Source: Kribbella pratensis
GTDB taxonomy: Bacteria > Actinomycetota > Actinomycetes > Propionibacteriales > Kribbellaceae
Direction: 5' to 3'
DNA: 64,000 nt
Assembly (NCBI RefSeq): GCF_004366075.1
Contig: NZ_SODU01000002.1
Span: 1,488,758 to 1,552,757 of the forward strand
Position numbers and translations under genes: made by a program. Of the stretch, positions 1 to 64,000 are shown piece after piece (within the stretch, counting starts at the first letter, position 1; every line of letters starts with the position of its first letter). The notes under the pieces are model-generated. The model searched no databases and was not told where the DNA came from. It saw only the letters and a program-made list of their open reading frames with translations.

Positions 1-109
1 GGGACCAGTCGTCGTACCGGGGACGGTGCACCAGCAGCACCTGCCGGGTGCCGCGGCGCTCTCGCCACACGACACCACCCGCGGCGATAACCGTCGCCGG
101 GTTACTCAT
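1..109 (-). CDS. NUDIX hydrolase (MutT-like), N-terminal 36 residues only
   Basis: The gene runs off the left edge of the window, so only the N-terminus is visible. It begins MSNPATVIAAGG, followed by a VVW segment and the stretch VLLVHRPRYDDWS, which is the usual first strand and loop of a NUDIX fold just before the NUDIX box. An AGGGTG Shine-Dalgarno lies before the ATG. It sits immediately downstream of ppk on the same strand; mutT1 is also next to ppk in mycobacteria, where it hydrolyses oxidised nucleotides and diadenosine polyphosphates. The MutT1 identity is inferred from this context, because the NUDIX box itself lies outside the window. Confidence 0.75.
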   Translation of the reverse strand, partial: MSNPATVIAAGGVVWRERRGTRQVLLVHRPRYDDWS

Positions 110-129
110 GGAATCACCCTAAGACGTGG

Positions 130-2289
130 CTAACCGATCGGTTCGGACGCCCGCCGCCGCCCGCGGGTTGCGATCAGCCGTTCCTGCATGTCCCGCAGCG
201 GCTCACCGTCCGGCCCACTGAGCCGCGCCTGCCAGGTGTCGTCCGCCTGCAGCCACCAGGAGCCGGTGCCGTCGTCCAGCGCCAGGTCGAACATCTCACC
301 GAGCTCGTTGACGTGGTCCTGCTGCCTCAACTGCACCAGCACCTCCACCCGGCGGTCCAGGTTGCGGTGCATCAGGTCGGCCGAGCCGATCCACACCTCC
401 GGCTCACCGCCGTTCTCGAACAGGAACACCCGGCTGTGCTCAAGGAATCGGCCCAGGATGCTGCGGACCTGGATGTTCTCCGACAGACCGGGTACGCCGG
501 GCCGGATCGTGCAGATACCCCGGATCCACAGGTCGACGGGTACGCCGGCCTGTGACGCCCGGTACAGCGCGTCGCACAGGGCCTCGTCGACCAGGCTGTT
601 CACCTTGATCCGGATCCGCGCCGGGCGGCCGGCGTGGTGGTGCTGCACCTCGCGGTCGATCCGATCGAGGAGCCCCCGCCGTACCGACTGGGGAGCCACC
701 AGGATCCGCCGGTAGCCGGCGCTGCGACCGAAGCCGGACAGGTGGTTGAAGAGGAGCGCGACGTCCTCGGTGACCACCTTGTCGCTGGTCAGCAGGCCCA
801 GGTCCTCGTAGAGCCGGGCCGTCTTCGGGTGGTAGTTGCCGGTGCCGATGTGCGCGTACCGGCGCAGGCCGTCCGGCTCGTCACGGACCACCAGCGACAG
901 CTTGCAGTGCGTCTTGAGGCCGATCACGCCGTACACCACGTGGCAGCCGGCGTGCTCGAGCTGACGAGCCCACTTGATGTTCGCCTGCTCGTCGAAGCGC
1001 GCCTGGATCTCTACGAGGACCAGCACCTGCTTGCCGGCCTCGGCGGCGTCGATGAGCGCGTCGACGATCGGGGAATCACCACTGGTCCGGTAGAGCGTCT
1101 GCTTGATCGCCAGGACGTGCGGGTCCGCGGCCGCCTGCTCGATGAAGCGCTGGACGCTGGTGGAGAACGAGTCGTACGGATGGTGGACGAGTACGTCGCG
1201 CTGCTTGAGCGCGTGGAACATGTCCGCCGGGTTGGAGGTCTCCACCTCGGCGAGGTGCGGATGCGTCGACGGTACGAACGCGGGGTACTTCAGCTCGGCC
1301 CGGTCCAGGCCGGCGATGGTGAAGAGACCACGCAGGTCCAGCGGGCCCGGGAGCTCGAACACTTCCGCCTCGGTGACGCCCAGCTCGGACAGCAGCAGCG
1401 CCTTCACCTGCGGATCGATCGACTCCTCCACCTCGAGCCGGACCGGCGGACCGAACCGGCGGCGCAGCAGCTCCTTCTCGAGCGCGGCCAGCAGGTTCTC
1501 GGCGTCGTCCTCCTCGACCTCGAGGTCCTCGTTGCGGGTCACCCGGAACGTGTGGTGCTGGGTGACCTCCATCCCCGGGAACAGCTGGCCGAGGTGGGTG
1601 GCGATCACGTCCTCGAGCGGCACGAACCGGCCGTCGGCAACCTTCACGAAGCGCGGCAGCAGCGGCGGCACCTTCACCCGGGCGAAGTGCTCACCGCCGG
1701 TGTCCGGGTTGCGGACCACGACTGCGAGATTCAGGCTCAGGCCGGAGATGTACGGGAACGGGTGCGACGGGTCGACCGCCAGCGGCGTCAGCACCGGGAA
1801 CACGCGCTCCCGGAAGAACCGGGTCATGTCCTCGCGCTCGCTGTGCTCCAGCTCGTCCCAGCGCAGGATGTCGATGCCCTGCTCGGTCAGCGCCGGCTGC
1901 ACCGACTTCCGCCACGTCTCCGCCTGCCGGTCCATCAGCTCCCGGCTCCTCGCCAGGCTGCGGTCGAGAACCTCGCGGGGGAGCAGGCCGCTGGCCGCCT
2001 TCACCGCGACCCCGGCCGCGATCCGGCGCTTCAGACCCGCGATCCGGACCATGTAGAACTCGTCCAGGTTGCTGGCGAAGATGGCGAGGAACTTGGCCCG
2101 CTCGAGCAGCGGGATCCGGTCGTTCTCGGCGAGCTCCAGGACCCGCTGGTTGAACGCGAGCCAGCTCAGTTCCCGGTCGGAGAACCGGTCCGCGGGGAGG
2201 TCACCGACCGCACTGATGTCGTACGGCGGTTCAACGTCGTACTCCCTGTTGTGCGATGCCAGCAAGTCTCCAGCCACACCGCTCAGCAT
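130..2289 (-). CDS. ppk: Polyphosphate kinase PPK1
   Basis: It reversibly makes inorganic polyphosphate from ATP. The 719-residue protein has the four-domain PPK1 layout: an N-terminal domain starting near residue 36 ([15 protein letters not shown]), a head domain with [12 protein letters not shown] around 71-82, and two PLD-like catalytic domains. The phosphorylated histidine is H461 in KTHCK, and the second catalytic histidine is H641 in [22 protein letters not shown] near 478-487 is the conserved ATP-site segment. Length is normal for actinobacteria. AAAGGGTGGG lies directly before the ATG, so the exact start is somewhat uncertain. It is probably co-transcribed with the NUDIX gene 20 bp downstream. 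Confidence 0.97.
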
Positions 2290-2417
2290 CCCACCCTTTG
2301 GTTAACAACGGGTAGCCGTCCGCGCGTTGCCGGATGTGACCTTTTCGAAGTCCGTCAACCGGCTCCGGGGACCGTTTCGGGCACCTGGTTGCTCCCTGGT
2401 TGCTAGCGTCACACCTT

Positions 2418-3476
2418 GTGAACCTACGACTGGACTCGGTACTGCGTGACACGGTGGCCGCCGCACAAGCGAACGCCCTCATCCCGCTGTACGCGCTGCC
2501 CGCCGCTGTCCGCCGACGGCTGGCCGGCGCCCCGATCCAGATCGACGGCACCACCCTGGATCCCGACGTGCAGCTGCTCCTGCGTATCGACAACCTGTTG
2601 CCACGCACAACCAAGACCGACGCGGCGACCGCCCGGACGCGCTTCCGCAACCTCTGCAAACTGATCACCGGCACCCCCGCCGACATGCTCCGGGTCACCG
2701 ACCTGACCGTCCGCGGCGCCGCGGGTCAGCTGGAGGCCCGCCTCTACATCCCCCGTGGCGACGCAGGCCGTGGGCTGCTGGTGTACCTCCATGGGGGCGG
2801 CTGGGTGGTCGGCGACCTCGGTACCCATGACGCGCTGTCCCGCGCGATCGCCGCCGATGCCGGCGTACGCGTCCTCTCCGTCGACTACCGCCTCGCCCCC
2901 GAAGCCCCCGCCCCGACCGCCGCCGAGGACGCGATCGCCGCGTTCACCTGGGCCGTCGACCACGCCGAGGACCTCGGCGCGGATCCCAGCCTGGTAGCCG
3001 TCGGCGGCGACAGCGCAGGCGGCAACCTGGCCGCCGTCGTCGCCCAGCAGACGGTACGCCGCGGCCTCCCACAGCCGGCGCTCCAGGTCCTTCTCTACCC
3101 AGCCGTCGACCTGGTCGCGCGCCGCCCCAGCCGAGACCTGTTCTCCGAGGGCTTCATCCTCACCGAGGAGGACATCATCTGGTACCGCGACCTCTACACC
3201 CCGGACCCCACGCTCCGCCCTGACCCGATCGTCTCGCCCCTCCGCGCCGAAGACCTCACCGGTCTCCCACCCACCTACCTCACCACCGCCGGCTTCGACC
3301 CCCTCCGAGACGAAGGTCGCGAATACGCCACCGCCCTGACCAAAGCCGGCAACGACCTGACCCACGCCCACCACCCCACCCTCCCCCACGGCCACGCCAA
3401 CCTACTAACCGTCCCCGGCGCAACCCGCCAAGCCCACACCCACCTCACAAACCACCTAAGGCAAACCCTCCACTAG
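2418..3476 (+). CDS. Alpha/beta hydrolase, hormone-sensitive lipase family (esterase)
   Basis: A 352-residue cytoplasmic esterase/lipase of the HSL (family IV) group. The oxyanion motif HGGGWVVGD is followed by the nucleophile elbow GDSAGG, with a likely catalytic Asp in FDPLRDEG and His in the HGHANL segment near the C-terminus. The acyl substrate cannot be told. The GTG start is chosen because TAGCGT (2404-2409) precedes it by 8 nt and no Shine-Dalgarno is present, suggesting a leaderless mRNA; an in-frame TTG at 2400 is less likely. It is transcribed away from ppk and ends against a hairpin shared with the convergent gene. Confidence 0.9.
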   Translation: MNLRLDSVLRDTVAAAQANALIPLYALPAAVRRRLAGAPIQIDGTTLDPDVQLLLRIDNLLPRTTKTDAATARTRFRNLCKLITGTPADMLRVTDLTVRGAAGQLEARLYIPRGDAGRGLLVYLHGGGWVVGDLGTHDALSRAIAADAGVRVLSVDYRLAPEAPAPTAAEDAIAAFTWAVDHAEDLGADPSLVAVGGDSAGGNLAAVVAQQTVRRGLPQPALQVLLYPAVDLVARRPSRDLFSEGFILTEEDIIWYRDLYTPDPTLRPDPIVSPLRAEDLTGLPPTYLTTAGFDPLRDEGREYATALTKAGNDLTHAHHPTLPHGHANLLTVPGATRQAHTHLTNHLRQTLH

Positions 3477-3527
3477 CCGCCCGTGGAGAGCCGCCCGTCC
3501 GCCGAGCGCCCCCCGCTTCCTGAGCCG

Positions 3528-3577
3528 GGGTTGGGGAGGATTTCCTACCCAATCCAGGCAGAAACCCTCCCCAACCC
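3528..3577. terminator. Bidirectional hairpin between convergent genes
   Basis: Arms 3528-3544 (GGGTTGGGGAGG followed by ATTTC) and 3561-3577 pair over 17 bp with one mismatch and a 16-nt loop. It lies between the esterase gene and the convergent PKD-like gene, so it can stop transcription from both sides. There is no T-run, as is usual for actinobacterial hairpin terminators. Confidence 0.75.
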
Positions 3578-3600
3578 GCGTTCCCCTGGCGAGAACGAAA

Positions 3601-4527
3601 TCAGCGGCCGGGGTCGACGAGAACGGGGATGGCCTCGCGCACCTGCAGCGCGGTGGTCGGACCGGTCACCGGAATCGTGCCGGCGACGTACTGCCAGCCG
3701 GTGCCGGCAACGTTGAAACGGGCGGCGTAACTGGTCGTCAGGGTGAGCCCGACGGTGCCACGCTTCATGTACTTGTGGGTGATCTCCTTCGACGGGTACG
3801 GCTTGCCAGGCGTGCTCGTGGTGAGCGCCGGGCTACCGTCCCCGAAGTTCCAGGTGTAACTGATCGGCGTAGCCTCGACGACCACGGGGAATCCGAGCAG
3901 GGTGACAGTCGCGGTCGAAACCTTGCTGTCGTCGGTGTAGACGATGGTGTCCAGATTCACCAGAGTCCGCCCATTAGGCTGCACCTTCACCGAGAGCCCT
4001 GGGAAGGTCAGGTCCTTCGCCTCCGACCGGACCTGCTCCCACCTGACATCCTGTGGCCGCGGCACTACTACCAGGCGCGGCAACACCCGTCTCGTCGTTT
4101 TCGTGTCGTCCGGCTTGTCGGGGGTGCAGACATTAGGCCCCTCGACTTTTCCTCGCATATCCCCGGGTTTGCACATGCCGGCGTTCATTCGGAGGTCGCG
4201 TCGTGCGTCAGGTCCGCCCCGGTCTTCCTTCTGTGGCCTCTTATGCGTTGTCGTAGACGTGGGCGTCGTAGCTCCGGGTTTTTGCAGAACACTGCCGAGC
4301 CGTGATCGTTGCTCCCGCTCCGAGGCTGCGATGCGTAGTCGGTCCCGCTCCGTCGAGGCCGTGGTTTTAGGTGCCTTCTTCGTCGGTTTCGCCTTGGCCG
4401 GTTTCGGCGCTGGGGCGGCGGCGACGAGGCCGGGTGACCGTTCCAGCGTCGCGTGTGCCGCGTTCCCTATCAGGAACGTCGGCGCAGCCAGGACGCCCAC
4501 AAGTAGAACGCTCGTATTACGCATCAT
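3601..4527 (-). CDS. Secreted PKD-like domain protein
   Basis: A 308-residue exported protein. A signal peptide (MMRNTSVLLVGVLAAPTF, likely cleaved after AHA) is followed by a Lys/Ala/Pro/Thr-rich linker (about 40-105) and a C-terminal beta-sandwich with YTWNFGDGSPA near 228-238, the hallmark WNFGDG turn of PKD repeats. No catalytic motif is seen. Its ATG overlaps the stop of the DUF6318 lipoprotein gene by 4 bp (ATGA), so the two are translationally coupled. Similar lipoprotein/PKD pairs occur in Kribbella and Nocardioides, but the function is unknown. Confidence 0.8.
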   Translation of the reverse strand: MMRNTSVLLVGVLAAPTFLIGNAAHATLERSPGLVAAAPAPKPAKAKPTKKAPKTTASTERDRLRIAASEREQRSRLGSVLQKPGATTPTSTTTHKRPQKEDRGGPDARRDLRMNAGMCKPGDMRGKVEGPNVCTPDKPDDTKTTRRVLPRLVVVPRPQDVRWEQVRSEAKDLTFPGLSVKVQPNGRTLVNLDTIVYTDDSKVSTATVTLLGFPVVVEATPISYTWNFGDGSPALTTSTPGKPYPSKEITHKYMKRGTVGLTLTTSYAARFNVAGTGWQYVAGTIPVTGPTTALQVREAIPVLVDPGR

Positions 4528-5153
4528 CGGCGATCTTGGAGCTCGATCTCAAACATGACCCAGTTCCCCTTGCTCGGAGAAAGTGCGACCTGTTCCGTGT
4601 ATTTCGCCGCCTTGCTGGTCGCAGGAACAGCCGATGGCGAGTCTTTGGTCGTGTACACACCGACCGTGACAGCCGCTGAGCCACGCAGACGGCCACCGTT
4701 TCCGCGAATCAATTCGCTGACCTCGGCTACACGCTCCAGGTAGTCCCCGCTAAGGCCACCATTCGCGGCGTTGACCTTCGTCGCGAAGCTCGCATATTGC
4801 TTGCAGCCCACGCAGCCAGCATCGCTCGCGGCGAGCAGTGGCGCTGCATTACCAGTCTGAGACGCATAGTTCATCAGGTCGATGTAATGACGAATGAACT
4901 CTTCCGCAGCCGCTAGCGAGAGTCCGTTCGCTGTTGTCGGCCGTACCGGCGGGGCCGGCGGAACGGTACTTGCTGGGGTGCTTGCCTGTGTAACCGACGT
5001 GGTTTGCGAGGGAGCCGTGCCTGCCGAGGACGTCTGTGGTGGGGTCGTGTTGGGGTGGCCGGCTTCGGGGCTGGCTTGGGTGCAGGAAGCGAGTAGCGCG
5101 GTGGTGGCTAGGCAGGCTAGTAGTGCGAGTGTTGGCCTGTTGCGGTGTGTCAC
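4524..5153 (-). CDS. DUF6318-family lipoprotein
   Basis: A 209-residue lipoprotein. The lipobox LLASC places the lipidated Cys at residue 24. A Thr/Ser/Pro-rich linker follows (about 28-75), then a compact domain beginning LSLAAAEEFIRHYIDLMNYA, with a CVGC pair typical of DUF6318. The GTG at 5153 is preferred over an upstream ATG because GGAGGG lies 9 nt before it and the signal peptide then starts correctly. It is the first gene of a two-gene operon with the PKD-like protein. The function is unknown; the C-terminal half has an NTF2/SnoaL-like look. Confidence 0.8.
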   Translation of the reverse strand: MTHRNRPTLALLACLATTALLASCTQASPEAGHPNTTPPQTSSAGTAPSQTTSVTQASTPASTVPPAPPVRPTTANGLSLAAAEEFIRHYIDLMNYASQTGNAAPLLAASDAGCVGCKQYASFATKVNAANGGLSGDYLERVAEVSELIRGNGGRLRGSAAVTVGVYTTKDSPSAVPATSKAAKYTEQVALSPSKGNWVMFEIELQDRR

Positions 5154-5247
5154 GTTTGTCAGCCCTCCGTAGTCGACACGATCGTAACGGCGGGGTGGGG
5201 CTGGGTTCGATGTCAAAAGATGCAGTTGTGGATAACGGGTTTGAGGG

Positions 5248-5293
5248 CCAGGAGCCGTCCGGCTGGGGGGTTAGAGGCTCGGACGGCTCCTGG
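5248..5293 (-). terminator. Terminator hairpin after mshD
   Basis: A perfect 14-bp inverted repeat (CCAGGAGCCGTCCG at 5248-5261, complement at 5280-5293) with an 18-nt loop lies 80 nt past the mshD stop and before the DUF6318 operon. The rest of the 5154-5372 gap shows no gene; it holds the lipoprotein's Shine-Dalgarno and presumably its promoter. Confidence 0.7.
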
Positions 5294-5372
5294 TTGATGG
5301 TGGGACGGGGTGGAGCGGGGTTTATGACGTGGAGTGAGCGGGTGACTTCGTTGTGATGTCGTTCACAGGGGG

Positions 5373-6281
5373 TCAGGCGGGGGCGTACTGGACGTCCAGG
5401 GCAGCGGTTTCGAAGCCCAGGGTGTTGTAGAGGGCTCGGGCTGCGGTGTTCGTGCCGTCTACGTAGAGGACTATCTGGTCCAGGTTTCGGGTGGTTTGGA
5501 GGTGGTGGAGGCCCTGGAGGGTGAGGGCCTTGCCGAGGCCTTGGCCCTGGTGGGTGGGGGAGACGCCTACTACGTACACCTCGCCTATGCCGTCTTCGAC
5601 CTTGGTCCAGTGGAAGCCGGCGATCGCGCCGGTGGTGGAGTCGACGGCGAGGAAGAAGCCGTTGGGGTCGAACCACGGTTGCTGGAGGCGCTCTGCCAGG
5701 TCGGCGGCGGTCCAGCTGCCCTGCTCGGGGTGGTCGGCGAAGGCGGCCGCGTTGACCTTCAGCCACGCGGCGTCGTCCTGGCCGGGGACGAACGTCCGTA
5801 CGTCGATGCCGTCGGGCCAGACGGGTTCTGGCAGCTCGACCCTGGTACGGCGGAGGAAGTAGAGCTCCCGGGTGACTTCGAGGTTGAGGCGGTGGGCCAG
5901 TTCGTCCGAACCGGGGAGGCGGCCGTGGGCCCAGACACGAGTACGGGCACCACCGTGGTCGAGGAGCATGCGGAGGAGCGCCGTACCGAAGCCTTGGCGG
6001 CGGGCGGATGGGGTGACGAAGAGTTCGGCGGAGCCGTCGGGGGACAGTGCGCCGTACCCGACCAGGTTGCGGGCGCTCTGCAGGCCGCTCACCTCGATGG
6101 TGCCCGGATCGCCTTCGTAGGCGAGGACGTGGACGTCGCCGGGGTGTTCGCCGTCGAGGTGCAGGAGGGTGCGTTCGGAGAGCGGATTGACGCCGTCGCT
6201 GTGTGCTGCGGCGCGGGCGAGTTCCGTGACGGCGGCGGCGGTGGCCGAGGGCAACGGTGAGGGTACGGCTTCGAGGGTCAC
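5373..6281 (-). CDS. mshD: Mycothiol synthase
   Basis: It acetylates Cys-GlcN-Ins with acetyl-CoA, the last step of mycothiol synthesis. The 302 residues form two tandem GNAT domains. The N-terminal one carries [10 protein letters not shown] near 94-103. The C-terminal one has the MshD signatures [30 protein letters not shown] and the acetyl-CoA loop [14 protein letters not shown]. The GTG start has TACGGT (6288-6293, complement strand) 6 nt upstream and no Shine-Dalgarno, so the mRNA is probably leaderless. mshA, the first pathway gene, is at 51.6 kb. Confidence 0.95.
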
Positions 6282-6414
6282 CTGAATACCGTAAAAGGTC
6301 CGGTTCAGTTCATGCTCAGGTCCTGGCGAGGGCGCGTCGTCACGGGTAACTTTCCCGGAACCGCGGAGGATTTCGCGGCACCGCTACAGCGGTGACCGAG
6401 ACGACGGAGTAGAT

Positions 6415-8217
<1,803 letters not shown>

Positions 8218-8239
8218 CCGCAACGGTGGACTGAACGAG

Positions 8240-8280
8240 AGCCGGTACGTCGCCTCCCAGGCGGCGTACCGGCTTTTTCT
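8240..8280 (+). terminator. Intrinsic terminator of the 5'-nucleotidase gene
   Basis: Arms 8240-8254 and 8260-8274 pair over 15 bp with one mismatch around a 5-nt loop, followed by TTTTTCTTCT. This is one of the few hairpins in the window with a clear T-run. Confidence 0.9.
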
Positions 8281-8334
8281 TCTCGTCAGTGATCCTGGTA
8301 CCTTGCGTACTCAGGCACTTACGGAAGGTGAGCG

Positions 8335-8643
8335 ATGGCGCACGTTGCTCCGACCTCGCACCGGCGGGCTCCCAGGACTTCGCATCGCGGGCATCGCAGC
8401 GCGGACGGGCCGGTGCAGATCACCAGCTGGCTCGGGCTGACGGTGGCATTCGTGGTGGGGCTGATCCTGACGGCTCAGTCGCACGTCGGGGTTCACGCGG
8501 CCGGCGTCACCCTGCTGGTGATGCTGGTGCCGATCACCGTCGGGGTGTTCGTGGCGGCGTTCCGGCAGGGCGTCGGGTCCTGGAAAGCGGCCCTCAGCAC
8601 GGCGGCCGCGCTGGCCTTCACCCTGCTGAAGTTCTTCTTCTGA
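8335..8643 (+). CDS. Small membrane protein, unknown function
   Basis: A 102-residue protein with a basic, His/Arg-rich N-terminal tail (about 1-28) and two or three hydrophobic helices (about 31-48, 54-74, 84-101) running to the C-terminus. GGAAGGTGA precedes the ATG at good spacing. It sits tail-to-tail with glnR, only 9 bp apart, and has no partner on its own strand. No family is recognised and no catalytic residue stands out. Confidence 0.75.
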   Translation: MAHVAPTSHRRAPRTSHRGHRSADGPVQITSWLGLTVAFVVGLILTAQSHVGVHAAGVTLLVMLVPITVGVFVAAFRQGVGSWKAALSTAAALAFTLLKFFF

Positions 8644-8652
8644 CCAGCAACC

Positions 8653-9366
8653 TCAGGACTTCACTTCGGCAGGCTCGCGCGATGTGGGCGCCGGCGGGAC
8701 CACGAAGCGGTAGCCGACGTTCCGGACGGTGCCGATCAGGGCCTCGTGCTCGGGGCCGAGCTTCGCGCGCAGGCGCCGTACGTGCACGTCGACCGTCCGT
8801 GTGCCGCCGAAGTAGTCGTAGCCCCAGACCTCCTGGAGCAACTGCTCCCGGGTGAACACCCGGCCCGGGTGCTGCGCGAGGAACTTGAAGAGCTCGAACT
8901 CCTTGTACGTCAGGTCGAGCGCCCGGCCGTTGAGCTTCGCGGTGTACGACGCCTCGTCGATCACGACGTCGCCGCTCCGGATCAGCGTGGACTCGGGCTC
9001 GTCGTTGCGGGTCGCGGCGAGACGGCCGATGACGAGCCGCAGCCGCGCCTCGATCTCGGCCGGGCCGGCGGTGTCGAGCAGTACGTCGTCCGCACCCCAG
9101 TCGGCGTTGACGGCGGTCAGGCCGCCCTCGGTGACGACCAGGATCAGCGGTACGTCGATACCGGTCGTGCGGATCAGCCGGGAGGCGCTCCGGACGGCGA
9201 CCAGGTCGCGGCGGGCGTCGAGCAGCACGGCGTCGGCGTCCGGAGCGTCGACCAGCGCGGAGACCTCGGTCGGCAGGATCCGGATCTGGTGGGGGAGCAG
9301 AGCGAGCGACGGCAGGACCTCGGTGGAGGCCTGCAGGGCGTTCGTCAGCAGAAGCAACGTGCTCAC
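8653..9366 (-). CDS. glnR: GlnR, atypical OmpR-family nitrogen regulator
   Basis: The global nitrogen regulator of actinobacteria. The 237 residues comprise a degenerate receiver domain (1-125) and a winged-helix DNA-binding domain (about 135-225) with [20 protein letters not shown] and [17 protein letters not shown]50 is kept, but the normal acidic cluster at the N-terminus is absent ([12 protein letters not shown]), as in GlnR proteins that dimerise without phosphorylation. AGGAG lies 6 nt before the GTG start. A divergent MoaD/ThiS-like gene next door is an arrangement also seen in Streptomyces. A GC-rich hairpin (CCCCGGC/GCCGGGG near 9429-9449) lies in the divergent region. Confidence 0.96.
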
Positions 9367-9526
9367 GCTGTCTCCTTGTGCTGATCATCGGATCCGGTGG
9401 CTGCGATCCGGGCCTCGTGCACGGCAGGCCCCGGCGGCGTCGTTGCCGGGGGCCTGGGACACACTGGGTCTAACAGCAAGCTGACATAATAGCCGAGACT
9501 TAACCGATTAGTGAGGCGCGGACCAG

Positions 9527-9766
9527 ATGCCGGAAGTGACCATCAGGTACTTCGCTGCCGCACGCTCGGCCGCCGGGGAGTCGTCGGCGACCGCCGAGGC
9601 GGGCTCGATCCGCGACCTGGTCACGACGGTGTCGGCCGACCGGCCGGAGCTGGCGCGGGTGCTGTCGATCTGCACCTTCCTCCTGGACGGAGAGCGTGCC
9701 GAGCCGGGCACACCGCTCACCCAGGGCGCCCTCGTCGACGCCCTCCCACCCTTCGCCGGCGGCTGA
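9527..9766 (+). CDS. MoaD/ThiS-family sulfur carrier protein
   Basis: A 79-residue ubiquitin-fold protein ending in the diagnostic Gly-Gly (PPFAGG), the site that is adenylated and thiocarboxylated. It would carry sulfur for molybdopterin or thiamine synthesis. No moa or thi genes are adjacent, so the pathway is not decided. A molybdopterin-dependent protein is encoded at 20.5 kb, but that is not specific evidence. It is divergent from glnR, with a CATAAT hexamer at 9485-9490 as a possible -10. Confidence 0.85.
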   Translation: MPEVTIRYFAAARSAAGESSATAEAGSIRDLVTTVSADRPELARVLSICTFLLDGERAEPGTPLTQGALVDALPPFAGG

Positions 9767-9834
9767 GCAAGGCCAGGCACGAGGACAGGCAGAAGGCCAG
9801 GCACTAGGACTCCTCGCCGGGTACATTCGTCGCC

Positions 9835-11205
9835 GTGGCGATGGAGTCGGGGACGCTGCTCACTACGGTGGGGCGTGCGGGGGTTCTGTTCGGGAAGGCG
9901 TGGCCGCGCCTTCTGGCGGTGTTTCTGGTGGCCCAGCTGGCGCACCGCGGCTTGCAGTGGGTAGCCGTCCAGGCAGGCGCCAGAGCTGAGGCAGCCGGCA
10001 TCGCTGTACTGGCGCTGCTCGTAGTCGTCTCGCTGGCGATGTACGTGACGATGTTCCTGGTCCTCCGCGGAGAACTGCCTTTCCACCGCAGGGCAGTAGC
10101 CGAGGGCATGCTTGCCCCGGACGGTGTGGAGCCCGGCTATGAACACAGGGCGCTCGATGCGCTCGCTGCGGCGCTCCTCCCGTTCCTGGCCTTCTACGCC
10201 GCCTACAAGTTCCTGCAGAACGAGGCGCTCGACTACGAGTACCAACTGGCCGTCCACAAGGTCAACGAGACCGCCGCCACCATCCTCGGCGGCGGTACGG
10301 TTCCGCAGCCGTCGGAGGGTCTGCAGTCGCTGTCCACCTGGTTGTTCGTCGGCCTGGGCGTCACGGCGTACCTGCTCCGCTTCGCGTTCAAGAGGTGGCG
10401 GAAGGACAAGGAGGGTCCGGTCCGCAAGCTGTTCGTCACGTACCTCGAGGCGCTGTGGATCTTCGTCGTCGCGTACCAGGCCACGTCGGTGATCCCGCCG
10501 CCGATGACCTGGCTGAAGGAGCGCCAGGTCTGGCAGTGGCTGCACGACGGATACACCTGGGTGCTCGACCACGTGCTGGGCGTCAACCAGGTCCGTGAGG
10601 TCTGGGACGCCGTCACCGGGTTCCTCTCCGCCGGTATCGCCGACCTCTGGGACGCCGCGGTGCTTCCGCTGATGTGGATCACCATGACGGCGATCATCTA
10701 CGGCCGCGTCGTGCGGAAGCTCGACAAACCGCGCTGGCGGTTCGACCGCATCACGCACCGCTGGCAGCAGACGCCGCGGATCGTCCGCGTCGCCGGGAAC
10801 TCGGTGATGGCCGACTGGAAGGACCGCTGGACCCCTGTCCTGGAGGCGTTCCGGCTGGTGGTCCGCTCCGGCCTGCGGCCGATGCTCGGGTACTTCCTGG
10901 CCTGGGCGGTCGTCACCTTCGCCGCGAGCGGCGTGTGGATCGCCCTGAAGGTGTGGGTTCTCGGACCGCACACGCTGCAGTTCTGGCAGGTCATCGACGA
11001 GCCGCTGAACCTGATCACCGACGGCCTGAAGATCATGCTGCAGGTCAGCCTGCTCGCCGCCGCCTACGACCGGATGATCGGCGGCCTGGCCGGCTACCTG
11101 ACCCCGCGGACCCGCGCGGTCCACGAGCAGCCGGCCGGCGACCACGGTGTCACCGACCTCAGCGCCGCTACCTCGGGAATGCCAGGTACTGAGGCAGTTT
11201 CGTAG
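9835..11205 (+). CDS. Polytopic membrane protein, unknown function
   Basis: A 456-residue integral membrane protein with about eight hydrophobic helices (near 24-43, 53-77, 105-126, 167-185, 205-224, 275-292, 350-374 and 400-420) and basic cytoplasmic loops. No transporter or enzyme motif is recognised. TACATT (9822-9827) lies 7 nt before the GTG and there is no Shine-Dalgarno, so a leaderless start is chosen; an ATG two codons later is the alternative. Its last 38 bp overlap the 3' end of the convergent anchor-protein operon, and the two are likely to be functionally linked. Confidence 0.75.
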   Translation: MAMESGTLLTTVGRAGVLFGKAWPRLLAVFLVAQLAHRGLQWVAVQAGARAEAAGIAVLALLVVVSLAMYVTMFLVLRGELPFHRRAVAEGMLAPDGVEPGYEHRALDALAAALLPFLAFYAAYKFLQNEALDYEYQLAVHKVNETAATILGGGTVPQPSEGLQSLSTWLFVGLGVTAYLLRFAFKRWRKDKEGPVRKLFVTYLEALWIFVVAYQATSVIPPPMTWLKERQVWQWLHDGYTWVLDHVLGVNQVREVWDAVTGFLSAGIADLWDAAVLPLMWITMTAIIYGRVVRKLDKPRWRFDRITHRWQQTPRIVRVAGNSVMADWKDRWTPVLEAFRLVVRSGLRPMLGYFLAWAVVTFAASGVWIALKVWVLGPHTLQFWQVIDEPLNLITDGLKIMLQVSLLAAAYDRMIGGLAGYLTPRTRAVHEQPAGDHGVTDLSAATSGMPGTEAVS

Positions 11206-11776
11206 CCCACGTGATCGTCGGCTGCACGCTGCCGGTGACGGACGACGGTACGACGAACACCGCGACCGTCTCGAACGGCTTCCCGGCGACCGGCTTCAGG
11301 TAGTACGGCGCCGCGGTGCCACGCCAGCTCGACGGCTTGTCGTCGGAGCCGCCAGTGCAGCCGGTCGGACGATTCTGGTAGTCGTCGGCGATCCTGGTCT
11401 CGTCCCAGATCCGGCCGTCCGGCGCCCGCAGATGGACCTGGCAGCCGCCGAGCCCTTCGAGCGCGGACAGGTCGTCGACCTGCAGCCGGAAGTACACCCG
11501 GATCCGCGTGGTGCCTTCGGGTAGCGCGTCCTGATCGAGACCCTTCTCGGACGGCTGCGGGTTCTCCTCGACGCTGGCGGCGTACCAAGTGGCTCCGTTG
11601 TACGACGTACCGCCCGCGGAGACCGTGACGGGATCGCGCGGCTCGTTGCTGTACCAGGACTTGTAGTCGCTGCGCGTGGTCCACCACCCGGCGAGCGGGA
11701 TCGCCACCACGAGCGTCGCGAGCGCGGCCGTGTTCTTCCGGAACCACCCACGGCGAGCCCGGCGCGCGCCACTCAC
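11168..11776 (-). CDS. Membrane-anchored extracytoplasmic protein (third gene of a three-gene operon)
   Basis: A 202-residue protein with a basic N-terminus (RRARRGWFRK), one transmembrane anchor (about 16-33) and an extracytoplasmic beta-rich domain. CQVHLRAPDGRIWDE contains one of two Cys residues, the other lying in PTGCTGG, which may form a disulfide. Its ATG overlaps the previous gene's stop by 4 bp (ATGA). The family is not recognised. It shares topology, but little sequence, with the two genes upstream in the operon. Confidence 0.72.
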   Translation of the reverse strand: MSGARRARRGWFRKNTAALATLVVAIPLAGWWTTRSDYKSWYSNEPRDPVTVSAGGTSYNGATWYAASVEENPQPSEKGLDQDALPEGTTRIRVYFRLQVDDLSALEGLGGCQVHLRAPDGRIWDETRIADDYQNRPTGCTGGSDDKPSSWRGTAAPYYLKPVAGKPFETVAVFVVPSSVTGSVQPTITWATKLPQYLAFPR

Positions 11777-12348
11777 GTTTCGCTCGCAGCGGTCAGATCT
11801 ACGACGTCCTGCAGTTGAGGGTCGTCGTCGCCGAGTGGCACGGTGACCTGTGGCTCGAGGTCGTTCAGGATCGACTTCTCCGTCACCAGCAATGTTGCCC
11901 CGGGCACCTTGTCGGCGGGCATCTCGACCACGAACGAGCCGCGGACCGGGATGCCGGGCGCGAACTCGGTGCCGGTCAGGTCGACCCGGTCGAGTCCGCT
12001 GCGGTTGGAGCCGAGGTACGTGATGCCGTCGGCGGACCGGATCTTGACGCCGAAGATGTGCATCGGCTCCCGTTTCGCGGTGACGCCGGCGTCGACGACC
12101 ACGAAGGCGGTCAGCGAGTCGCGGTCCGGCGTGGAATGCGGGATCCGGAGCTTCTTCCCGACCCGTACGTCGTCGACGGTCAGGTCGAAGCGCGGCGTCT
12201 GCACCGCGCGTCCGACGATGCCCTTCACGGATGTCGGCTGCTGGATGTCCTGCTGTGTCGGCGTGAACCGGTACAGGCCGACGATCGCTACCAGTACGGC
12301 GAGCGTGAGGCCGACGTTCAGCAGCTTCTTCCGGGTCAGTACGGTCAT
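11773..12348 (-). CDS. Single-anchor extracytoplasmic protein, DUF4352-like (second gene of operon)
   Basis: A 191-residue protein with a short cytoplasmic tail, one membrane helix (about 9-28) and an extracytoplasmic immunoglobulin-like domain. QTPRFDLTVDDVRVGK at its start resembles the opening strand of DUF4352/telomeric-repeat-like sandwiches. The ATG at 12348 overlaps the upstream stop by 4 bp (ATGA), which makes it preferable to a longer reading. It aligns weakly with the protein encoded just upstream (compare TGQFEVTVQRVVTVK), suggesting an old tandem duplication. The function is unknown. Confidence 0.72.
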   Translation of the reverse strand: MTVLTRKKLLNVGLTLAVLVAIVGLYRFTPTQQDIQQPTSVKGIVGRAVQTPRFDLTVDDVRVGKKLRIPHSTPDRDSLTAFVVVDAGVTAKREPMHIFGVKIRSADGITYLGSNRSGLDRVDLTGTEFAPGIPVRGSFVVEMPADKVPGATLLVTEKSILNDLEPQVTVPLGDDDPQLQDVVDLTAASET

Positions 12349-12965
12349 TTGGCCTTCACCGCGACTGTGCTTTCGGCGGCGATCGTGTCCGGCAGCCACT
12401 TCTCGTGGTGGTCGAGGATCGACTCGTCCTCGTGCTTGTAGCCCTGCACGGTCAGCTTGACCTCGGTCGGGAACCGGCTCGCCTTCGGCAGTTTCCAGAC
12501 GTACGCGACGTCCTCGGCGGCGTCCGGGGTGAGCACCGGGCTCATGGTCGCGTCGCGGAGGTTCGTGGTGCCGAGTGGCGGGTCGGTGTCCTGCACCCCG
12601 GGTACGCCGATCAGCCGGATCAGGTCCGACGGAGGTGTCGTGCCGGCGTCGTCGGTGACCTTGAGCTTGGTCACGACCGCGATCAGCACCCCGCCGTCGT
12701 CCGGGGTGAACAACGGCTTCAGGTCCTTCACGGTGACGACCCGCTGGACGGTGACCTCGAACTGGCCGGTGTCGATCGCGGTACCGGCGTCCACCTGCGG
12801 AGTCTCGTCAGCGGCCTTCTTCAGCCCGCCGAAGGCCGCCGAGATCACCAGCAGTACGGCGCCGGCGCTGATCGCCCACGTCCGCACCGAGCGGCCCCGC
12901 ACCTTGAGATCCTGGAACTCCGGAAGCTCCTCCGGTTCCTGCCCCCCGCTCCCCGTTTCCTGCAC
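12345..12965 (-). CDS. Single-anchor extracytoplasmic protein (first gene of operon)
   Basis: A 206-residue protein with an acidic, Glu-rich cytoplasmic tail (about 1-25), a membrane helix (about 32-48) and an extracytoplasmic beta-sandwich-like domain starting at TGQFEVTVQRV. TACGCT (12973-12978 on the complement) lies 7 nt before the GTG and no Shine-Dalgarno is present, so the operon probably starts as a leaderless mRNA here. It heads a run of three genes joined by 4-bp overlaps. No enzyme motif is visible; a role at the cell surface with the convergent polytopic protein is inference. Confidence 0.72.
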   Translation of the reverse strand: MQETGSGGQEPEELPEFQDLKVRGRSVRTWAISAGAVLLVISAAFGGLKKAADETPQVDAGTAIDTGQFEVTVQRVVTVKDLKPLFTPDDGGVLIAVVTKLKVTDDAGTTPPSDLIRLIGVPGVQDTDPPLGTTNLRDATMSPVLTPDAAEDVAYVWKLPKASRFPTEVKLTVQGYKHEDESILDHHEKWLPDTIAAESTVAVKAK

Positions 12966-12996
12966 GCGCGCAAGCGTATCCAGCCAAAGGGCCGAG

Positions 12997-13410
12997 TCAG
13001 TCGTCCGGCCGTCCGCGGAGCCGCTTGGTCTCGCCGCGGCGCTTCTTGTTGTCGAGCCGGCGCCGTACGGACCCCTTGCTCGGCTTGGTCGGCCGCCGCT
13101 TCCGGGGTGGCGGAGCGATCGCCTCCCGGATCAGCACGGCCAGCCGTTCCCGGGCGGCCTCGCGGTTGCGCCACTGCGACTTGTACTCCGACGCGGCGAT
13201 CGTCACCACCCCGTCGACCAGCCGCGACTGGAGCCGCTCAAGCGCTCGGGTCTTCAGTACGTCGCTCAACGCCGACGTACCCGCCACGTCGAAGCTCAGC
13301 TCGACCCGGCTGTCCGTGGTGTTCACGGACTGCCCGCCCGGTCCGCTCGACCGTGAGAACCGCCACGCCAACTCCGCCTCGGGAATCACCACCCCCGCCC
13401 GCACAGTCAC
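12997..13410 (-). CDS. arfB: ArfB-type peptidyl-tRNA hydrolase (GGQ ribosome rescue factor)
   Basis: It releases stalled peptides from non-stop ribosomes. The 137-residue protein has the catalytic motif SSGPGGQSVNTTDSRVEL near the N-terminus and a basic C-terminal tail (RKRRPTKPSKGS, then Lys/Arg-rich) that would enter the mRNA channel. It lacks the codon-recognition domains of true release factors. The GTG at 13410 is chosen because GGAG lies 6 nt upstream; GTG at 13422 is possible. It is divergent from the HIT gene. Confidence 0.9.
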   Translation of the reverse strand: MTVRAGVVIPEAELAWRFSRSSGPGGQSVNTTDSRVELSFDVAGTSALSDVLKTRALERLQSRLVDGVVTIAASEYKSQWRNREAARERLAVLIREAIAPPPRKRRPTKPSKGSVRRRLDNKKRRGETKRLRGRPDD

Positions 13411-13452
13411 TCCACTCTCCACAGCTCCATTAGACCGGAGCACAATCACCAG

Positions 13453-13866
13453 ATGGATGCCTGTGTCTTCTGCGGCCTGATCTCTGCCGACTCGGCCCGC
13501 TGGATCGCCAAAGAGGACGCAGCGGTCGCGTTCCTCCCGCTGCCCGGCGAGGAGATCTCCCCGGGGCACACCCTGGTTGTGCCGCGGCGTCACACCACCG
13601 CAGGTCTCCTGGACGCGCAGCCGGGCGACCTGACTCTGGTGATGGACCTGGCTCAGCGCATCGCGCAGAAGATGGTGGCCAGGCTCGGAGCGACCGGTGT
13701 GTGCGTGCTGAACGCCAGTGGGCCCGGCTCCGGCCGCAGTGTCGACCACCTCCACCTGCACGTGGTCCCGCGGTACCCGGGCGACGGTGACGACTGCCTG
13801 CCTTGGCCGACCGGGCGTTCGGTCCACCGCCTCGCTGTGGATCCGCAGGTGCTTCTCAGCACGTGA
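13453..13866 (+). CDS. HIT-family nucleotide-binding hydrolase
   Basis: A 137-residue histidine-triad protein, a family that hydrolyses or transfers nucleotidyl groups (for example AMP-linked substrates). It starts with the zinc-type CVFC pair and ends its core with HLHLHVVPR, the HxHxHxx triad. The length matches small HIT hydrolases. CACAAT 6 nt before the ATG suggests a near-leaderless start in the narrow divergent region shared with arfB. The substrate is not determinable. Confidence 0.9.
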   Translation: MDACVFCGLISADSARWIAKEDAAVAFLPLPGEEISPGHTLVVPRRHTTAGLLDAQPGDLTLVMDLAQRIAQKMVARLGATGVCVLNASGPGSGRSVDHLHLHVVPRYPGDGDDCLPWPTGRSVHRLAVDPQVLLST

Positions 13867-13911
13867 AACGGGCGGTTGAACCGTGAACGGCGCGACGTAC
13901 CGTGGGTAGCT

Positions 13912-14343
13912 GTGAGCCTGGGCCTGTGGGTACTCGTCGCGGCGGTAGTGGCCGGCGTGGGGCTCAGTGTGCTCAAGGCCTGGGTCGACGGGCGGTTTCG
14001 CGGGAAGAGTGAGGACGACGTGGAGCGCGTGACGGCCGCGGACTTGGGTGGGGAGCTGGGCGAGCGGGCGACGCTGCTGCAGTTCTCGTCGGCGTTCTGT
14101 GCGCCGTGCCGCGTCACGCGGCGGACGCTCGCCGAGGTCGAGTGCATGGTCGACGGCGTACGTCACGTGGAGTTGGACGCCGAGTCCCACCTGGAGCTGG
14201 TACGCCGGCTCGACATCCTGCGTACGCCGACGACGCTGGTGCTCGACAGCACCGGAGCCGTCGTGAAGCGCGCCAGCGGAGCACCGCGGAAGCCGGACGT
14301 GATTGCCGCGCTGGCCGTCGCGATCGACCGCCAGCCGAGCTGA
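13912..14343 (+). CDS. Membrane-anchored thioredoxin-like protein (ThiX-like)
   Basis: A 143-residue protein with an N-terminal membrane helix (about 4-22) and a thioredoxin fold holding a CAPC redox pair (SSAFCAPCRVTRRTL) and a cis-Pro loop (RTPTTLV). GTG at 13912 is chosen over an in-frame TTG at 13876 because TACCGT (13898-13903) lies 8 nt upstream. In mycobacteria a comparable gene (thiX) sits next to the sulfurtransferase cysA2 and sseC2. Here the same set of functions lies within 3 kb, with the RDD gene between, so a link to sulfur or thiol chemistry is plausible but inferred. Confidence 0.82.
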   Translation: MSLGLWVLVAAVVAGVGLSVLKAWVDGRFRGKSEDDVERVTAADLGGELGERATLLQFSSAFCAPCRVTRRTLAEVECMVDGVRHVELDAESHLELVRRLDILRTPTTLVLDSTGAVVKRASGAPRKPDVIAALAVAIDRQPS

Positions 14344-14403
14344 CAACGTCCGGTACGTGTCACCGGATGGCCAATGAACCGGGACTTAGGCAAGACTCTC
14401 CCG

Positions 14404-15258
14404 GTGAGCTCCCAAGTAGCAGGTTGGTACGACGACCCTGAGGACCCGACCCAGCAGCGGTACTGGGACGGCAACGCCTGGACGGATCAGCGTCGCCCGC
14501 AGGAGGGCCCACCCCCGTTCCAGGGGCAGTTCGGCCAGCCGAAGACGCAGGACTTCCCGAAGTACGGGCAGGCCGCGGAGCACGGACAGGTGTACGGCGG
14601 CGGATCGGCCCAGTCGCCGGGTCAGTCACCGTCGCAGTTCGGCCAGCAGGCCCCGCAACAGGGCGGCTACCCGGCGTACCCGCAGAGCAGCCAGGGCTTT
14701 GGCTACCAGGCCCAGGGTTCCGGCACCACCCCGGACGGTCAGATGCTGTCCGGTTGGTGGCGCCGTGTGTTCGCGCGCATCATCGACTCGATCCTCGCCT
14801 GGTTCATCGCCTTGCCGCTGACCGGCTACTTCTACTACCAGTCCAGCAAGGTGATGAACGCCTGGGTGGAGGACGTGCTGGACGCCGCTCGTGCCGGTAG
14901 CTCGACTCCGGTCTCCGTGCCGCCCGAGGTGTTCAAGTGGGCCATCCCGGCGTCCCTGCTCGGGGCTCTGGTCATGTTCGTCTACGAGTACCTGTTCCTG
15001 GTCGCGAAGGGCCGCACTCCCGGCAAGATGGCGACGGGGATCGCGGTCCGGCTGCGGGATGCGCCGGGCAAGCCGCCGCGCGGGGCCGCCGCGAAGCGAT
15101 CTGCGCTCCTCCTGGTGCTGACCATGGCGGGCTCGATCCCGGTTGTCGGCCTCTTCGCCTCCCTCGCGCTGCTGCTCAACTACCTCTGGCCGCTGTGGGA
15201 CGACAAGAAGCAAGCGCTGCACGACAAGATCGCCGCGACGAACGTGGTCCGCGTCTGA
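14404..15258 (+). CDS. DUF2510 and RDD-domain membrane protein
   Basis: A protein of about 284 residues. The N-terminal DUF2510 motif (GWYDDPEDPTQQRYWDGNAW) is followed by a Gln/Gly/Pro-rich linker (about 35-115) and an RDD transmembrane domain with three or four helices. The RDD signature Arg-Asp pair is in RRVFARIIDSILAWF, and KGRTPGKMATGI is the conserved cytoplasmic loop. The function of the family is unsettled; some members transport ions or compatible solutes. GTG at 14404 puts the DUF2510 motif at the N-terminus; an ATG at 14374 adds ten residues and cannot be excluded. Confidence 0.83.
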   Translation: MSSQVAGWYDDPEDPTQQRYWDGNAWTDQRRPQEGPPPFQGQFGQPKTQDFPKYGQAAEHGQVYGGGSAQSPGQSPSQFGQQAPQQGGYPAYPQSSQGFGYQAQGSGTTPDGQMLSGWWRRVFARIIDSILAWFIALPLTGYFYYQSSKVMNAWVEDVLDAARAGSSTPVSVPPEVFKWAIPASLLGALVMFVYEYLFLVAKGRTPGKMATGIAVRLRDAPGKPPRGAAAKRSALLLVLTMAGSIPVVGLFASLALLLNYLWPLWDDKKQALHDKIAATNVVRV

Positions 15259-15335
15259 ATCCACGGCACGCGTCCACAGTTTGATCAGTTGTCTCACGTG
15301 ATGGGACCACGGGTGGTGTGCCCGCCGAGGTTCCG

Positions 15336-15341
15336 TAGTCT
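15336..15341 (+). promoter_or_regulatory. -10 element of the sulfur operon leader
   Basis: TAGTCT lies exactly 6 nt before the GTG of the leader peptide, so transcription should start on that GTG and the mRNA would be leaderless. No good -35 is seen, as is common for such promoters in actinobacteria. Confidence 0.65.
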
Positions 15342-15347
15342 CGTTGC

Positions 15348-15428
15348 GTGGTTTACACGACATGGCTGACGAAGCGACGGGCAGTGGACAACTGCCGCGT
15401 CCGCTCTTCGCTGTGTCGTCGCCGCTGA
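15348..15428 (+). CDS. Cysteine-containing leader peptide of the sulfur operon (26 aa)
   Basis: A short frame from GTG 15348 to TGA 15426-15428 encodes 26 residues. The middle reads KRRAVDNCRVRSSLCRRR, matching the RRxVDxxRVxSxLCR pattern shared by putative leader peptides before sulfur genes in Streptomyces and relatives. Cys residues are at 16 and 22. It starts at the predicted transcription start, lies 114 bp before the DUF4395 gene, and is followed at once by a foldable RNA. Translation pausing at Cys codons could control the operon according to cysteinyl-tRNA supply. Such cysteine-responsive leaders are known in mycobacteria; the role here is inferred. Confidence 0.72.
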   Translation: MVYTTWLTKRRAVDNCRVRSSLCRRR

Positions 15429-15430
15429 CC

Positions 15431-15489
15431 AGGCGGCGTCCCGAGCGCTGCGGAACCGGTCGCTGAGCACGGTTCCGCGTACGTCGCCT
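15431..15489 (+). promoter_or_regulatory. Candidate attenuator RNA structure
   Basis: Directly after the leader-peptide stop, AGGCGGCGT (15431-15439) pairs fully with 15481-15489 (one G-U). Inside it, GCGGAACCG (15450-15458) pairs perfectly with 15470-15478. A ribosome stalled near the end of the leader would cover the outer 5' arm and change the fold. The 53 nt from here to the DUF4395 start hold its Shine-Dalgarno (CGGGAG). Confidence 0.6.
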
Positions 15490-15542
15490 CCCGCAGACCC
15501 GGGCGGGTTCCGGCTCGACATCCTCCTTCACCGGGAGTCGTC

Positions 15543-15989
15543 ATGTCCGAACAACAGACGGCACAACAGGTCGATCCGCGCGGTCTCCGGTTCGCGGCCG
15601 GCGTGACCACGGTCGTCCTGGCGCTGACGCTCGTACTGAACAACCCCTGGCCGCTCGCGGTGCAAGCCGTGGTGTTCGCGATCTCGGTCGCGTTCGGCGT
15701 GAGCGCGTCGCCGTACGGGTTGCTGTTCAAGCGGCTGGTCCGGCCCCGGCTGGGCCCGCCGAAGGAGCTGGAGGACGCGGCCCCGCCGCGGTTCGCCCAG
15801 TTGGTCGGCCTCGTCTTCGCGGTCGTCGGTCTGGTCGGGTACCTGACCGGCGTGACCGTCCTGGGAGTGGTCGCCACCGGATTCGCCCTGGTCGCCGCGT
15901 TCGTGAACGCGGCCGTCGGGCTCTGCCTCGGCTGCGAGGCCTATCTGCTGATCCACCGCATTCGTACGCCAACCACCGCTACCAACTGA
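15543..15989 (+). CDS. DUF4395 membrane protein
   Basis: A 148-residue integral membrane protein with about four hydrophobic helices and the DUF4395 signature GLCLGCEAY near 127-135, which contains a conserved CxxC pair. It is the first gene of an operon with a sulfurtransferase and a DUF1416 protein, an arrangement widespread in actinobacteria. This suggests handling of a sulfur species at the membrane. No enzymatic activity is known to me for the family. Expression is probably controlled by the upstream leader. Confidence 0.88.
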   Translation: MSEQQTAQQVDPRGLRFAAGVTTVVLALTLVLNNPWPLAVQAVVFAISVAFGVSASPYGLLFKRLVRPRLGPPKELEDAAPPRFAQLVGLVFAVVGLVGYLTGVTVLGVVATGFALVAAFVNAAVGLCLGCEAYLLIHRIRTPTTATN

Positions 15990-16001
15990 GAGGCAGCACA
16001 C

Positions 16002-16850
16002 ATGAGCAGGGAATCCGCGCTCGTCTCGGCCGACTGGGTCGAGGAACACAAGAACGACGCCGGTGTCGTCCTGATCGAGGTCGACGAAGACGTCTCGGCG
16101 TACGACGCCGGCCACATCGCCGGAGCGATCAAGCTGGACTGGAAGGACGACCTGCAGGACCCGGTCCGGCGGGACTTCGTCAACAAGGACCAGTTCCAGG
16201 CGCTGCTGTCCGATCGCGGCGTCAAGAACGAGGACACGGTCGTGCTGTACGGCGGCAACAACAACTGGTTCGCGGCGTACGCGTACTGGTACTTCAAGCT
16301 CTACGGCCACGGTGACGTGAAGCTGCTCGACGGCGGCCGCAAGCGCTGGGAGCTGGACAGCCGCGAGCTGACCGACGAGGTCGTGAAGCGCGAAGCCACG
16401 GAGTACAAGGCGAAGGACCCGGACCTGACCATCCGCGCCTTCCGCGACGAGGTCAACGAGGCCATCGGCGTGAAGAACCTCGTCGATGTGCGGAGCCCGG
16501 ACGAGTACGCCGGCCGGCTGCTCGCGCCGGCGCACCTCCCGCAGGAGCAGGCGCAGCGCGCGGGCCACATCCCGACCGCGGCGAACATCCCGTGGAGCAA
16601 GGCGGCCAACGACGACGGCACCTTCCGCGCCGACGACGAGCTCAAGCAGCTGTACGCCGACGCCGGCGTCGACTTCGGCAAGGACACGATCGCGTACTGC
16701 CGGATCGGTGAGCGCTCGGCGCACACCTGGTTCGTGCTGCACGAGATCCTCGGCCAGGAGAACGTGAAGAACTATGACGGTTCCTGGACCGAGTGGGGTT
16801 CGCTGGTCGGCGTACCCGTTGCTCTCGGCGACGAGCCCGGGGAGGCCTGA
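16002..16850 (+). CDS. Two-domain sulfurtransferase (thiosulfate sulfurtransferase, CysA2/SseA type)
   Basis: A 282-residue protein with two tandem rhodanese domains. The N-terminal, inactive domain spans about 1-140. The catalytic C-terminal domain carries the persulfide-forming Cys233 in YCRIGERSAHTWF. The CRIGER loop is typical of actinobacterial CysA2-type enzymes that move sulfane sulfur from thiosulfate. It lies 12 bp after the DUF4395 gene and immediately before the DUF1416 gene, as in mycobacterial cysA2-sseC2. It has been named cysA in some genomes but is not a sulfate-transport ATPase. Confidence 0.93.
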   Translation: MSRESALVSADWVEEHKNDAGVVLIEVDEDVSAYDAGHIAGAIKLDWKDDLQDPVRRDFVNKDQFQALLSDRGVKNEDTVVLYGGNNNWFAAYAYWYFKLYGHGDVKLLDGGRKRWELDSRELTDEVVKREATEYKAKDPDLTIRAFRDEVNEAIGVKNLVDVRSPDEYAGRLLAPAHLPQEQAQRAGHIPTAANIPWSKAANDDGTFRADDELKQLYADAGVDFGKDTIAYCRIGERSAHTWFVLHEILGQENVKNYDGSWTEWGSLVGVPVALGDEPGEA

Positions 16851-16851
16851 C

Positions 16852-17148
16852 ATGTGCGGAGCGAAGCAGGGCGGACTCGACCTCAAGGGCGTGGACGTCG
16901 ACAAGGAGGCCGTGATCCAGGGCCAGGTGCTGCGTGGCGAGGAGCCGGTCGGCGGCGCGTACGTGCGGCTGCTGGATTCCACTGGTGAGTTCACGGCCGA
17001 GGTGCCGACCTCGGCGACCGGGCACTTCCGGTTCTTCGCGGCGCCGGGCAGCTGGACGCTGCGGACGCTGGCCCCGAAGGCCGACCCGGTCGACCGTCAG
17101 GTGGTCGCGCAGTACGGCGAGGTCGCGGAAGTGGCCGTCACTGTCTGA
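16852..17148 (+). CDS. sseC: DUF1416 protein (SseC-like)
   Basis: A 98-residue protein starting MCGAKQGGLDL, the invariant N-terminal Cys motif of the SseC/DUF1416 family, followed by an immunoglobulin/transthyretin-like beta domain (FRFFAAPGSWTLRTLA). The ATG at 16852 is preferred because GGGGAGG lies 7 nt upstream and it begins 2 nt after the sulfurtransferase stop. It is third in the sulfur operon. Its biochemical role is unknown; it probably partners the sulfurtransferase. Confidence 0.9.
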   Translation: MCGAKQGGLDLKGVDVDKEAVIQGQVLRGEEPVGGAYVRLLDSTGEFTAEVPTSATGHFRFFAAPGSWTLRTLAPKADPVDRQVVAQYGEVAEVAVTV

Positions 17149-17210
17149 GCAGTCGATCGTTACTGATGGTGCCACCCCCACCCGACGGTGGCCCACCCTG
17201 AAGTAAGCAC

Positions 17211-17245
17211 CGAAGGGCCCGGACCTTGCGCGTCCGGGCCCTTCG
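17211..17245 (+). terminator. Terminator of the sulfur operon
   Basis: A perfect 14-bp inverted repeat (CGAAGGGCCCGGAC at 17211-17224 and its complement at 17232-17245) with a 7-nt loop. The surrounding 303-bp gap (17149-17451) has no gene that I can see. Its right half is the 5' region of the next gene, ending in the very strong GGGAGGAGGGG Shine-Dalgarno. Confidence 0.85.
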
Positions 17246-17451
17246 GCATGCCCGGATCGCCTGCCGGTCAAGGATTTCCGGGTCATCGCGGCCGGGTTAC
17301 GGGTGGGACCGGGAAATCTCGTGGAACGAGCGACGATGTAACGGTTTGGTCTCGGAGCGCGGTCGTCTCGTCACCTACCGCAGTCGGCTGAGTTGTGTCT
17401 GTGTCCTGACCCGCACTTCGGGTCACGTCATCACTCAGGGAGGAGGGGTCA

Positions 17452-18678
17452 ATGCGACCCCGCATCGGATACAAGAAGCTCGCCGCCGTCGGAGTTGCGG
17501 CGGTAGTCGGCGTGGCTTCTACGATTGCGCTGACGTCGGGTTCCGCGTCCGCCTCGCCGGTTTTCGGCTACAGCGGCTACGCGTACGGGACCGACGTTCA
17601 ATCCGGGCTGGCGAACAGTGGCCCGCAGGTGATCAGCAAGTTCGGTTGCACCACGGACGCCAACAAGGCTGACAAGAACGACATCGCCACGGCGAACGTG
17701 AACGGGCAGGCGATCGCGCGCTCGGTGAAGACCGACACGCACAGCTTCAACAACGCCAGCGGCACCGGCGTCACCAGCAACGCGGTGGCCGCCGACATCC
17801 GCGTCGGCAACCTGCTCACGCTGACCGGCGTGAAGACCACCACCACGTCGAAGTACTCGAAGGGCCAGCTGTCCTACACCGGCAGCACCACCTTCGCGGG
17901 CGTGCGGATCGGCGCGGTCACGGTGCCGTCGCTGCTGAACCCGAAGCCGAACACCAAGGTCGCCGTACCGGGCCTGGGCTACATTGTTCTGAACCGTGTC
18001 GGCGGCGTGAAGACCGCGTCCGGCATGTACTCGTACGCGCAGGCGGTCGTGCTGCACGCGACGGTGAAGAACCAGTACATCCCGCAGGGCGTCGACGTCG
18101 CGGTGCTGAAGACCCGCGCGGAGATCTCGAAGCCGGCGACCGCACTGGTCATCGGTTCGGCGTACGGCACCAAGGCCTGGGCCGACAAGCTGGTCGTCTC
18201 CGACGCCACGTCCCTTCAGACCACCTGCCAGGGCACTGAGGGCAAGACGGTCCGGGTCGCGGTCGGCGAGCTGAACATCCCGAAGGTCGCCTACGTCGGC
18301 GGTGTCTACACCACCAAGAACGGCGCCATCGGCGAGGGCAAGTCCTACATCAACTTCACCTCGCACGTCGCGGGCGTGAAGGTCGGCAGCCTGTCGATCG
18401 GCGCCATCGAGTCCTCGGCCTCCGCGTGGAAGACCAAGGACGGCAAGGCCGGCGTCAGCTCGTCCTCGACGATCGCCTCCATCAGGGTCGGCGGCAAGAG
18501 CTACGCCGTCCCGACCGGCGAGAACAAGACCCTGGACATCCCGGGTGTTGCTCGCCTGACCTTCAACCAGGTCATGCGCCAGAAGCGCTACATCGAGGTC
18601 AACGCGCTGGTTGTCGACGTCTACAGCCTGAACACCAAGGTTGTCGTCGCTCACTCGGCCGCCGGCGTCGTCAGCTGA
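17452..18678 (+). CDS. Secreted choice-of-anchor P family protein
   Basis: A 408-residue exported protein with a signal peptide (about 1-35, ending SASA) starting the mature chain at SPVFGYSGYAYGTDV, the usual opening of the choice-of-anchor P family. Two similar beta-rich halves can be matched: LLTLTGVKTTTTSKYSKG with VGSLSIGAIESSASAWKTKDG, and the two proline/glycine turns around IPGVARL and VPGLGYI. The chain ends VVVAHSAAGVVS, a family-typical C-terminus. It has no enzymatic motif and its role at the cell surface is unknown. Strong Shine-Dalgarno and terminator suggest a highly expressed single gene. Confidence 0.85.
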   Translation: MRPRIGYKKLAAVGVAAVVGVASTIALTSGSASASPVFGYSGYAYGTDVQSGLANSGPQVISKFGCTTDANKADKNDIATANVNGQAIARSVKTDTHSFNNASGTGVTSNAVAADIRVGNLLTLTGVKTTTTSKYSKGQLSYTGSTTFAGVRIGAVTVPSLLNPKPNTKVAVPGLGYIVLNRVGGVKTASGMYSYAQAVVLHATVKNQYIPQGVDVAVLKTRAEISKPATALVIGSAYGTKAWADKLVVSDATSLQTTCQGTEGKTVRVAVGELNIPKVAYVGGVYTTKNGAIGEGKSYINFTSHVAGVKVGSLSIGAIESSASAWKTKDGKAGVSSSSTIASIRVGGKSYAVPTGENKTLDIPGVARLTFNQVMRQKRYIEVNALVVDVYSLNTKVVVAHSAAGVVS

Positions 18679-18723
18679 TCTCAGCAGACACGCTCTGAGT
18701 CGAACCTCACCGACCCAGAACCC

Positions 18724-18766
18724 CCGGCCCCCGGATCCCGCACGGATCCGGGGGCCGGTTCTTTTA
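18724..18766. terminator. Bidirectional intrinsic terminator
   Basis: A perfect 15-bp inverted repeat (CCGGCCCCCGGATCC at 18724-18738, complement at 18744-18758) with a 5-nt loop is followed on the + strand by TTCTTTTA. It sits between the choice-of-anchor P gene and the convergent dtd gene. Confidence 0.9.
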
Positions 18767-19189
18767 TGCGTCGAGGATCAGGGTCACGGGTCCGTCGTTG
18801 GTGAGGGCAACGTCCATGTGGGCTCCGAAGACGCCGCGTTCGACCTTGGCGCCCAGGGACTCGAGGGCGGTGCAGAAAGAGTTGTAGAGGGGCTCGGAGA
18901 CCGGGCCGGGGGCGGCGGCGTTCCAGGAGGGGCGGCGGCCCTTGCGGGTGTCGGCGTACAGGGTGAACTGGCTGATGGCGAGGATCGGGGCCTGTTCGTC
19001 GGCGGCGGAGCGTTCGTCGTGGAGGATGCGGAGGGTCCAGATCTTCGCGGCCAGCGCGGCGGCCTTCTCGGGGGTGTCGTCGTGGGTGACGCCGAGCAGG
19101 ACCACCAGCCCGGGCCCGTCGATCGCCCCGACCACCTCGCCGTCCACCGTGACCGACGCCCGGCTGACTCGCTGTACTACGGCTCTCAT
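18764..19189 (-). CDS. dtd: D-aminoacyl-tRNA deacylase
   Basis: It hydrolyses D-aminoacyl-tRNAs (and glycyl-tRNA-Ala) as a proofreading step. The 141-residue protein starts [13 protein letters not shown] and carries both catalytic signatures, SQFTLYAD and the C-terminal TNDGPVT. The start at 19189 gives the canonical N-terminus; an upstream in-frame ATG would add 12 residues foreign to the family. It is divergent from the BKACE gene. Confidence 0.96.
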
Positions 19190-19281
19190 GACCACATCTT
19201 CTCGTGCGGGAGATCGTCCGGTCATCGGACCCTCCGACCGGCAAATATCCGTTTCGAGATGCGATCTGGCAGGATTCGTCC

Positions 19282-20106
19282 ATGGCGTCGACTCTGATCA
19301 CTGTTGCTCCCACCGGTGCCGAGACCGCGAAGGCGGACTGTCAGGCGTTGCCGACCACGCTCGACGAGCTGGTCGAGACGGCGAAGCGCTGCGAGGCCGC
19401 GGGGGCGGCGATGATCCACATCCACATTCGCGACGGTGAGCACAAGCCCACGCTGGACCTCGGCCGGCTGACCGAGACCGTCGCGGCGGTCCGGGAGAAC
19501 ACCGCGCTGATCGTGCAGCTCTCGACGGGCGGTGCCGTCACCGATCCGTACGAGGATCGCCTCCGCGTGCTGGACGCCGTACCCGACTCCTGCTCGCTGA
19601 CCATGGGCACGGTCAACTTCGGCGACGACGTGTTCATGAACCCGTGGCCGTTCGTCACGCAGCTGTTCCAGCTCACGCAGGAGCGCGAGGTCGTTCCCGA
19701 GTTCGAGCTGTTCGACCTCGGCCACGTCGCCGCACTGCACCGGCTCCTCGACAAGTACGGCCTGCCGTACGGCGGACGCGTGCACTGCGACCTGGTGATG
19801 GGCGTCCCCGGCGGCATGCCCGGTACGGCGGACGCACTCGTCGCCGCCGTCAACGCGCTCCCCGACGCCGTCACATCCTGGTCCGCCACCGGCATCGGCC
19901 GTACGTCGTTGACCGTCGCGCTGGCCGCACTGTCGAAGGGCGGCAACCTCCGCGTCGGCATGGAGGACACGCTGACGCTGGCGAAGGGGCACCCGGTCAC
20001 GCACAACGCCGAACTGGTCGAACGCGCCGCCGCCCTGGCGACCCTCGCTCAGCGCCCGCCGATGTCCCCGGACGAGGCCCGCGACCTTCTCAAGGTGAAG
20101 AAGTAG
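19282..20106 (+). CDS. 3-keto-5-aminohexanoate cleavage (BKACE) family enzyme
   Basis: A 274-residue TIM-barrel enzyme of the DUF849/BKACE family, which condenses a beta-keto acid with acetyl-CoA to give acetoacetate and a new CoA ester. Zinc-ligand histidines are in MIHIHIRD, and [14 protein letters not shown] and RVGMEDT are family signatures. The ATG at 19282 follows AGGA and gives the normal N-terminus ([11 protein letters not shown]). No lysine-fermentation genes are nearby, so the beta-keto acid substrate is unknown. Its last 58 bp overlap the convergent membrane-protein gene. Confidence 0.9.
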
Positions 20107-20489
20107 CCGGCGATCCCGGTCACGATGATCGTTGCCTCCAGCAATAGCCAGTCGCGGAGGTAGTCGCGGGCGAGCACGGTCGAGTTCGTACCTTTGCCCT
20201 GCCGCAGTAGTAGCGGCACGGCGATCAGGCTGGTGATCCCGACGTACAGCAAGGTCGTCCGCACCGCGCCGACCGTTCGGTGCCGATCGGGCCCGGCCGA
20301 CCATCGAACGAAGAGCCAGCCGACGCCGACGGTCAGCGGCACCAGGAAGAAGTCGTCGGCCACGACGGCCCCGCCCAGCCAGATCGGCAGTCGGATCAGC
20401 GCTGGTAGCTCCAGGGCGCTGAGCAGCAGCCAGAGTCCCCACAGTCCGACACCGACACCGGCGACGGCCAAACCGATCCGGGTCTTCAC
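20049..20489 (-). CDS. Small membrane protein coupled to the molybdopterin protein
   Basis: A 146-residue protein with about four hydrophobic helices (near 4-22, 30-55, 78-95, 112-130) and a basic tail. The GTG at 20489 overlaps the stop of the upstream molybdopterin-protein gene (GTGA), so translation is coupled and the two probably work together. An upstream in-frame ATG at 20516 would add nine residues inside that gene. No family is recognised; a membrane subunit for the redox protein is inference. The C-terminal 19 codons overlap the BKACE gene on the other strand. Confidence 0.72.
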   Translation of the reverse strand: MKTRIGLAVAGVGVGLWGLWLLLSALELPALIRLPIWLGGAVVADDFFLVPLTVGVGWLFVRWSAGPDRHRTVGAVRTTLLYVGITSLIAVPLLLRQGKGTNSTVLARDYLRDWLLLEATIIVTGIAGYFFTLRRSRASSGDIGGR

Positions 20490-21637
20490 GAGATGACCTC
20501 CAGTCGATGCACCCACTTGCTCTGCAGGACCCCGGGCCGATTGGGCGCGATGACTCGCGCAGGGAACCCGTGGTCGAGCGCAAGCTCACCGCCGTTCAGC
20601 CGGAGCGCGAGCAGTGTCAGCGGATCAGCGGCGAAATCCGGTGGCAGCTCGCTCGTCGCGTAGAACCCGCCCTTCTCCATCGAGACGACCCGCACTCTCG
20701 AATGCGCCGGGGCTCCGGACAGTTCGAGCAGGTCCCGGATCCGGATGCCCTCCCAGCGGGCGCCTTGGCTCCAGCCCTCGACGCAGGCGATCGGCAGCTC
20801 GGAGCGGCTCTGCGGCAGCGCCCGTAGTTCGTCCAGCGCGTAGGAGAGCTGCTGCGGTCCCGTGATCATGAAGCGCCAGTTCTCGTCGATTCCGGTGACG
20901 CCGGCGGCTTCCGCCGTACGGTTCACCGGCAGGCCTTGGGGTCCGATGTTCGGCTTCCGCGGCGCCAGGACGGCGACCGGACCGAACGCCGGGACCGACT
21001 GCCCGACCGACGTGATGCCGACGAGGGTCGCGGCGCCGGCCACCGTCCGGAACAGCCCGCGCCGGGTGAGCCCGGTGATTGCCGGCGGCAATGAGTCAGG
21101 CACCTTCTCGGCCGTACGCCGCCAGTTCGCGCGGATCAACGGGAGCTTGACGGCGAGGTGGACCAGCAGGGCGCCGACGATGATCCACGCCAGCGCGTAG
21201 TGGGTCTGCCGGAACGGGAACGGCCACGGGTACCACTGCAGGGTGTTGATGAAGCCGATGAACAACTCGAGTGCCATCGCCGAAACCAGCACCAGGATCG
21301 ACGCCCGCTCCAGCATCGTCGCGAGCGCCTTTCGGCTCGGCGGCCACGGCGGCTTCGCGAACAGCTTCGGGTAGACCGTCCACAACTTCGCCAGCAGCAA
21401 CGGAACCGCGACGGTCCCGCTCAGCACGTGCAGTCCCTGAGTCACGCGGTACAGCGAGGCCGGACGGCTGGGGATCGGCAGCCAGCTCGGGGTGTCCTGG
21501 GCGAAGTGGCTGTAGAGACCGGTCAGGAAGCAGATCGTCACAGCGACCGCGAGCCAGCGGCCGATGACCGTCGCCACCCGCGGGTGGTGCAGCGGCGACG
21601 GGAACGACTTCTCCGTCGGAGGTGCCGGGAGCTTCAT
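20486..21637 (-). CDS. Membrane cytochrome b561-like / sulfite-oxidase-type molybdopterin fusion
   Basis: A 383-residue protein. The N-terminal half (about 25-175) has four or five helices with histidines placed as in diheme b-type modules (GLHVLSG, QTHYALAW, VHLAVK). A linker with a second hydrophobic stretch (TRRGLFRTVAGAATLVGI) leads to a C-terminal molybdopterin domain of the sulfite oxidase type, with the likely Mo-ligand Cys in IACVEGWSQGARWEG and the C-terminal HGFPARVIAP loop. It would pass electrons between a periplasmic molybdenum site and the quinone pool. The substrate is unknown; MsrP-like reductase or sulfite dehydrogenase are options. Confidence 0.85.
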   Translation of the reverse strand: MKLPAPPTEKSFPSPLHHPRVATVIGRWLAVAVTICFLTGLYSHFAQDTPSWLPIPSRPASLYRVTQGLHVLSGTVAVPLLLAKLWTVYPKLFAKPPWPPSRKALATMLERASILVLVSAMALELFIGFINTLQWYPWPFPFRQTHYALAWIIVGALLVHLAVKLPLIRANWRRTAEKVPDSLPPAITGLTRRGLFRTVAGAATLVGITSVGQSVPAFGPVAVLAPRKPNIGPQGLPVNRTAEAAGVTGIDENWRFMITGPQQLSYALDELRALPQSRSELPIACVEGWSQGARWEGIRIRDLLELSGAPAHSRVRVVSMEKGGFYATSELPPDFAADPLTLLALRLNGGELALDHGFPARVIAPNRPGVLQSKWVHRLEVIS

Positions 21638-21799
21638 GTTTCTACTACAACCCAGCCGGAGACGTGTGGACGGCGTACGGCGGTTACTGCTCGCGAACGG
21701 CGTACCCGGAACCAGTTATCCACAGGTCTGCGTCTGTACCGGAGTTGGTGGCACCGGTCGGGGCATACTCTGGGCAAACTTGATGGAAGGAGTGGCGGA

Positions 21800-22357
21800 G
21801 TGAAGACGCAGGAGCGGTCGTTCGACGATGACGAGCGGGCGATGGCCGATCTGGCCGAGGTCGTCGACTGGCGACCGATCTGGGGGCCGCCGGCCACCGG
21901 CATGGACGCGATCCGTGCCCTGGTCAACCGCGTCACCGATGCCACCGGCTGGCGTCCCTGGGCGCCGGGGACCATCGATCCTGATCGGTACACCTGGGGC
22001 CTGGTCACCCAGCGCGAGACGGTGATGCTCGTGCTGCCGGACGCCGTACTGCCGGAGTCGCCGCGGAGCGGCTGGTCGGCGTACGAGATCGGTTCGTCGG
22101 AGCTGCCGCAGGCCGAGGAAGGCCTCGACGCGCACTGGCCCGGCCAGCTCGAGATCGCCCGTCGCTACTGGGGTCCGCCGGTGTACGTCGGGCCCGGCGA
22201 CGACCTACGCATTCCGCCGGAGTGGCGCGGCCGCCGCCGGCACTTGGCGGTCTGGCTGCGGCCCGGAGCCGAGTTCCACCTGTACGCGTCCCAGCCGGGG
22301 CCGGAGGACACCGCGGCCGGTTTCGGATATTCCGTCTATGCCAACGAGGTGGCCTGA
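21800..22357 (+). CDS. Unrecognised protein, first gene of a pair
   Basis: A 185-residue soluble, acidic, Trp/Pro-rich protein (WRPIWGPPATGMD, WRPWAPGTIDPD, RRYWGPPVYVGPGDD). It has no signal peptide or membrane helix, and no family is recognised. GGAAGGAG lies 7 nt before the GTG start and TACTCT is about 30 nt upstream as a possible -10. Its stop overlaps the ATG of the acidic repeat protein by one base (TGATG), so the two are co-expressed and probably co-functional. Confidence 0.75.
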   Translation: MKTQERSFDDDERAMADLAEVVDWRPIWGPPATGMDAIRALVNRVTDATGWRPWAPGTIDPDRYTWGLVTQRETVMLVLPDAVLPESPRSGWSAYEIGSSELPQAEEGLDAHWPGQLEIARRYWGPPVYVGPGDDLRIPPEWRGRRRHLAVWLRPGAEFHLYASQPGPEDTAAGFGYSVYANEVA

Positions 22358-24063
22358 TGGCTGAGGATCAACTTGAAGCGGAAGACCTCCTGCGCATTCT
22401 GGTCAGGGAGTTCAAGCGCTACAAGGACTTCGGGCAGAACGTCTGGAACCGCCTGACGTCGCGGCAGCGACGCCGGGTGGGGATCGAGACGGGAGTCATC
22501 CGGGACCGCTGGGGCCCCGACCCTCGGTCGAACGAAGATCCCCGTGATCGCACCGCCCGGTTGGAGCGCGAGGCCGCGCGGGCGGAGGAACAGGTCCGCG
22601 ATCTCGAGTCGCAGAACGAGAACCTGCGCGGCGACGTCGACCGCCTGCAGCAGCAGAACCGGGACCGCGACCAGGACCTGAACAACGACCGCGACCGGGA
22701 CGGGATCGACGATCGGGTCGAGAACCGGACCGATCTCGATCGCGACCACCGCGACGACGCGACCGAGCGGCGGGACGAGGCCGCCGAGGAGCTCGACAAC
22801 GCGAACGACCGCGACGGCGACGGCGTCGACGACTCGGTCGAGCGCCGCGAGGACGAACGCGCACGCGAGGACGACGAGCGCCGTAAGCGGGAAGAACGGG
22901 AGAGCCAACAGGATCGCGCGGACGGAGTCGACCCGGTCACCGCTGGGGCGGCAGCCGGCGCGGTGGCCGGGGCCTCGGAACTCGCCGACGAACAGAACGC
23001 TGGTGACCGGCAGGAGGACCTCGAGGCGGACAGGCAGTCGACGGTCGACGCGGACAACGCGCTCGACGAGTCGACGGTCGATGCGGACAACGCGGTGGAC
23101 GATCCGTCGGCCGAGGCGGACAACGTGCGTCAGACGGAGCCTGCTGCGGAGCAGGAGGGCGTCGATCCGCACGTGGCGGAGGAGGGGGCGCTCGGCAACG
23201 ACGAACGGTTCCAGCAGAACGACCTCGAGCAGGCCGGCCAGCAGACGGCCCCCACCCTCGACGCGGACAACGAGCTCAACGAGCCGGCAGCCGACGCGGA
23301 CAACGCGCTCGACGAGTCGACGGTCGATGCGGACAACGCGGTGGACGATCCGTCGGCCGAGGCGGACAACGTGCGCCAGACCGAGCCTGCTGCGGAGGAG
23401 ACCGACGTCGATCAGTCAGCCGAACAGAGCTCGCCCGGCGCGACCAACGAGCGGGTGGTCGAGTGGGACACCGAGCGGGACGGTTCGCACATTGAGCTGG
23501 ACTCCGACCAGGAGTGGGACGGGACCGTCTACCAGACCGGCGAGAACGGTCCGAGTGTGACCATCAACGGCGGGCAGCAGGGACAGGAGCAGTCCGCCCC
23601 GGATGTAGAAGGCCAGGAGCAGGGCGGATCCCAGTCGGCGGAGGCGGTCAACCTCGACCGGGTCGAGGGGCAGACCTTCACCGTCGGACAGAACGGAGTC
23701 CAGTTCGCGGACCAGAACCAAGCGTCCCCCGCCACCGAGGGCCCATCGACCAGCCAGGCGCAGGGCACGCAGTGGCGTCCGCCGGAGCGGGCAGCCGAGG
23801 ACCCGGCGATCGCCGAGGCACGAGAGACCCAGGGGGACAAGCAGCAGCGCGGTCCCGGCAAGGATCTCCCGCCACACGAGCAGGCGCAGTTCCACCACAC
23901 TCGAGGAGACCAGGAGCCGCTCAGCAAGGTCGACCCCAAGAACGCGGCTCTCGCAACCAACGACCGCCCCGGCACTCCAGCCGCGCAACGCGGCCAGGAC
24001 CGCGACCGCGGCGGCCGAGGCAACGACGGCCGAGGCGGCGACGGCGGCCGCGACTTCCGATGA
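22357..24063 (+). CDS. Acidic repeat protein with DxDxDG calcium-loop-like motifs
   Basis: A 568-residue, extremely hydrophilic, acidic protein of unknown function. Residues 1-55 form a compact basic helical domain (LLRILVREFKRYKDFGQNVW). A coiled-coil stretch spans about 63-105. Two DRDxDGxDD motifs (about 111-119 and 151-159) resemble thrombospondin-type-3/EF-hand calcium loops. A short Ala/Gly-rich segment lies near 195-208. A 35-residue unit of ADN-containing steps is repeated at about 231-265 and 313-347, and the C-terminus is Gln/Arg/Gly-rich. No signal peptide is seen, so it is presumably cytoplasmic. It overlaps the upstream gene by one base. Confidence 0.75.
   Translation: MAEDQLEAEDLLRILVREFKRYKDFGQNVWNRLTSRQRRRVGIETGVIRDRWGPDPRSNEDPRDRTARLEREAARAEEQVRDLESQNENLRGDVDRLQQQNRDRDQDLNNDRDRDGIDDRVENRTDLDRDHRDDATERRDEAAEELDNANDRDGDGVDDSVERREDERAREDDERRKREERESQQDRADGVDPVTAGAAAGAVAGASELADEQNAGDRQEDLEADRQSTVDADNALDESTVDADNAVDDPSAEADNVRQTEPAAEQEGVDPHVAEEGALGNDERFQQNDLEQAGQQTAPTLDADNELNEPAADADNALDESTVDADNAVDDPSAEADNVRQTEPAAEETDVDQSAEQSSPGATNERVVEWDTERDGSHIELDSDQEWDGTVYQTGENGPSVTINGGQQGQEQSAPDVEGQEQGGSQSAEAVNLDRVEGQTFTVGQNGVQFADQNQASPATEGPSTSQAQGTQWRPPERAAEDPAIAEARETQGDKQQRGPGKDLPPHEQAQFHHTRGDQEPLSKVDPKNAALATNDRPGTPAAQRGQDRDRGGRGNDGRGGDGGRDFR
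23047..23397 (+). repeat. Two 105-bp near-identical direct repeats within a gene
   Basis: Copies at 23047-23151 and 23293-23397 start GACGCGGACAACGCGCTCG and differ at only two synonymous positions that I can see. A degenerate third unit (LDADNELNEPA) lies just before the second copy. The near identity at silent sites points to recent duplication or ongoing gene conversion. Confidence 0.9.
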
Positions 24064-24076
24064 CCCAGCTACAACA

Positions 24077-24119
24077 ACAGCAAGGTCCGCGGGCTATCGG
24101 CGTCCGCGGACCGTGCTGT
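24077..24119. terminator. Bidirectional hairpin between convergent genes
   Basis: GGTCCGCGG (24084-24092) pairs perfectly with 24104-24112, extended outside by ACAGCA (24077-24082) and TGCTGT (24114-24119). It separates the acidic repeat gene from the convergent DsrE gene, whose stop codon touches it. Confidence 0.75.
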
Positions 24120-24481
24120 CAGTAGACGATTGCTTGGGTGTTGTCCGTGAGGATTTCTTCGGTGAAGGCGGGGGCGCCGGCGATGCGGGTGCCGGGGCGG
24201 AGGTCGGAGTCGGTGAGGTCGCGGCGCTTGGCGCACTGGGTGCAGACGGTGAGTTGACCGCCTTCGAGGACTGCGGTGAGCAGGTCGGCGAGGGGCGCAG
24301 CGTGCGGGAGTTCGAAGGCTTCCGCGCGCCCGGGGACGGCGAACCAAACGGCCTCACCGGTCAGCCACAGGGAGACCGTGGCACCGGTCGCGACCGCGGT
24401 GGCGGCGACGGTGAAGGCCTGGTTGGCGCGCTCGGGCTCCTCGGCGCCTGCGGTCAGTTTGATCACCAGCGTGCGGGACAT
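24119..24481 (-). CDS. DsrE-family protein
   Basis: A 120-residue protein with the DsrE/F fold, beginning MSRTLVIKLTAGAEEPERANQAF, a typical flavodoxin-like first strand and helix. A CTQCAKRRDL segment near 79-88 carries a Cys pair where sulfur-relay DsrE proteins have a persulfide Cys. The TADLLTAV-like helix (PLADLLTAVLEGGQ) precedes it. It may transfer or sense sulfur, or be a general peroxiredoxin-like regulator; the family is diverse. ATG 24481 is chosen; a GTG directly before it is equally possible. Confidence 0.82.
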   Translation of the reverse strand: MSRTLVIKLTAGAEEPERANQAFTVAATAVATGATVSLWLTGEAVWFAVPGRAEAFELPHAAPLADLLTAVLEGGQLTVCTQCAKRRDLTDSDLRPGTRIAGAPAFTEEILTDNTQAIVY

Positions 24482-24517
24482 CACGCCACCGTAGCCGAAA
24501 CCGCCGTACCCATCCTC

Positions 24518-24523
24518 TAGACT
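24518..24523 (+). promoter_or_regulatory. -10 element of the small membrane protein/nitrobindin operon
   Basis: TAGACT lies 7 nt before the GTG at 24531 with no Shine-Dalgarno between, so a leaderless mRNA is predicted. This supports the 35-codon frame that follows as a real gene. Confidence 0.6.
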
Positions 24524-24530
24524 GACCAAC

Positions 24531-24638
24531 GTGCTGCACGTCGTCTTCACCACGCTGCTGGTCCTGGTCTGTGTGTTCATGGGCTGGTTCTCGGCATTCG
24601 TCGTCTACCGGCTGTATCGCGGCCGTAGTGCGAACTGA
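24531..24638 (+). CDS. Tiny single-helix membrane protein (35 aa)
   Basis: A 35-residue protein: a hydrophobic helix (VVFTTLLVLVCVFMGWFSAF, about 4-23) with a basic C-terminal tail (VVYRLYRGRSAN). It starts at a GTG 7 nt after a TANNNT hexamer and ends 8 bp before the nitrobindin ATG, so it is the first gene of a two-gene transcript. The helix is compact and the positive-inside tail suggests a C-in topology. The function is unknown; it may anchor or regulate a partner. Confidence 0.6.
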   Translation: MLHVVFTTLLVLVCVFMGWFSAFVVYRLYRGRSAN

Positions 24639-24646
24639 GTGACCCC

Positions 24647-25141
24647 ATGGCGTTCGAGATCCCGCAGGACCTGCACCCCGATCTGATCCCGCTCGCGTGG
24701 CTGCTCGGTCGCTGGGAGGGCCGGGGGCACGGTGACTACCCGACCATCGAGAAGTTCGAGTTCGGGCAGCAGATCGACTTCACCCACAACGGCAAGCCGT
24801 ACCTGCACTACGTCAGCCAGACCTTCGTGGTCGGCGAGGACGGCACCAAGGAGCGTCCGCTCGCCGTCGAGACCGGGTTCTGGCGTCCGCAGCCGGACAA
24901 CAAGGTCGAGGTCATCCTCGCGCACCCGACAGGCATCGCCGAGATCTGGTACGGCGACATCGACGGCGCGAAGATCGAGCTGCAGACCGATGTGGTGGCG
25001 CGCACCGTCACGGCCAAGGAAGTCACCGCCGGCCACCGCCTCTACGGTCTCGTCAACGGCGAGCTCCTGTGGGCCTACGACATGGCCGCCGAAGGCCAGG
25101 CCCTGCAGCCCCACCTCTGGGCGACCCTCGTCCGGTCCTAA
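24647..25141 (+). CDS. Nitrobindin-family heme-binding beta-barrel protein
   Basis: A 164-residue FABP-like ten-stranded barrel. The nitrobindin signature GRWEGRGHGDYPTIEKF is at about 21-37, and the likely proximal heme-ligand His is in LQPHLWATL near the C-terminus. ILAHPTGIAEIWYG is a conserved strand pair. Actinobacterial nitrobindins bind ferric heme and isomerise peroxynitrite to nitrate. It follows the 35-residue membrane protein by 8 bp. The C-terminus overlaps the convergent response regulator by 4 bp. Confidence 0.92.
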   Translation: MAFEIPQDLHPDLIPLAWLLGRWEGRGHGDYPTIEKFEFGQQIDFTHNGKPYLHYVSQTFVVGEDGTKERPLAVETGFWRPQPDNKVEVILAHPTGIAEIWYGDIDGAKIELQTDVVARTVTAKEVTAGHRLYGLVNGELLWAYDMAAEGQALQPHLWATLVRS

Positions 25142-25815
25142 CTCTCCGACACCCAGGAGTACTCGACTTTCGGGCGGCCGCTGCGGCCGTCGTAGCGCTG
25201 CGTACGGAGCGCCTGCCCTTGATCGGCGAGGTGTTCCAGGTACCTGCGGGCGGTGATCCGCGAGGTGCCGAGCGACGTCGCCACCTCCTCCGCGGTCCAG
25301 CCCTCGCGATCGGCGAGGAGCTGTACGACGCGGTCGAGCACACCTCCCGCGAGACCCTTCGGTACCGACGAGGTCGTTGCTGGATGCAACAGCCGGTCCA
25401 CCTCGTCCTGATCCGCGACGACCTGGCCGGCCTCGGCAGCGCGGCGTTGGCGTGCGTACGCCGACAGCCGGTCCCGCAAGGTCTCGAACGCGAACGGCTT
25501 CAGCACGTACTGAACGACCCCGATCCGTGCGGCCGCCTGCACCGCCGCGACCTCGCGCGCCGACGTCACCGCGACCACGTCCGTTTGATTGCCAAGGGCC
25601 CGCATCCGCCGTACGACGTCCAGCCCGTGCCCGTCCGGCAGGTGCATGTCGAGCAGTACGACGTCGACGTTGCCCCGCGCAAGCACCTGCAGTGCGCGCC
25701 CCGCCGTACCGGAGACTCCCACGCAGGTGAAGCCGGGCAGGCGTTCGACGTACGTGCGATGTGCTTCCGCTGCGACCGGATCGTCCTCGACGACGAGTAC
25801 GCGTAGGTCAGGCAC
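25138..25815 (-). CDS. CitB/DcuR-type response regulator
   Basis: A 225-residue regulator. The receiver domain (1-120) has the acidic pair ED in LVVEDD, phospho-acceptor D56 in VVLLDMHLP and Lys in VLKPFAF. The C-terminal HTH (about 160-215) reads TAEEVATSLGTSRITARRYLEHL. It would be phosphorylated by the kinase encoded just upstream; its GTG lies 8 bp inside that gene. The target is most likely the divergent C4-dicarboxylate transporter gene dctA. Confidence 0.93.
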   Translation of the reverse strand: MPDLRVLVVEDDPVAAEAHRTYVERLPGFTCVGVSGTAGRALQVLARGNVDVVLLDMHLPDGHGLDVVRRMRALGNQTDVVAVTSAREVAAVQAAARIGVVQYVLKPFAFETLRDRLSAYARQRRAAEAGQVVADQDEVDRLLHPATTSSVPKGLAGGVLDRVVQLLADREGWTAEEVATSLGTSRITARRYLEHLADQGQALRTQRYDGRSGRPKVEYSWVSES

Positions 25816-27064
25816 TCGCGCCCACCGCCCGCGGCAACCGGACCCGCACGGTCAGTGCGGGTACTTCGTCCAGCTCGGAATCCGGATCGACCATCAGTGA
25901 ACCCTGCCACCGCTCGACCGTGCTCCGCACCAGCACGAGCCCCAGTCCGTGTCCCGGCTCCGCCTTCGTCGTCCACCCACGCTCGAACATGTGCGCCAAC
26001 TCCACCGACCCCAACTCGGCACCCGTGTTCGTCACGATCAGGTCCACTGCGTCCGCGGTCGTCGCCGCCCGGAACTCGACCTTCCGCGGCGCCGGACCGC
26101 CCCGCGCCGCCTCGATCGCGTTGTCCAGCAGGTTCCCGACCACGGTCACCACGTCCTGCGCCGGCAGCCGGGTGTTCAGCGCTTCGTGCCCGAGGTCGAG
26201 GGTCAGTACGACGCCGCGCTCCTGCGCCTGCGACAGCTTCGCCAGCAACAGCGAGGCCAGCACCGGATCGCCGACCGTGCCGACGACCCGATCCGTCATC
26301 GCCTGTGCGAACTGCAGCTCCGACACCGCGAACTCCCGCGCCCGTTCCGGTTTCCCGATCTCGATCAGGCTGACCACGGTGTGCAGCCGATTCGACGCCT
26401 CATGATTCTGTGCCTGCAGCGATTCCGCCAAACTCCGTACGGCGTCCAGCTCGCCGAGCAGCCGCTGCAACTGGGTGTGGTCCCGCAGCGTGACGATCCG
26501 CCCGCGCCCGGACGGCTGCTGGTTCACGACGACGACTCCTTGCGCGCCGAGGTGCAGCTCGTCGTACGCCGTCCGCCCGGTCCCTAGCAACTCGGCCAGA
26601 GCTGCACCGAGAGGGAGCTCCTCCAACGGCGTACCGGGTGCAACTTCGCGCAACCCGAGGAGCTGCAGCGCCTCGTCGTTCGCGAGCTGGACCCGGCCGT
26701 CGAGGTCCAGCAGGATCAGCCCTTCGCGGGCCGCGTGCAGGACGCCTTCGTAGAAGTCGAGCATCCGCGCCAGCGACTGCGTGCCCATGCCGCGCGTCGC
26801 GCGACGGACGCGCCAGGTGACGAGCGCGTTACCCGCGATCGCGACCCCGAGCATCAGGCTCGCGATCCCTAGCATCGAGCGCAGGTCGAGCCGGGCCAGC
26901 TCCCACCAGCTCGGTGCGGCCAGGCCGGTGGCCGCCGCGTCCCGGAGCGCCTGGGCGCGGGACCGGCTGACCATCACGATCCAGACCATCGCGATCAGGA
27001 CCGCGACCGTGACGCTCTGCAGCCAGAGAACCTGGCGGCGCAGCTCCCACGGACGGTGTCGCAT
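25808..27064 (-). CDS. CitA/DcuS-type sensor histidine kinase lacking a normal sensor domain
   Basis: A 418-residue kinase. Two membrane helices (about 12-33 and 62-83) are separated by only about 28 residues, whereas CitA/DcuS proteins normally carry an extracytoplasmic PAS/CACHE domain of about 130 residues there. A cytoplasmic PAS domain (about 100-195) follows, then the phospho-acceptor H221 in QNHEASNRLHTV, the N-box NLLDNAIEAA and the G-box GHGLGLVLV. It is coupled to its regulator and divergent from dctA. It may sense transport through DctA or a cytoplasmic ligand instead of external dicarboxylate; that is inference. Confidence 0.92.
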   Translation of the reverse strand: MRHRPWELRRQVLWLQSVTVAVLIAMVWIVMVSRSRAQALRDAAATGLAAPSWWELARLDLRSMLGIASLMLGVAIAGNALVTWRVRRATRGMGTQSLARMLDFYEGVLHAAREGLILLDLDGRVQLANDEALQLLGLREVAPGTPLEELPLGAALAELLGTGRTAYDELHLGAQGVVVVNQQPSGRGRIVTLRDHTQLQRLLGELDAVRSLAESLQAQNHEASNRLHTVVSLIEIGKPERAREFAVSELQFAQAMTDRVVGTVGDPVLASLLLAKLSQAQERGVVLTLDLGHEALNTRLPAQDVVTVVGNLLDNAIEAARGGPAPRKVEFRAATTADAVDLIVTNTGAELGSVELAHMFERGWTTKAEPGHGLGLVLVRSTVERWQGSLMVDPDSELDEVPALTVRVRLPRAVGASA

Positions 27065-27104
27065 GCGGACAGTTTGCCCCCAATCCGCCCCTGACTCGCA
27101 CTGC

Positions 27105-27140
27105 GAACGATATGAACGAAATGCGCACTTCTCCTGTGCG
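27105..27140. promoter_or_regulatory. Candidate response-regulator sites in the kinase/dctA divergent region
   Basis: Two adjacent 9-bp direct repeats, GAACGATAT (27105-27113) and GAACGAAAT (27114-27122), are followed by an inverted repeat GCGCAC/GTGCG (27124-27140). They sit about 55-90 bp before dctA, where an activator would bind. Confidence 0.45.
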
Positions 27141-27194
27141 TCACGTCACAGTTACCCACAACCCCTCCGCCAGGCCGATAAGGGAGTCCCACCA

Positions 27195-28562
27195 ATGTCG
27201 AGCCCGACCGAACCTCGTCCGACTCCGGTCCGCAACGACCGGACCCATTTCCTCTACATCGCCGTCATCGTCGCCGTCGCACTCGGCATCGGTGTCGGTC
27301 TGCTGTTCCCGGACTTCGCCGTCGAGCTGAAACCGCTCGGCGTCGGATTCGTCAACCTGATCAAGATGATGATCAGCCCGATCATCTTCTGCACGCTGGT
27401 GCTCGGCATCGGATCGGTCCGTCAGGCCGCCCGTGTCGGCAGGGTCGGCGGTCTCGCGCTCGTCTACTTCCTGGTGATGTCGACGGTCGCTCTCGGTATC
27501 GGGCTGGTGGTCGGCAACCTCGTCCACCCGGGCTCCGGACTGAACCTGACCGAAAAGCTGCGTGAGTCGGGCCAGAAGCAAGCGGCCGGCGCGCACGCCA
27601 GTACGTCGGACTTCCTGCTCGGCATCATCCCGAAGACGATCGTCTCCTCGCTGACCGAGGGCCAGGTGCTGCAAACGGTGTTCGTGGCGCTGCTGGTCGG
27701 CTTCGCGCTGCAGGCGATGGGCTCCAAGGGCCAGCCGGTCCTGGACGGCATCACCCATCTGCAGCGGCTGGTGTTCAAGGTGCTGTCGATGATCATGTGG
27801 GCGGCGCCGATCGGTGCCTTCGGCGCGATCGCCAACGTCGTCGGCGCGACCGGCACGGATGCCCTGGTCAGCCTGGGCAAGATCATGCTGGCGTTCTACA
27901 TCACCTGTCTGATCTTCGTGGTGGTCGTCCTCGGCACCATCCTGCGAGTGGTCACCGGGATCTCGATCTTCCAGTTGCTGCGCTACCTGGGCCGCGAGTT
28001 CCTGCTGATCGTGTCCACGTCGTCGTCGGAATCGGCGCTGCCGCGGCTGATCGGGAAGATGGAACACCTCGGCGTCGACAAGTCCGTTGTCGGTATCACC
28101 GTTCCGACCGGCTACTCGTTCAACCTCGACGGTACGGCGATCTACCTGACGATGGCGTCGCTGTTCATCGCGGAGGCGATGGACCAGCCGTTCTCCCTCG
28201 GCCAGCAGATCTCCCTGCTGCTGTTCATGATCGTCGCGTCGAAGGGTGCCGCCGGTGTCACCGGTGCGGGCCTGGCGACGCTGGCCGGCGGTCTGCAGTC
28301 GCACCGGCCGGAACTGCTCGACGGCGTCGGTCTGATCGTCGGCATCGACCGGTTCATGTCCGAGGCCCGTGCGCTGACGAACTTCGCCGGCAACGCGGTC
28401 GCGACCGTCCTGGTCGGCCACTGGGTCGGCGAGTTCGACAAGAACCAGGCCGAGCAGGTGTTCGCCGGCAACGACCCGTTCGACGAGGTCGCCTTCGCCG
28501 CCGGCGACACCCACGCCGGCGACGTCCCGGCCGCGGTGGAGTCCCGCTCAGCTGACGCCTGA
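27195..28562 (+). CDS. dctA: C4-dicarboxylate:cation symporter DctA
   Basis: A 455-residue DAACS-family (GltPh-fold) transporter for succinate, fumarate and malate. It has eight helices and two re-entrant hairpins. Family motifs are STSSSESALPRLI (HP1 serine-rich tip), TVPTGYSFNLDGTAIYLT (TM7, substrate and cation site), SKGAAGVTGAG (HP2) and DRFMSEARALTNFAGNAVAT (TM8 with the conserved Asp/Arg). GGGAG precedes the ATG. Divergent from a CitAB-like system that very probably controls it. Confidence 0.96.
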   Translation: MSSPTEPRPTPVRNDRTHFLYIAVIVAVALGIGVGLLFPDFAVELKPLGVGFVNLIKMMISPIIFCTLVLGIGSVRQAARVGRVGGLALVYFLVMSTVALGIGLVVGNLVHPGSGLNLTEKLRESGQKQAAGAHASTSDFLLGIIPKTIVSSLTEGQVLQTVFVALLVGFALQAMGSKGQPVLDGITHLQRLVFKVLSMIMWAAPIGAFGAIANVVGATGTDALVSLGKIMLAFYITCLIFVVVVLGTILRVVTGISIFQLLRYLGREFLLIVSTSSSESALPRLIGKMEHLGVDKSVVGITVPTGYSFNLDGTAIYLTMASLFIAEAMDQPFSLGQQISLLLFMIVASKGAAGVTGAGLATLAGGLQSHRPELLDGVGLIVGIDRFMSEARALTNFAGNAVATVLVGHWVGEFDKNQAEQVFAGNDPFDEVAFAAGDTHAGDVPAAVESRSADA

Positions 28563-28584
28563 CCCGCCCCTCCACCCCCACGCA

Positions 28585-28613
28585 CTGCCTGCCGGCCACA
28601 GACCGGCGGGCAG
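28585..28613 (+). terminator. Hairpin after dctA
   Basis: CTGCCTGCCGG (28585-28595) pairs with CCGGCGGGCAG (28603-28613) with one G-U and a 7-nt loop, 22 bp after the dctA stop. TTCTTT follows within 10 nt. Confidence 0.75.
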
Positions 28614-28623
28614 CGCGCTGTTC

Positions 28624-28710
28624 TTTGTGCCCCGATCAATCACTGGCCGGCTTCTTTGAGCACCCATCAACCATTTCCGGACCGGATTTTTGGTTGATCG
28701 GTGCTCAAAG
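28624..28710. repeat. Dispersed palindromic element, copy 1, with a degenerate extra arm
   Basis: Arms CTTTGAGCACCCATCAACCA (28654-28673) and its complement (28691-28710, one mismatch) flank a 17-nt loop that is itself partly palindromic. A degenerate third arm, CTTTGTGCCCCGATCAATCA, precedes it at 28624-28643. A second copy with the same arm length and loop length lies at 62116-62172. Both lie between convergent genes; here dctA and the LLM oxidoreductase gene. Confidence 0.85.
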
Positions 28711-28728
28711 TCGGCGGGCAGGGCCTTA

Positions 28729-29550
28729 CTACTTGCCGTCCAGCAGTTCGATGACCCGTGCGAAGTCCTCCAGGTAGCCCGAATTGACGCTGATGTAGCT
28801 GGCGCCGATCTGGTCGCGGCGGCGCAGGAGTTCGTCGGCCATCTCCTGCGGAGTGCCGCGGAGCAGCATCAACGAGTCCATCGCCTCGAGCTCGTCGGGG
28901 TCGACGCCGGAGGCGCGCTTGGTCCAGGGCGGCAGCGGGCGGGTGCCGGCGGCGAGCAGGTTCATCGCGAGCTCGATGTCGTCGGCGCGGGAGCCGGCCA
29001 ACTCACGCAACTCGCGCGCGACGGCCGCAACCTCCGCGCGAGGAGTGGTCGCGTCCTTGGCCAGCGAGACGATGTCGGCCCGCTCGGCCGCGAGCGCGAG
29101 CGCCTTCGGCCCGCCGGCGGCCAGCATGATCGGCGTACGGCGGTCGCCGTCGAGCTCGCGCAGCAGGTCGAGGGTCTCGATGACCTGCTCGCGCCGCTCC
29201 CGCGCCGTTCCCCATCGCAGACCGACCTCGGCCGTCTGCTGCTCCGCGACCGGACGGCCGGTGCCGATGCCGAACTCGAACCGCCCGTCGGTGAGCACGG
29301 TCAGGGTGTGCGCCTCCCAGGCGGTCTGTCGCGGCGTCCGCAACGGCGCGGCGGCGACGAAGGTGCCGACCCGGATGTCGGCGACCGCGGCCGCCATCGC
29401 CAGCGAGGAGAACGGCGCCGGGAGCTGCAGTCCGTCCGGCATCAGCACGGTCTGGAAACCGAGATCCGCCGCCTGCCGAACCGTCTTCACCCACTCCTCA
29501 CCGGTCGTCGGACTTCCCGCCACACCGAACCGGAACTGCCTCGCGTTCAT
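28729..29550 (-). CDS. LLM-class F420-dependent oxidoreductase
   Basis: A 273-residue TIM-barrel of the luciferase-like monooxygenase family. FRFGVAGSPTTGEEW opens the first strand, RVGTFVAAAPLRTPRQTA and RFEFGIGTGRPVAEQQ are family-typical, and PIMLAAGGPKALALAAERADIV is the phosphate-binding region split by helix. It is short relative to the 320-residue average. It probably uses coenzyme F420; substrate unknown. GGAGGGAG lies before the ATG at 29550, which gives the canonical N-terminus. The gene is divergent from the YgfZ-like gene. Confidence 0.88.
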   Translation of the reverse strand: MNARQFRFGVAGSPTTGEEWVKTVRQAADLGFQTVLMPDGLQLPAPFSSLAMAAAVADIRVGTFVAAAPLRTPRQTAWEAHTLTVLTDGRFEFGIGTGRPVAEQQTAEVGLRWGTARERREQVIETLDLLRELDGDRRTPIMLAAGGPKALALAAERADIVSLAKDATTPRAEVAAVARELRELAGSRADDIELAMNLLAAGTRPLPPWTKRASGVDPDELEAMDSLMLLRGTPQEMADELLRRRDQIGASYISVNSGYLEDFARVIELLDGK

Positions 29551-29660
29551 CGCCCTGCTCCCTCCGTCGTTGGATGACTCCAGCCTCGCGGCCGATGGGG
29601 TCTGTCCACATCCCACGAGGGGAGGCGTTCGCCGTACGCCGACCGACGTACTCTGGTGAC

Positions 29661-30653
29661 ATGTCACGTATGCGCAGCCCCCTGCTGGACCGGCCCGGCG
29701 CGGTCGAGGCCGACGGACTCGACGCCGGCGTCGCGGCGCACTATGGCTCGGACCTGCGCGAGCAACGGGCCCTGGTCGCGGGTGAGGCGTTCGTCGATCT
29801 GTCGCACCGCGACGTGGTCACGATCACCGGCCCGGACCGACTGACCTGGCTGCACGCACTGACGACGCAGTACTTCGAAGGCCTCAAACCCGGTACGTCG
29901 ACGACCGCGCTGCTGCTGTCTCCGACCGGGCACGTCGAGCACGTGATGTACGGCGTCGACGACGGCGAGACGTTCTGGCTGCACACCGAGCCGGGCGCGG
30001 CCGCCGCGTTGGTGGAGTGGCTGCAGAAGATGGTGTTCATGTCCCGCGTCGAGATCGCGGACGTGACCGACGACTACGCGATCATCTGGCGGCCGGGCGC
30101 TCCCGAAGGCGAGCATCTGACCCGTAGCGGTGATGACTCGCTGGGTGGGCACGAGGTGTTCCTGCCGCGCGCCGAGCTGGCTGGGCTGGAGGGCGCCGCG
30201 GCCGGGATCTGGGCGTACGAGGCGCTCCGGATCGAGGCGGGCGCGCCGCGGTTCGGGCTCGACACGGACGAGCGCGCGATCCCGAACGAGCTCGGATGGC
30301 TCGGTGTCGGCGTACATCTGGAGAAGGGCTGCTACCGCGGCCAGGAGACCGTCGCGCGGGTCCACAACCTCGGCCGCCCGCCGCGCCGCATCGTCCGCCT
30401 GCTGCTCGACGGCTCCGTCGACCACCTGCCGGCGCACGGGTACGCCGTCCGCGTGGGGGACAAGCAGGTCGGCGTCATCGGCTCCGCGGCCCGCCACCAC
30501 GAGCTCGGCCCGATCGCCCTCGCCCTGATCAAGCGCAACGTCGACCCCAGCGCCGTACTGGAGATCGTCGCTGAGGACCAGCCGACCGTGACCGCGACCC
30601 AAGAGCTCTTGGTCGACCCCGAGGCCGGCCTGCACGTCCGCGCCCGGCTGTAA
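29661..30653 (+). CDS. ygfZ: YgfZ/GcvT-like folate-binding protein
   Basis: A 330-residue protein that helps maintain or repair certain Fe-S enzymes using folate. It has the aminomethyltransferase (GcvT) fold and the YgfZ signature KGCYRGQETVARVHNLGRPPR near 221-241, with the essential Cys. FVDLSHRDVVTITGPDRLTWLHAL is the conserved N-terminal segment. TACTCT (29649-29654) lies 6 nt before the ATG with no Shine-Dalgarno, indicating a leaderless mRNA and fixing the start. Confidence 0.93.
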   Translation: MSRMRSPLLDRPGAVEADGLDAGVAAHYGSDLREQRALVAGEAFVDLSHRDVVTITGPDRLTWLHALTTQYFEGLKPGTSTTALLLSPTGHVEHVMYGVDDGETFWLHTEPGAAAALVEWLQKMVFMSRVEIADVTDDYAIIWRPGAPEGEHLTRSGDDSLGGHEVFLPRAELAGLEGAAAGIWAYEALRIEAGAPRFGLDTDERAIPNELGWLGVGVHLEKGCYRGQETVARVHNLGRPPRRIVRLLLDGSVDHLPAHGYAVRVGDKQVGVIGSAARHHELGPIALALIKRNVDPSAVLEIVAEDQPTVTATQELLVDPEAGLHVRARL

Positions 30654-30662
30654 GCCGCAAAA

Positions 30663-31916
30663 CTAGACGGGTGAGCGGAGGCGGCGGCCAGGGGACGGGA
30701 TGCTGGCGGGGCTGGCCAGGCCCAGAGTGCCCAGGAACCGTTCGAGGCTGAACGCGGCCATGCCGAGCGCGACCGGATTGCCGGGAACGCGGGACGCCTC
30801 GACGGTGAGGTTGGGCAGGGACCCCGGCAGGACGTGATCCGGCAGCTCTGCGCGGACCGCGGGGATCAGCCAGTCGCCCAAGGCCGCTGTGGTCCACCCG
30901 GTCAGCGTGATGTGCGCGATGTTCAGCAAATTCACCAGGTCGCCGAGCGACGCCGCCAGGTAGTGAGAGGTACGGCGGGCAAGCTCGTCCAGCGCACTGT
31001 CACCACGCGCCAGCCCGTCGGCGACGGCATCCACGAACCCGCGCTGCTGCGGCTCCCGCAGCGCGGCATGATCCTGGTCGATCTCCGACAGTGTGGTCTG
31101 CAGTCCCTGCACGCCCAGGTACGCCTCGACGCAGCCGAGCCGGCCGCACCGGCAGCGCCGGCCGTCCAGCTGGAGCAAGGTGTGGCCCCACTCGCCCGCG
31201 TTGTTCGCCTCCCCGCGGAGCAGGGACCTGTCGATCACGATGCCGGCGCCGACCCCGGTGCCGAGATTGACCACCGCCATGCTCTTGGTCACCCGGCCGA
31301 CGCCGAACCACAGTTCCGACAGCGCGACGGCCTTCAGCGGGTTGTCGACGTACACCGGCAGGCCGAGGCGTTCCGCGAGCAACGCCTCGATCGTGACGTC
31401 GTGCCAGTCCCAGTTCGGTGCGAAGACCGAAACCCCGGCGTCCGGCCGGACCTGGCCGGGCATGCTCACGCCGGCGCCGATGATCTGGTCGCGCTTGATG
31501 CCGTCCGCCCCGACCGCCGCGTCGACGGCCCGGACGATGCCGTCGACGACGTACGCCGGTCCGCTCTCGTGCTCGTCGAGCGCGACCTGATGCTGTGCGA
31601 GCGGCTGGAGAGTGACGTCGTACACCGTGGCGTCGACGTACGTCTCGGCCACGTCGATGCCGAGGATGCGGCCGCGGTCGGGGTCGATCGTCAGCCGCTC
31701 GTACGGGCGGCCGACCGTGTTCTGCTCGACCGTCGCGATCCGCAGCACACCCTCGGCCAGGAACTGCGTGACGAGGGTGGCGACGGTCGCCGGGCTCAAC
31801 CCCGTGCGCCGCGAGATCTCCTGCCTGGTGGACGGCCCCAGGGCGAACAGTGCGTGCAGCACCTCGAACCGGCTCTCGTTGCGCAGGTCACGAGACGTCT
31901 GCCGCGGCACGTTCAT
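30663..31916 (-). CDS. ROK-family transcriptional regulator
   Basis: A 417-residue regulator: an N-terminal winged HTH (about 15-65; TRQEISRRTGLSPATVATLV) and a C-terminal ROK domain with the ATP-like site GIDVAETYVDATV, NLGTGVGAGIV and the zinc motif CRCGRLGCVEAYLG. It is the last gene of the sugar operon, 4 bp after the beta-galactosidase stop, and is likely the repressor of the whole operon. The ATG at 31916 has AGGGG directly adjacent; GTG at 31910 (6 nt after AGGGG) may be the true start. The effector is presumably the transported oligosaccharide or its product. Confidence 0.92.
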   Translation of the reverse strand: MNVPRQTSRDLRNESRFEVLHALFALGPSTRQEISRRTGLSPATVATLVTQFLAEGVLRIATVEQNTVGRPYERLTIDPDRGRILGIDVAETYVDATVYDVTLQPLAQHQVALDEHESGPAYVVDGIVRAVDAAVGADGIKRDQIIGAGVSMPGQVRPDAGVSVFAPNWDWHDVTIEALLAERLGLPVYVDNPLKAVALSELWFGVGRVTKSMAVVNLGTGVGAGIVIDRSLLRGEANNAGEWGHTLLQLDGRRCRCGRLGCVEAYLGVQGLQTTLSEIDQDHAALREPQQRGFVDAVADGLARGDSALDELARRTSHYLAASLGDLVNLLNIAHITLTGWTTAALGDWLIPAVRAELPDHVLPGSLPNLTVEASRVPGNPVALGMAAFSLERFLGTLGLASPASIPSPGRRLRSPV

Positions 31917-31919
31917 CCC

Positions 31920-34367
31920 CTAGGTGTTCTCGATCCGTACTGCCTGAAGCTCCGGCCTGGCCGGTCCGTCGACGCCCCGCACCAGCAGCGTCAGTCCGGA
32001 CCATCCCGGCGGGATCCACAGTACGTCGGGATCGCCGCCCGAGAACGCCGGCCGGTCACCGAGCCAGACGCGTCCGAGACACTCCCCGCCGGCCCAGCCG
32101 GTGATCCGGACCTGAGTCCCCTCCGGCCGCACCAGCACCCCATTCTCCAACGTTGGAAGCTCCACGTCGAGCCAGGCCTCCTCGCCTGGCGCGAGGGTCA
32201 GCGGGAGCTCGATCTCGGGCCCGGACTCGCGGCGGAGCGCGAACGCGGTCAGCAGTTCGTCGTCCTGTACGGCGCAGGTCCAGTCCAGGATCGGGCCCAG
32301 TATGAGCAGCTCGGCACGGAGACCGCCGCCGCTCGGATTGTGCGGAACGGTGACGGAGATCTGCTGGGTCCCCGCGGGCAGGATCACCCACGGGTCCTCG
32401 GAGTGGACAGTGAGTGGCCGGCCGTCGTCCACAGTCACGGAGACGGGTTCGCGAACGCCTTCCAGATGCAGGGCCGCGGGCGTTTCCGTGTGGAGCTGGC
32501 GCGTGTAGGTGATCGGCGTGCCGACGCGCGTGCTGCTCCAGCCGGTCAGGCTCCGCAGCGGGGCCGGCTCGCCGGCCCAGTGCCCGTGGACTGTCCAGAG
32601 TGCCGAGATGTCGCGCGTCTCGATGACGGTCCACAGTGACCCGAGGCCGCGCAGCGCGCCGAGCCGCAGGGACGGCAGCCGGGTGTCGTCGAAGTTCGCG
32701 TGGCCCCAGATCTCGACGGTTGCCTGGATCTGTCCGGTGAGCCCGCGGACGTCGATGCGTTCCGTCGCACCGAAGGCCGCCAGCGTGTGGACGCGACCGC
32801 CGATCGACAGGTCCACGATGTCCGCGGCGCCCACGAGCAGCAGGTCGCCGGTCAGATCGGTGGTCGTCGTGTAGGTTCCGCGCCCGCGGTAGACGCCGAG
32901 AGACTCCAGCGTCGGCGGGAGCTCGTGAGTCCCCGCCGGCGTCGAGGGCGCGGCCGACGTACGTCGCCGGACGGTCACCGCATCGGAGACCTCGGAGACC
33001 TCGGGAACGTCGGTCTCCGGTTGCGGCTCGACGGTGACCACGACACCTTCGACGATCCGCGACGACCCGACCGGGATCTCCTCCGTGGTGCTGCCGATGA
33101 CCACAGTCACCGGCACGGAGGAGCAGAACAGCAGGCCCTGCTTCGTGTCCATCAGGTCGGCCGATGCCAGCCGGAGCGTGGTGTCGCCGAGCGGCAGGTC
33201 GAGCACCATCAGCGGGCACGAGTCCGCCGCCACCGCGACCGGGATTCCCGCGACGATCGCCTGTCCGTCCTCGGCGCCGAGGTTCGGTACGGCGACCAGT
33301 CGGCCACCGCCCTCCAGGTCCAGCACCGAGTGCGACGAGCTGGTCGGAAAGTCGGTGGTCACCTTGACCGGCTCACCCAGCTTCGCCGACGCGAGCCGTG
33401 GTCCGAGCGCCTCCAGCACCCAGGCCAGCGTCTGCGCCTGAGCGAATTCCGGTCGCTCCACTCCTGTGGACGACACATATCCACCGAAGTCGTAGCCGTG
33501 GCTCATGAAGTTTCCGGGCCGGCCCCAGTTCCCGCTCGACGGGGTGTAACCGAAGTTCCATCCCGACGACTGCAGGTAGGGCGCGATCAGCGACGCGCCA
33601 CTGGCCAGCAGGCGCCGCAGCGTCCGGTGCCGCCGGTTCGTCTCGGTGATCAGCAGCGGCAGCCCGCGATCAGCGAGCAGCCGTGCGTACCGCCGTACCT
33701 CTTCCTCGATGAACGGCGAGTCGTCATCGGGGTAGAAGTTGCACGCCGGTACGACGCCTTCCACGTCGCCGGTGGCGCCGAAGAGATCTCCTTGCCCGGA
33801 GCAAGCAATCAGCGGTACGCCGAGACCGTGCTTCAGCGCCTGTTGACGCAAAGCGGTGAGGTATCCGGGCCGGTCCTCGCAGTCGAAGAAGTCGAGCTCG
33901 TTCTCCAACTGGACCATGATGACGGCGCCACCGGCGCCGTACTGACGTGCGGCCAGGATCGGCAGCACCTGGTCGAACCAGTCCGTCACCTGAGCGAGGA
34001 ACCGCGACTCGTTCTGCCGGACGCGCAGCGCGGGGTCCAGCCCCAGCCACGCCGGCAGCGCACCGCCGTCCCACTCCGAGCAGATGTACGGACCGGGCCG
34101 GGCGATGACGTGCAGCCCGAGCTCGAACGCGAGATCCAGGAACGCAGCGACGTCACGACGGCCCTCGAACGACCAGCGGCCGGGGGAGAGCTCGTGGAAG
34201 TTCCACGGCAGGTACACGTCGACACACGTGTAACCGGACCGGCGGACCTGCTCGAGCCGTGCCCGCCACTGCTCCGGCGGCAACCGGAAGTAGAACAGCG
34301 ACGCGCACAGCAGCACCCGCGGCTCGCCGTCGATCCGGATCCCGCGCGCGTCCATTTCGACCGTCAC
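31920..34367 (-). CDS. GH35 beta-galactosidase
   Basis: A cytoplasmic 815-residue glycoside hydrolase family 35 enzyme. The TIM barrel shows DVYLPWNFHEL, the acid/base E157 in MVQLENEL and the likely nucleophile E242 in LLITETN. C-terminal beta-sandwich domains extend to residue 815. The GTG at 34367 overlaps the second permease stop (GTGA). No signal peptide is present, so it acts on an imported disaccharide or oligosaccharide containing beta-galactose. It is encoded between its transporter and the ROK regulator. Confidence 0.93.
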   Translation of the reverse strand: MTVEMDARGIRIDGEPRVLLCASLFYFRLPPEQWRARLEQVRRSGYTCVDVYLPWNFHELSPGRWSFEGRRDVAAFLDLAFELGLHVIARPGPYICSEWDGGALPAWLGLDPALRVRQNESRFLAQVTDWFDQVLPILAARQYGAGGAVIMVQLENELDFFDCEDRPGYLTALRQQALKHGLGVPLIACSGQGDLFGATGDVEGVVPACNFYPDDDSPFIEEEVRRYARLLADRGLPLLITETNRRHRTLRRLLASGASLIAPYLQSSGWNFGYTPSSGNWGRPGNFMSHGYDFGGYVSSTGVERPEFAQAQTLAWVLEALGPRLASAKLGEPVKVTTDFPTSSSHSVLDLEGGGRLVAVPNLGAEDGQAIVAGIPVAVAADSCPLMVLDLPLGDTTLRLASADLMDTKQGLLFCSSVPVTVVIGSTTEEIPVGSSRIVEGVVVTVEPQPETDVPEVSEVSDAVTVRRRTSAAPSTPAGTHELPPTLESLGVYRGRGTYTTTTDLTGDLLLVGAADIVDLSIGGRVHTLAAFGATERIDVRGLTGQIQATVEIWGHANFDDTRLPSLRLGALRGLGSLWTVIETRDISALWTVHGHWAGEPAPLRSLTGWSSTRVGTPITYTRQLHTETPAALHLEGVREPVSVTVDDGRPLTVHSEDPWVILPAGTQQISVTVPHNPSGGGLRAELLILGPILDWTCAVQDDELLTAFALRRESGPEIELPLTLAPGEEAWLDVELPTLENGVLVRPEGTQVRITGWAGGECLGRVWLGDRPAFSGGDPDVLWIPPGWSGLTLLVRGVDGPARPELQAVRIENT

Positions 34368-35293
34368 TTGACCCCCGCACTCCCGCCGCTGATGTCCATC
34401 TCGTACAGGTACCGCTGTCCCAGGTAGTAGACCAGGATCATCGGCAAGGTGAGCAGGATCGACCCGACCATCACCAGGTTCCACGGTGGCGCCTGCAGTG
34501 CTTGCGACGTACTGGTGATGTACTGCACGCCCAGCGCCAGCGGCATCTTGGTCTCGTCGTTGAGGTAGATCAACGGGCCCATGAAATCACCCCAGGTCGC
34601 GGTCAGGGTGAAGATACCGATCGCGATCAGCACCGGGGCGAGCATCGGCAGCATGATCCGGCGGTAGATGCCGAAGAAGCCGAGGCCGTCCACCATGGCG
34701 GCCTCGTCGATCTCGCTCGGCAGCCGGGACACGAACTGCCGGACCAGGAAGACGTTGAACGCGTTGGAGAAGAAGTTCGGCACGATCAGCGGCAGGAAGG
34801 TGTTCACCCAGCCGAGTTCCTTGAACAGGATGAACTGCGGGATCATCGTGATCTGCGCCGGGATCATCATGGTCGCCAGTACGACGATGAACAGCGCGTT
34901 CTTGCCCGGCGCCCGCAACCGTGCGAACGCGTAACCGACCAGCCCGCTGGACAGCATCTGCCCGATCACCGCGCCAGTCGAGATGATCACCGAGTTCAGC
35001 AGGAACCGCTGCATCGGCAGGTCGGTGCTGAACACCCGGGTGAAGTTGTCCCAGTGGAACTCGCGGGGGAGGATCGTGAAGGTGTTCGCGTTGACGGTCT
35101 GGTCGCTGGACAGCGCGATCGACACCACGAACACCAGCGGGACACACAGCACCGCCGACACGATGATCAACGTGGCATAGGTGAACGGCGTCGCCCGGAA
35201 CACGCCCATGACCCGATCGCGGCTCGGGGTCCGCTCCGGTCCCGGCTGTGGCTCCTGCTGCGGTGGTGCGGCAGCGGAGATGACGGTGGCCAT
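34364..35293 (-). CDS. Sugar ABC transporter permease (MalG type)
   Basis: A 309-residue inner-membrane permease with six helices and the EAA loop EIDEAAMVDGLGFFGIYRRIMLPML, which contacts the ATPase. The N-terminus has a Pro/Gln-rich cytoplasmic tail (about 1-35). Its ATG overlaps the stop of the first permease by one base and its own stop overlaps the beta-galactosidase start. No ATPase gene is in the operon, so it probably uses a shared MsmK/MsiK-type ATPase encoded elsewhere. Confidence 0.95.
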   Translation of the reverse strand: MATVISAAAPPQQEPQPGPERTPSRDRVMGVFRATPFTYATLIIVSAVLCVPLVFVVSIALSSDQTVNANTFTILPREFHWDNFTRVFSTDLPMQRFLLNSVIISTGAVIGQMLSSGLVGYAFARLRAPGKNALFIVVLATMMIPAQITMIPQFILFKELGWVNTFLPLIVPNFFSNAFNVFLVRQFVSRLPSEIDEAAMVDGLGFFGIYRRIMLPMLAPVLIAIGIFTLTATWGDFMGPLIYLNDETKMPLALGVQYITSTSQALQAPPWNLVMVGSILLTLPMILVYYLGQRYLYEMDISGGSAGVK

Positions 35294-36180
35294 CACTTCA
35301 CCTCGGTCTCGTAGAACACCCAGCGCCGGGCGGTGCGGAAGGCGAGCAGCGTGAACACCAGGATGACGGCGAACAACAGCCACGACAGCGCCGACGCGTA
35401 ACCCATGTGGTAGAAGGAGAACGCCTCGTTGAACAGCAGCGGAACCATCATCTGGCTGGCGTTGTCCGGCCCGCCCTTGGTCAGGATGTAGACCTGGGAG
35501 AACACCTGGAACGCGCCGATCAGCCCCATGATCAGGTTGAAGAAGATGATCGGGGTCAGCTGCGGGAAGGTGATGCTCCAGAACTGCCGGAACGCTCCCG
35601 CACCGTCCACCTCGGCCGCTTCGTAGAGCTCCCGCGGGATGCCCTTCATGGCCGCGAGTAACAGGACGGTCGCGCCGCCGGCGCCCCAGACGGACAGCAG
35701 GATCAGCGCCGGTTTCACCCAGATCGATTCCAGCAGCCACGACGGGCCCGGGATGCTGAACACCCCGAGCACGTCGTTCAGCGGGCCGGACGGGGCCAGC
35801 ACCATCTTGAAGATCATCGCCGTCGCGACCAGTGGCACCAGCGTCGGCAGGTAGATCAGCGTCCGGAAAACCTTGCGGAGGCGAACCTGTTTGTTCAGCA
35901 GGTTCGCCAGCCACAGGCCGATCCCGAGGCCGAGCGGCACCGAGATCGCGGCGTAGAAGAACGTGTTCCACAACGCCTTCCAGAACACCGGATCCTCGGT
36001 CAGCAGCCGGGTGTAGTTCTCCAGCCCGACGAACTTCGGCGGGGTGAACGAGTCCCAGTCGGTCAGCGAGATGTAGATCGACGCGATCATCGGCCCGAGC
36101 AGGAACACGACGAACCCGATGATCCACGGCGACGCGAACAGGTAGAACCACAACGCCTCGCGGCGGCGTAACCTCGACAT
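35293..36180 (-). CDS. Sugar ABC transporter permease (MalF type)
   Basis: A 295-residue permease with six helices (FYLFASPWIIGFVVFLLGPMI is the first) and the EAA loop ELYEAAEVDGAGAFRQFWSITFP. It pairs with the MalG-type permease downstream to form the channel. Its ATG overlaps the substrate-binding protein stop by one base (TGATG). Such gap-free spacing across four genes indicates tightly coupled translation. Confidence 0.95.
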   Translation of the reverse strand: MSRLRRREALWFYLFASPWIIGFVVFLLGPMIASIYISLTDWDSFTPPKFVGLENYTRLLTEDPVFWKALWNTFFYAAISVPLGLGIGLWLANLLNKQVRLRKVFRTLIYLPTLVPLVATAMIFKMVLAPSGPLNDVLGVFSIPGPSWLLESIWVKPALILLSVWGAGGATVLLLAAMKGIPRELYEAAEVDGAGAFRQFWSITFPQLTPIIFFNLIMGLIGAFQVFSQVYILTKGGPDNASQMMVPLLFNEAFSFYHMGYASALSWLLFAVILVFTLLAFRTARRWVFYETEVK

Positions 36181-37484
36181 CAGGCCGGCTTGACGATGGA
36201 CTCGAGTCGCTTCTGGACCGCGGTCAGCGCGGTGCGCGCGTCCTGCTTGCCCAGCCAGAAGTCGGCCAGCCCGTCGTCGAACGCCTTCTGCATCTCGTTC
36301 CAGGCCGGGATGAAGGGCGCCCGGTAGACGAAGTCGCTGGACTCGCCGAACACGTTCATGTTCACCGGCTTGGTCATCCAGGCCGGCTTCAGGAACGCCT
36401 GGCTCTTCTGCACCTCGAGGTTGGCCGGCACGTCCTGGCCGGTGGCGATGATCTGCTGCTGCGCCTCCGGCGAGGTGAAGAAGTCGATCGCCTTGAGGGC
36501 GGCATCCGGGTTCTTCGCCGTCCGGGAGACTGCCAGGCCGCTGCCGAACGCGGTCACCGCCTGCTGCTTGCCCTTCCACAGCGGCGCGATGTCCCACTCG
36601 ATCTTGCTCTTCGCCAGACCGCCGATCGCCCAGAACCCGGTGGTGTTCACCGCGACCTTGCCATTGGCGAACGCCTGGTCGCCGCCGACGTCCGCGCCCA
36701 TGTCGGCGTACTGCTTCTTGGTCGGTACGACGCCGTGCTTGAACACCAGGTCGCCGGTCCACTGCAACGCCTCGATCACCTCGTCGGTGGCGACCGCGGG
36801 CTTGCCGCTGTCGTCGATGATCTTGCCGCCGTTCTGGTACACGAAGCTCCACCACTGGGCCCACCAGCCGCCGCCGGCATAGCCCCACTGCTTACCCGGA
36901 ACAGTCAGTTCCTTGAACGCGCCGAGCGCGTCGTCCCAGGTCCAGTCCGCGCTCGGGGCCTTGATGCCCTTGGCGTCGAACAGCGTCTTGTTGTAGTACA
37001 CGATCATCGCGCCGGAGCGGTCCGGGATCGCGTAGACCTTGTCCTGGTACGAGTACAGCTTGCCGATCGAGCCGAACCGCTTCTCCAGGTCGATCCCGGC
37101 CTTCGACGCCAGGTCGTCCAGCGGCAGGAGCTGGTTCTTGCTCGAGTAGACGTTGACGCTCTCGGCCACCTGCATGATGTCGGGGCCCTTGCCGCCGGCA
37201 ATCATCGTCTGGACCTTCTGCGCGTACCCGTCACCCGGGATCAGCTGCAGCGTCACCTTCAGCTCGGGGAACTTCTTGACCAGCAGGTCGATCCGCTTCT
37301 GGTACGCCGTCTTGTCGGCGTCTCCGCCCCACACCGCCATCACCAGGTTGGCGGCGGTGGCGTTACCCGACGTACTGCCCTTGGTGTCACTGTCCGCACC
37401 GCACGCGGTGAGCGTGATGACACCCGCGGCCAGACTCATCCCGAGAAATCCCCGACGCGAAACCTGCGCCTTGTCCATCGCCAT
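36180..37484 (-). CDS. Sugar ABC transporter substrate-binding lipoprotein
   Basis: A 434-residue family-1 solute-binding protein. The signal peptide has a Tat-like SRRGFLG and a lipobox LTAC with lipidated Cys28. The mature domain shows WGGDADKTAYQKRIDLLVKKFPELKV and GPDIMQVAE, typical of oligosaccharide-binding proteins, with several Trp residues (GGGWWAQWWSF) suited to stacking on sugars. It is the first gene of the five-gene operon, with GGGAAGG 8 nt before the ATG. The partner GH35 gene suggests a beta-galactoside ligand. Confidence 0.94.
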   Translation of the reverse strand: MAMDKAQVSRRGFLGMSLAAGVITLTACGADSDTKGSTSGNATAANLVMAVWGGDADKTAYQKRIDLLVKKFPELKVTLQLIPGDGYAQKVQTMIAGGKGPDIMQVAESVNVYSSKNQLLPLDDLASKAGIDLEKRFGSIGKLYSYQDKVYAIPDRSGAMIVYYNKTLFDAKGIKAPSADWTWDDALGAFKELTVPGKQWGYAGGGWWAQWWSFVYQNGGKIIDDSGKPAVATDEVIEALQWTGDLVFKHGVVPTKKQYADMGADVGGDQAFANGKVAVNTTGFWAIGGLAKSKIEWDIAPLWKGKQQAVTAFGSGLAVSRTAKNPDAALKAIDFFTSPEAQQQIIATGQDVPANLEVQKSQAFLKPAWMTKPVNMNVFGESSDFVYRAPFIPAWNEMQKAFDDGLADFWLGKQDARTALTAVQKRLESIVKPA

Positions 37485-37504
37485 CGCGCTGACCTTCCCT
37501 ACGT

Positions 37505-37582
37505 GTTGAACCCTGAGGATTTGTGTTGATCCCTGAGGGTTTGGGTGCCGGTTAAACTAATCATTGGAATAACCCTTGGCAA
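37505..37582 (-). promoter_or_regulatory. Promoter and tandem-repeat operator of the sugar operon
   Basis: On the minus strand a good housekeeping promoter is visible: -35 TTGCCA (37577-37582), 17-bp spacer, -10 TAGTTT (37554-37559). Just downstream of the expected start lie two adjacent 20-bp direct repeats (37505-37524 and 37525-37544), consensus GTTGAnCCCTGAGGnTTTG on the plus strand, each with a near-palindromic core CCCTGAGGG. Their position suits a repressor roadblock, most likely by the operon's own ROK protein. Confidence 0.65.
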
Positions 37583-37693
37583 GACCCCGATCCTTGAAAT
37601 GCCAAACCGTGACCGGGGGCTTCTGGGGTCGGCGTGCGGGCCTGCGAGGGGAATCATTCGCAACCCGGTGTTTTGCACCTGTACAGTTCAGCC

Positions 37694-38650
37694 GTGACCG
37701 AACCTGTGATCCTGGCCGACGTCGTCCGTAGCGACTTCGTCGAAGGCCACCACCGCGGCTCCGTCGTCGTGACCAATCCCGACGGCACCGTCGACTGGTC
37801 CGCCGGCATCGTGGACCAGCCGATGTTTCCACGCTCGTCCAACAAGCCCATGCAGGCCCTTGGCATGCTCCGCAACGGCCTCCCGCTGACCGGCAAGCTG
37901 CTCGCGCTCGCGGGTGCCTCGCACTCCGGTGAGCAGTTCCACGTCGACGGCGTACGGCAGATCCTCGCGACCGCCGGCCTCGACGAGACTGCGTTGCAGA
38001 CGCCGGTCGCGTACCCGCTGGACGACGACACCCGGGACGCCTGGGTCAAGGCCGGTCACGGCAAGGAGCGGGTCGTGATGAACTGCTCCGGCAAGCACGC
38101 CGCGATGTTGCTGACCAGCACGCTCAACGACTGGGATCTCGAGACCTACCGCTCGCCGGATCACCCGCTGCAGAAGGAGATCCGCGCCGCGATCGAGGAC
38201 GCCGCGGGCGAGAAGGTCTCGTACGTCGCGATCGACGGTTGCGGCGCCCCGATCTTCGCGCTCACGCTCTCCGGCCTGGCCCGCTCATTTGGGCTGTTCG
38301 CGGCTGCGGCCGCGGACTCCCAGGAGGGGCGGATCGCCCAGGCCTTCCGCGAGTACCCGGAGTACGCCAGCGGAAGTACGCGCGACGAGGCCGAGCTGAT
38401 GCGAGCCGTCAACGGCCTGTTCTGCAAGGCCGGCGCCGAGGGCGTGTACGCCGTCGGTCTCGCGGACGGCACCGGTATCGCGCTGAAGCTCGAGGACGGT
38501 ACGCCGCGCGCCCGCAAGGTCGTGATGGCGGCGACCCTCCAGCGCCTCGGCATCACGAACGAGACGATCGAGAACCACCTCCACTTCGACCTCACCGGCG
38601 GAGACAACGTGGTCGGCGCAGTCCGTCCGCACGCACCGACGTTCGCCTGA
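37694..38650 (+). CDS. Asparaginase (Asparaginase_II / PF06089 family)
   Basis: A 318-residue enzyme of the actinobacterial/rhizobial asparaginase family unrelated to E. coli AnsA/B. Signatures are VVRSDFVEGHHRGSVVV, FPRSSNKPMQALGML, SHSGEQFHV, MNCSGKHAAML and AIDGCGAPIFALTL. It should hydrolyse L-asparagine to aspartate and ammonia. TACAGT (37682-37687) lies 6 nt before the GTG and no Shine-Dalgarno is present, so a leaderless mRNA fixes the start. It is divergent from the sugar operon. Confidence 0.92.
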   Translation: MTEPVILADVVRSDFVEGHHRGSVVVTNPDGTVDWSAGIVDQPMFPRSSNKPMQALGMLRNGLPLTGKLLALAGASHSGEQFHVDGVRQILATAGLDETALQTPVAYPLDDDTRDAWVKAGHGKERVVMNCSGKHAAMLLTSTLNDWDLETYRSPDHPLQKEIRAAIEDAAGEKVSYVAIDGCGAPIFALTLSGLARSFGLFAAAAADSQEGRIAQAFREYPEYASGSTRDEAELMRAVNGLFCKAGAEGVYAVGLADGTGIALKLEDGTPRARKVVMAATLQRLGITNETIENHLHFDLTGGDNVVGAVRPHAPTFA

Positions 38651-38717
38651 CCCCCCAGCCCCGTCGTTCCGGAAAGGCGGTCACCCGCGCGACACCCGGT
38701 GTTCCTAAGGTGGATGT

Positions 38718-39878
38718 GTGGATGCGGCGATCGTGGTCGGAGCGGGGATCGGCGGAGTGGCAGCCGCTGGGGCCTTGAGGCGGGCCGGGTGGCGCGTGCG
38801 GGTGTTGGAGAGTGCGCCCGAGCTGGGCGAGGTCGGCGCAGGCCTCGTTGTGACTGTCAACGGACAGCGGGCGGCCGAGGAGCTCGGTGCCGCGGAGCGG
38901 ATCCGGCGGAGTGGGTACGACGTGCGCGCGGCCGGGACCCGGCGGTGGGACGGGAAATGGTTGCTCAAAGCGCCTGATGGTGGTGACACCGGGATGATCG
39001 GGATCCATCGGCAGCGGTTGCACCAGGCGCTGGTCGAGGCGCAGGACGCCGACCTGGTGACCGGTGCTCGGGTCACTGCGGTCGAACCCGGAGCGGTGGG
39101 TGGTGAGCGAGCCCGGGTGACGTGGGAGTCGGCGGACGGGACTCACAGTGCGCGGGCCGATCTGGTGGTCGGTGCGGACGGGATCCGCAGTACGACCAGG
39201 AACGCCTTGTTCTCCACGCGTCTGCGCTACAGCGGCTTCAGTTGCTGGCGTGCGGCGACACCCGACACCACGGTCGACGACCGGTTCGCGATGACGTGGG
39301 GGCCGCGCGCCGAGTTCGGGGCGCTGCGGATCAGCGCCGACGATGTCTATTGGTACGGGTACGTCGCGATGCCGAGCGGCCGGCCGATCGGGGACGAGGT
39401 GCGGGCGGTCCGCGAGTACTTCGCCGCGTGGGCTCCCGACGTACGGGCGTTGACCGAGACGACGGACGAGGTGATCCGGCACGACGTGTGGGTGCTGGAG
39501 CGGCCGCTGCCGCGGTACACGATCGGGCGGACCGTGCTGATCGGAGACGCGGCGCATCCGATGCTGCCGACGCTCGGGCAGGGCGCGAACTCGGCGCTCG
39601 AGGACGCGGTGACGCTCGGGCTGGTGATTCCGGCCGGTGGCGAGCTGGCGGCCGGGCTGCGGGAGTACGAGTCGCAGCGGTATCGGCGTACACAGAGGAT
39701 TGTCAGCCGGTCGGCGTGGATGGGGCGGACGGGCGCGGAGGTCGGTCCGCGTGGTCAGTGGTTGCGGAACGCGATGCTGCGGATCACCCCGCCACGGGCC
39801 GCGCTCAGGAACGGCACACGGATCTTCGACTGGACTCCGCCCGGGTCATTTGGCACGCAAGCGGTCGACCGCGGGTGA
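38718..39878 (+). CDS. FAD-dependent aromatic monooxygenase
   Basis: A 386-residue group A flavoprotein monooxygenase. It has the FAD dinucleotide motif VVGAGIGGVAAAGALRRAGW at the N-terminus, the DG motif VVGADGIRSTTR near 152-163, and the GD motif LIGDAAHPMLPTLGQGANSA near 274-293. Such enzymes hydroxylate aromatic or polycyclic compounds with NAD(P)H. TAAGGT (38706-38711) lies 6 nt before the GTG, so it is probably leaderless. Its 3' end overlaps the convergent TetR gene by 33 bp, and TetR may control it. Confidence 0.93.
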   Translation: MDAAIVVGAGIGGVAAAGALRRAGWRVRVLESAPELGEVGAGLVVTVNGQRAAEELGAAERIRRSGYDVRAAGTRRWDGKWLLKAPDGGDTGMIGIHRQRLHQALVEAQDADLVTGARVTAVEPGAVGGERARVTWESADGTHSARADLVVGADGIRSTTRNALFSTRLRYSGFSCWRAATPDTTVDDRFAMTWGPRAEFGALRISADDVYWYGYVAMPSGRPIGDEVRAVREYFAAWAPDVRALTETTDEVIRHDVWVLERPLPRYTIGRTVLIGDAAHPMLPTLGQGANSALEDAVTLGLVIPAGGELAAGLREYESQRYRRTQRIVSRSAWMGRTGAEVGPRGQWLRNAMLRITPPRAALRNGTRIFDWTPPGSFGTQAVDRG

Positions 39879-40481
39879 GGCGATCGGAAGCGGGGCGGTC
39901 GGCGCGGGCAGGTCGTAGCCGGCGTACAGGCGGGTGCGGATCGCCTCCAGGGGGAAGGTCTCGCGGTAGATCGCGAGTTTGACGGTCACCCCCTCCAAGG
40001 TTGCTCTGAGCAACATCTCCTCGACGGCCGGGTCGGCGGCGCCGCGGGCCGCGAACACGTCGCGGATCGCGTCCTCGACCAGCGACAGGCGGCCGGATTT
40101 GGCCTGCTCGACGCGGGCGAACACGTCGTGGGTGGTCGGCTGCATCATCAGCGTGATCGCGAGCCGCTGGATCGGGAGCGTGGTCGCGGCCGCCATCAGG
40201 GCGCCGTCGATGATGCCGGCCAGTCGTTCGTCCGGAGTTCCCTGGATGTTCAGGATCCCCGCGATGCCGTCCAGCCAGCGGTCCAGGAGCTCGGCGGCCA
40301 GTTGTTCCTTGGTGGCGAAGTAGTACGAGACCAGGCCGCGGGAGACGCCCGCGGCGGCGGTGATGTCGGAGATCGACGCGGCCTCGTAGCCCTTGGCGGC
40401 GAAGGTCTCCAGCGCCGCGGACAGGATGCGTTCCCGGGAGCGCTCCCGCAGCTCCCGGTTGACGGTCGCCGATCGCGGCAC
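39846..40481 (-). CDS. TetR-family transcriptional regulator
   Basis: A 211-residue repressor with an N-terminal HTH (ILSAALETFAAKGYEAASISDITAAAGVSRG split over about 18-48, SYYFATKEQL following) and a helical ligand-binding domain. AGGA precedes the GTG start. A 16-bp perfect palindrome sits between the promoter elements upstream, so autorepression is likely. It overlaps the FAD monooxygenase gene tail-to-tail, a common arrangement for a regulator and its detoxifying target, but the ligand is unknown. Confidence 0.92.
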   Translation of the reverse strand: MPRSATVNRELRERSRERILSAALETFAAKGYEAASISDITAAAGVSRGLVSYYFATKEQLAAELLDRWLDGIAGILNIQGTPDERLAGIIDGALMAAATTLPIQRLAITLMMQPTTHDVFARVEQAKSGRLSLVEDAIRDVFAARGAADPAVEEMLLRATLEGVTVKLAIYRETFPLEAIRTRLYAGYDLPAPTAPLPIASPAVDRLRAK

Positions 40482-40585
40482 TGATTCCTCTCCCGGTCGA
40501 AGCCTGAAGCGCCGGGCAACCCCCCATTCGCGTGCCCGGCGCCTCGGGCTGACCCCCCGTTGTTCCGGCCCCTCCCCAGGCGCCG

Positions 40586-40613
40586 TTTATAGACTGGACG
40601 TCCAGTCAACAAA
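40586..40613 (-). promoter_or_regulatory. tetR promoter with palindromic operator
   Basis: On the minus strand, TTTGTT (40608-40613) and TATAAA (40586-40591) flank exactly 16 bp that form the perfect palindrome GACTGGACGTCCAGTC (40592-40607). A TetR dimer bound here would exclude RNA polymerase. The plus-strand typA promoter starts about 45 bp away, so typA may be affected too. Confidence 0.75.
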
Positions 40614-40747
40614 CGTCAAGCATCTTGCCGTTTTCTGGACACGAGCCGTGACGGGTAGACTGAAAGGGCTGCGCCCTGTGTCGAGTGGCACGTGAAACCA
40701 GCCGTAGCCACCGCCTACACACCCTCTGATGACTGGAGCGCTCCTTC

Positions 40748-42609
<1,862 letters not shown>

Positions 42610-42610
<1 letters not shown>

Positions 42611-44265
42611 TGATGCTGGAGCGTGCCGTGATCGACGGGCTGTTCCCGAGTGACCTCCCCGAGCCGCAGTACTGGGAGGACCGGTATCCGCAGCGGGAGC
42701 TGCCCGAGGGGGCGAAGGTCACGCGGCTCGGCCCGTCGCCGACCGGGTTCATCCACATCGGCGGCGTGTACGTCGGGATGATCGACCGCGACATCTCGTC
42801 GAACACCGGCGGGGTGTACCTGGTCCGCGTCGAGGACACCGACCAGTCGCGGGAGGTCGAGGGCGCGCTCGAGCAGTTCGCGCGGGCGTTCGAGTACTTC
42901 GGTATCAGCTCCGACGAGGACAAGGACCACGGCGCGTACGGGCCGTACCTGCAGTCCGAGCGCGAGCAGATCTACCTGACCTACGTGCGGCACCTGCTCC
43001 GGCAGGGCAAGGCGTACCTGTGCTTCGCGACGAAGGACGAGCTCGCCGACATCACCTCCCGCCAGCAGGCGTCCAAGGTCCCGACCGGGTACTACGGCAA
43101 GTGGGCGACCTGGCGCGACGCGGACCCGTCCGCCGTCGCGGCCAAGCTCGCGGAGGGTGCGCCGTACGTCGTGCGCTTCCGGACGCCGGATGACGCCGAC
43201 GGGCAGCGGACCAGCTTCGTCGACGCGATCCGCGGGCGGCTCGAGCACGAGGCGAATCGCAACGACGCGGTCATCCTGAAGGCGTCGGACCAGTCGCCGC
43301 GACTCCCGACGTACCACTTCGCGCACGCGGTCGACGACCACCTGATGCGGGTGAACCTGGTGATCCGCGGCGACGAGTGGATCTCCTCGGTGCCGCTGCA
43401 TCAGCAGCTGTTCGCGGCGCTGGAGTTCGAGCCGATCACCTACGCGCACATCGCGCCGCTGATGAAGCAGATCCCGGGCGGCAAGCGCAAGCTGTCGAAG
43501 CGCAAGGATCCCGAGGCGGGCGTCGACTTCTACATCGGCGCCGGCTACCCGGCCGACGCGGTCCTGTACTACCTGCGCGGCCTGGCCAACGGACGGCTCG
43601 CGGAGCTGCCGCTGGCGGAGGCCCTGACGACGCCGATCGACCTCAGCCTGTGCGGGGTCGCCGGTCCGTTGGTCGACCTGGTGAAGCTCGAGGACATCAG
43701 CGCCGACCACATCGCGACGCTGAGTGGACAGCAGATCCTCGACGCGGTGCGCGCCTGGGCCGTGGAGTACGACGCGGAACTCGTTCCCGTGCTCGACAAA
43801 GAGAAGGACCTCGCGCTGCGGGCGCTCGCGGTCGAGCGCGACGGCGTCGAGAACCCGCGCAAGGACCTGCGGAAGTGGTCGGACTTCCGGCCGGCGTACG
43901 GCTTCTTCTTCACCGAGCTGTTCGTCCCGGTGGACGGGCCGGCCGACGAGCGGCTGGTTCTGCTCGGCGTCGCGGCGGACGTCGTCACGGCGTTTGCGGC
44001 GGATCTCGTGGCGAACTACGAGCATCTCGGCGACCCGCAGGCGTGGTTCGACCAGATCCGTACTCTCGCCGGTAAGCACCGGTTCGCGCCCAACGCCAAG
44101 GAGTACAAGAAGGATCCGGAGGCGTACGTCGGCTCGATCCGCGAGGCCTCGCAGCTCGTGCGCGTCGCGATCACCGGCGCCACCCGCAGCCCCGATCTGC
44201 ACGCGACCGCGCAGGCGCTCGGAGCTCCTGAGGTCCTGCGCCGGTTGCGCGCGCTGGCCTCGTAG
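42610..44265 (+). CDS. gltX: Glutamate--tRNA ligase, non-canonical type
   Basis: A 551-residue class I synthetase. HIGH region: GPSPTGFIHIGG (about 40-51), with Gly and Phe where canonical GluRS has APSPTGYLHVGG. KMSKS region: KLSKRKDPEAG (about 294-304). VRVEDTDQSR is the conserved Glu-binding strand. Sequence between and after (EHEANRNDAVILKASDQ, LPTYHFAHAVDDHLM) fits GluRS. It resembles the divergent GluRS class found as a second copy in some bacteria, rather than the standard actinobacterial enzyme. It is coupled to typA by a one-base overlap (TGATG), a start also having a second ATG codon. Confidence 0.9.
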
Positions 44266-44288
44266 AGCACGAACTGGAAACGGTGGCT

Positions 44289-44313
44289 GACGGAGCGTGC
44301 CCTGGGCTCCGTC
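44289..44313 (+). terminator. Hairpin after typA-gltX
   Basis: GACGGAGC (44289-44296) pairs perfectly with 44306-44313 around a 9-nt loop, 24 bp past the gltX stop. The rest of 44266-44448 holds the 5' region of the transpeptidase gene, without another gene. Confidence 0.6.
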
Positions 44314-44448
44314 GGTGTGATACACCATTGCTCGGCCACTGGTGGGGCAGAGGTCGGGGGAAGAAAGTTTTGATTCGTTACCAACCAGACGTGAAGTACC
44401 GACGTCTGTTCTTGTGGAAGCACTCTTTGGGGGAAGGACAAGGGAAAC

Positions 44449-45039
44449 ATGGGGATTCTGCGTAAGATCGGCGCTACCCTGACGGCCGCCGCGTTCGTGG
44501 GCGTCGGCGCTCTGTCGGCGACCACTTCGGCCGAGGCCGCGCCTCAGGTTACGGCGTCGGCGCAGAAGTCGACGACGGCTCCGGCTCCGGTGGGTCTGCC
44601 GCCGAAGGCGGCGGTCAAGACCACCGCTGCGACGTCCACGAGCAAGCTCATCGCCAAGTACAGGATCGACCGGCGGTGCCTGACCAAGGGCCGGGTCCTC
44701 TGCATCAACAAGAAGACCCGCAAGCTGGTGTACGTCGTGAACGGCAAGCCGATCCAGGTCATGGACGTCCGGTTCGGCGCGATGAAGACGCCGACCCGCA
44801 GCGGCGTCTTCAAGGTCTACCGCAAGTCGAAGAACCACGTCTCGTCGCTGTACCACTCGAAGATGCCGTACGCGATGTTCTTCAGCGGCGGTCAGGCCGT
44901 CCACTACTCGTCGGACTTCAAGGCCCGTGGCTACAACGGCGCCTCGCACGGCTGCGTGAACGTCCGCGACAAGAAGAAGATCGCCTGGGTGTTCTCCCGG
45001 GTGCACGTCGGCGACAAGGTTGTCGTCTACAGCAAGTGA
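44449..45039 (+). CDS. L,D-transpeptidase (YkuD), first of two paralogues
   Basis: A 196-residue exported enzyme: signal peptide (about 1-31, ending AEA), an Ala/Thr/Pro-rich linker, and a YkuD catalytic domain (about 85-196). The active-site motif is HYSSDF...SHGCVNVRD, with nucleophile Cys in SHGC. It would form 3-3 cross-links in peptidoglycan or attach proteins to it. LCINKKTRKLVYVVNGK opens the catalytic domain. The catalytic half is closely similar to that of the gene at 45663, so the pair arose by duplication. It ends at a strong hairpin. Confidence 0.93.
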   Translation: MGILRKIGATLTAAAFVGVGALSATTSAEAAPQVTASAQKSTTAPAPVGLPPKAAVKTTAATSTSKLIAKYRIDRRCLTKGRVLCINKKTRKLVYVVNGKPIQVMDVRFGAMKTPTRSGVFKVYRKSKNHVSSLYHSKMPYAMFFSGGQAVHYSSDFKARGYNGASHGCVNVRDKKKIAWVFSRVHVGDKVVVYSK

Positions 45040-45052
45040 GCTGAATTTCGGG

Positions 45053-45083
45053 CAGCGGCCGGGGAACTACTCCCCGGCCGCTG
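45053..45083. terminator. Bidirectional hairpin holding a stop codon in its loop
   Basis: CAGCGGCCGGGGA (45053-45065) pairs perfectly with 45071-45083 around the loop ACTAC. The loop contains the TAG stop of the convergent macro-domain gene (45067-45069, complement), so one arm of the terminator is also coding. Confidence 0.85.
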
Positions 45084-45570
45084 TCGCGTTCCGGAACGCC
45101 TCGTACAGTCGCGGCTCCACCAGACAGAAGGTGCCCTGGGCAACATTGGTCGGCGTACGTCGCAACGTCTGGACGGCGATGTCCGCGGCGGACTGTGCGG
45201 GCCACCCGTAGATCCCCGCCGAGACCGCGGGCAGCGTCATCGTCCGTACGCCGAGCTCGTCCGCGATCCGCAGCGCGTTGCGGTAGCACGACTCGAGCAG
45301 CGCCGGATCCCGTTGTCCCGCGGTGTAGTTCGGCCCGACCACATGGATCACGTACGTCGCCGGTAGTGCGCCGGCCGTGGTCCACACCGCCGTACCCGTG
45401 GGAGTGCCGTTCGGGTACCGCTCGATGAGCTCCGCGAGGATCTCGCGGCCGCCCGCCCGGTGGATCGCCCCGTCGACACCACCACCGCCGCGCAAGGCGT
45501 GATGAGCGGCGTTCACGATCGCGTCCGCGGGCACCGTCGTGATGTCCGCCGTGCTGAGTGCGATCTCCAT
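45067..45570 (-). CDS. Macro-domain protein (ADP-ribose/O-acetyl-ADP-ribose hydrolase)
   Basis: A 167-residue macro domain, MacroD/YmdB type. VNAAHHALRGGGGVDGAIHRAGG is the ADP-ribose-binding loop with the catalytic region, and PAVSAGIYGWPAQSAADIA is the second loop (usual form SxGxYGxP). It should remove ADP-ribose from proteins or hydrolyse O-acetyl-ADP-ribose. GGAGGG precedes the ATG. It lies between two L,D-transpeptidase genes on the other strand; no functional link is evident. Confidence 0.93.
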   Translation of the reverse strand: MEIALSTADITTVPADAIVNAAHHALRGGGGVDGAIHRAGGREILAELIERYPNGTPTGTAVWTTAGALPATYVIHVVGPNYTAGQRDPALLESCYRNALRIADELGVRTMTLPAVSAGIYGWPAQSAADIAVQTLRRTPTNVAQGTFCLVEPRLYEAFRNATAAGE

Positions 45571-45662
45571 GTGGAGTTCCCTCCGGTACGCTGAGGGGCC
45601 AACCGAAACGTCAGTGGGGACGTCCTACAAGTGTAGGAACGGGGCGACCGAAGGGGTGTCCG

Positions 45663-46454
45663 ATGCGCGGGCTGTTGATTCGCAAGGTGCTGAGCGGGCT
45701 GGTTGCGGGAGGCGCGATTGCTGCACTCCTGAGTTCCGGAACGACTGCGACCGCGGCCACGCAGGACCTGAAGACGGTGCCGTTCGAGGTCAGCGGGGAG
45801 CTGCCGATCTACCCGAAGGCGCTGTGGAAGAACGGCTCCAGCGGGACGAACGTCCGCAAGGTCGAGGCGCGGCTGGTGCAGCTGAAGCTGCTCGAGAAGC
45901 GCTACCTGGACAACGAGTTCGGGACCATGACCCGGTCCGCGGTGAAGAAGTTCCAGAAGTCGAAGGGCATTCCCCAGCTCGGGTATCTCGACCAGTTCAC
46001 CTGGGACCAGTTGGTGAAGGTCACGCATGAGCCGACCCAGACAGAGCTGTACCCGCCGGTGCCAGTGGTGAACGGCAAGAAGCTCGACGCGCGCTGCGCG
46101 ACCGGGGTGGCGCTGTGCATCGACAAGACCACCCGCAAGCTGCGGTACGTCGTCGACGGTGTGGTGAAGATGCAGATGGACGTCCGGTTCGGCGCAGTGA
46201 AGACCGCGACCCGGGAAGGCAGCTTCACGGTCGGCTGGAAGAGCCGGAACCACGTCTCGAAGCTGTACGACTCGGCGATGCCGTACGCGATGTTCTTCAG
46301 CGGCGGCCAGGCCGTGCACTACTCGTCGGACTTCGCGGCCCGCGGGTACAACGGCGCGTCCCACGGCTGCGTGAACGTCCGCGACCTGGCCAAGATCAAG
46401 GTCCTCTTCGGCGAGGTCCACGTCGGCGACAAGGTCATCGTCTACCGCTCGTAG
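45663..46454 (+). CDS. L,D-transpeptidase with peptidoglycan-binding domain, second paralogue
   Basis: A 263-residue exported enzyme: signal peptide (about 1-34), a PG_binding_1 domain (about 55-118; GTNVRKVEARLVQLKLL, LDNEFGTMTRSAVKKFQKSKG) and a YkuD domain (about 150-263) with catalytic Cys in SHGCVNVRD. Compared with the gene at 44449 it has the added wall-binding module and a substituted linker. AAGGGG precedes the ATG at 45663, which begins the signal peptide correctly. It is only 3 bp from the convergent DUF2516 gene. Confidence 0.93.
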   Translation: MRGLLIRKVLSGLVAGGAIAALLSSGTTATAATQDLKTVPFEVSGELPIYPKALWKNGSSGTNVRKVEARLVQLKLLEKRYLDNEFGTMTRSAVKKFQKSKGIPQLGYLDQFTWDQLVKVTHEPTQTELYPPVPVVNGKKLDARCATGVALCIDKTTRKLRYVVDGVVKMQMDVRFGAVKTATREGSFTVGWKSRNHVSKLYDSAMPYAMFFSGGQAVHYSSDFAARGYNGASHGCVNVRDLAKIKVLFGEVHVGDKVIVYRS

Positions 46455-46457
46455 TTC

Positions 46458-46802
46458 TTACAGCGGGCGAGGGCCTCGGCGGCGGCGGATGGCGCCCCAG
46501 CCGCCGCGGCCACGGCCGGTGGCGGCGCGGAGAGCGGGACGGGCGTCCACCAGGTACACGGCGGAGGCGACGATGCCGATCAGGCCGAAGAAGCTCAGCC
46601 AGCCCTGGAACACCTGACTCAGCGTGAACACCACCAGGATCAGCACCCAGCCTGGCTTGGTGAGCTTGTCGGCGGCGATGAACACCGCCCGTGGCCGAAA
46701 GACCGCGTCGGCGAGCGCGACCAGCTTGATCGCAAGCAGCACCCACCAGACGACCGACAGCGGATCGTCGAACCCGGGGATCAGGCTCCGGAAGGTGATC
46801 AT
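46458..46802 (-). CDS. DUF2516 membrane protein
   Basis: A 114-residue protein with three hydrophobic helices (about 18-36, 52-70, 72-86) and the DUF2516 pattern RPRAVFIAADKLTKPGWVLIL, ending in an Arg/Gly-rich tail. TAGGCT (46809-46814, complement) lies 6 nt before the ATG, suggesting a leaderless mRNA. In mycobacteria the same order, HTH regulator, hbhA, DUF2516-like membrane protein, is seen (Rv0474-Rv0476 region). The function is unknown. Confidence 0.85.
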   Translation of the reverse strand: MITFRSLIPGFDDPLSVVWWVLLAIKLVALADAVFRPRAVFIAADKLTKPGWVLILVVFTLSQVFQGWLSFFGLIGIVASAVYLVDARPALRAATGRGRGGWGAIRRRRGPRPL

Positions 46803-46821
46803 GCTACGAGCCTAACCGACA

Positions 46822-46869
46822 GACCGGGCGGCCCACCTCTGCTCAGTCGCAGCTGTGGACCGCCCGGTC
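46822..46869 (-). terminator. Hairpin after the HbhA-like gene
   Basis: GACCGGGCGGCCCAC (46822-46836) pairs with 46855-46869 over 15 bp with one mismatch and an 18-nt loop. A small second stem TCACCC/GGGTGA (46877-46894) precedes it on the minus strand. It separates the HbhA-like gene from the DUF2516 promoter. Confidence 0.75.
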
Positions 46870-46923
46870 CCAGGATTCACCCGGAGGTGGGTGAGTCATT
46901 ACTGTCTGTCGTGACCAGGAAGC

Positions 46924-47469
46924 TCAGTCGCCGACCTTGTCCGCGGCCGACTCGGCAGCCTTGGCGGCGGCCTTCGCGGTCTTGCGGGCGCTGGTCGCGG
47001 TCGCCTTGACGTTGCGGGTCGCGCTCGTGGCGGTCTTCTTCGCGGTGGTGCGAGTGGCCTTGGCCTTGCTCACCGTGGTCTTGGCGGTGCTGACCAGGTC
47101 CTCGGTGGCCTGCTGGTGGCGGATCCGCTCGACCAGGTCCTTGCCGCGGCCGGCCAGGTCCTCGTAGGTCTCCTCGGCCTGGCCGAGGACGGTGGTGAAA
47201 CCGGCCTGCGCGGTCTTCGGGAGCTCACGCAGCTTGGCCGGGGCGGTGCGCGCGTCGGCGACGATCGCCTCGAAGCGCTTGGTCAGCTCGGCCTGCGCCT
47301 TGGTCAGCTCCTTGGTGAGCCCCTGAGCGAGCTCGGTCTGCAGGTTCTTCTGGTCGAGCTTGGCGAACCGGGCGGTCACGTCCTCGCCGACGGCGCGGAC
47401 CTTCTCGACCGCGAGGTCGCCGGCGCCGGCGATCGCGTAGAACGGGGTAACAGGCGTACGGGTAGCCAT
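46924..47469 (-). CDS. Heparin-binding hemagglutinin-like coiled-coil protein
   Basis: A 181-residue protein organised like mycobacterial HbhA: a short N-terminal segment (TPFYAIAGAGDLAVEKVR), a helical coiled coil (about 20-120) and a Lys/Ala/Thr-rich C-terminal tail (about 128-181, KKTATSATRNVKATAT and similar). There is no signal peptide. In mycobacteria the Lys-rich tail binds sulfated sugars and the protein also associates with lipid bodies; in a soil organism a lipid-droplet or envelope-linked role is more likely. GAGGAG precedes the ATG. The XRE regulator is encoded 34 bp upstream. Confidence 0.85.
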   Translation of the reverse strand: MATRTPVTPFYAIAGAGDLAVEKVRAVGEDVTARFAKLDQKNLQTELAQGLTKELTKAQAELTKRFEAIVADARTAPAKLRELPKTAQAGFTTVLGQAEETYEDLAGRGKDLVERIRHQQATEDLVSTAKTTVSKAKATRTTAKKTATSATRNVKATATSARKTAKAAAKAAESAADKVGD

Positions 47470-47503
47470 CAGGCTTCTCCTCGGGTGTTTTCAGCAGGTT
47501 CGT

Positions 47504-47932
47504 TCAGTCGGTGCTGCGTTTGCGAGCCGTGGACTTCTTCGCTGGGGGCTCTTCAGGGGTGTTCTCGCGGACGAACGACGTGTAGACGTCCAGCAGCACG
47601 CGCTTCTGGCGCTCGGTCAGTGCGGGGTCGAGCAGGACGGCGTCGACCACACCCGTGCCCTGCCGGCCGCCATCGGCGTCGTCGTCCGGATCGAGAATGC
47701 CGGCCCGTACGTAGAGGGTCTCCGCGGAGATCCGCAACGCCTTCGCGAGTTGCTGCAGTACGTCGGCCGACGGCTTCCGCAGGCCGCGCTCGATCTGGCT
47801 CAGGTACGGGTTCGACACTCCGGCCAAGTCGGACAACTGCCGCAACGACAGCTGCGCGTGCCGCCGCTGCTCGGCGAGGTACTCCCCGACGGAGCCCACC
47901 GCCCCAGCCGCCCGATCACTCAACTTGGCCAT
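47504..47932 (-). CDS. XRE-family regulator of the hbhA-like gene
   Basis: A 142-residue protein with an HTH_3 domain (about 17-72; LSLRQLSDLAGVSNPYLSQIERGLRKPS) and a Lys/Arg/Ser-rich end. The same regulator/hbhA gene order exists in mycobacteria (Rv0474-hbhA). Upstream lie three alternating GCAAGC/GCTTGC half-sites, so autoregulation is likely. The two genes are probably one transcript. Confidence 0.88.
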   Translation of the reverse strand: MAKLSDRAAGAVGSVGEYLAEQRRHAQLSLRQLSDLAGVSNPYLSQIERGLRKPSADVLQQLAKALRISAETLYVRAGILDPDDDADGGRQGTGVVDAVLLDPALTERQKRVLLDVYTSFVRENTPEEPPAKKSTARKRSTD

Positions 47933-47947
47933 ACCCTCAGTGTGCTA

Positions 47948-47970
47948 GCAAGCTGCTTGCAATTGCAAGC
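47948..47970. promoter_or_regulatory. Alternating-palindrome operator of the XRE-hbhA operon
   Basis: Three half-sites, GCAAGC (47948-47953), GCTTGC (47955-47960) and GCAAGC (47965-47970), make two overlapping perfect palindromes: GCAAGCTGCTTGC and GCTTGCAATTGCAAGC. They lie 16-38 bp before the regulator's ATG, overlapping where the promoter must be (TAGCAC is a possible -10). Confidence 0.7.
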
Positions 47971-48013
47971 ACCCACCCCGTGAGCCGCCTCACTCGTGTC
48001 CCGGGCAACTGGC

Positions 48014-48763
48014 TCAGGACTCGCGGTGGACCTTGTGCTGGGCGGCTTGGGCTCGGGGGCGGACCGTGATGCGGTCGATGTTGACGTGGGCTGGGCGAGT
48101 CGCGATCCAGGCGACGATGTCGGCGACGTCCTCAGAAGTCAGGGGCTCCCGTACGCCGGCGTACACGGCGTCGGCCTTGGACTGGTCGCCGTTGAAGCGG
48201 GTCAGGGCGAAGCCTTCGCTCCGGACCATGCCGGGGGCGATCTCGCTGACCCGGACCGGCTGGTCGTACAGCTCCAGGCGGAGCGTGTCGACGACGGCCT
48301 TCGCGCCGTGCTTCGCAGCGACGTACCCGCCGCCGCCCTCGTACGCGACCTGGCCGGCCGTCGACCCCATCACGATGATCGTGCCGCGCCCGGCGATCAG
48401 TGCCGGAAGCAACGACTTGGTGACCGCGGCGACCGCGATCACGTTCACCTCGTACATCCGCCGCCAGGCGTCCAGATCGGCGTCGGCCACCGGCTCCAGA
48501 CCGAACGCCCCGCCGGCGTTGTTCACCAGCACCTGCAGCTCGTCCCCGACCGCCGCGGTGAGTGCGGCGACGTCCTCGGCGGACGTGACGTCGCACTGCA
48601 CCGCGCGGCCGTCGATCTCCTTGGCCAGCGCCTCGATCCGGTCCAGCCGCCGCGCGGCGCAGATCACCTCGAACCCCTCACGGGCGAGGTACCGCGCCGA
48701 CGCGGCCCCGATCCCGCTGCTAGCACCCGTCACCACGGCCAACCGACGATCGCTCGAAGTCAT
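48014..48763 (-). CDS. Short-chain dehydrogenase/reductase
   Basis: A 249-residue classical SDR. TGASSGIGAASA binds the cofactor dinucleotide, NNAGG is kept, and the catalytic residues are Ser in VMGSTAG and Tyr/Lys in YVAAK. CAARRLDRIEAL after strand beta-2 (Arg pair) favours NADP(H). The ATG overlaps the upstream membrane-protein stop by 4 bp (ATGA). It is the last gene of an operon with another SDR and a membrane protein; substrate unknown. Confidence 0.93.
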   Translation of the reverse strand: MTSSDRRLAVVTGASSGIGAASARYLAREGFEVICAARRLDRIEALAKEIDGRAVQCDVTSAEDVAALTAAVGDELQVLVNNAGGAFGLEPVADADLDAWRRMYEVNVIAVAAVTKSLLPALIAGRGTIIVMGSTAGQVAYEGGGGYVAAKHGAKAVVDTLRLELYDQPVRVSEIAPGMVRSEGFALTRFNGDQSKADAVYAGVREPLTSEDVADIVAWIATRPAHVNIDRITVRPRAQAAQHKVHRES

Positions 48764-49755
48764 ACCCCAAGTTTCTCAAAAGCCTCGGTGTGCTCGGCCG
48801 GGAGTCTCATGGGCCGTCGGGCTGACGCGATCACTCCGGCGAGCGCGACCAGACTCACCGCCAGGAACCCGCCCAGCAGACCAAGCGTCTGTACGTCGGG
48901 GTGGATCAAAGCCTGCCCGCGGAACGCCTGCACCGCCACGGTGATCATCACGCCGGTGTACCCGAACGCCGCGACGCCGACCAGGCGGTGGCGGACGCGC
49001 TCCGGCCGCAGCCACTCGACCCGCGCGGCCAGCACGCTCAGCGCGAGGACCGTCAGCAGCAGGAAGTGGATCGCGTGCAGTCCGACGAAGTGCGGGATCC
49101 GCAGGTCGCCACCGACAGTGCTCCAGTTCGTCAACGGCATACCAGGCCCGCCCACCTCGACGCCGATACCGTGGCTGCCTGCCAACGTGACCGGGTGACC
49201 GTACGCGTCCGTGACCTCTTGACGCTGACCCTGCGAGCCGACCAGGTAGAACGCGAGTGCCATACCGGCGACCGCCAGCCCGATGCCGACCCGGATTGCC
49301 CGGTTCAGCGGGGCGTCGCCGATCCGCTGGAACAGCAGCATGATCGCGACCACCAGACTGGCGCCGAACAGCCCCATGACCCCTGACATGAAGACCTTCT
49401 GCCCGACCTGGTTGAACGTGTCGGAGTTGTCGTTGAAGTGGCTGAACGTCCCGCGCGCGGCCTGTACGGCGATGAACCCGACGTCGACGATCCCGGTGAT
49501 CGCGAACACGGTGCCGGTCCACCAGCCGAAGCGTTTCGCCTTACGCAGCTTGGAGAGCAGCCACGCGAGCGTCGCGCCGTACAGGACGAACGACAGGCCG
49601 AACTTGAACGGCTTGAGCCACACGGACTCGTGGAGGATCTCCCGGCCGTCGACCGCGAGACCGATGCCTGCGGTCAGGACGAGACCGGACATGACGAGCA
49701 CCATCAGCATCAGCGGGCGATGCCAGGACTTCACTTCTTCGAGGACTGTACGCAT
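48760..49755 (-). CDS. Seven- to eight-helix membrane protein, unknown function
   Basis: A 331-residue polytopic membrane protein, starting MRTVLEEVKSWHRPLML and with about eight helices. Conserved-looking loops include WLKPFKFGLSF, HFNDNSDTFNQVGQ and GLHAIHFLLL; buried His and Asp/Asn residues could bind a cofactor or ion. No family is recognised. ATG 49755 is used because it starts just before the first helix; a GTG at 49839 that overlaps the SDR stop (GTGA) would add 28 residues and is a real alternative. Confidence 0.72.
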   Translation of the reverse strand: MRTVLEEVKSWHRPLMLMVLVMSGLVLTAGIGLAVDGREILHESVWLKPFKFGLSFVLYGATLAWLLSKLRKAKRFGWWTGTVFAITGIVDVGFIAVQAARGTFSHFNDNSDTFNQVGQKVFMSGVMGLFGASLVVAIMLLFQRIGDAPLNRAIRVGIGLAVAGMALAFYLVGSQGQRQEVTDAYGHPVTLAGSHGIGVEVGGPGMPLTNWSTVGGDLRIPHFVGLHAIHFLLLTVLALSVLAARVEWLRPERVRHRLVGVAAFGYTGVMITVAVQAFRGQALIHPDVQTLGLLGGFLAVSLVALAGVIASARRPMRLPAEHTEAFEKLGV

Positions 49756-49835
49756 GTGTTCAATGCTTTCGGCGGACGGCCCGGACCACAGTGGGCCGAG
49801 TCCGCCAATGGGGGTGGACGTAGACCCACCAAACG

Positions 49836-50579
49836 TCACGCCTGGCGGGTCGGTAGCGCGATGATCTGGCGGAGGTTGACCTCCCGCCGCCGGCTCACCG
49901 TGAACGTGACGACGTCGGCGATGTCCTCCGCGTGCAGCGCGCCGATCTGCTCGTTCATCGAGGCGATCAGCTCCTGACCCGGGGCGTCCAGGTGCGTCGC
50001 CAGTTCGGTGTCGGTCAGCCCGGGCTCGAGGTTCGTCACGCGGACGTCGTACGGCGAGAGGTCGGCGCGCAACGATGCGGACAGGTGCGTCAGCGCTGCC
50101 TTCGTCGCGCCGTAGACGGCGTACCCGGGGAAGACGACGTGCGCCCCGATCGACGAGATGTTCACCAGGTCGGCGGTGCGCCCCGCCTCGGCTGCCGCGA
50201 TCAGGTCGGGTGTGAAGGCCCGGACCAGTCGCAGTACGCCGGTCAGGTTGGTGTCGATCATCCGGGTCCAGTCGTCGAGGCGCCCGTCCGCGATCGGCGC
50301 GGCCAGCATCACGCCCGCGGCATTCACGACCAGGTCGACGCTGCCGAGCCGCTCGTGGATCCGTGCGACTCCGGCGTCCGCGGAGTCCTGCGAGGTGACG
50401 TTCAGGCCGACGCCGAAGGTCCGCGGTCCGAGCTTGCCGGCCAGGTCGTCGAGGCGGTCCTGCCGCCGCGCGACCAGCGCGACCGCGGCGCCGGCCTCGG
50501 CCAGTTGGGTGGCGATCGCGGCCCCGATACCGCTCGCGGCGCCGGTGACCACTGCCTTGCGAATCTGTAGATCAGTCAT
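49836..50579 (-). CDS. Short-chain dehydrogenase/reductase
   Basis: A 247-residue SDR with cofactor motif TGAASGIGAAIA, NAAG, catalytic Ser in NISSIGAHV and Tyr/Lys in YGATK. VARRQDRLDDLAG suggests NADP(H) preference. It is first in the operon with the membrane protein and the second SDR, and divergent from an XRE/MmyB-type regulator that likely controls it. Many such regulator/SDR pairs respond to small electrophilic or fatty compounds, but no substrate is implied here. Confidence 0.92.
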   Translation of the reverse strand: MTDLQIRKAVVTGAASGIGAAIATQLAEAGAAVALVARRQDRLDDLAGKLGPRTFGVGLNVTSQDSADAGVARIHERLGSVDLVVNAAGVMLAAPIADGRLDDWTRMIDTNLTGVLRLVRAFTPDLIAAAEAGRTADLVNISSIGAHVVFPGYAVYGATKAALTHLSASLRADLSPYDVRVTNLEPGLTDTELATHLDAPGQELIASMNEQIGALHAEDIADVVTFTVSRRREVNLRQIIALPTRQA

Positions 50580-50628
50580 GTCACCGATCGTGGAGCGGTC
50601 GCGGAGGCTTACCCAGTGGTCTGCTGAG

Positions 50629-50649
50629 CCTGGTTCTGCCAGGACCAGG
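50629..50649. promoter_or_regulatory. Candidate operator between the SDR operon and the XRE gene
   Basis: CCTGGT (50629-50634) and ACCAGG (50644-50649) form an inverted repeat with a nested CCTGG/CCAGG pair in the 103-bp divergent region. This fits a dimeric HTH regulator controlling both sides. Confidence 0.45.
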
Positions 50650-50682
50650 TTGCGGTTCCGGGCGGCCTGGATACTGGAGGGC

Positions 50683-51561
50683 ATGGATCGTCGCGCGGAG
50701 CTGACCGAGTTCCTCACCTCACGCCGTGCGCGGGTGCGGCCCGAGGACCTCGGCATCAAGGTGTACGGCGGGCGACGCCGAGTCCCCGGCCTGCGCCGCG
50801 AGGAGCTCGCCCAGGCGGCCGGCGTCAGCGCCGACTACTACGTCCGCCTCGAACAGGGCCGCGCCGAGAACGTGTCCCAGGAGATCCTGGACGCCGTCGC
50901 CGACGTCCTCAAGTTGACCGAGGACGAGCAGAAACACCTTGCTCTGCTGGCGAAACCGGCTCGTCGGCGGGCGAAACGGCGTACGGCGCAGCGGATGCGA
51001 CCCGGCCTGCAACGGCTGCTCGACTCGATGACCGACGTACCGGCGTTCGTCCTCGGTCGCCGGATGGACGTCCTGGGGTGGAACCGGCTCGCCGCGGCCC
51101 TGATCGCGGACTTCGACAGCATGGACCCCAAGGACCGCAACATTCCGCGGATGGTCTTCCTCGATCCGGCGTCGCGCGACTTCTACCCGGACTGGGACGC
51201 GGTCGCGGAGGAGACCGTCGGCTACCTGCGGCTGTACGCCGGCCGCTACCCGGACGACCCGGAACTCGCCGAGCTGATCGGGGAACTGTCCATCCGGAGT
51301 CCTGAGTTCCGCGTGCTGTGGGCACGGCACGACGTGAAGGACAAGACCTTCGGGACGAAGACGCAGCACCACTCACTCGTCGGCGACATCACCGTGGGGT
51401 ACGAGACCCTGCAGCCTCCCGGCGAGCCGGACCAGCTGCTGGTCACCTACACCGTCGATCCCGGGTCGCCGTCCGAGCAGAATCTGCGGCTGCTGGCCAG
51501 CTGGACGGCGGCGGATAGGGAGAAGTCCCGATTCCCGGCCGAAGCCCCGGAGTTACCCTGA
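50683..51561 (+). CDS. XRE/MmyB-type transcriptional regulator
   Basis: A 292-residue regulator with an N-terminal HTH (about 36-92; [42 protein letters not shown]) and a C-terminal MmyB-like ligand-binding domain ([21 protein letters not shown], then [25 protein letters not shown] split by a turn) of the PAS-like type known to bind fatty acids. It is divergent from the SDR operon. GATACT 7 nt before the ATG suggests a short or absent leader. The mshA promoter overlaps its 3' end. Confidence 0.9.
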
Positions 51562-51565
51562 CCGG

Positions 51566-52855
51566 GTGACCGATTCCCCCGACCGTCCACTCCGGCGGGT
51601 TGCGATGATCAGCCTGCACACCTCACCGCTCGACCAGCCGGGGACCGGGGACGCCGGCGGGATGAACGTGTACGTCGTGGAGCTCTCCAAGCAACTGGCC
51701 GGCCTGGGGATCGAGGTCGACGTCTTCACCCGGGCGACCGCCTCGGCACTGCCGGCCCGGGTCGAGCTGATGCCCGGCGTGATGGTCCGCAACGTCGCCG
51801 CCGGCCCGTACGAGGGCCTGACGAAGAACGAGCTCCCCGCCCAGTTGTGCACGTTCGCCCGTGCCGTCCTGCGCGCCGAGGCGATCCACGAGCCCGGCTG
51901 GTACGACGTGATCCACTCGCACTACTGGTTGTCCGGCCAGGTCGGCCTGCTCGCCCGCGATCGTTGGGCGGTCCCACTGGTCCACACCATGCACACGATG
52001 GCCAAGGTGAAGAACGCCAGCCTCGCGGACGACGACGTACCCGAGCCGCCCGCGCGGCTGATCGGTGAGGAGCAGGTCGTCGAGGCCGCGGATCGGCTGC
52101 TGGCCAACACCGACGACGAGGCCCGCGAGCTGATCGACCTGTACGGCGCCCGGCCCGCGAAGGTCGGGGTGGTGAATCCGGGGGTCGATCTGGAGCTCTT
52201 CAGTCCCGGCTCGCAGATGGCCGCGCGACAGGAGGTCGGGTTGCCGGCCGATGCCGTCGTACTGGCGTTCGTCGGCCGGATCCAGCCGTTGAAGGCGCCC
52301 GATCTGCTGATCCGGGCGGCGGCGCGGATGCTCGAGCGGGACCCGTCGCTGCGGTCGCGGCTGGTGGTCGCGATCATCGGCGGGCCGTCGGGCAACGGGA
52401 TGGAGCACCCGGAGTCGCACGCCGAGCTGGCGCGGGCGCTCGGGATCGACGACGTGACCCGGTTCGTGAAGCCGATGGAGCGCGCTCGGCTGGCCGACTG
52501 GTACCGGGCGGCGTCCGTCGTGTGTGTCCCGTCGTACTCGGAGTCCTTCGGGCTGGTCGCGCTGGAGGCCCAGGCCTGCGGTACGCCGGTGGTCGCGGCG
52601 GCTGTCGGCGGTCTGAGTACGGCGGTGCTGGACGGGCGGACCGGGTTCCTGGTGCGCGGGCACGCGGTGGACGACTTCGCCGACGCGCTGGCGCGGATCG
52701 CGACGGATCCGGCCGTCCGCGAGAGCATGAGCCACGCGGCGGTCGGGCACGCACGGGGGTTCGGCTGGGAGCTGACCGCGCGGAAGACGCTGGCGGCGTA
52801 CCGGACCGCCGCGGAGACGATGGCGACGGAGATCGCCGCGGAGGTAGCCGGGTGA
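51566..52855 (+). CDS. mshA: D-inositol-3-phosphate glycosyltransferase
   Basis: It transfers GlcNAc from UDP-GlcNAc to 1-L-myo-inositol 1-phosphate, the first step of mycothiol synthesis. The 429-residue GT4 enzyme has [20 protein letters not shown] (split over residues 15-34), the acceptor-site [19 protein letters not shown] and the donor-site [26 protein letters not shown] (51554-51559), overlapping the end of the previous gene, lies 6 nt before the GTG, so a leaderless mRNA is expected. mshA-ybjN-gpmA-senX3-regX3 follow in mycobacterial order. Confidence 0.96.
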
Positions 52856-53340
52856 GAGTTTCTGCGGCGGACGTGATCCGCCAGGTGCTGACCGAGAACG
52901 AGCTCGAGTTCACCGAGAGTGAGCCGGGCGTCTTCAGCGCGGACCTGCCGGGGGAGCGGAAGCTGAAGACCACGGTCTCGCTGACGGTCGGCGCGCAGGC
53001 GGTGCAGGTGCACGCGTTCGTCGCGCGGCACCCCGACGAGAACCATGCGGCCGTGTACCGGTGGCTGCTGGAGCGGAACCTGAAGATGTACGGCGTCGCG
53101 TTCGCCGTCGACCACTTGGGTGACATCCACCTGGACGGACGGGTCCCGCTGCACGCGATCACACCTGGTGAGGTCGATCGTTTGCTCGGGGCGGTGCTGG
53201 AGTACGCCGACTCGTCGTTCAACACGATCCTCGAACTGGGGTTCGCGTCGTCGATCCGGCGTGAGTACGAATGGCGAGTGTCGCGCGGCGAGTCCACCCG
53301 GAATCTGGACGCGTTCAAGGGCTGGCTGGAGCCTCGATAG
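52852..53340 (+). CDS. YbjN-domain protein
   Basis: A 162-residue protein of the YbjN/type III secretion chaperone-like family (Rv0487 type in mycobacteria). [28 protein letters not shown] contains the usual N-terminal helix and strand, split by a turn near residue 20, and [17 protein letters not shown] is typical. The GTG overlaps the mshA stop by 4 bp (GTGA), so it is translationally coupled. The molecular role is unknown; its location next to mshA is conserved in actinobacteria. Confidence 0.9.
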
Positions 53341-53349
53341 CATGCGGGT

Positions 53350-54096
53350 ATGACCTATCGCCTGATCCTGCTCCGCCACGGCCACAGCGACTGGAACGCC
53401 AAGAACCTGTTCACCGGCTGGGTCGACGTCGACCTGAACGCCCAGGGTGTCGAGGAGGCGCACCGCGGCGGCCAGTTGCTGCTGGAGCGTGAACTGCTGC
53501 CCGACGTACTGCACACGTCGGTGCTGCGCCGCGCCATCCGTACCGCGAACATCGCGCTCGAGGAGGCCGGGCGCCAGTGGATCGACGTACGGCGCTCCTG
53601 GCGGCTGAACGAGCGGCACTACGGCGGCCTGCAGGGCAAGGACAAGAAGCAGACCCTCGAGGAGCTCGGCGAGGAGCAGTTCATGCTCTTCCGCCGCTCG
53701 TACGACACGCCGCCGCCGGCGATCGAGCGCGGCTCCGAGTACGACCAGGCCGGCGACCCGCGGTACGCCGGGCTGCCGCCGGAGATCCTGCCCGCGACCG
53801 AGTGCCTGAAGGACGTCGTCGAGCGGATGCTGCCCTACTGGTACGACGCGATCGTGCCGGACCTGCGCGCCGGCAAGACCGTCCTCGTCACCGCCCACGG
53901 CAACTCGCTCCGCGCCCTGGTCAAGCACCTCGACAACCTCGACGAGAAGACCATCGTCGGCCTGAACATCCCCACCGGTATCCCCCTGTACTACGAGCTC
54001 GACGACAACTTCAAGCCCGTCACCCCCGGCGGCGAATACCTCGACCCCGCCGCAGCCAAGGCCGCCATCGAAGCCGTCAAGAACCAGGGCCGCTGA
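53350..54096 (+). CDS. gpmA: 2,3-bisphosphoglycerate-dependent phosphoglycerate mutase
   Basis: It interconverts 3- and 2-phosphoglycerate in glycolysis. The 248-residue protein has the phospho-histidine motif [18 protein letters not shown] at the N-terminus, [19 protein letters not shown] and the second catalytic His in [19 protein letters not shown] (53338-53343) lies 6 nt before the ATG and its TAG is also the stop codon of the ybjN gene. No Shine-Dalgarno is present, so the promoter seems built into the junction and gives a leaderless mRNA. Confidence 0.97.
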
Positions 54097-54313
54097 GCTC
54101 CTCGAGGTCGAGCGTGCGGAGGTAGTCGAGCCTGTCCCGCAGCTGGGAATTCTGGGCGACTACCTCCGGACTGCCTTCGAGCAGCGCAAGCTCGGACCGC
54201 TGCAGATACTTCATGTGCTGGTCCACGGCCTCGAGATGCGCACGCAACTCGAGGCCGCTCAACGCTGACACGTCGGTGTTGACCAGGCGGTCGGTCAGGG
54301 ATTCGTCGGGCAT
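54077..54313 (-). CDS. Small helical protein, unknown function (78 aa)
   Basis: A 78-residue, acidic, helix-rich protein ([21 protein letters not shown] split around residue 30; [16 protein letters not shown] near the end) that could form a coiled coil. TATCTT (54320-54325, complement) lies 6 nt before its ATG, which supports it as a real leaderless gene despite its small size. Its last 20 bp overlap gpmA convergently. The family is not recognised. Confidence 0.6.
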
Positions 54314-54346
54314 GGGGTGAAGATACGCGCCCGGCAGAAGTGGTGG

Positions 54347-55291
54347 TTACTCGCCGCGCATCGGGTCGTAGTGGTAGCCCAGGCGTACGGAGTTGACGCC
54401 GTTGAAGACGACGCCGGGGATCTTGCCGTAGCCGGTGAGGGCGGTGGCTGCGCCGTTCGCCTTGCTCATCGCATAGAGCGTGCCGGTCTGGGTGTTGTTG
54501 TCGACGCCAACGATGAGGACGCCGCCGCGGGTGCCGCAGTTCTCGACGACCAGCGACTCGAAGTTCTGCCAGCCGCCGCTGCGGATCCGCTTGAGGATCG
54601 GCTTGGTCGATGCAGCGACCGGGATCCGGACGGTCCACAGGGCACCCGCGGTCGTGGTCATCAACAGGGTGTCGTAGGTCATGGTCTCGCTGATGACCGT
54701 CATCGTCTTGAAGCCCTTGAAGCCAGGGAACGAGCCGAGGCCCCTGATGACGCCGCGGACGATCGAGTACCGGTACAGGCTGCCGTTGCTGTTCAGGCCG
54801 TACAGGTACGCGTGGCTCGGGCCGTCGACGCTGTCGTTCGACGTGGCGATGGTCTTGAAGCTCGTCCAGCCGCTGCCGACCTTCTTGAAGGTGGCGACCG
54901 GCGGGCGGTACGGGTACACGTAGGTGGTGTGCCGGTACAGGTTCCCGCCCTGCAGCAGCAGGCCGTAGTAGTAGAACTGGGTGCCCGCCGCGTTGGCGGC
55001 CATGTACCAGGTCGCGTTCGCGCGGGTGCCGACGAACTTGAACGACTCGTACGGCGCACCCTGCGGCGGCTTGCCGGCCAGGACGTCGGCTGCCTCCATG
55101 GTGCCGGCCGCGGTCGGGTAGCCGGTCGAGATCCCGCAGGCCTCGGTGGCAGCCTTCGCGGAGTTCGACTGCTTGGTCAGGTCGGACCACGGCTTCGGGT
55201 CGGTCTTGCCGGCGTTGGCAGGCGCAGAAACGACGGACGCAGCGAGCAGGCCCATCCCTGCCATCGCGAGGGCGAGTCGTTGCATTCGCAT
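54347..55291 (-). CDS. Secreted beta-propeller-like protein
   Basis: A 314-residue exported protein with a signal peptide (about 1-27, ANA). The rest consists of recurring beta-hairpin units built around YLYGLNSNGSLYRYS, QFYYYGLLLQGGNLYRHT and TLLMTTTAGALWTVRIP, suggestive of a five-bladed tachylectin-like propeller. There is a Cys pair (EACG, ENCG). GAGGA lies 7 nt before the ATG. It might bind sugars, as tachylectins do; that is inference only. Confidence 0.8.
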   Translation of the reverse strand: MRMQRLALAMAGMGLLAASVVSAPANAGKTDPKPWSDLTKQSNSAKAATEACGISTGYPTAAGTMEAADVLAGKPPQGAPYESFKFVGTRANATWYMAANAAGTQFYYYGLLLQGGNLYRHTTYVYPYRPPVATFKKVGSGWTSFKTIATSNDSVDGPSHAYLYGLNSNGSLYRYSIVRGVIRGLGSFPGFKGFKTMTVISETMTYDTLLMTTTAGALWTVRIPVAASTKPILKRIRSGGWQNFESLVVENCGTRGGVLIVGVDNNTQTGTLYAMSKANGAATALTGYGKIPGVVFNGVNSVRLGYHYDPMRGE

Positions 55292-55458
55292 AGCGAATCC
55301 TCTTTCACGAGATGTCTTCTCGGGGGCGGATCCGAGATCGGGTCACTTCCCGTCCCATCGCGCGCCGCACACCTCGCGTTACATCGATCACCGAACGTAA
55401 TCAGATCGAGATCCACCGCGTGCCGCAGGCGTGTGCTTTTGCCTCACGTCCACAGGAC

Positions 55459-55500
55459 AAAAAAGTAGCCCGCAGCAACTTTCTGGTTGCTGCGGGCTAC
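55459..55500 (-). terminator. Intrinsic terminator of phoU
   Basis: A perfect 14-bp stem (GTAGCCCGCAGCAA at 55465-55478, complement at 55487-55500) with an 8-nt loop, followed on the minus strand by six T residues (55464-55459). This is the most classical Rho-independent terminator of the window. Confidence 0.95.
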
Positions 55501-55510
55501 TTGTCGAACG

Positions 55511-56218
55511 TCAGTTGCCGTTGGGGTTGGGGGCGGAGGCGCCGGCGCCGGAGCCGGCGGCGGTGCCGCCGATGGCTACCGGGAGTTCGCCGGTGACGAG
55601 GTAGACGACGCGGCGGGCCATCGCGACCGCGTGGTCGGAGATGCGCTCGTAGTAGCGGCTGAGCAGCGCCATGTCGACGGCGACCTCGACGCCGTGCGGC
55701 CACTCCTCGTCCATCATCAGGCGGAACTGGTTCGAGCGCAGCTTGTCCATCTCGTCGTCGCTGGCCTCGAGCCGCCCGGCCGCCTCGACGTCGCGGGACG
55801 CGATCACGTCGCCGGCGGCGTCGACCATCTTCCCGGCCACGGACCCCATCGACTCGATCACGTCGTGCAGTTCGGCCGGGATCGCCGGCGCCGGGTACCG
55901 CATCCGGGCGATCTTCGACACGTGCGCGGCCAGGTCGCCCATCCGCTCCAGGTCGGCGACCATCCGCAGCGCGGCGACCAGCATCCGCAGCTCGTTGGCG
56001 ACCGGCGACTGCCGCGCCATCAGTTCGAAGACCTTCTCCTCGACACCCTCACCGGCGGCATCGAGCTGGATGTCGGCCGCGATGACCTCTTCGGCTTTGC
56101 GGATGTCCGCCTCCAGCAGGGCCGATGTCGACCGGCGTACGGCGGTGGACACCGTCCGCGTCATCCGCTCCAGCTCGGCGAGGATGTCGTCGAGCTGCTC
56201 GTGGTACGTGTCACGCAT
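55511..56218 (-). CDS. phoU: Phosphate signalling regulator PhoU
   Basis: A 235-residue protein of two PhoU helical bundles (about 1-105 and 106-215) that damps SenX3-RegX3 signalling and phosphate uptake. The motifs MRDTYHEQLDDILAELERMT and ELRMLVAALRMVADLERMGD are family-typical, as is LLSRYYERISDHAVAMARRV in the second bundle. A glycine/alanine/serine-rich tail follows. It is divergent from senX3, with a PHO box in between; mycobacteria have phoY2/phoY1 in other places, so this linkage is closer to Streptomyces. Confidence 0.94.
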   Translation of the reverse strand: MRDTYHEQLDDILAELERMTRTVSTAVRRSTSALLEADIRKAEEVIAADIQLDAAGEGVEEKVFELMARQSPVANELRMLVAALRMVADLERMGDLAAHVSKIARMRYPAPAIPAELHDVIESMGSVAGKMVDAAGDVIASRDVEAAGRLEASDDEMDKLRSNQFRLMMDEEWPHGVEVAVDMALLSRYYERISDHAVAMARRVVYLVTGELPVAIGGTAAGSGAGASAPNPNGN

Positions 56219-56319
56219 GGTGTTCGAATCCGATCTGTGGTGTCCGGTGCCGCGGAGGGGACCAGCACGGTACCCCGCCCACCGGTGACCGTATGCCGTC
56301 GAGGTTGCCGGATGGCGAC

Positions 56320-56341
56320 GAGTGGTGAACGACCGATGAAC
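56320..56341 (-). promoter_or_regulatory. PHO box between phoU and senX3
   Basis: On the minus strand two adjacent 11-bp direct repeats, GTTCATCGGTC (56341-56331) and GTTCACCACTC (56330-56320), match the GTTCACC units bound by PhoP/RegX3 in Streptomyces and mycobacteria. It lies about 100 bp before phoU and 75 bp before senX3, so it could serve both. Confidence 0.75.
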
Positions 56342-56414
56342 AGTTAGGTCGTGTCCCGGTCATCCGGTGCTCATTCGGTCTTTCCCTGCTGGTCGCCCGC
56401 GTAGCATCGTTGCC

Positions 56415-57632
56415 GTGGACCCCACGCTGGCTGCGGTGCTGGGCGGCGTCATCGGCGCGGCCCTGGCTCTGCTTTCGCTCGGCGCGATGATGCTTTCCGA
56501 GCGGGCCCAGCGAAAGATCCCGGAGTCCCCGGAGCCTGCGGTGCCGTCGGGCGTCGCCACGGTGCTGTCGGTACTGCGGTCCTCGGCGGTCGTGATGGGA
56601 CCCGAGGACCAGGTGCTGCAGGCCAGCGCCCCCGCGCACGTGCTCGGCATCGTCCGCGGTGAGCGGCTCGTGGTCGACGACATCCTGACCATGGTTCGCC
56701 AGGTCCGCCGCGACGGCGAAATCCGCCAGCAGGACCTGGAGATCGTCCGGGGCCGGCTGGGCGCAACGCAGTACGTCAGTGCCCGAGTGGCGCCGCTGGG
56801 CAGCCAGCTCGTACTGGTGCTGGTCGAGGACCGTACGCGCGAGCGCCGCCTGGACGCGATCCGGCGGGACTTCACCGTCAACGTCAGCCACGAGCTGAAG
56901 ACCCCGGTCGGCGCACTGATCCTGCTCGCCGACGCGGTCTCGGAGGCGTCCGACGACCCGGAGGCGGTGCAGCGGTTCTCGGACCGGATGCGGATCGAGG
57001 CCTCCCGGCTGAGCCGGCTGGTCAAGGAGATCATCGAGCTGTCCCGGTTGCAGGGCGACGACCCGCTGGAAAACCCCGGCCCGGTGGACATCAACGGGGT
57101 CATCGAGACCGCGGTGGACCGCTGCCGGATCGACGCCGAGGACCGGGACATCAAGATCGTGGTGAAGACCGAGCCCGAGCTCGAGGTGCTGGGCAGCGAG
57201 GACCAGCTCGCGATGGCGATCGGCAACCTCGTCGAGAACGCCATCAACTACAGCCCGGACGGCACCCGGGTCGCGGTTGCCGCGCACCCGATCGGGGATC
57301 TCGTCGAGGTCACCGTGTCCGACCAGGGCGTAGGCATCCCGAGCAGCGACCTGGAACGCGTGTTCGAGCGCTTCTACCGGGTCGACAGGGCCCGCAGCCG
57401 GGAGACCGGCGGCACCGGTCTCGGCCTCTCGATCGTCAAGCACATCGCCTCGATCCATGGCGGCGACGTACGGGTCTGGAGCGTCGAGGGCCAAGGTTCC
57501 ACCTTCACCGTGAGACTCCCGTTGCGGCTCGAACCCGCACCGGGCCAGACCGACTCCACCAGCCAGGAGGAGCCGGCCGTTCCCCTGACGCCTACCCCGT
57601 CAGGTCAGAAGACAAAGGAGACAGCTTCGTGA
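56415..57632 (+). CDS. senX3: Sensor histidine kinase SenX3 (PhoR)
   Basis: A 405-residue phosphate-sensing kinase. Unlike classical sensors it starts with two hydrophobic stretches (about 4-27) with almost no extracytoplasmic loop, then a PAS-like domain (about 45-140), H159 in FTVNVSHELKTPVGAL, the N-box NLVENAINY and GTGLGLSIVKHIASIHGG. An acidic Pro/Thr tail follows. TAGCAT (56402-56407) lies 7 nt before the GTG, indicating a leaderless mRNA and favouring this start over an upstream ATG. It is coupled to regX3. Confidence 0.95.
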   Translation: MDPTLAAVLGGVIGAALALLSLGAMMLSERAQRKIPESPEPAVPSGVATVLSVLRSSAVVMGPEDQVLQASAPAHVLGIVRGERLVVDDILTMVRQVRRDGEIRQQDLEIVRGRLGATQYVSARVAPLGSQLVLVLVEDRTRERRLDAIRRDFTVNVSHELKTPVGALILLADAVSEASDDPEAVQRFSDRMRIEASRLSRLVKEIIELSRLQGDDPLENPGPVDINGVIETAVDRCRIDAEDRDIKIVVKTEPELEVLGSEDQLAMAIGNLVENAINYSPDGTRVAVAAHPIGDLVEVTVSDQGVGIPSSDLERVFERFYRVDRARSRETGGTGLGLSIVKHIASIHGGDVRVWSVEGQGSTFTVRLPLRLEPAPGQTDSTSQEEPAVPLTPTPSGQKTKETAS

Positions 57633-58306
57633 CCCGAGTGCTGGTCGTCGAAGACGAAGAGAGCTACAGCGACGCGCTGTCGTACGTACTGCGCAAGGAA
57701 GGGTTCGAGGTCGCCGTCGCGGAGACCGGGCCGGACGCGCTGGACGAGTACGACCGTGCCGGTGCGGACATCGTCCTGCTCGACCTGATGCTGCCGGGTC
57801 TGTCCGGCACGGAGGTCTGCCGGGCGCTCCGCAGCCGGGGCAACGTCCCGGTGATCATCGTCAGCGCCAAGGACACCGAGGTCGACAAGGTCGTCGGGCT
57901 GGAGCTCGGCGCGGACGACTACGTGACCAAGCCGTACAGCCCGCGGGAGCTGCTGGCCCGTGTCCGCGCCGTACTGCGTCGCGGTCAGGACGTCGAGCTG
58001 CTGCCGGACACCCTCGAGGCCGGTCCGGTCCGGATGGACGTCGAGCGGCACGTGGTGACGGTGTCCGGGACCGAGATCCGGCTCCCGCTGAAGGAGTTCG
58101 AGCTGCTCGAGATGCTGCTGCGGAACACCGGCCGGGTGCTCACCCGCGGTCAGCTGATCGACCGGATCTGGGGCGCCGACTACGTGGGCGACACCAAGAC
58201 CCTGGACGTGCACGTGAAGCGGTTGCGTTCGAAGCTCGAGAAGGACCCGTCGAACCCGCAGCACCTGGTCACCGTGCGTGGCCTGGGCTACAAGTTCGAG
58301 TCCTGA
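57629..58306 (+). CDS. regX3: Response regulator RegX3 (PhoP)
   Basis: A 225-residue OmpR-family regulator of phosphate starvation. The receiver domain has D52 in IVLLDLMLPGLSG and Lys in VTKPYSPRELLAR; the winged-helix domain (about 125-225) has ELLEMLLRNTGRVLTRGQLI and LDVHVKRLRSKLE. The GTG overlaps the senX3 stop by 4 bp (GTGA). Its likely binding site is the PHO box at 56.3 kb, giving an autoregulated circuit with phoU. Confidence 0.97.
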   Translation: MTRVLVVEDEESYSDALSYVLRKEGFEVAVAETGPDALDEYDRAGADIVLLDLMLPGLSGTEVCRALRSRGNVPVIIVSAKDTEVDKVVGLELGADDYVTKPYSPRELLARVRAVLRRGQDVELLPDTLEAGPVRMDVERHVVTVSGTEIRLPLKEFELLEMLLRNTGRVLTRGQLIDRIWGADYVGDTKTLDVHVKRLRSKLEKDPSNPQHLVTVRGLGYKFES

Positions 58307-58340
58307 GTCACACTCCCGCAGGTCGCGATGGCCTGTGGGG

Positions 58341-58359
58341 TTAGCTTAGGCTCTCCTTA
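58341..58359 (+). promoter_or_regulatory. IdeR/DmdR-type iron box
   Basis: TTAGCTTAGGCTCTCCTTA matches the TTAGGTTAGGCTAACCTAA consensus at most positions. It lies 28 bp before the siderophore-binding lipoprotein ATG, where bound iron-loaded repressor would block transcription. A weaker overlapping match begins at 58357. Confidence 0.8.
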
Positions 58360-58380
58360 GTTGAGGCAATCTAAGGAGAG
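58351..58380 (+). promoter_or_regulatory. Hairpin sequestering the Shine-Dalgarno
   Basis: CTCTCCTTAG (58351-58360) is perfectly complementary to CTAAGGAGAG (58371-58380), with a 10-nt loop. The 3' arm contains AAGGAG, the ribosome-binding site, and the 5' arm is the right half of the iron box. If transcribed, it would hide the binding site. Confidence 0.5.
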
Positions 58381-58386
58381 CACTAC

Positions 58387-59406
58387 ATGTCCTGGTCCCG
58401 TTCCAAGGTCGTCAGTGCGGTCACCGCCGTACTGCTCGCCACGACCGCGCTGGCCGCCTGCGGCAGTGACGGCGACAAGCAGGCCGACGCCGGCGCGAGT
58501 ACGGCGGATGCCGGGTTCCCGGTCACGCTGAAGAACACGTTCGGCGACACGACGATCACCAAGAAGCCGGAGCGGATCGTCACGCTCGGCTGGAACGCCC
58601 AGGACGTGGTCTACGCGCTCGGCGAGACCCCGGTCGGGATGCCGAAGGTCACCTACGGCCCGACCGCCGACGGTGTCACCGCGTGGGACGCGGACAAGTT
58701 CGACAAGTCGAAGACGACTTTGCTGGACACCGGCGACAAGTACCCGTTCGAGAAGATCGCGGCGCTGAAGCCGGACGTCATCCTGGCCCCGTACGAGGGC
58801 TTCGACGAGGCGACGTACAAGACCCTGAGCGGGATCGCACCGACCGTCGCGTACCCGGGTGCGCCGTGGCAGACCACCTGGCAGGACCAGACGCTGCTGG
58901 TCGGTGAGGCGCTCGGCAAGAAGGCCGACGCGGAGAAGCTGATCACCGGGATCCAGGACAAGATCAAGCAGGTCGCGACCGAGCACCCGGAGTTCAAGGA
59001 CAAGACCATCACGGTCGGCTCGTTCGGCGCCGAGAACTACGTCTACATGCCGGGTGACCCGCGCGTGCAGATCCTGAACGAGATGGGCTTCAAGAACGCG
59101 CCGGGGGTGGAGGCGCTGGAGAAGACCAACACCAAGAAGGAGTTCTCGCTGGCGATCAGCAAGGAGAAGGTCGCGGACGTCGACGCCGACGTGCTGATCG
59201 CGTACGTCGACGGGATCGGGACGCAGAAGTTCCTGGCCGACCCGGTCTACTCGTCGCTGAAGGCGGTCAAGAGCGGGGGCGCGTACGCGCTGCAGGACCA
59301 GCAGGTGATCTCCGGCATGAGCGCAGTAAGTGTCCTGAGCGTCCCGTGGGTCCTCGACAAGGTGCTCCCGGGCCTCTCGAAGGCAGCCTCAGCAAGCAAG
59401 AACTAA
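58387..59406 (+). CDS. Iron-siderophore ABC transporter substrate-binding lipoprotein
   Basis: A 339-residue class III periplasmic-binding-type protein. The signal peptide has lipobox LAAC with lipidated Cys25. FGDTTITKKPERIVTLGWNAQD and the PDVILAPYEGFDEATYK segment are typical of FecB/FhuD-like receptors. PGDPRVQILNEMGFKNAPGVE is the C-terminal lobe entry. It is iron-regulated by the box upstream. No permease or ATPase genes follow, so the rest of the transporter lies elsewhere. It ends at a strong hairpin. Confidence 0.93.
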   Translation: MSWSRSKVVSAVTAVLLATTALAACGSDGDKQADAGASTADAGFPVTLKNTFGDTTITKKPERIVTLGWNAQDVVYALGETPVGMPKVTYGPTADGVTAWDADKFDKSKTTLLDTGDKYPFEKIAALKPDVILAPYEGFDEATYKTLSGIAPTVAYPGAPWQTTWQDQTLLVGEALGKKADAEKLITGIQDKIKQVATEHPEFKDKTITVGSFGAENYVYMPGDPRVQILNEMGFKNAPGVEALEKTNTKKEFSLAISKEKVADVDADVLIAYVDGIGTQKFLADPVYSSLKAVKSGGAYALQDQQVISGMSAVSVLSVPWVLDKVLPGLSKAASASKN

Positions 59407-59449
59407 GAGCTGGTACGGCGAACCACGGCCACTGGCTCGCCGTGCCAAG

Positions 59450-59486
59450 CAGAACGGGCCGTCCCGCGTCGGGGCGGCCCGTTCTG
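59450..59486. terminator. Bidirectional terminator
   Basis: A 16-bp stem (CAGAACGGGCCGTCCC at 59450-59465 with 59471-59486, one G-U) and a 5-nt loop, between the siderophore-binding gene and the convergent lipoprotein gene, followed by TCGTTCTGG. Confidence 0.85.
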
Positions 59487-59499
59487 TCGTTCTGGAGGT

Positions 59500-60123
59500 C
59501 TACTCGGCGGCGGCCGGGGATGGCGTGTAGTGGTCGTCGGTGAGGACCGGGACGTAGGCGGAGACCGGCGCCGCGGTGCCGAAGGTGATGGTCACGTTGA
59601 CCATCTGGCCCGGCTTCGCGCCGGTCACGATGATCGCCGGACCGGCCTCCTCGGCGCCCGGGGTCGGGGTCTCGGTCGGGGTTGCCGACGGCGTCGTGCT
59701 CGGGCTGGTCTCGGCGGCCGGCGCCTCGGTCCCGGTGCCCGGCAGGACGATCGCGGTGTGCGGCTCCAGCTCCAGCGGCTTGGTGAGCCCGGTGAACTTG
59801 ACCTCGCTCGGCTGGTCGGAGCCGGCCTGGCCGTCGGCCGTCCCTGGTGCGGCCTGCTCGATGCTGACCACGGTCTCCGGGGCATCGCCGTTGTTGACGA
59901 TCACGCTGTGCAGTTCACCCTTGCCGTCCGCGTCGGCCAGCACCAGCATGTTGCGGACCTTGACCTGGCCGGACTCGAAGTTGGTGCCCTCCGCGGCCTG
60001 GTACGGCTGCAGGGTCGGCGCGGAGAAGCTCGCGCTGCACGCCGCCAGCGCGATACTGAGAGTGGCGGCGGCACCCGCCAGCGCGGTACGCCGGGCGAAC
60101 CGCGAGGACAACGTGATCGGCAC
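59500..60123 (-). CDS. Lipoprotein, DUF461-like (PCuAC fold possible)
   Basis: A 207-residue lipoprotein: lipobox LAAC with lipidated Cys29, then a beta-rich domain (VRNMLVLADADGKGELHSVIVNNGD) of the kind found in DUF461/PCuAC copper-chaperone relatives, and a Pro/Thr/Glu-rich linker near 155-175. The His/Met copper ligands of true PCuAC proteins are not evident, so a metal function is doubtful. The GTG start follows GAGAGGG by 6 nt. Three 11-bp tandem repeats lie 54-86 bp upstream. Confidence 0.75.
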   Translation of the reverse strand: MPITLSSRFARRTALAGAAATLSIALAACSASFSAPTLQPYQAAEGTNFESGQVKVRNMLVLADADGKGELHSVIVNNGDAPETVVSIEQAAPGTADGQAGSDQPSEVKFTGLTKPLELEPHTAIVLPGTGTEAPAAETSPSTTPSATPTETPTPGAEEAGPAIIVTGAKPGQMVNVTITFGTAAPVSAYVPVLTDDHYTPSPAAAE

Positions 60124-60176
60124 TGGAATCCCTCTCGTGCAAGCTTTTCGGACCTGTCGCGGCACTGGTGTGCGGC

Positions 60177-60209
60177 GACTGCGGGCCGACTGTGGACCGA
60201 CTGTGGACA
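60177..60209. repeat. Three tandem 11-bp repeats in the lipoprotein/carD divergent region
   Basis: GACTGCGGGCC, GACTGTGGACC and GACTGTGGACA follow each other without a gap (60177-60209); a degenerate fourth may precede them. Eleven bases is about one helical turn, so they present the same face to a protein, as PHO boxes do, but the sequence is different. The rest of the 320-bp gap (60124-60443) shows no gene; TAGTAT at 60412-60417 is a likely carD -10. Confidence 0.6.
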
Positions 60210-60443
60210 CCGTCAGGCAGCGGCCTCCGGCGCCCCACAGCGTAGCCCTCGGGGTGGGCGAGCCGGACGCCGGGATGCCGCCGGAAGGGTGCCGGAGCGA
60301 TGTCCAGAGCTTCGGTGCGCGCGCGCACGAGGCATGTGAAACAGCGTTTGTCAAGGCAGGAAGTGGGCCCTGACCAGCGCAAACGCCCCGGCCAGGCCAG
60401 CGACTGCGTGGTAGTATTGGTCTTGGAAAGGGGCACGTGACAT

Positions 60444-60929
60444 ATGACTTTCACAGTCGGCGAGACGGTTGTTTACCCCAATCATGGTGCGGCCGTCATC
60501 GAGGACATCGAGACCCGCAAGATCAAAGGTGAGGACAAGGCCTATCTGGTCTTGAGGATCGTCGCACAGCACGACCTGGTCGTCCGGGTCCCCGCGTGCA
60601 ACCTCGATCTCGTCGGCGTGCGTGACGTCGTGGATCAGGCTGGCCTGGAGCGCGTCTTCGACGTGCTCCGTGCACCGCACACGGAGGAGCCGACCAACTG
60701 GTCGCGACGCTACAAGGCGAACCTGGAGAAACTGCACTCCGGTGACGTGCTGAAGGTGGCAGAGGTCGTCCGCGACCTGTGGCGCCGTGAGCGTGACCGC
60801 GGTCTGTCCGCCGGTGAGAAGCGGATGCTGGCGAAGGCTCGCCAGATCCTGGTCTCCGAGCTGGCCCTGGCCGAGCACACCAACGAGGACAAGGCGGAAG
60901 CCATCCTCGACGAGGTCCTCGCTTCGTAG
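60444..60929 (+). CDS. carD: RNA polymerase-binding transcription factor CarD
   Basis: A 161-residue essential regulator in mycobacteria that stabilises RNA polymerase open complexes at rRNA and other promoters. It has an N-terminal Tudor-like domain binding the polymerase beta subunit (about 1-60; [21 protein letters not shown]) and a helical DNA-binding domain with [18 protein letters not shown] and the wedge Trp in [19 protein letters not shown] precedes the ATG. carD-ispD-ispF is a conserved actinobacterial order. Confidence 0.97.
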
Positions 60930-60938
60930 TCGAATCCC

Positions 60939-61637
60939 ATGAGTAGCGCGGTCGTGATTCCCGCGGCCGGGCTAGGGCTGCGACTGGGTGGTGAGACCCC
61001 GAAGGCATTTCGAGAGGTCGGTGGCGATTCGCTGCTGGTCCACGCGGTGCGTGGACTGAAGGCAGCGACCGCCGCCGACCTCGTCTGTTTCGTGGTCGCC
61101 GTGCCGCCCGGCTCCGAGGAGACGGTCGGCAAGGAGCTCACGCCGTACGTCGGGGATGCGCGACTGATCGTGGTGGCCGGCGGTGCGGAGCGGCCTGCCT
61201 CGGTGCGAGCAGCTCTGGACGTGGTGCCGATCGACGGGATCGACTGCATCCTGGTCCACGACGCGGCGCGGGCGTTCGTCCCGGCCGATGCGATCGAGCG
61301 CGTCGTGGCGGCGGTGCGAGCCGGCGCCGAGGCCGTCGTACCGGTGGTGCCGGTGACGGACACGATCAAGCGGGTCGGGCCGACCGGTGACGTGGTCGAC
61401 ACGCCCGATCGGTCGACGCTGGTGGCCGTACAGACGCCGCAAGGGTTCGCTCCTGACGTACTGCGGCGCGCACATGCGGCTGGTGCCGACGCGGCCGTGA
61501 CCGATGACGCGATGATGTGTGAGCGGATCGGGGTCACGGTGCGGACGGTCGAAGGTTCGCCGGACGCGTTCAAGGTGACCCGGCCGCAGGACCTGCTGCT
61601 CGCCGAGGCACTGCTCGCGGAGCGGAGGATCTCGTGA
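60939..61637 (+). CDS. ispD: 2-C-methyl-D-erythritol 4-phosphate cytidylyltransferase
   Basis: It activates MEP with CTP in the non-mevalonate isoprenoid pathway. The 232-residue protein shows [18 protein letters not shown] (the CTP-binding Gly-rich loop and Lys), [29 protein letters not shown] and VQTPQGF. It starts 9 bp after carD and overlaps ispF by 4 bp (GTGA), so the two are coupled. Confidence 0.96.
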
Positions 61638-62104
61638 AGGTTCCACGGGTCGGCAACGGCGTCGACGTACACCCGCTGGAGGAAGGCCGCCCGATGTGGC
61701 TGGCCGGCCTGCACTGGCCGGACGAGCCGGCCGGGCTGTCAGGTCATTCCGATGGCGACGCGGCGGCACACGCTATCTGTACGGCGCTGCTCACCGCCGC
61801 GAAGCTGGGTGACCTGGGATCGAACTTCGGTACTGCCGAGCCCGAATGGGCTGGTGCGGCTGGGGTTGTGCTGGTGGCAGAGGCCGCGCGCCGGGTCCGG
61901 GCCGCCGGGTTCGAGATCGGGAACGTCGCGGTGCAGATCGTCTGCAACCGCCCGCGGATCGGCACTCGTCGCGAGGAGGCGGAGAAGGTTCTCTCCGCCG
62001 CGTGCGACGCCGAGGTTTCGGTGAGCGCGGCAACGACCGACGGCCTCGGCTTCCCCGGCCGCGGCGAAGGCATCACCGCCATCGCCACCGCCCTCATCTA
62101 CTGA
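61634..62104 (+). CDS. ispF: 2-C-methyl-D-erythritol 2,4-cyclodiphosphate synthase
   Basis: A 156-residue trimeric zinc enzyme that cyclises CDP-ME-phosphate. Metal ligands are in [14 protein letters not shown] (Asp, His) and [13 protein letters not shown] (His). [20 protein letters not shown] and [16 protein letters not shown] match the actinobacterial form. The usual Asp after HAxC is replaced by Thr (ICTALL), a small deviation. It is coupled to ispD, and ends 12 bp before the palindromic repeat. Confidence 0.94.
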
Positions 62105-62115
62105 CCCCAACCCCT

Positions 62116-62172
62116 CTTTGAGCACGCACCAACCAAATTCGCGCGCGATTTATGGTTGGTGGGGGCTCAAAG
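62116..62172. repeat. Dispersed palindromic element, copy 2
   Basis: Arms CTTTGAGCACGCACCAACCA (62116-62135) and its near-complement (62153-62172, two mismatches) flank a 17-nt AT/CG loop that is itself palindromic. It matches the element at 28654-28710 in arm sequence, arm length (20) and loop length (17). The right arm contains the last codons of the convergent nitrilase gene, whose stop is at 62150-62152. Confidence 0.85.
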
Positions 62173-63127
62173 ATGCCACGGGATCCGGAGAGAAGCGGGC
62201 GGCTCGGGGATCCAGTTCGTTGCCTTGGCGTTGGGTGATCGGGGCATAGAGCTCGGGGCGGCGGCCGCGGAGCCAGCGGCGGCCGGTCGCGAGGGGCACC
62301 AGCTCGAGGTCGAGGTCCGCAACCACCACAGCCTCGGCAGGGACCGGGGTCTCCGCGACGATGCGGCCGTACGGGTCGAGGATCATCGCGTTCCCGGTGC
62401 GCAGTTCGTCGTCGTCCCGGCCGACACCGTTGCTGAACAGCAGGAACATCCCGTTGTCGTGCGCGCGTGCCGGCAACCACCGCATCAGCCATTCCCGCCC
62501 GCTCGGCCCGTTGAAGGCCTCCTCGATCGCCGCGCGGTCCCCGCTCGTCCACACCTCGAGCGGGATCGGCTTCATCCCGTGCGGGCTGCGCGAGTTCGTC
62601 CCGCCGGTCTGGTGCGGCGCGATCAGGACCGTTGCGCCGAGCAACGCGGTGATCCGGACGTTCTCGACCAGGTTGTTGTCCCAGCAGATCAGTACGCCGG
62701 CCCGGAAGCCCCACGGCGTGTCGAACACCGTGTACGACGATCCGCTCGCGATCTCCTCGTGCTCGAACGCATGCAGCTTCCGGTGCACGTGGACGGTTCC
62801 GTCCGGCAAGCAGACGGCGTACGCGTTGAACAACGTGCCCTCGGCATCCTCGAGGAACCCGACCCCGATCCCGGCGTCCAGTTCCTTGGCGAGAGCAACA
62901 ACCCGGCTGACCAGCGGTCCATCTGCAGGCTGGGCGAGTTCGTGCAGCCGGACGGGAGTGTGTCGCCGGAGATGCCAGTAGCCGAGCAAGCACATCTCCG
63001 GGAACACGATCAGCCGGGCGCCGTCGCCGACTGCCTGCCGGGCGAGACGCTCGACCGTCGCGAGATTGGCCGAGGGCTGGTCAGGGGTCGGCTCGAACTG
63101 CACGACAGCGGCGCGAAAGGACGTCAT
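62150..63127 (-). CDS. Nitrilase-superfamily carbon-nitrogen hydrolase
   Basis: A 325-residue amidohydrolase with the catalytic triad Glu (FPEMCLLGYW), Lys (HVHRKLHAFE) and Cys (GVLICWDNNLVENVR). It carries a longer C-terminal half than simple amidases. The substrate could be a nitrile, amide or N-carbamoyl compound. ATG 63127 is used; a GTG or ATG upstream would only add a few residues. It is divergent from the LysR gene, which is likely its regulator. Its 3' end reads into the palindromic repeat. Confidence 0.9.
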   Translation of the reverse strand: MTSFRAAVVQFEPTPDQPSANLATVERLARQAVGDGARLIVFPEMCLLGYWHLRRHTPVRLHELAQPADGPLVSRVVALAKELDAGIGVGFLEDAEGTLFNAYAVCLPDGTVHVHRKLHAFEHEEIASGSSYTVFDTPWGFRAGVLICWDNNLVENVRITALLGATVLIAPHQTGGTNSRSPHGMKPIPLEVWTSGDRAAIEEAFNGPSGREWLMRWLPARAHDNGMFLLFSNGVGRDDDELRTGNAMILDPYGRIVAETPVPAEAVVVADLDLELVPLATGRRWLRGRRPELYAPITQRQGNELDPRAARFSPDPVASLSPHQP

Positions 63128-63197
63128 ACGACCATCGAAACGCCGAGGCACCTATGACGTCCAATAGCGGTTCGCAGAGGTTCCATATCCTGGGGTT

Positions 63198-64000
63198 ATG
63201 GATCTCCGTCTGCTGCGGGCGTTCGTCACGGTGGCCAGGCTGCGGAACTTCGGGGCCGCGGCCGTTGAGTTGTCGACCAGTCAGCCCGCGCTGACCAAGC
63301 AGATCCAGGTGCTGGAGCGCAGGGTCGGCTCGGTGCTGTTCAGCCGCGGCAGGCACGGCGCGCGGTTGACCCCGGCCGGGGAACTGCTGCTCCCTGACGC
63401 TCTGGAGTTGCTGGACCGGTCAGAGGCCTTCGAGCGACGGGCCGTTCAGGTGGCGTCCGGGACCGAGGGCTCGCTGGCGATCGGGTTCGGGTTGTCGGGG
63501 ATCGAGCTGGCGCCGCGGGCGGTTGCGCTGTTCCGGAGCCGGTGGCCGGGAGTGACGATCTCGCTCGAGAACATGTCCTCGGCGGTGCAGTGCGAGCGGC
63601 TGCTGGCCGGGAGCCTGCAGATCGGGTTCGTACGGTTGCCGGTGCCGGCCGGCCTCGAGCACCTTCGGTTACGACGGGATCGCCTCACCCTCGCCGTACC
63701 GGCCGACCAGCAGCTGCCGCGTGATCTGGCCGGCTGGATCGACGGGCGGCCGCTGGTCCGCCTGACACCGGATCGTGGACCGGGACTGACCGCTCAGATC
63801 AACACGCTGTACGCCGAACTTGGTTGCCACCCGCAAATACTCCAAGAGGCCGGCGACCTGCAGACCGTCCTCGCCCTGACGGCAGCCGGTGCCGGGCCGG
63901 CCGTCGTACCGCAGACCGCCGAGCGGATCGCGCCGCCCGAGGTCCGCCTCGTCCCACTCCCCGGCCGCGCGGCCACCTGGTGGATCGGTACCGCCTGGGC
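63198..64000 (+). CDS. LysR-family transcriptional regulator (3' end cut)
   Basis: The first 267 residues are visible; the gene runs off the right edge. The N-terminal HTH is MDLRLLRAFVTVARLRNFGA, followed by ALTKQIQVLERRVG and LFSRGRHGARLTPAGE; the C-terminal effector domain starts near residue 90 (GSLAIGFGLSGIEL). TATCCT (63186-63191) lies 6 nt before the ATG, suggesting a leaderless mRNA. It is divergent from the nitrilase-family gene with a 70-bp gap, the usual layout for a LysR regulator and its target. Confidence 0.92.
   Translation, partial: MDLRLLRAFVTVARLRNFGAAAVELSTSQPALTKQIQVLERRVGSVLFSRGRHGARLTPAGELLLPDALELLDRSEAFERRAVQVASGTEGSLAIGFGLSGIELAPRAVALFRSRWPGVTISLENMSSAVQCERLLAGSLQIGFVRLPVPAGLEHLRLRRDRLTLAVPADQQLPRDLAGWIDGRPLVRLTPDRGPGLTAQINTLYAELGCHPQILQEAGDLQTVLALTAAGAGPAVVPQTAERIAPPEVRLVPLPGRAATWWIGTAW

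Follow-up and report, generated by a model that had tools for sequence, protein, structure and literature searches.

A putative cysteine leader peptide akin to Ms5788A, with a conserved UGU codon, ahead of a sulfur operon in Kribbella

A short reading frame ahead of a sulfur operon in Kribbella pratensis is likely to encode a leaderless cysteine leader peptide related to Ms5788A of mycobacteria, with ribosome stalling at its Cys codons setting expression of the operon. The frame and the stems behind it are real features of the window, by which we mean the whole stretch of 64,000 nucleotides that was analyzed. Read from the sequence, the case comprises the frame and its kinship, the conserved peptide with both of its Cys codons, the conserved stems, and the operon.

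An initial annotation had placed a 26-codon frame behind the hexamer TAGTCT. Six bases do separate the hexamer from the GTG, and the frame runs for 26 codons to a TGA at 15426-15428 (Table 1). The Cys residues of the peptide had been assigned to codons 16 and 22. The first is correct (TGC), while the second lies at codon 23 (TGT). These two residues, seven codons apart, are the only Cys of the leader, and it has no poly-Cys tract. The two-part hairpin described behind the stop codon was found with both of its stems, all pairs being standard ones including G-U, and the dinucleotide CC lies between the stop codon and the outer stem. The genes that follow are the sulfur operon that had been named, with DUF4395, rhodanese sulfurtransferase, and DUF1416 each matched by profiles. 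The sulfurtransferase is of the CysA2 type, and the DUF1416 protein is presumably SseC-like. No two-hexamer sigma-70 promoter match was found at the leader. Preceding the leader is an RDD-family gene (14374-15258), and upstream of that, on the same strand, is a gene for a thioredoxin-like protein (13876-14343).

Table 1 Features of the leader region and the operon, in positions of the window.
Feature	Position	Strand	Evidence
TAGTCT, -10-like hexamer	15336-15341	+	6 nt before GTG; TANNNT kept in the genus
Leader ORF MVYTTWLTKRRAVDNCRVRSSLCRRR, 26 codons, GTG start, TGA stop	15348-15428	+	Frame, HMM matches, conservation
P1, leader-ORF hairpin, arms about 15357-15385/15391-15419	15357-15419	+	Genus leaders more stable than synonymous recodings
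14-residue core R-x-x-V-D-x-x-R-x5-C, codons 10-23 of the leader	15375-15416	+	Common to four further leaders of the genome
Cys16 codon TGC, core position 7	15393-15395	+	TGC in 38/38 genus genomes
Cys23 codon TGT, core position 14, proposed sensing codon	15414-15416	+	TGT in 38/38 genus genomes
P2 outer stem 15431-15439/15481-15489, with inner stem P2b 15450-15458/15470-15478	15431-15489	+	Alignment of 36 distinct sequences
P3 hairpin 15490-15494/15503-15507	15490-15507	+	All pairs in 34/36; one pair with two-sided changes
P4 hairpin 15523-15527/15533-15537, pairing the Shine-Dalgarno GGGAG (15533-15537)	15523-15537	+	All five pairs in 31/36
DUF4395 protein	15543-15989	+	PF14340 1.8e-48
Rhodanese sulfurtransferase, CysA2-type	16002-16850	+	PF00581 6.6e-33, two matched stretches; NF008557 2.9e-35, below its cut-off
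DUF1416 protein	16852-17148	+	PF07210 2.2e-41

A DUF4395 orthologue was identified in all 38 genomes of the genus Kribbella, each with the leader frame upstream. The GTG, TGC16, TGT23, and TGA are kept in all 38, as are the string TKRRAVDNCR and both Cys residues. TANNNT also precedes the GTG in every genome, at a spacing of 6 nt in 25 and of 7 nt in 13. The expectation that the RRxVD...C pattern and both stems would be conserved in related genomes was borne out within the genus. Outside the genus, Cys16 is encoded by TGC in 44 of 45 leaders and Cys23 by TGT in 42 of 45; L100 and L109 fall outside the pattern of this count, and both have TGT at that place. Many other leaders carry a residue other than Cys at core position 7. 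In other families, too, the same core was found ahead of DUF4395 or sulfurtransferase genes. Among named loci reached through their DUF4395 relative, 22 out of 26 have a leader upstream: nine from Kribbella, which overlap the 38-genome set (DUF4395 identity 83-98%), and 13 from outside it. The genera represented outside Kribbella are Mycobacterium, Mycolicibacterium, Rhodococcoides, Phytohabitans, Spongiactinospora, and Streptosporangium, and leader-bearing loci were also observed in MAGs of Mycobacteriaceae, Mycobacterium, and Nocardioidaceae. No leader was found upstream in the other four of these DUF4395 loci (L138, from Streptomyces griseus, L139, L140, and L143). In the DUF4395 leader of Phytohabitans maris, the first Cys is replaced by Gly (HGR versus HCR) and the last Cys is kept as TGT. 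That only the last Cys is kept there argues for it being the essential one.

We compared the leader with the curated families of leader peptides. It matches NF042933, the 'Ms5788A family Cys-rich leader peptide', with an E-value of 4.9e-8 over profile positions 5-24 of 27, and NF042934 (cis_reg_atten putative leader peptide) with an E-value of 6.6e-5, in both cases below the curated cut-off (32.5 bits against 45 and 22.4 bits against 27, respectively). At E <= 0.05, NF042933 matched 126 of 196 genomes of the order, none of them over the cut-off, and 25 of 296 genomes of the phylum, seven of them over it; one of 14 control genomes matched in each search. NF042934 at E <= 0.001 matched 85 of 118 genomes of the class, 72 over the cut-off, and none of the 14 controls. 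In searches at E <= 10, control genomes matched in 10 of 14 and 8 of 14 cases, so weak single matches mean little. No Rfam family, known riboswitches included, matched at its gathering score in the whole window.

Judged by these matches, the Kribbella leader is a relative of the mycobacterial Ms5788A cysteine leader and probably its orthologue. Both are short frames with the core TKRRAVD-x-CR ahead of a DUF4395/sulfurtransferase operon. They differ in that the named Mycobacterium loci have a poly-Cys tract (for example TKRRAVDLCRVAGCCCCCCSC), which the Kribbella leader lacks, and in that the Kribbella leader ORF itself folds as a hairpin. With the NF042934 leaders it shares the core R-x-x-[VI]-D-x-x-R-x5-C and a last Cys encoded by UGU, but core position 3 is Ala in Kribbella and His in most of that family. 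A mycobacterial Ms5788A-type cysteine leader was reportedly the subject of a study by Canestrari et al. in 2020.

The initial annotation had described cysteine leaders as known from mycobacteria and Streptomyces. Excerpts of the literature agree for mycobacteria. Cys leader peptides were predicted ahead of cys operons in 2005 (PMC1262725), and a 2015 study described a short frame with clustered Cys codons ahead of mycobacterial cysA2, with ribosomes on its M. smegmatis counterpart (PMC4633059). Canestrari et al. were later credited with showing that frames of contiguous Cys codons could control the translation of genes behind them in M. smegmatis (PMC9031893, 2022), and six such frames were predicted to be regulatory in another Mycobacterium (PMC9094748). 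For Streptomyces the description found no match: the excerpt of PMC8079986 names eight leader peptides and assigns none of them to cysteine. The leaders of the Mycobacterium and P. acnes cys operons and of B. longum cbs, as excerpted from PMC1262725, resemble that of Kribbella in having Cys codons near the stop in a frame upstream of a sulfur operon. They contain runs of Cys, whereas the Cys residues are separated in Kribbella. The same excerpt gives no conserved terminator hairpins for Mycobacterium; in Kribbella, stems with two-sided changes follow the stop codon, and there is no terminator either.

We analyzed the codon of the last Cys in 148 leader loci, comprising 5 from the genome itself, 4 from the NF042933 set of the phylum, 9 second leaders of the genus, and 130 places of the class chosen among the NF042934 matches listed in score order rather than taken from every row. 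The scan used the pattern R-x-x-[VIML]-D-[LFN]-x-R-x5-C, which fixes R1, D5, R8, and C14 partly by construction and leaves the codon of C14 free. The core was present in 146 of the 148 loci and, by hand, also in L168, where the codon is TGT; L264 has no Cys at core position 14. The C14 codon was found to be TGT in all 134 distinct 42-base cores. In the same scan, Cys at position 7 was encoded by TGC 46 times and by TGT 4 times, and the remaining Cys codons between R1 and the stop were TGC in 101 cases and TGT in 26. The Cys codons of 77 downstream genes were TGC 102 times and TGT 7 times (7/109). Third-base variation amounted to 1.89 bits at R1 and 1.43 at R8, with 0.13 at C14. An overlapping set that adds the TKRRAVD leaders contains 163 distinct cores, 160 with TGT and 3 with TGC at C14; the three exceptions (L101-L103) are TRRRTVD leaders with several Cys. 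The leaders reached via DUF4395, without a leader model, have TGT in 22 out of 22 cases (17 distinct cores; 13 out of 13 outside Kribbella). The leaders are related and these counts are not independent events. The other Cys codons of the same leaders are equally related and still differ. Among the papers listed for this subject in an open-licence library, we found no mention of a UGU preference in such leaders.

RNA structure was considered as a general reason for UGU and rejected. The third base is unpaired in 61, paired with A in 51, and paired with G in 22 of 134 predicted folds, and replacing UGU by UGC made the fold more stable in 63, less stable in 31, and about equal in 40. With pairing this variable and UGC often the more stable choice, structure does not explain UGU in general. 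In the P1 of the window, UGU23 is predicted to pair with the ACA of codon 5, and this ACA is present in 29 of 38 genus genomes. Codons that are rare in the genes of the window sit in P1, namely TGT (13.7% of 73 Cys codons), GCA (6.3%), and ACA (3.1%). A tRNA search of the genome identified 55 places, two of them tRNA-Cys and both with the anticodon GCA. As this is the only tRNA-Cys anticodon found, UGU would be read by wobble.

The usual picture of stalling at Cys codons does not require UGU at the last of them. We propose that UGU has been chosen as a putatively slower codon that is more sensitive to supply, and that the fixed Arg/Asp frame, lying in the exit tunnel, may add to this sensitivity. 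In the TnaC arrest peptide of E. coli, Trp12, Asp16, and Ile19 lie 12, 8, and 5 residues from Pro24. A ribosome awaiting Cys14 of the core would place R1, D5, and R8 at the same 12, 8, and 5 residues from the P-site residue. The two peptides have no sequence relation and concern different signals, and the parallel is one of spacing alone. One tentative reading, to which we give limited credence, is that the leaders are single-codon sensors and not Cys counters, with one nearly invariant UGU, read by wobble and set at a constant distance after R-x-x-[VI]-D-x-x-R, as the sensor, and a nascent peptide in the exit tunnel that heightens sensitivity to Cys-tRNA at that codon. If this is true, the response should weaken when UGU is replaced by UGC, and likewise when the Arg/Asp residues are altered. 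Neither the UGU preference nor the fixed Arg/Asp frame is peculiar to the Kribbella leader, both being shared by the leaders sampled. They sharpen the picture of stalling at cysteines into one that can be tested by a synonymous change, and they suggest a part for the peptide itself.

To characterize the stems, identical sequences of the genus were collapsed from 38 to 36. Across these 36, the structure formed by P1, P2, P2b, P3, and P4 has 91.5% of cells paired (shuffled mean 90.2) and 8 pairs with two-sided changes, against a shuffled mean of 2.0 and with none of 500 shuffles as high. This support comes mainly from P2b, in which 6 of 13 pairs have two-sided changes. The outer stem of P2 is fully paired in all 36 and varies only between G-C and G-U. 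The number of further pair types was a weak measure (28 versus 25.6, with 37 of 500 shuffles as high). When the structure was slid along the alignment, only 33-50% was paired. The folding energy after the stop codon was not unusual in the window's own sequence (z 0.09 against 100 shuffles). In a set of 60 loci, the 14 nt that follow the stop paired with distant bases only slightly more than in shuffles (6.1 versus 4.9), and this pairing was zero in most loci of families f6 and f7. We also observed a P2-like stem after the leader stop in loci of family f3 of the same order (L061, L072-L076, L079, and L080). These have an inner CTGAG(C)/GCTC helix with a second GC-rich hairpin right behind it, and their string CTGAGC recurs in the P2b loop of the window.

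In the mechanism that we favor, a leaderless mRNA would start at the GTG at 15348, with the cysteine leader peptide as its first frame. When charged Cys-tRNA is scarce, the first ribosomes would pause at the Cys codons and above all at UGU23, a codon that this genome would read only by wobble. A ribosome waiting there would hold R10-x-x-V-D14-x-x-R17 in its exit tunnel. The ribosome position would then decide whether P2 forms. The 5' arm of P2 starts two bases beyond the stop codon, and judging by the size of the footprint, this arm would be covered when the stop codon occupies the A site and free when the ribosome waits at Cys23. The state of P2 would set the translation, or the Rho-dependent readthrough, of DUF4395, the sulfurtransferase, and DUF1416, and expression of the operon would rise as cysteine falls. 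What we infer here is where transcription starts, that ribosomes stall, which way the response goes, and how stalling is linked to expression.

Several forms of this last link were examined and rejected. A local hairpin at the Shine-Dalgarno sequence was predicted in all 37 sequences compared. For a simple switch by Shine-Dalgarno exposure, we placed the leading edge of the ribosome at 16 positions, one of them 'no ribosome', on the 36 distinct genus sequences, and the mean unpaired fraction stayed at 0.045 to 0.077 throughout. In only 8 of 37 sequences did a ribosome at Cys23 make the site cheaper to open than one at the stop did, and the mean difference of 0.96 kcal/mol went the opposite way. 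Simple exposure is unsupported, because equilibrium folds keep the site paired and misorder the two states. Terminator-based attenuation was set aside as well, as no intrinsic terminator-like site was found in 15250-15560. Long-range pairing of CTCCCG (15488-15493) with CGGGAG (15532-15537) has all six pairs in only 23 of 36 sequences, pairing of codons 24-26 with the 5' arm of P2 is kept in only 21, and pairing of 15442-15446 with 15513-15517 in only 24. A best-partner scan of the DUF4395 start region, in which L067 and L070 had no start codon found, gave no partner that was kept throughout. The initial annotation had called the region a cysteine leader and attenuator of a sulfur operon, in which stalling changes the RNA fold. 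The Cys leader peptide akin to Ms5788A is upheld by the HMM matches, the conservation, and the operon. The change of fold is not borne out in the forms examined, with no terminator-like site, a Shine-Dalgarno sequence paired at every ribosome position, and an opening no cheaper at Cys23. Kinetic folding or Rho could supply the link.

Rho is also central to an alternative that retains the same leader and makes the control transcriptional. Here, an untranslated, Rho-accessible stretch after the stop codon would lead to the termination of transcription if shielded by neither a stalled ribosome nor P2. Such a role fits predicted folds that leave the Shine-Dalgarno sequence unexposed. A role for Rho in Mycobacterium, P. 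acnes, and B. longum was also put forward in the excerpt of PMC1262725, where the authors call the prediction weak. The location of the Shine-Dalgarno sequence in a conserved hairpin points instead to translation, and we regard purely transcriptional control as possible but rather unlikely.

We also considered whether the RNA element from P1 to P4 is what is conserved, with the peptide being incidental. Stability of the leader ORF was compared with that of synonymous recodings, with the peptide fixed and the codon usage of the window applied to every lineage. The 30 distinct genus leaders were more stable than their recodings (mean z -2.71; 28 below -1 and 22 below -2), which speaks for such an element. 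Across all 69 leaders, the mean z was -1.53 and 11 were above zero. The leader of the window (L005, L104) was left out of the wider sets for non-genus codons, recoding, post-stop pairing, and start-region partners, and L001-L004 were also left out of those for recoding and start-region partners. P1 has no two-sided changes and 85.8% of its cells are paired; in 9 of its 26 upper pairs the only departures are unpaired cells, and all ten pairs of the run 15357-15366/15410-15419 are present in 11 of 36 sequences. In these predicted folds, the stability of P1 is a feature of the genus and, to a lesser degree, of part of its order. Despite the same peptide core, P1 is unfavored in L089-L091, which are above zero in the recoding test and termed mycobacterium-like for their likeness to named leader loci, and it is near zero in family f6, whose six leaders scatter from -0.60 to 1.61. 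Third codon positions vary while R, D, and R are constant (in one set partly by construction of the pattern), and this also holds for the 13 non-Kribbella leaders found without a leader model. Leaders with the same core moreover recur before unrelated operons. An incidental peptide is improbable in view of these findings.

The upstream ORF might only deliver ribosomes to DUF4395 by reinitiation, without sensing cysteine. A leaderless GTG start followed by a hairpin-held Shine-Dalgarno sequence would suit this role, and reinitiation at leader genes is proposed in the excerpt of PMC4833913. Set against it are the 114 nt between the leader stop and the DUF4395 start codon, and the fixed Cys codons and sulfur genes would be left unexplained; we consider reinitiation alone very unlikely. 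A chance frame, which GC-rich DNA could offer (68 short frames of at least 20 aa in 5.5 kb), is already refuted by the 38/38 conservation, the HMM matches, and the recurrence before the same operon, and its probability is negligible.

The cysteine leader is not the only one of its kind in the genome. The NF042934 search uncovered four more short frames with the same 14-residue core (L001-L004), two of which pass the cut-off of 27 bits. One precedes an amino-acid ABC permease, which NCBIfam matches best to a cystine permease at a score below cut-off. The others precede a TauE-type exporter, a flavin reductase, and a NIR/SIR-type reductase, the last with ferredoxin-nitrite reductases and then sulfite reductases as its best NCBIfam matches, below their cut-offs. 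A second leader with an internal TGA in at least nine genus genomes was considered as a case of recoding and rejected, as the nine loci (L144-L152) are ordinary leaders ending in Cys-TGA, such as LLRVASATC-TGA. Another leader match of the order, from a different family (G117:C38:90587-90649), has one internal TGA.

By its sequence, then, the Kribbella leader appears to belong to a known kind, the cysteine leader peptides, and not to be an oddity. The near-invariant UGU and the stability of the leader-ORF hairpin are what the present comparison adds. A cysteine leader is now placed in Kribbella, with at least five leaders of one core in a single genome. Several of these leaders precede genes that could serve sulfur metabolism, and the five or more may share a cysteine response. 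The presence of one core in at least five leaders, several of them before possible sulfur genes, makes a shared cysteine response outside the mycobacteria likely.
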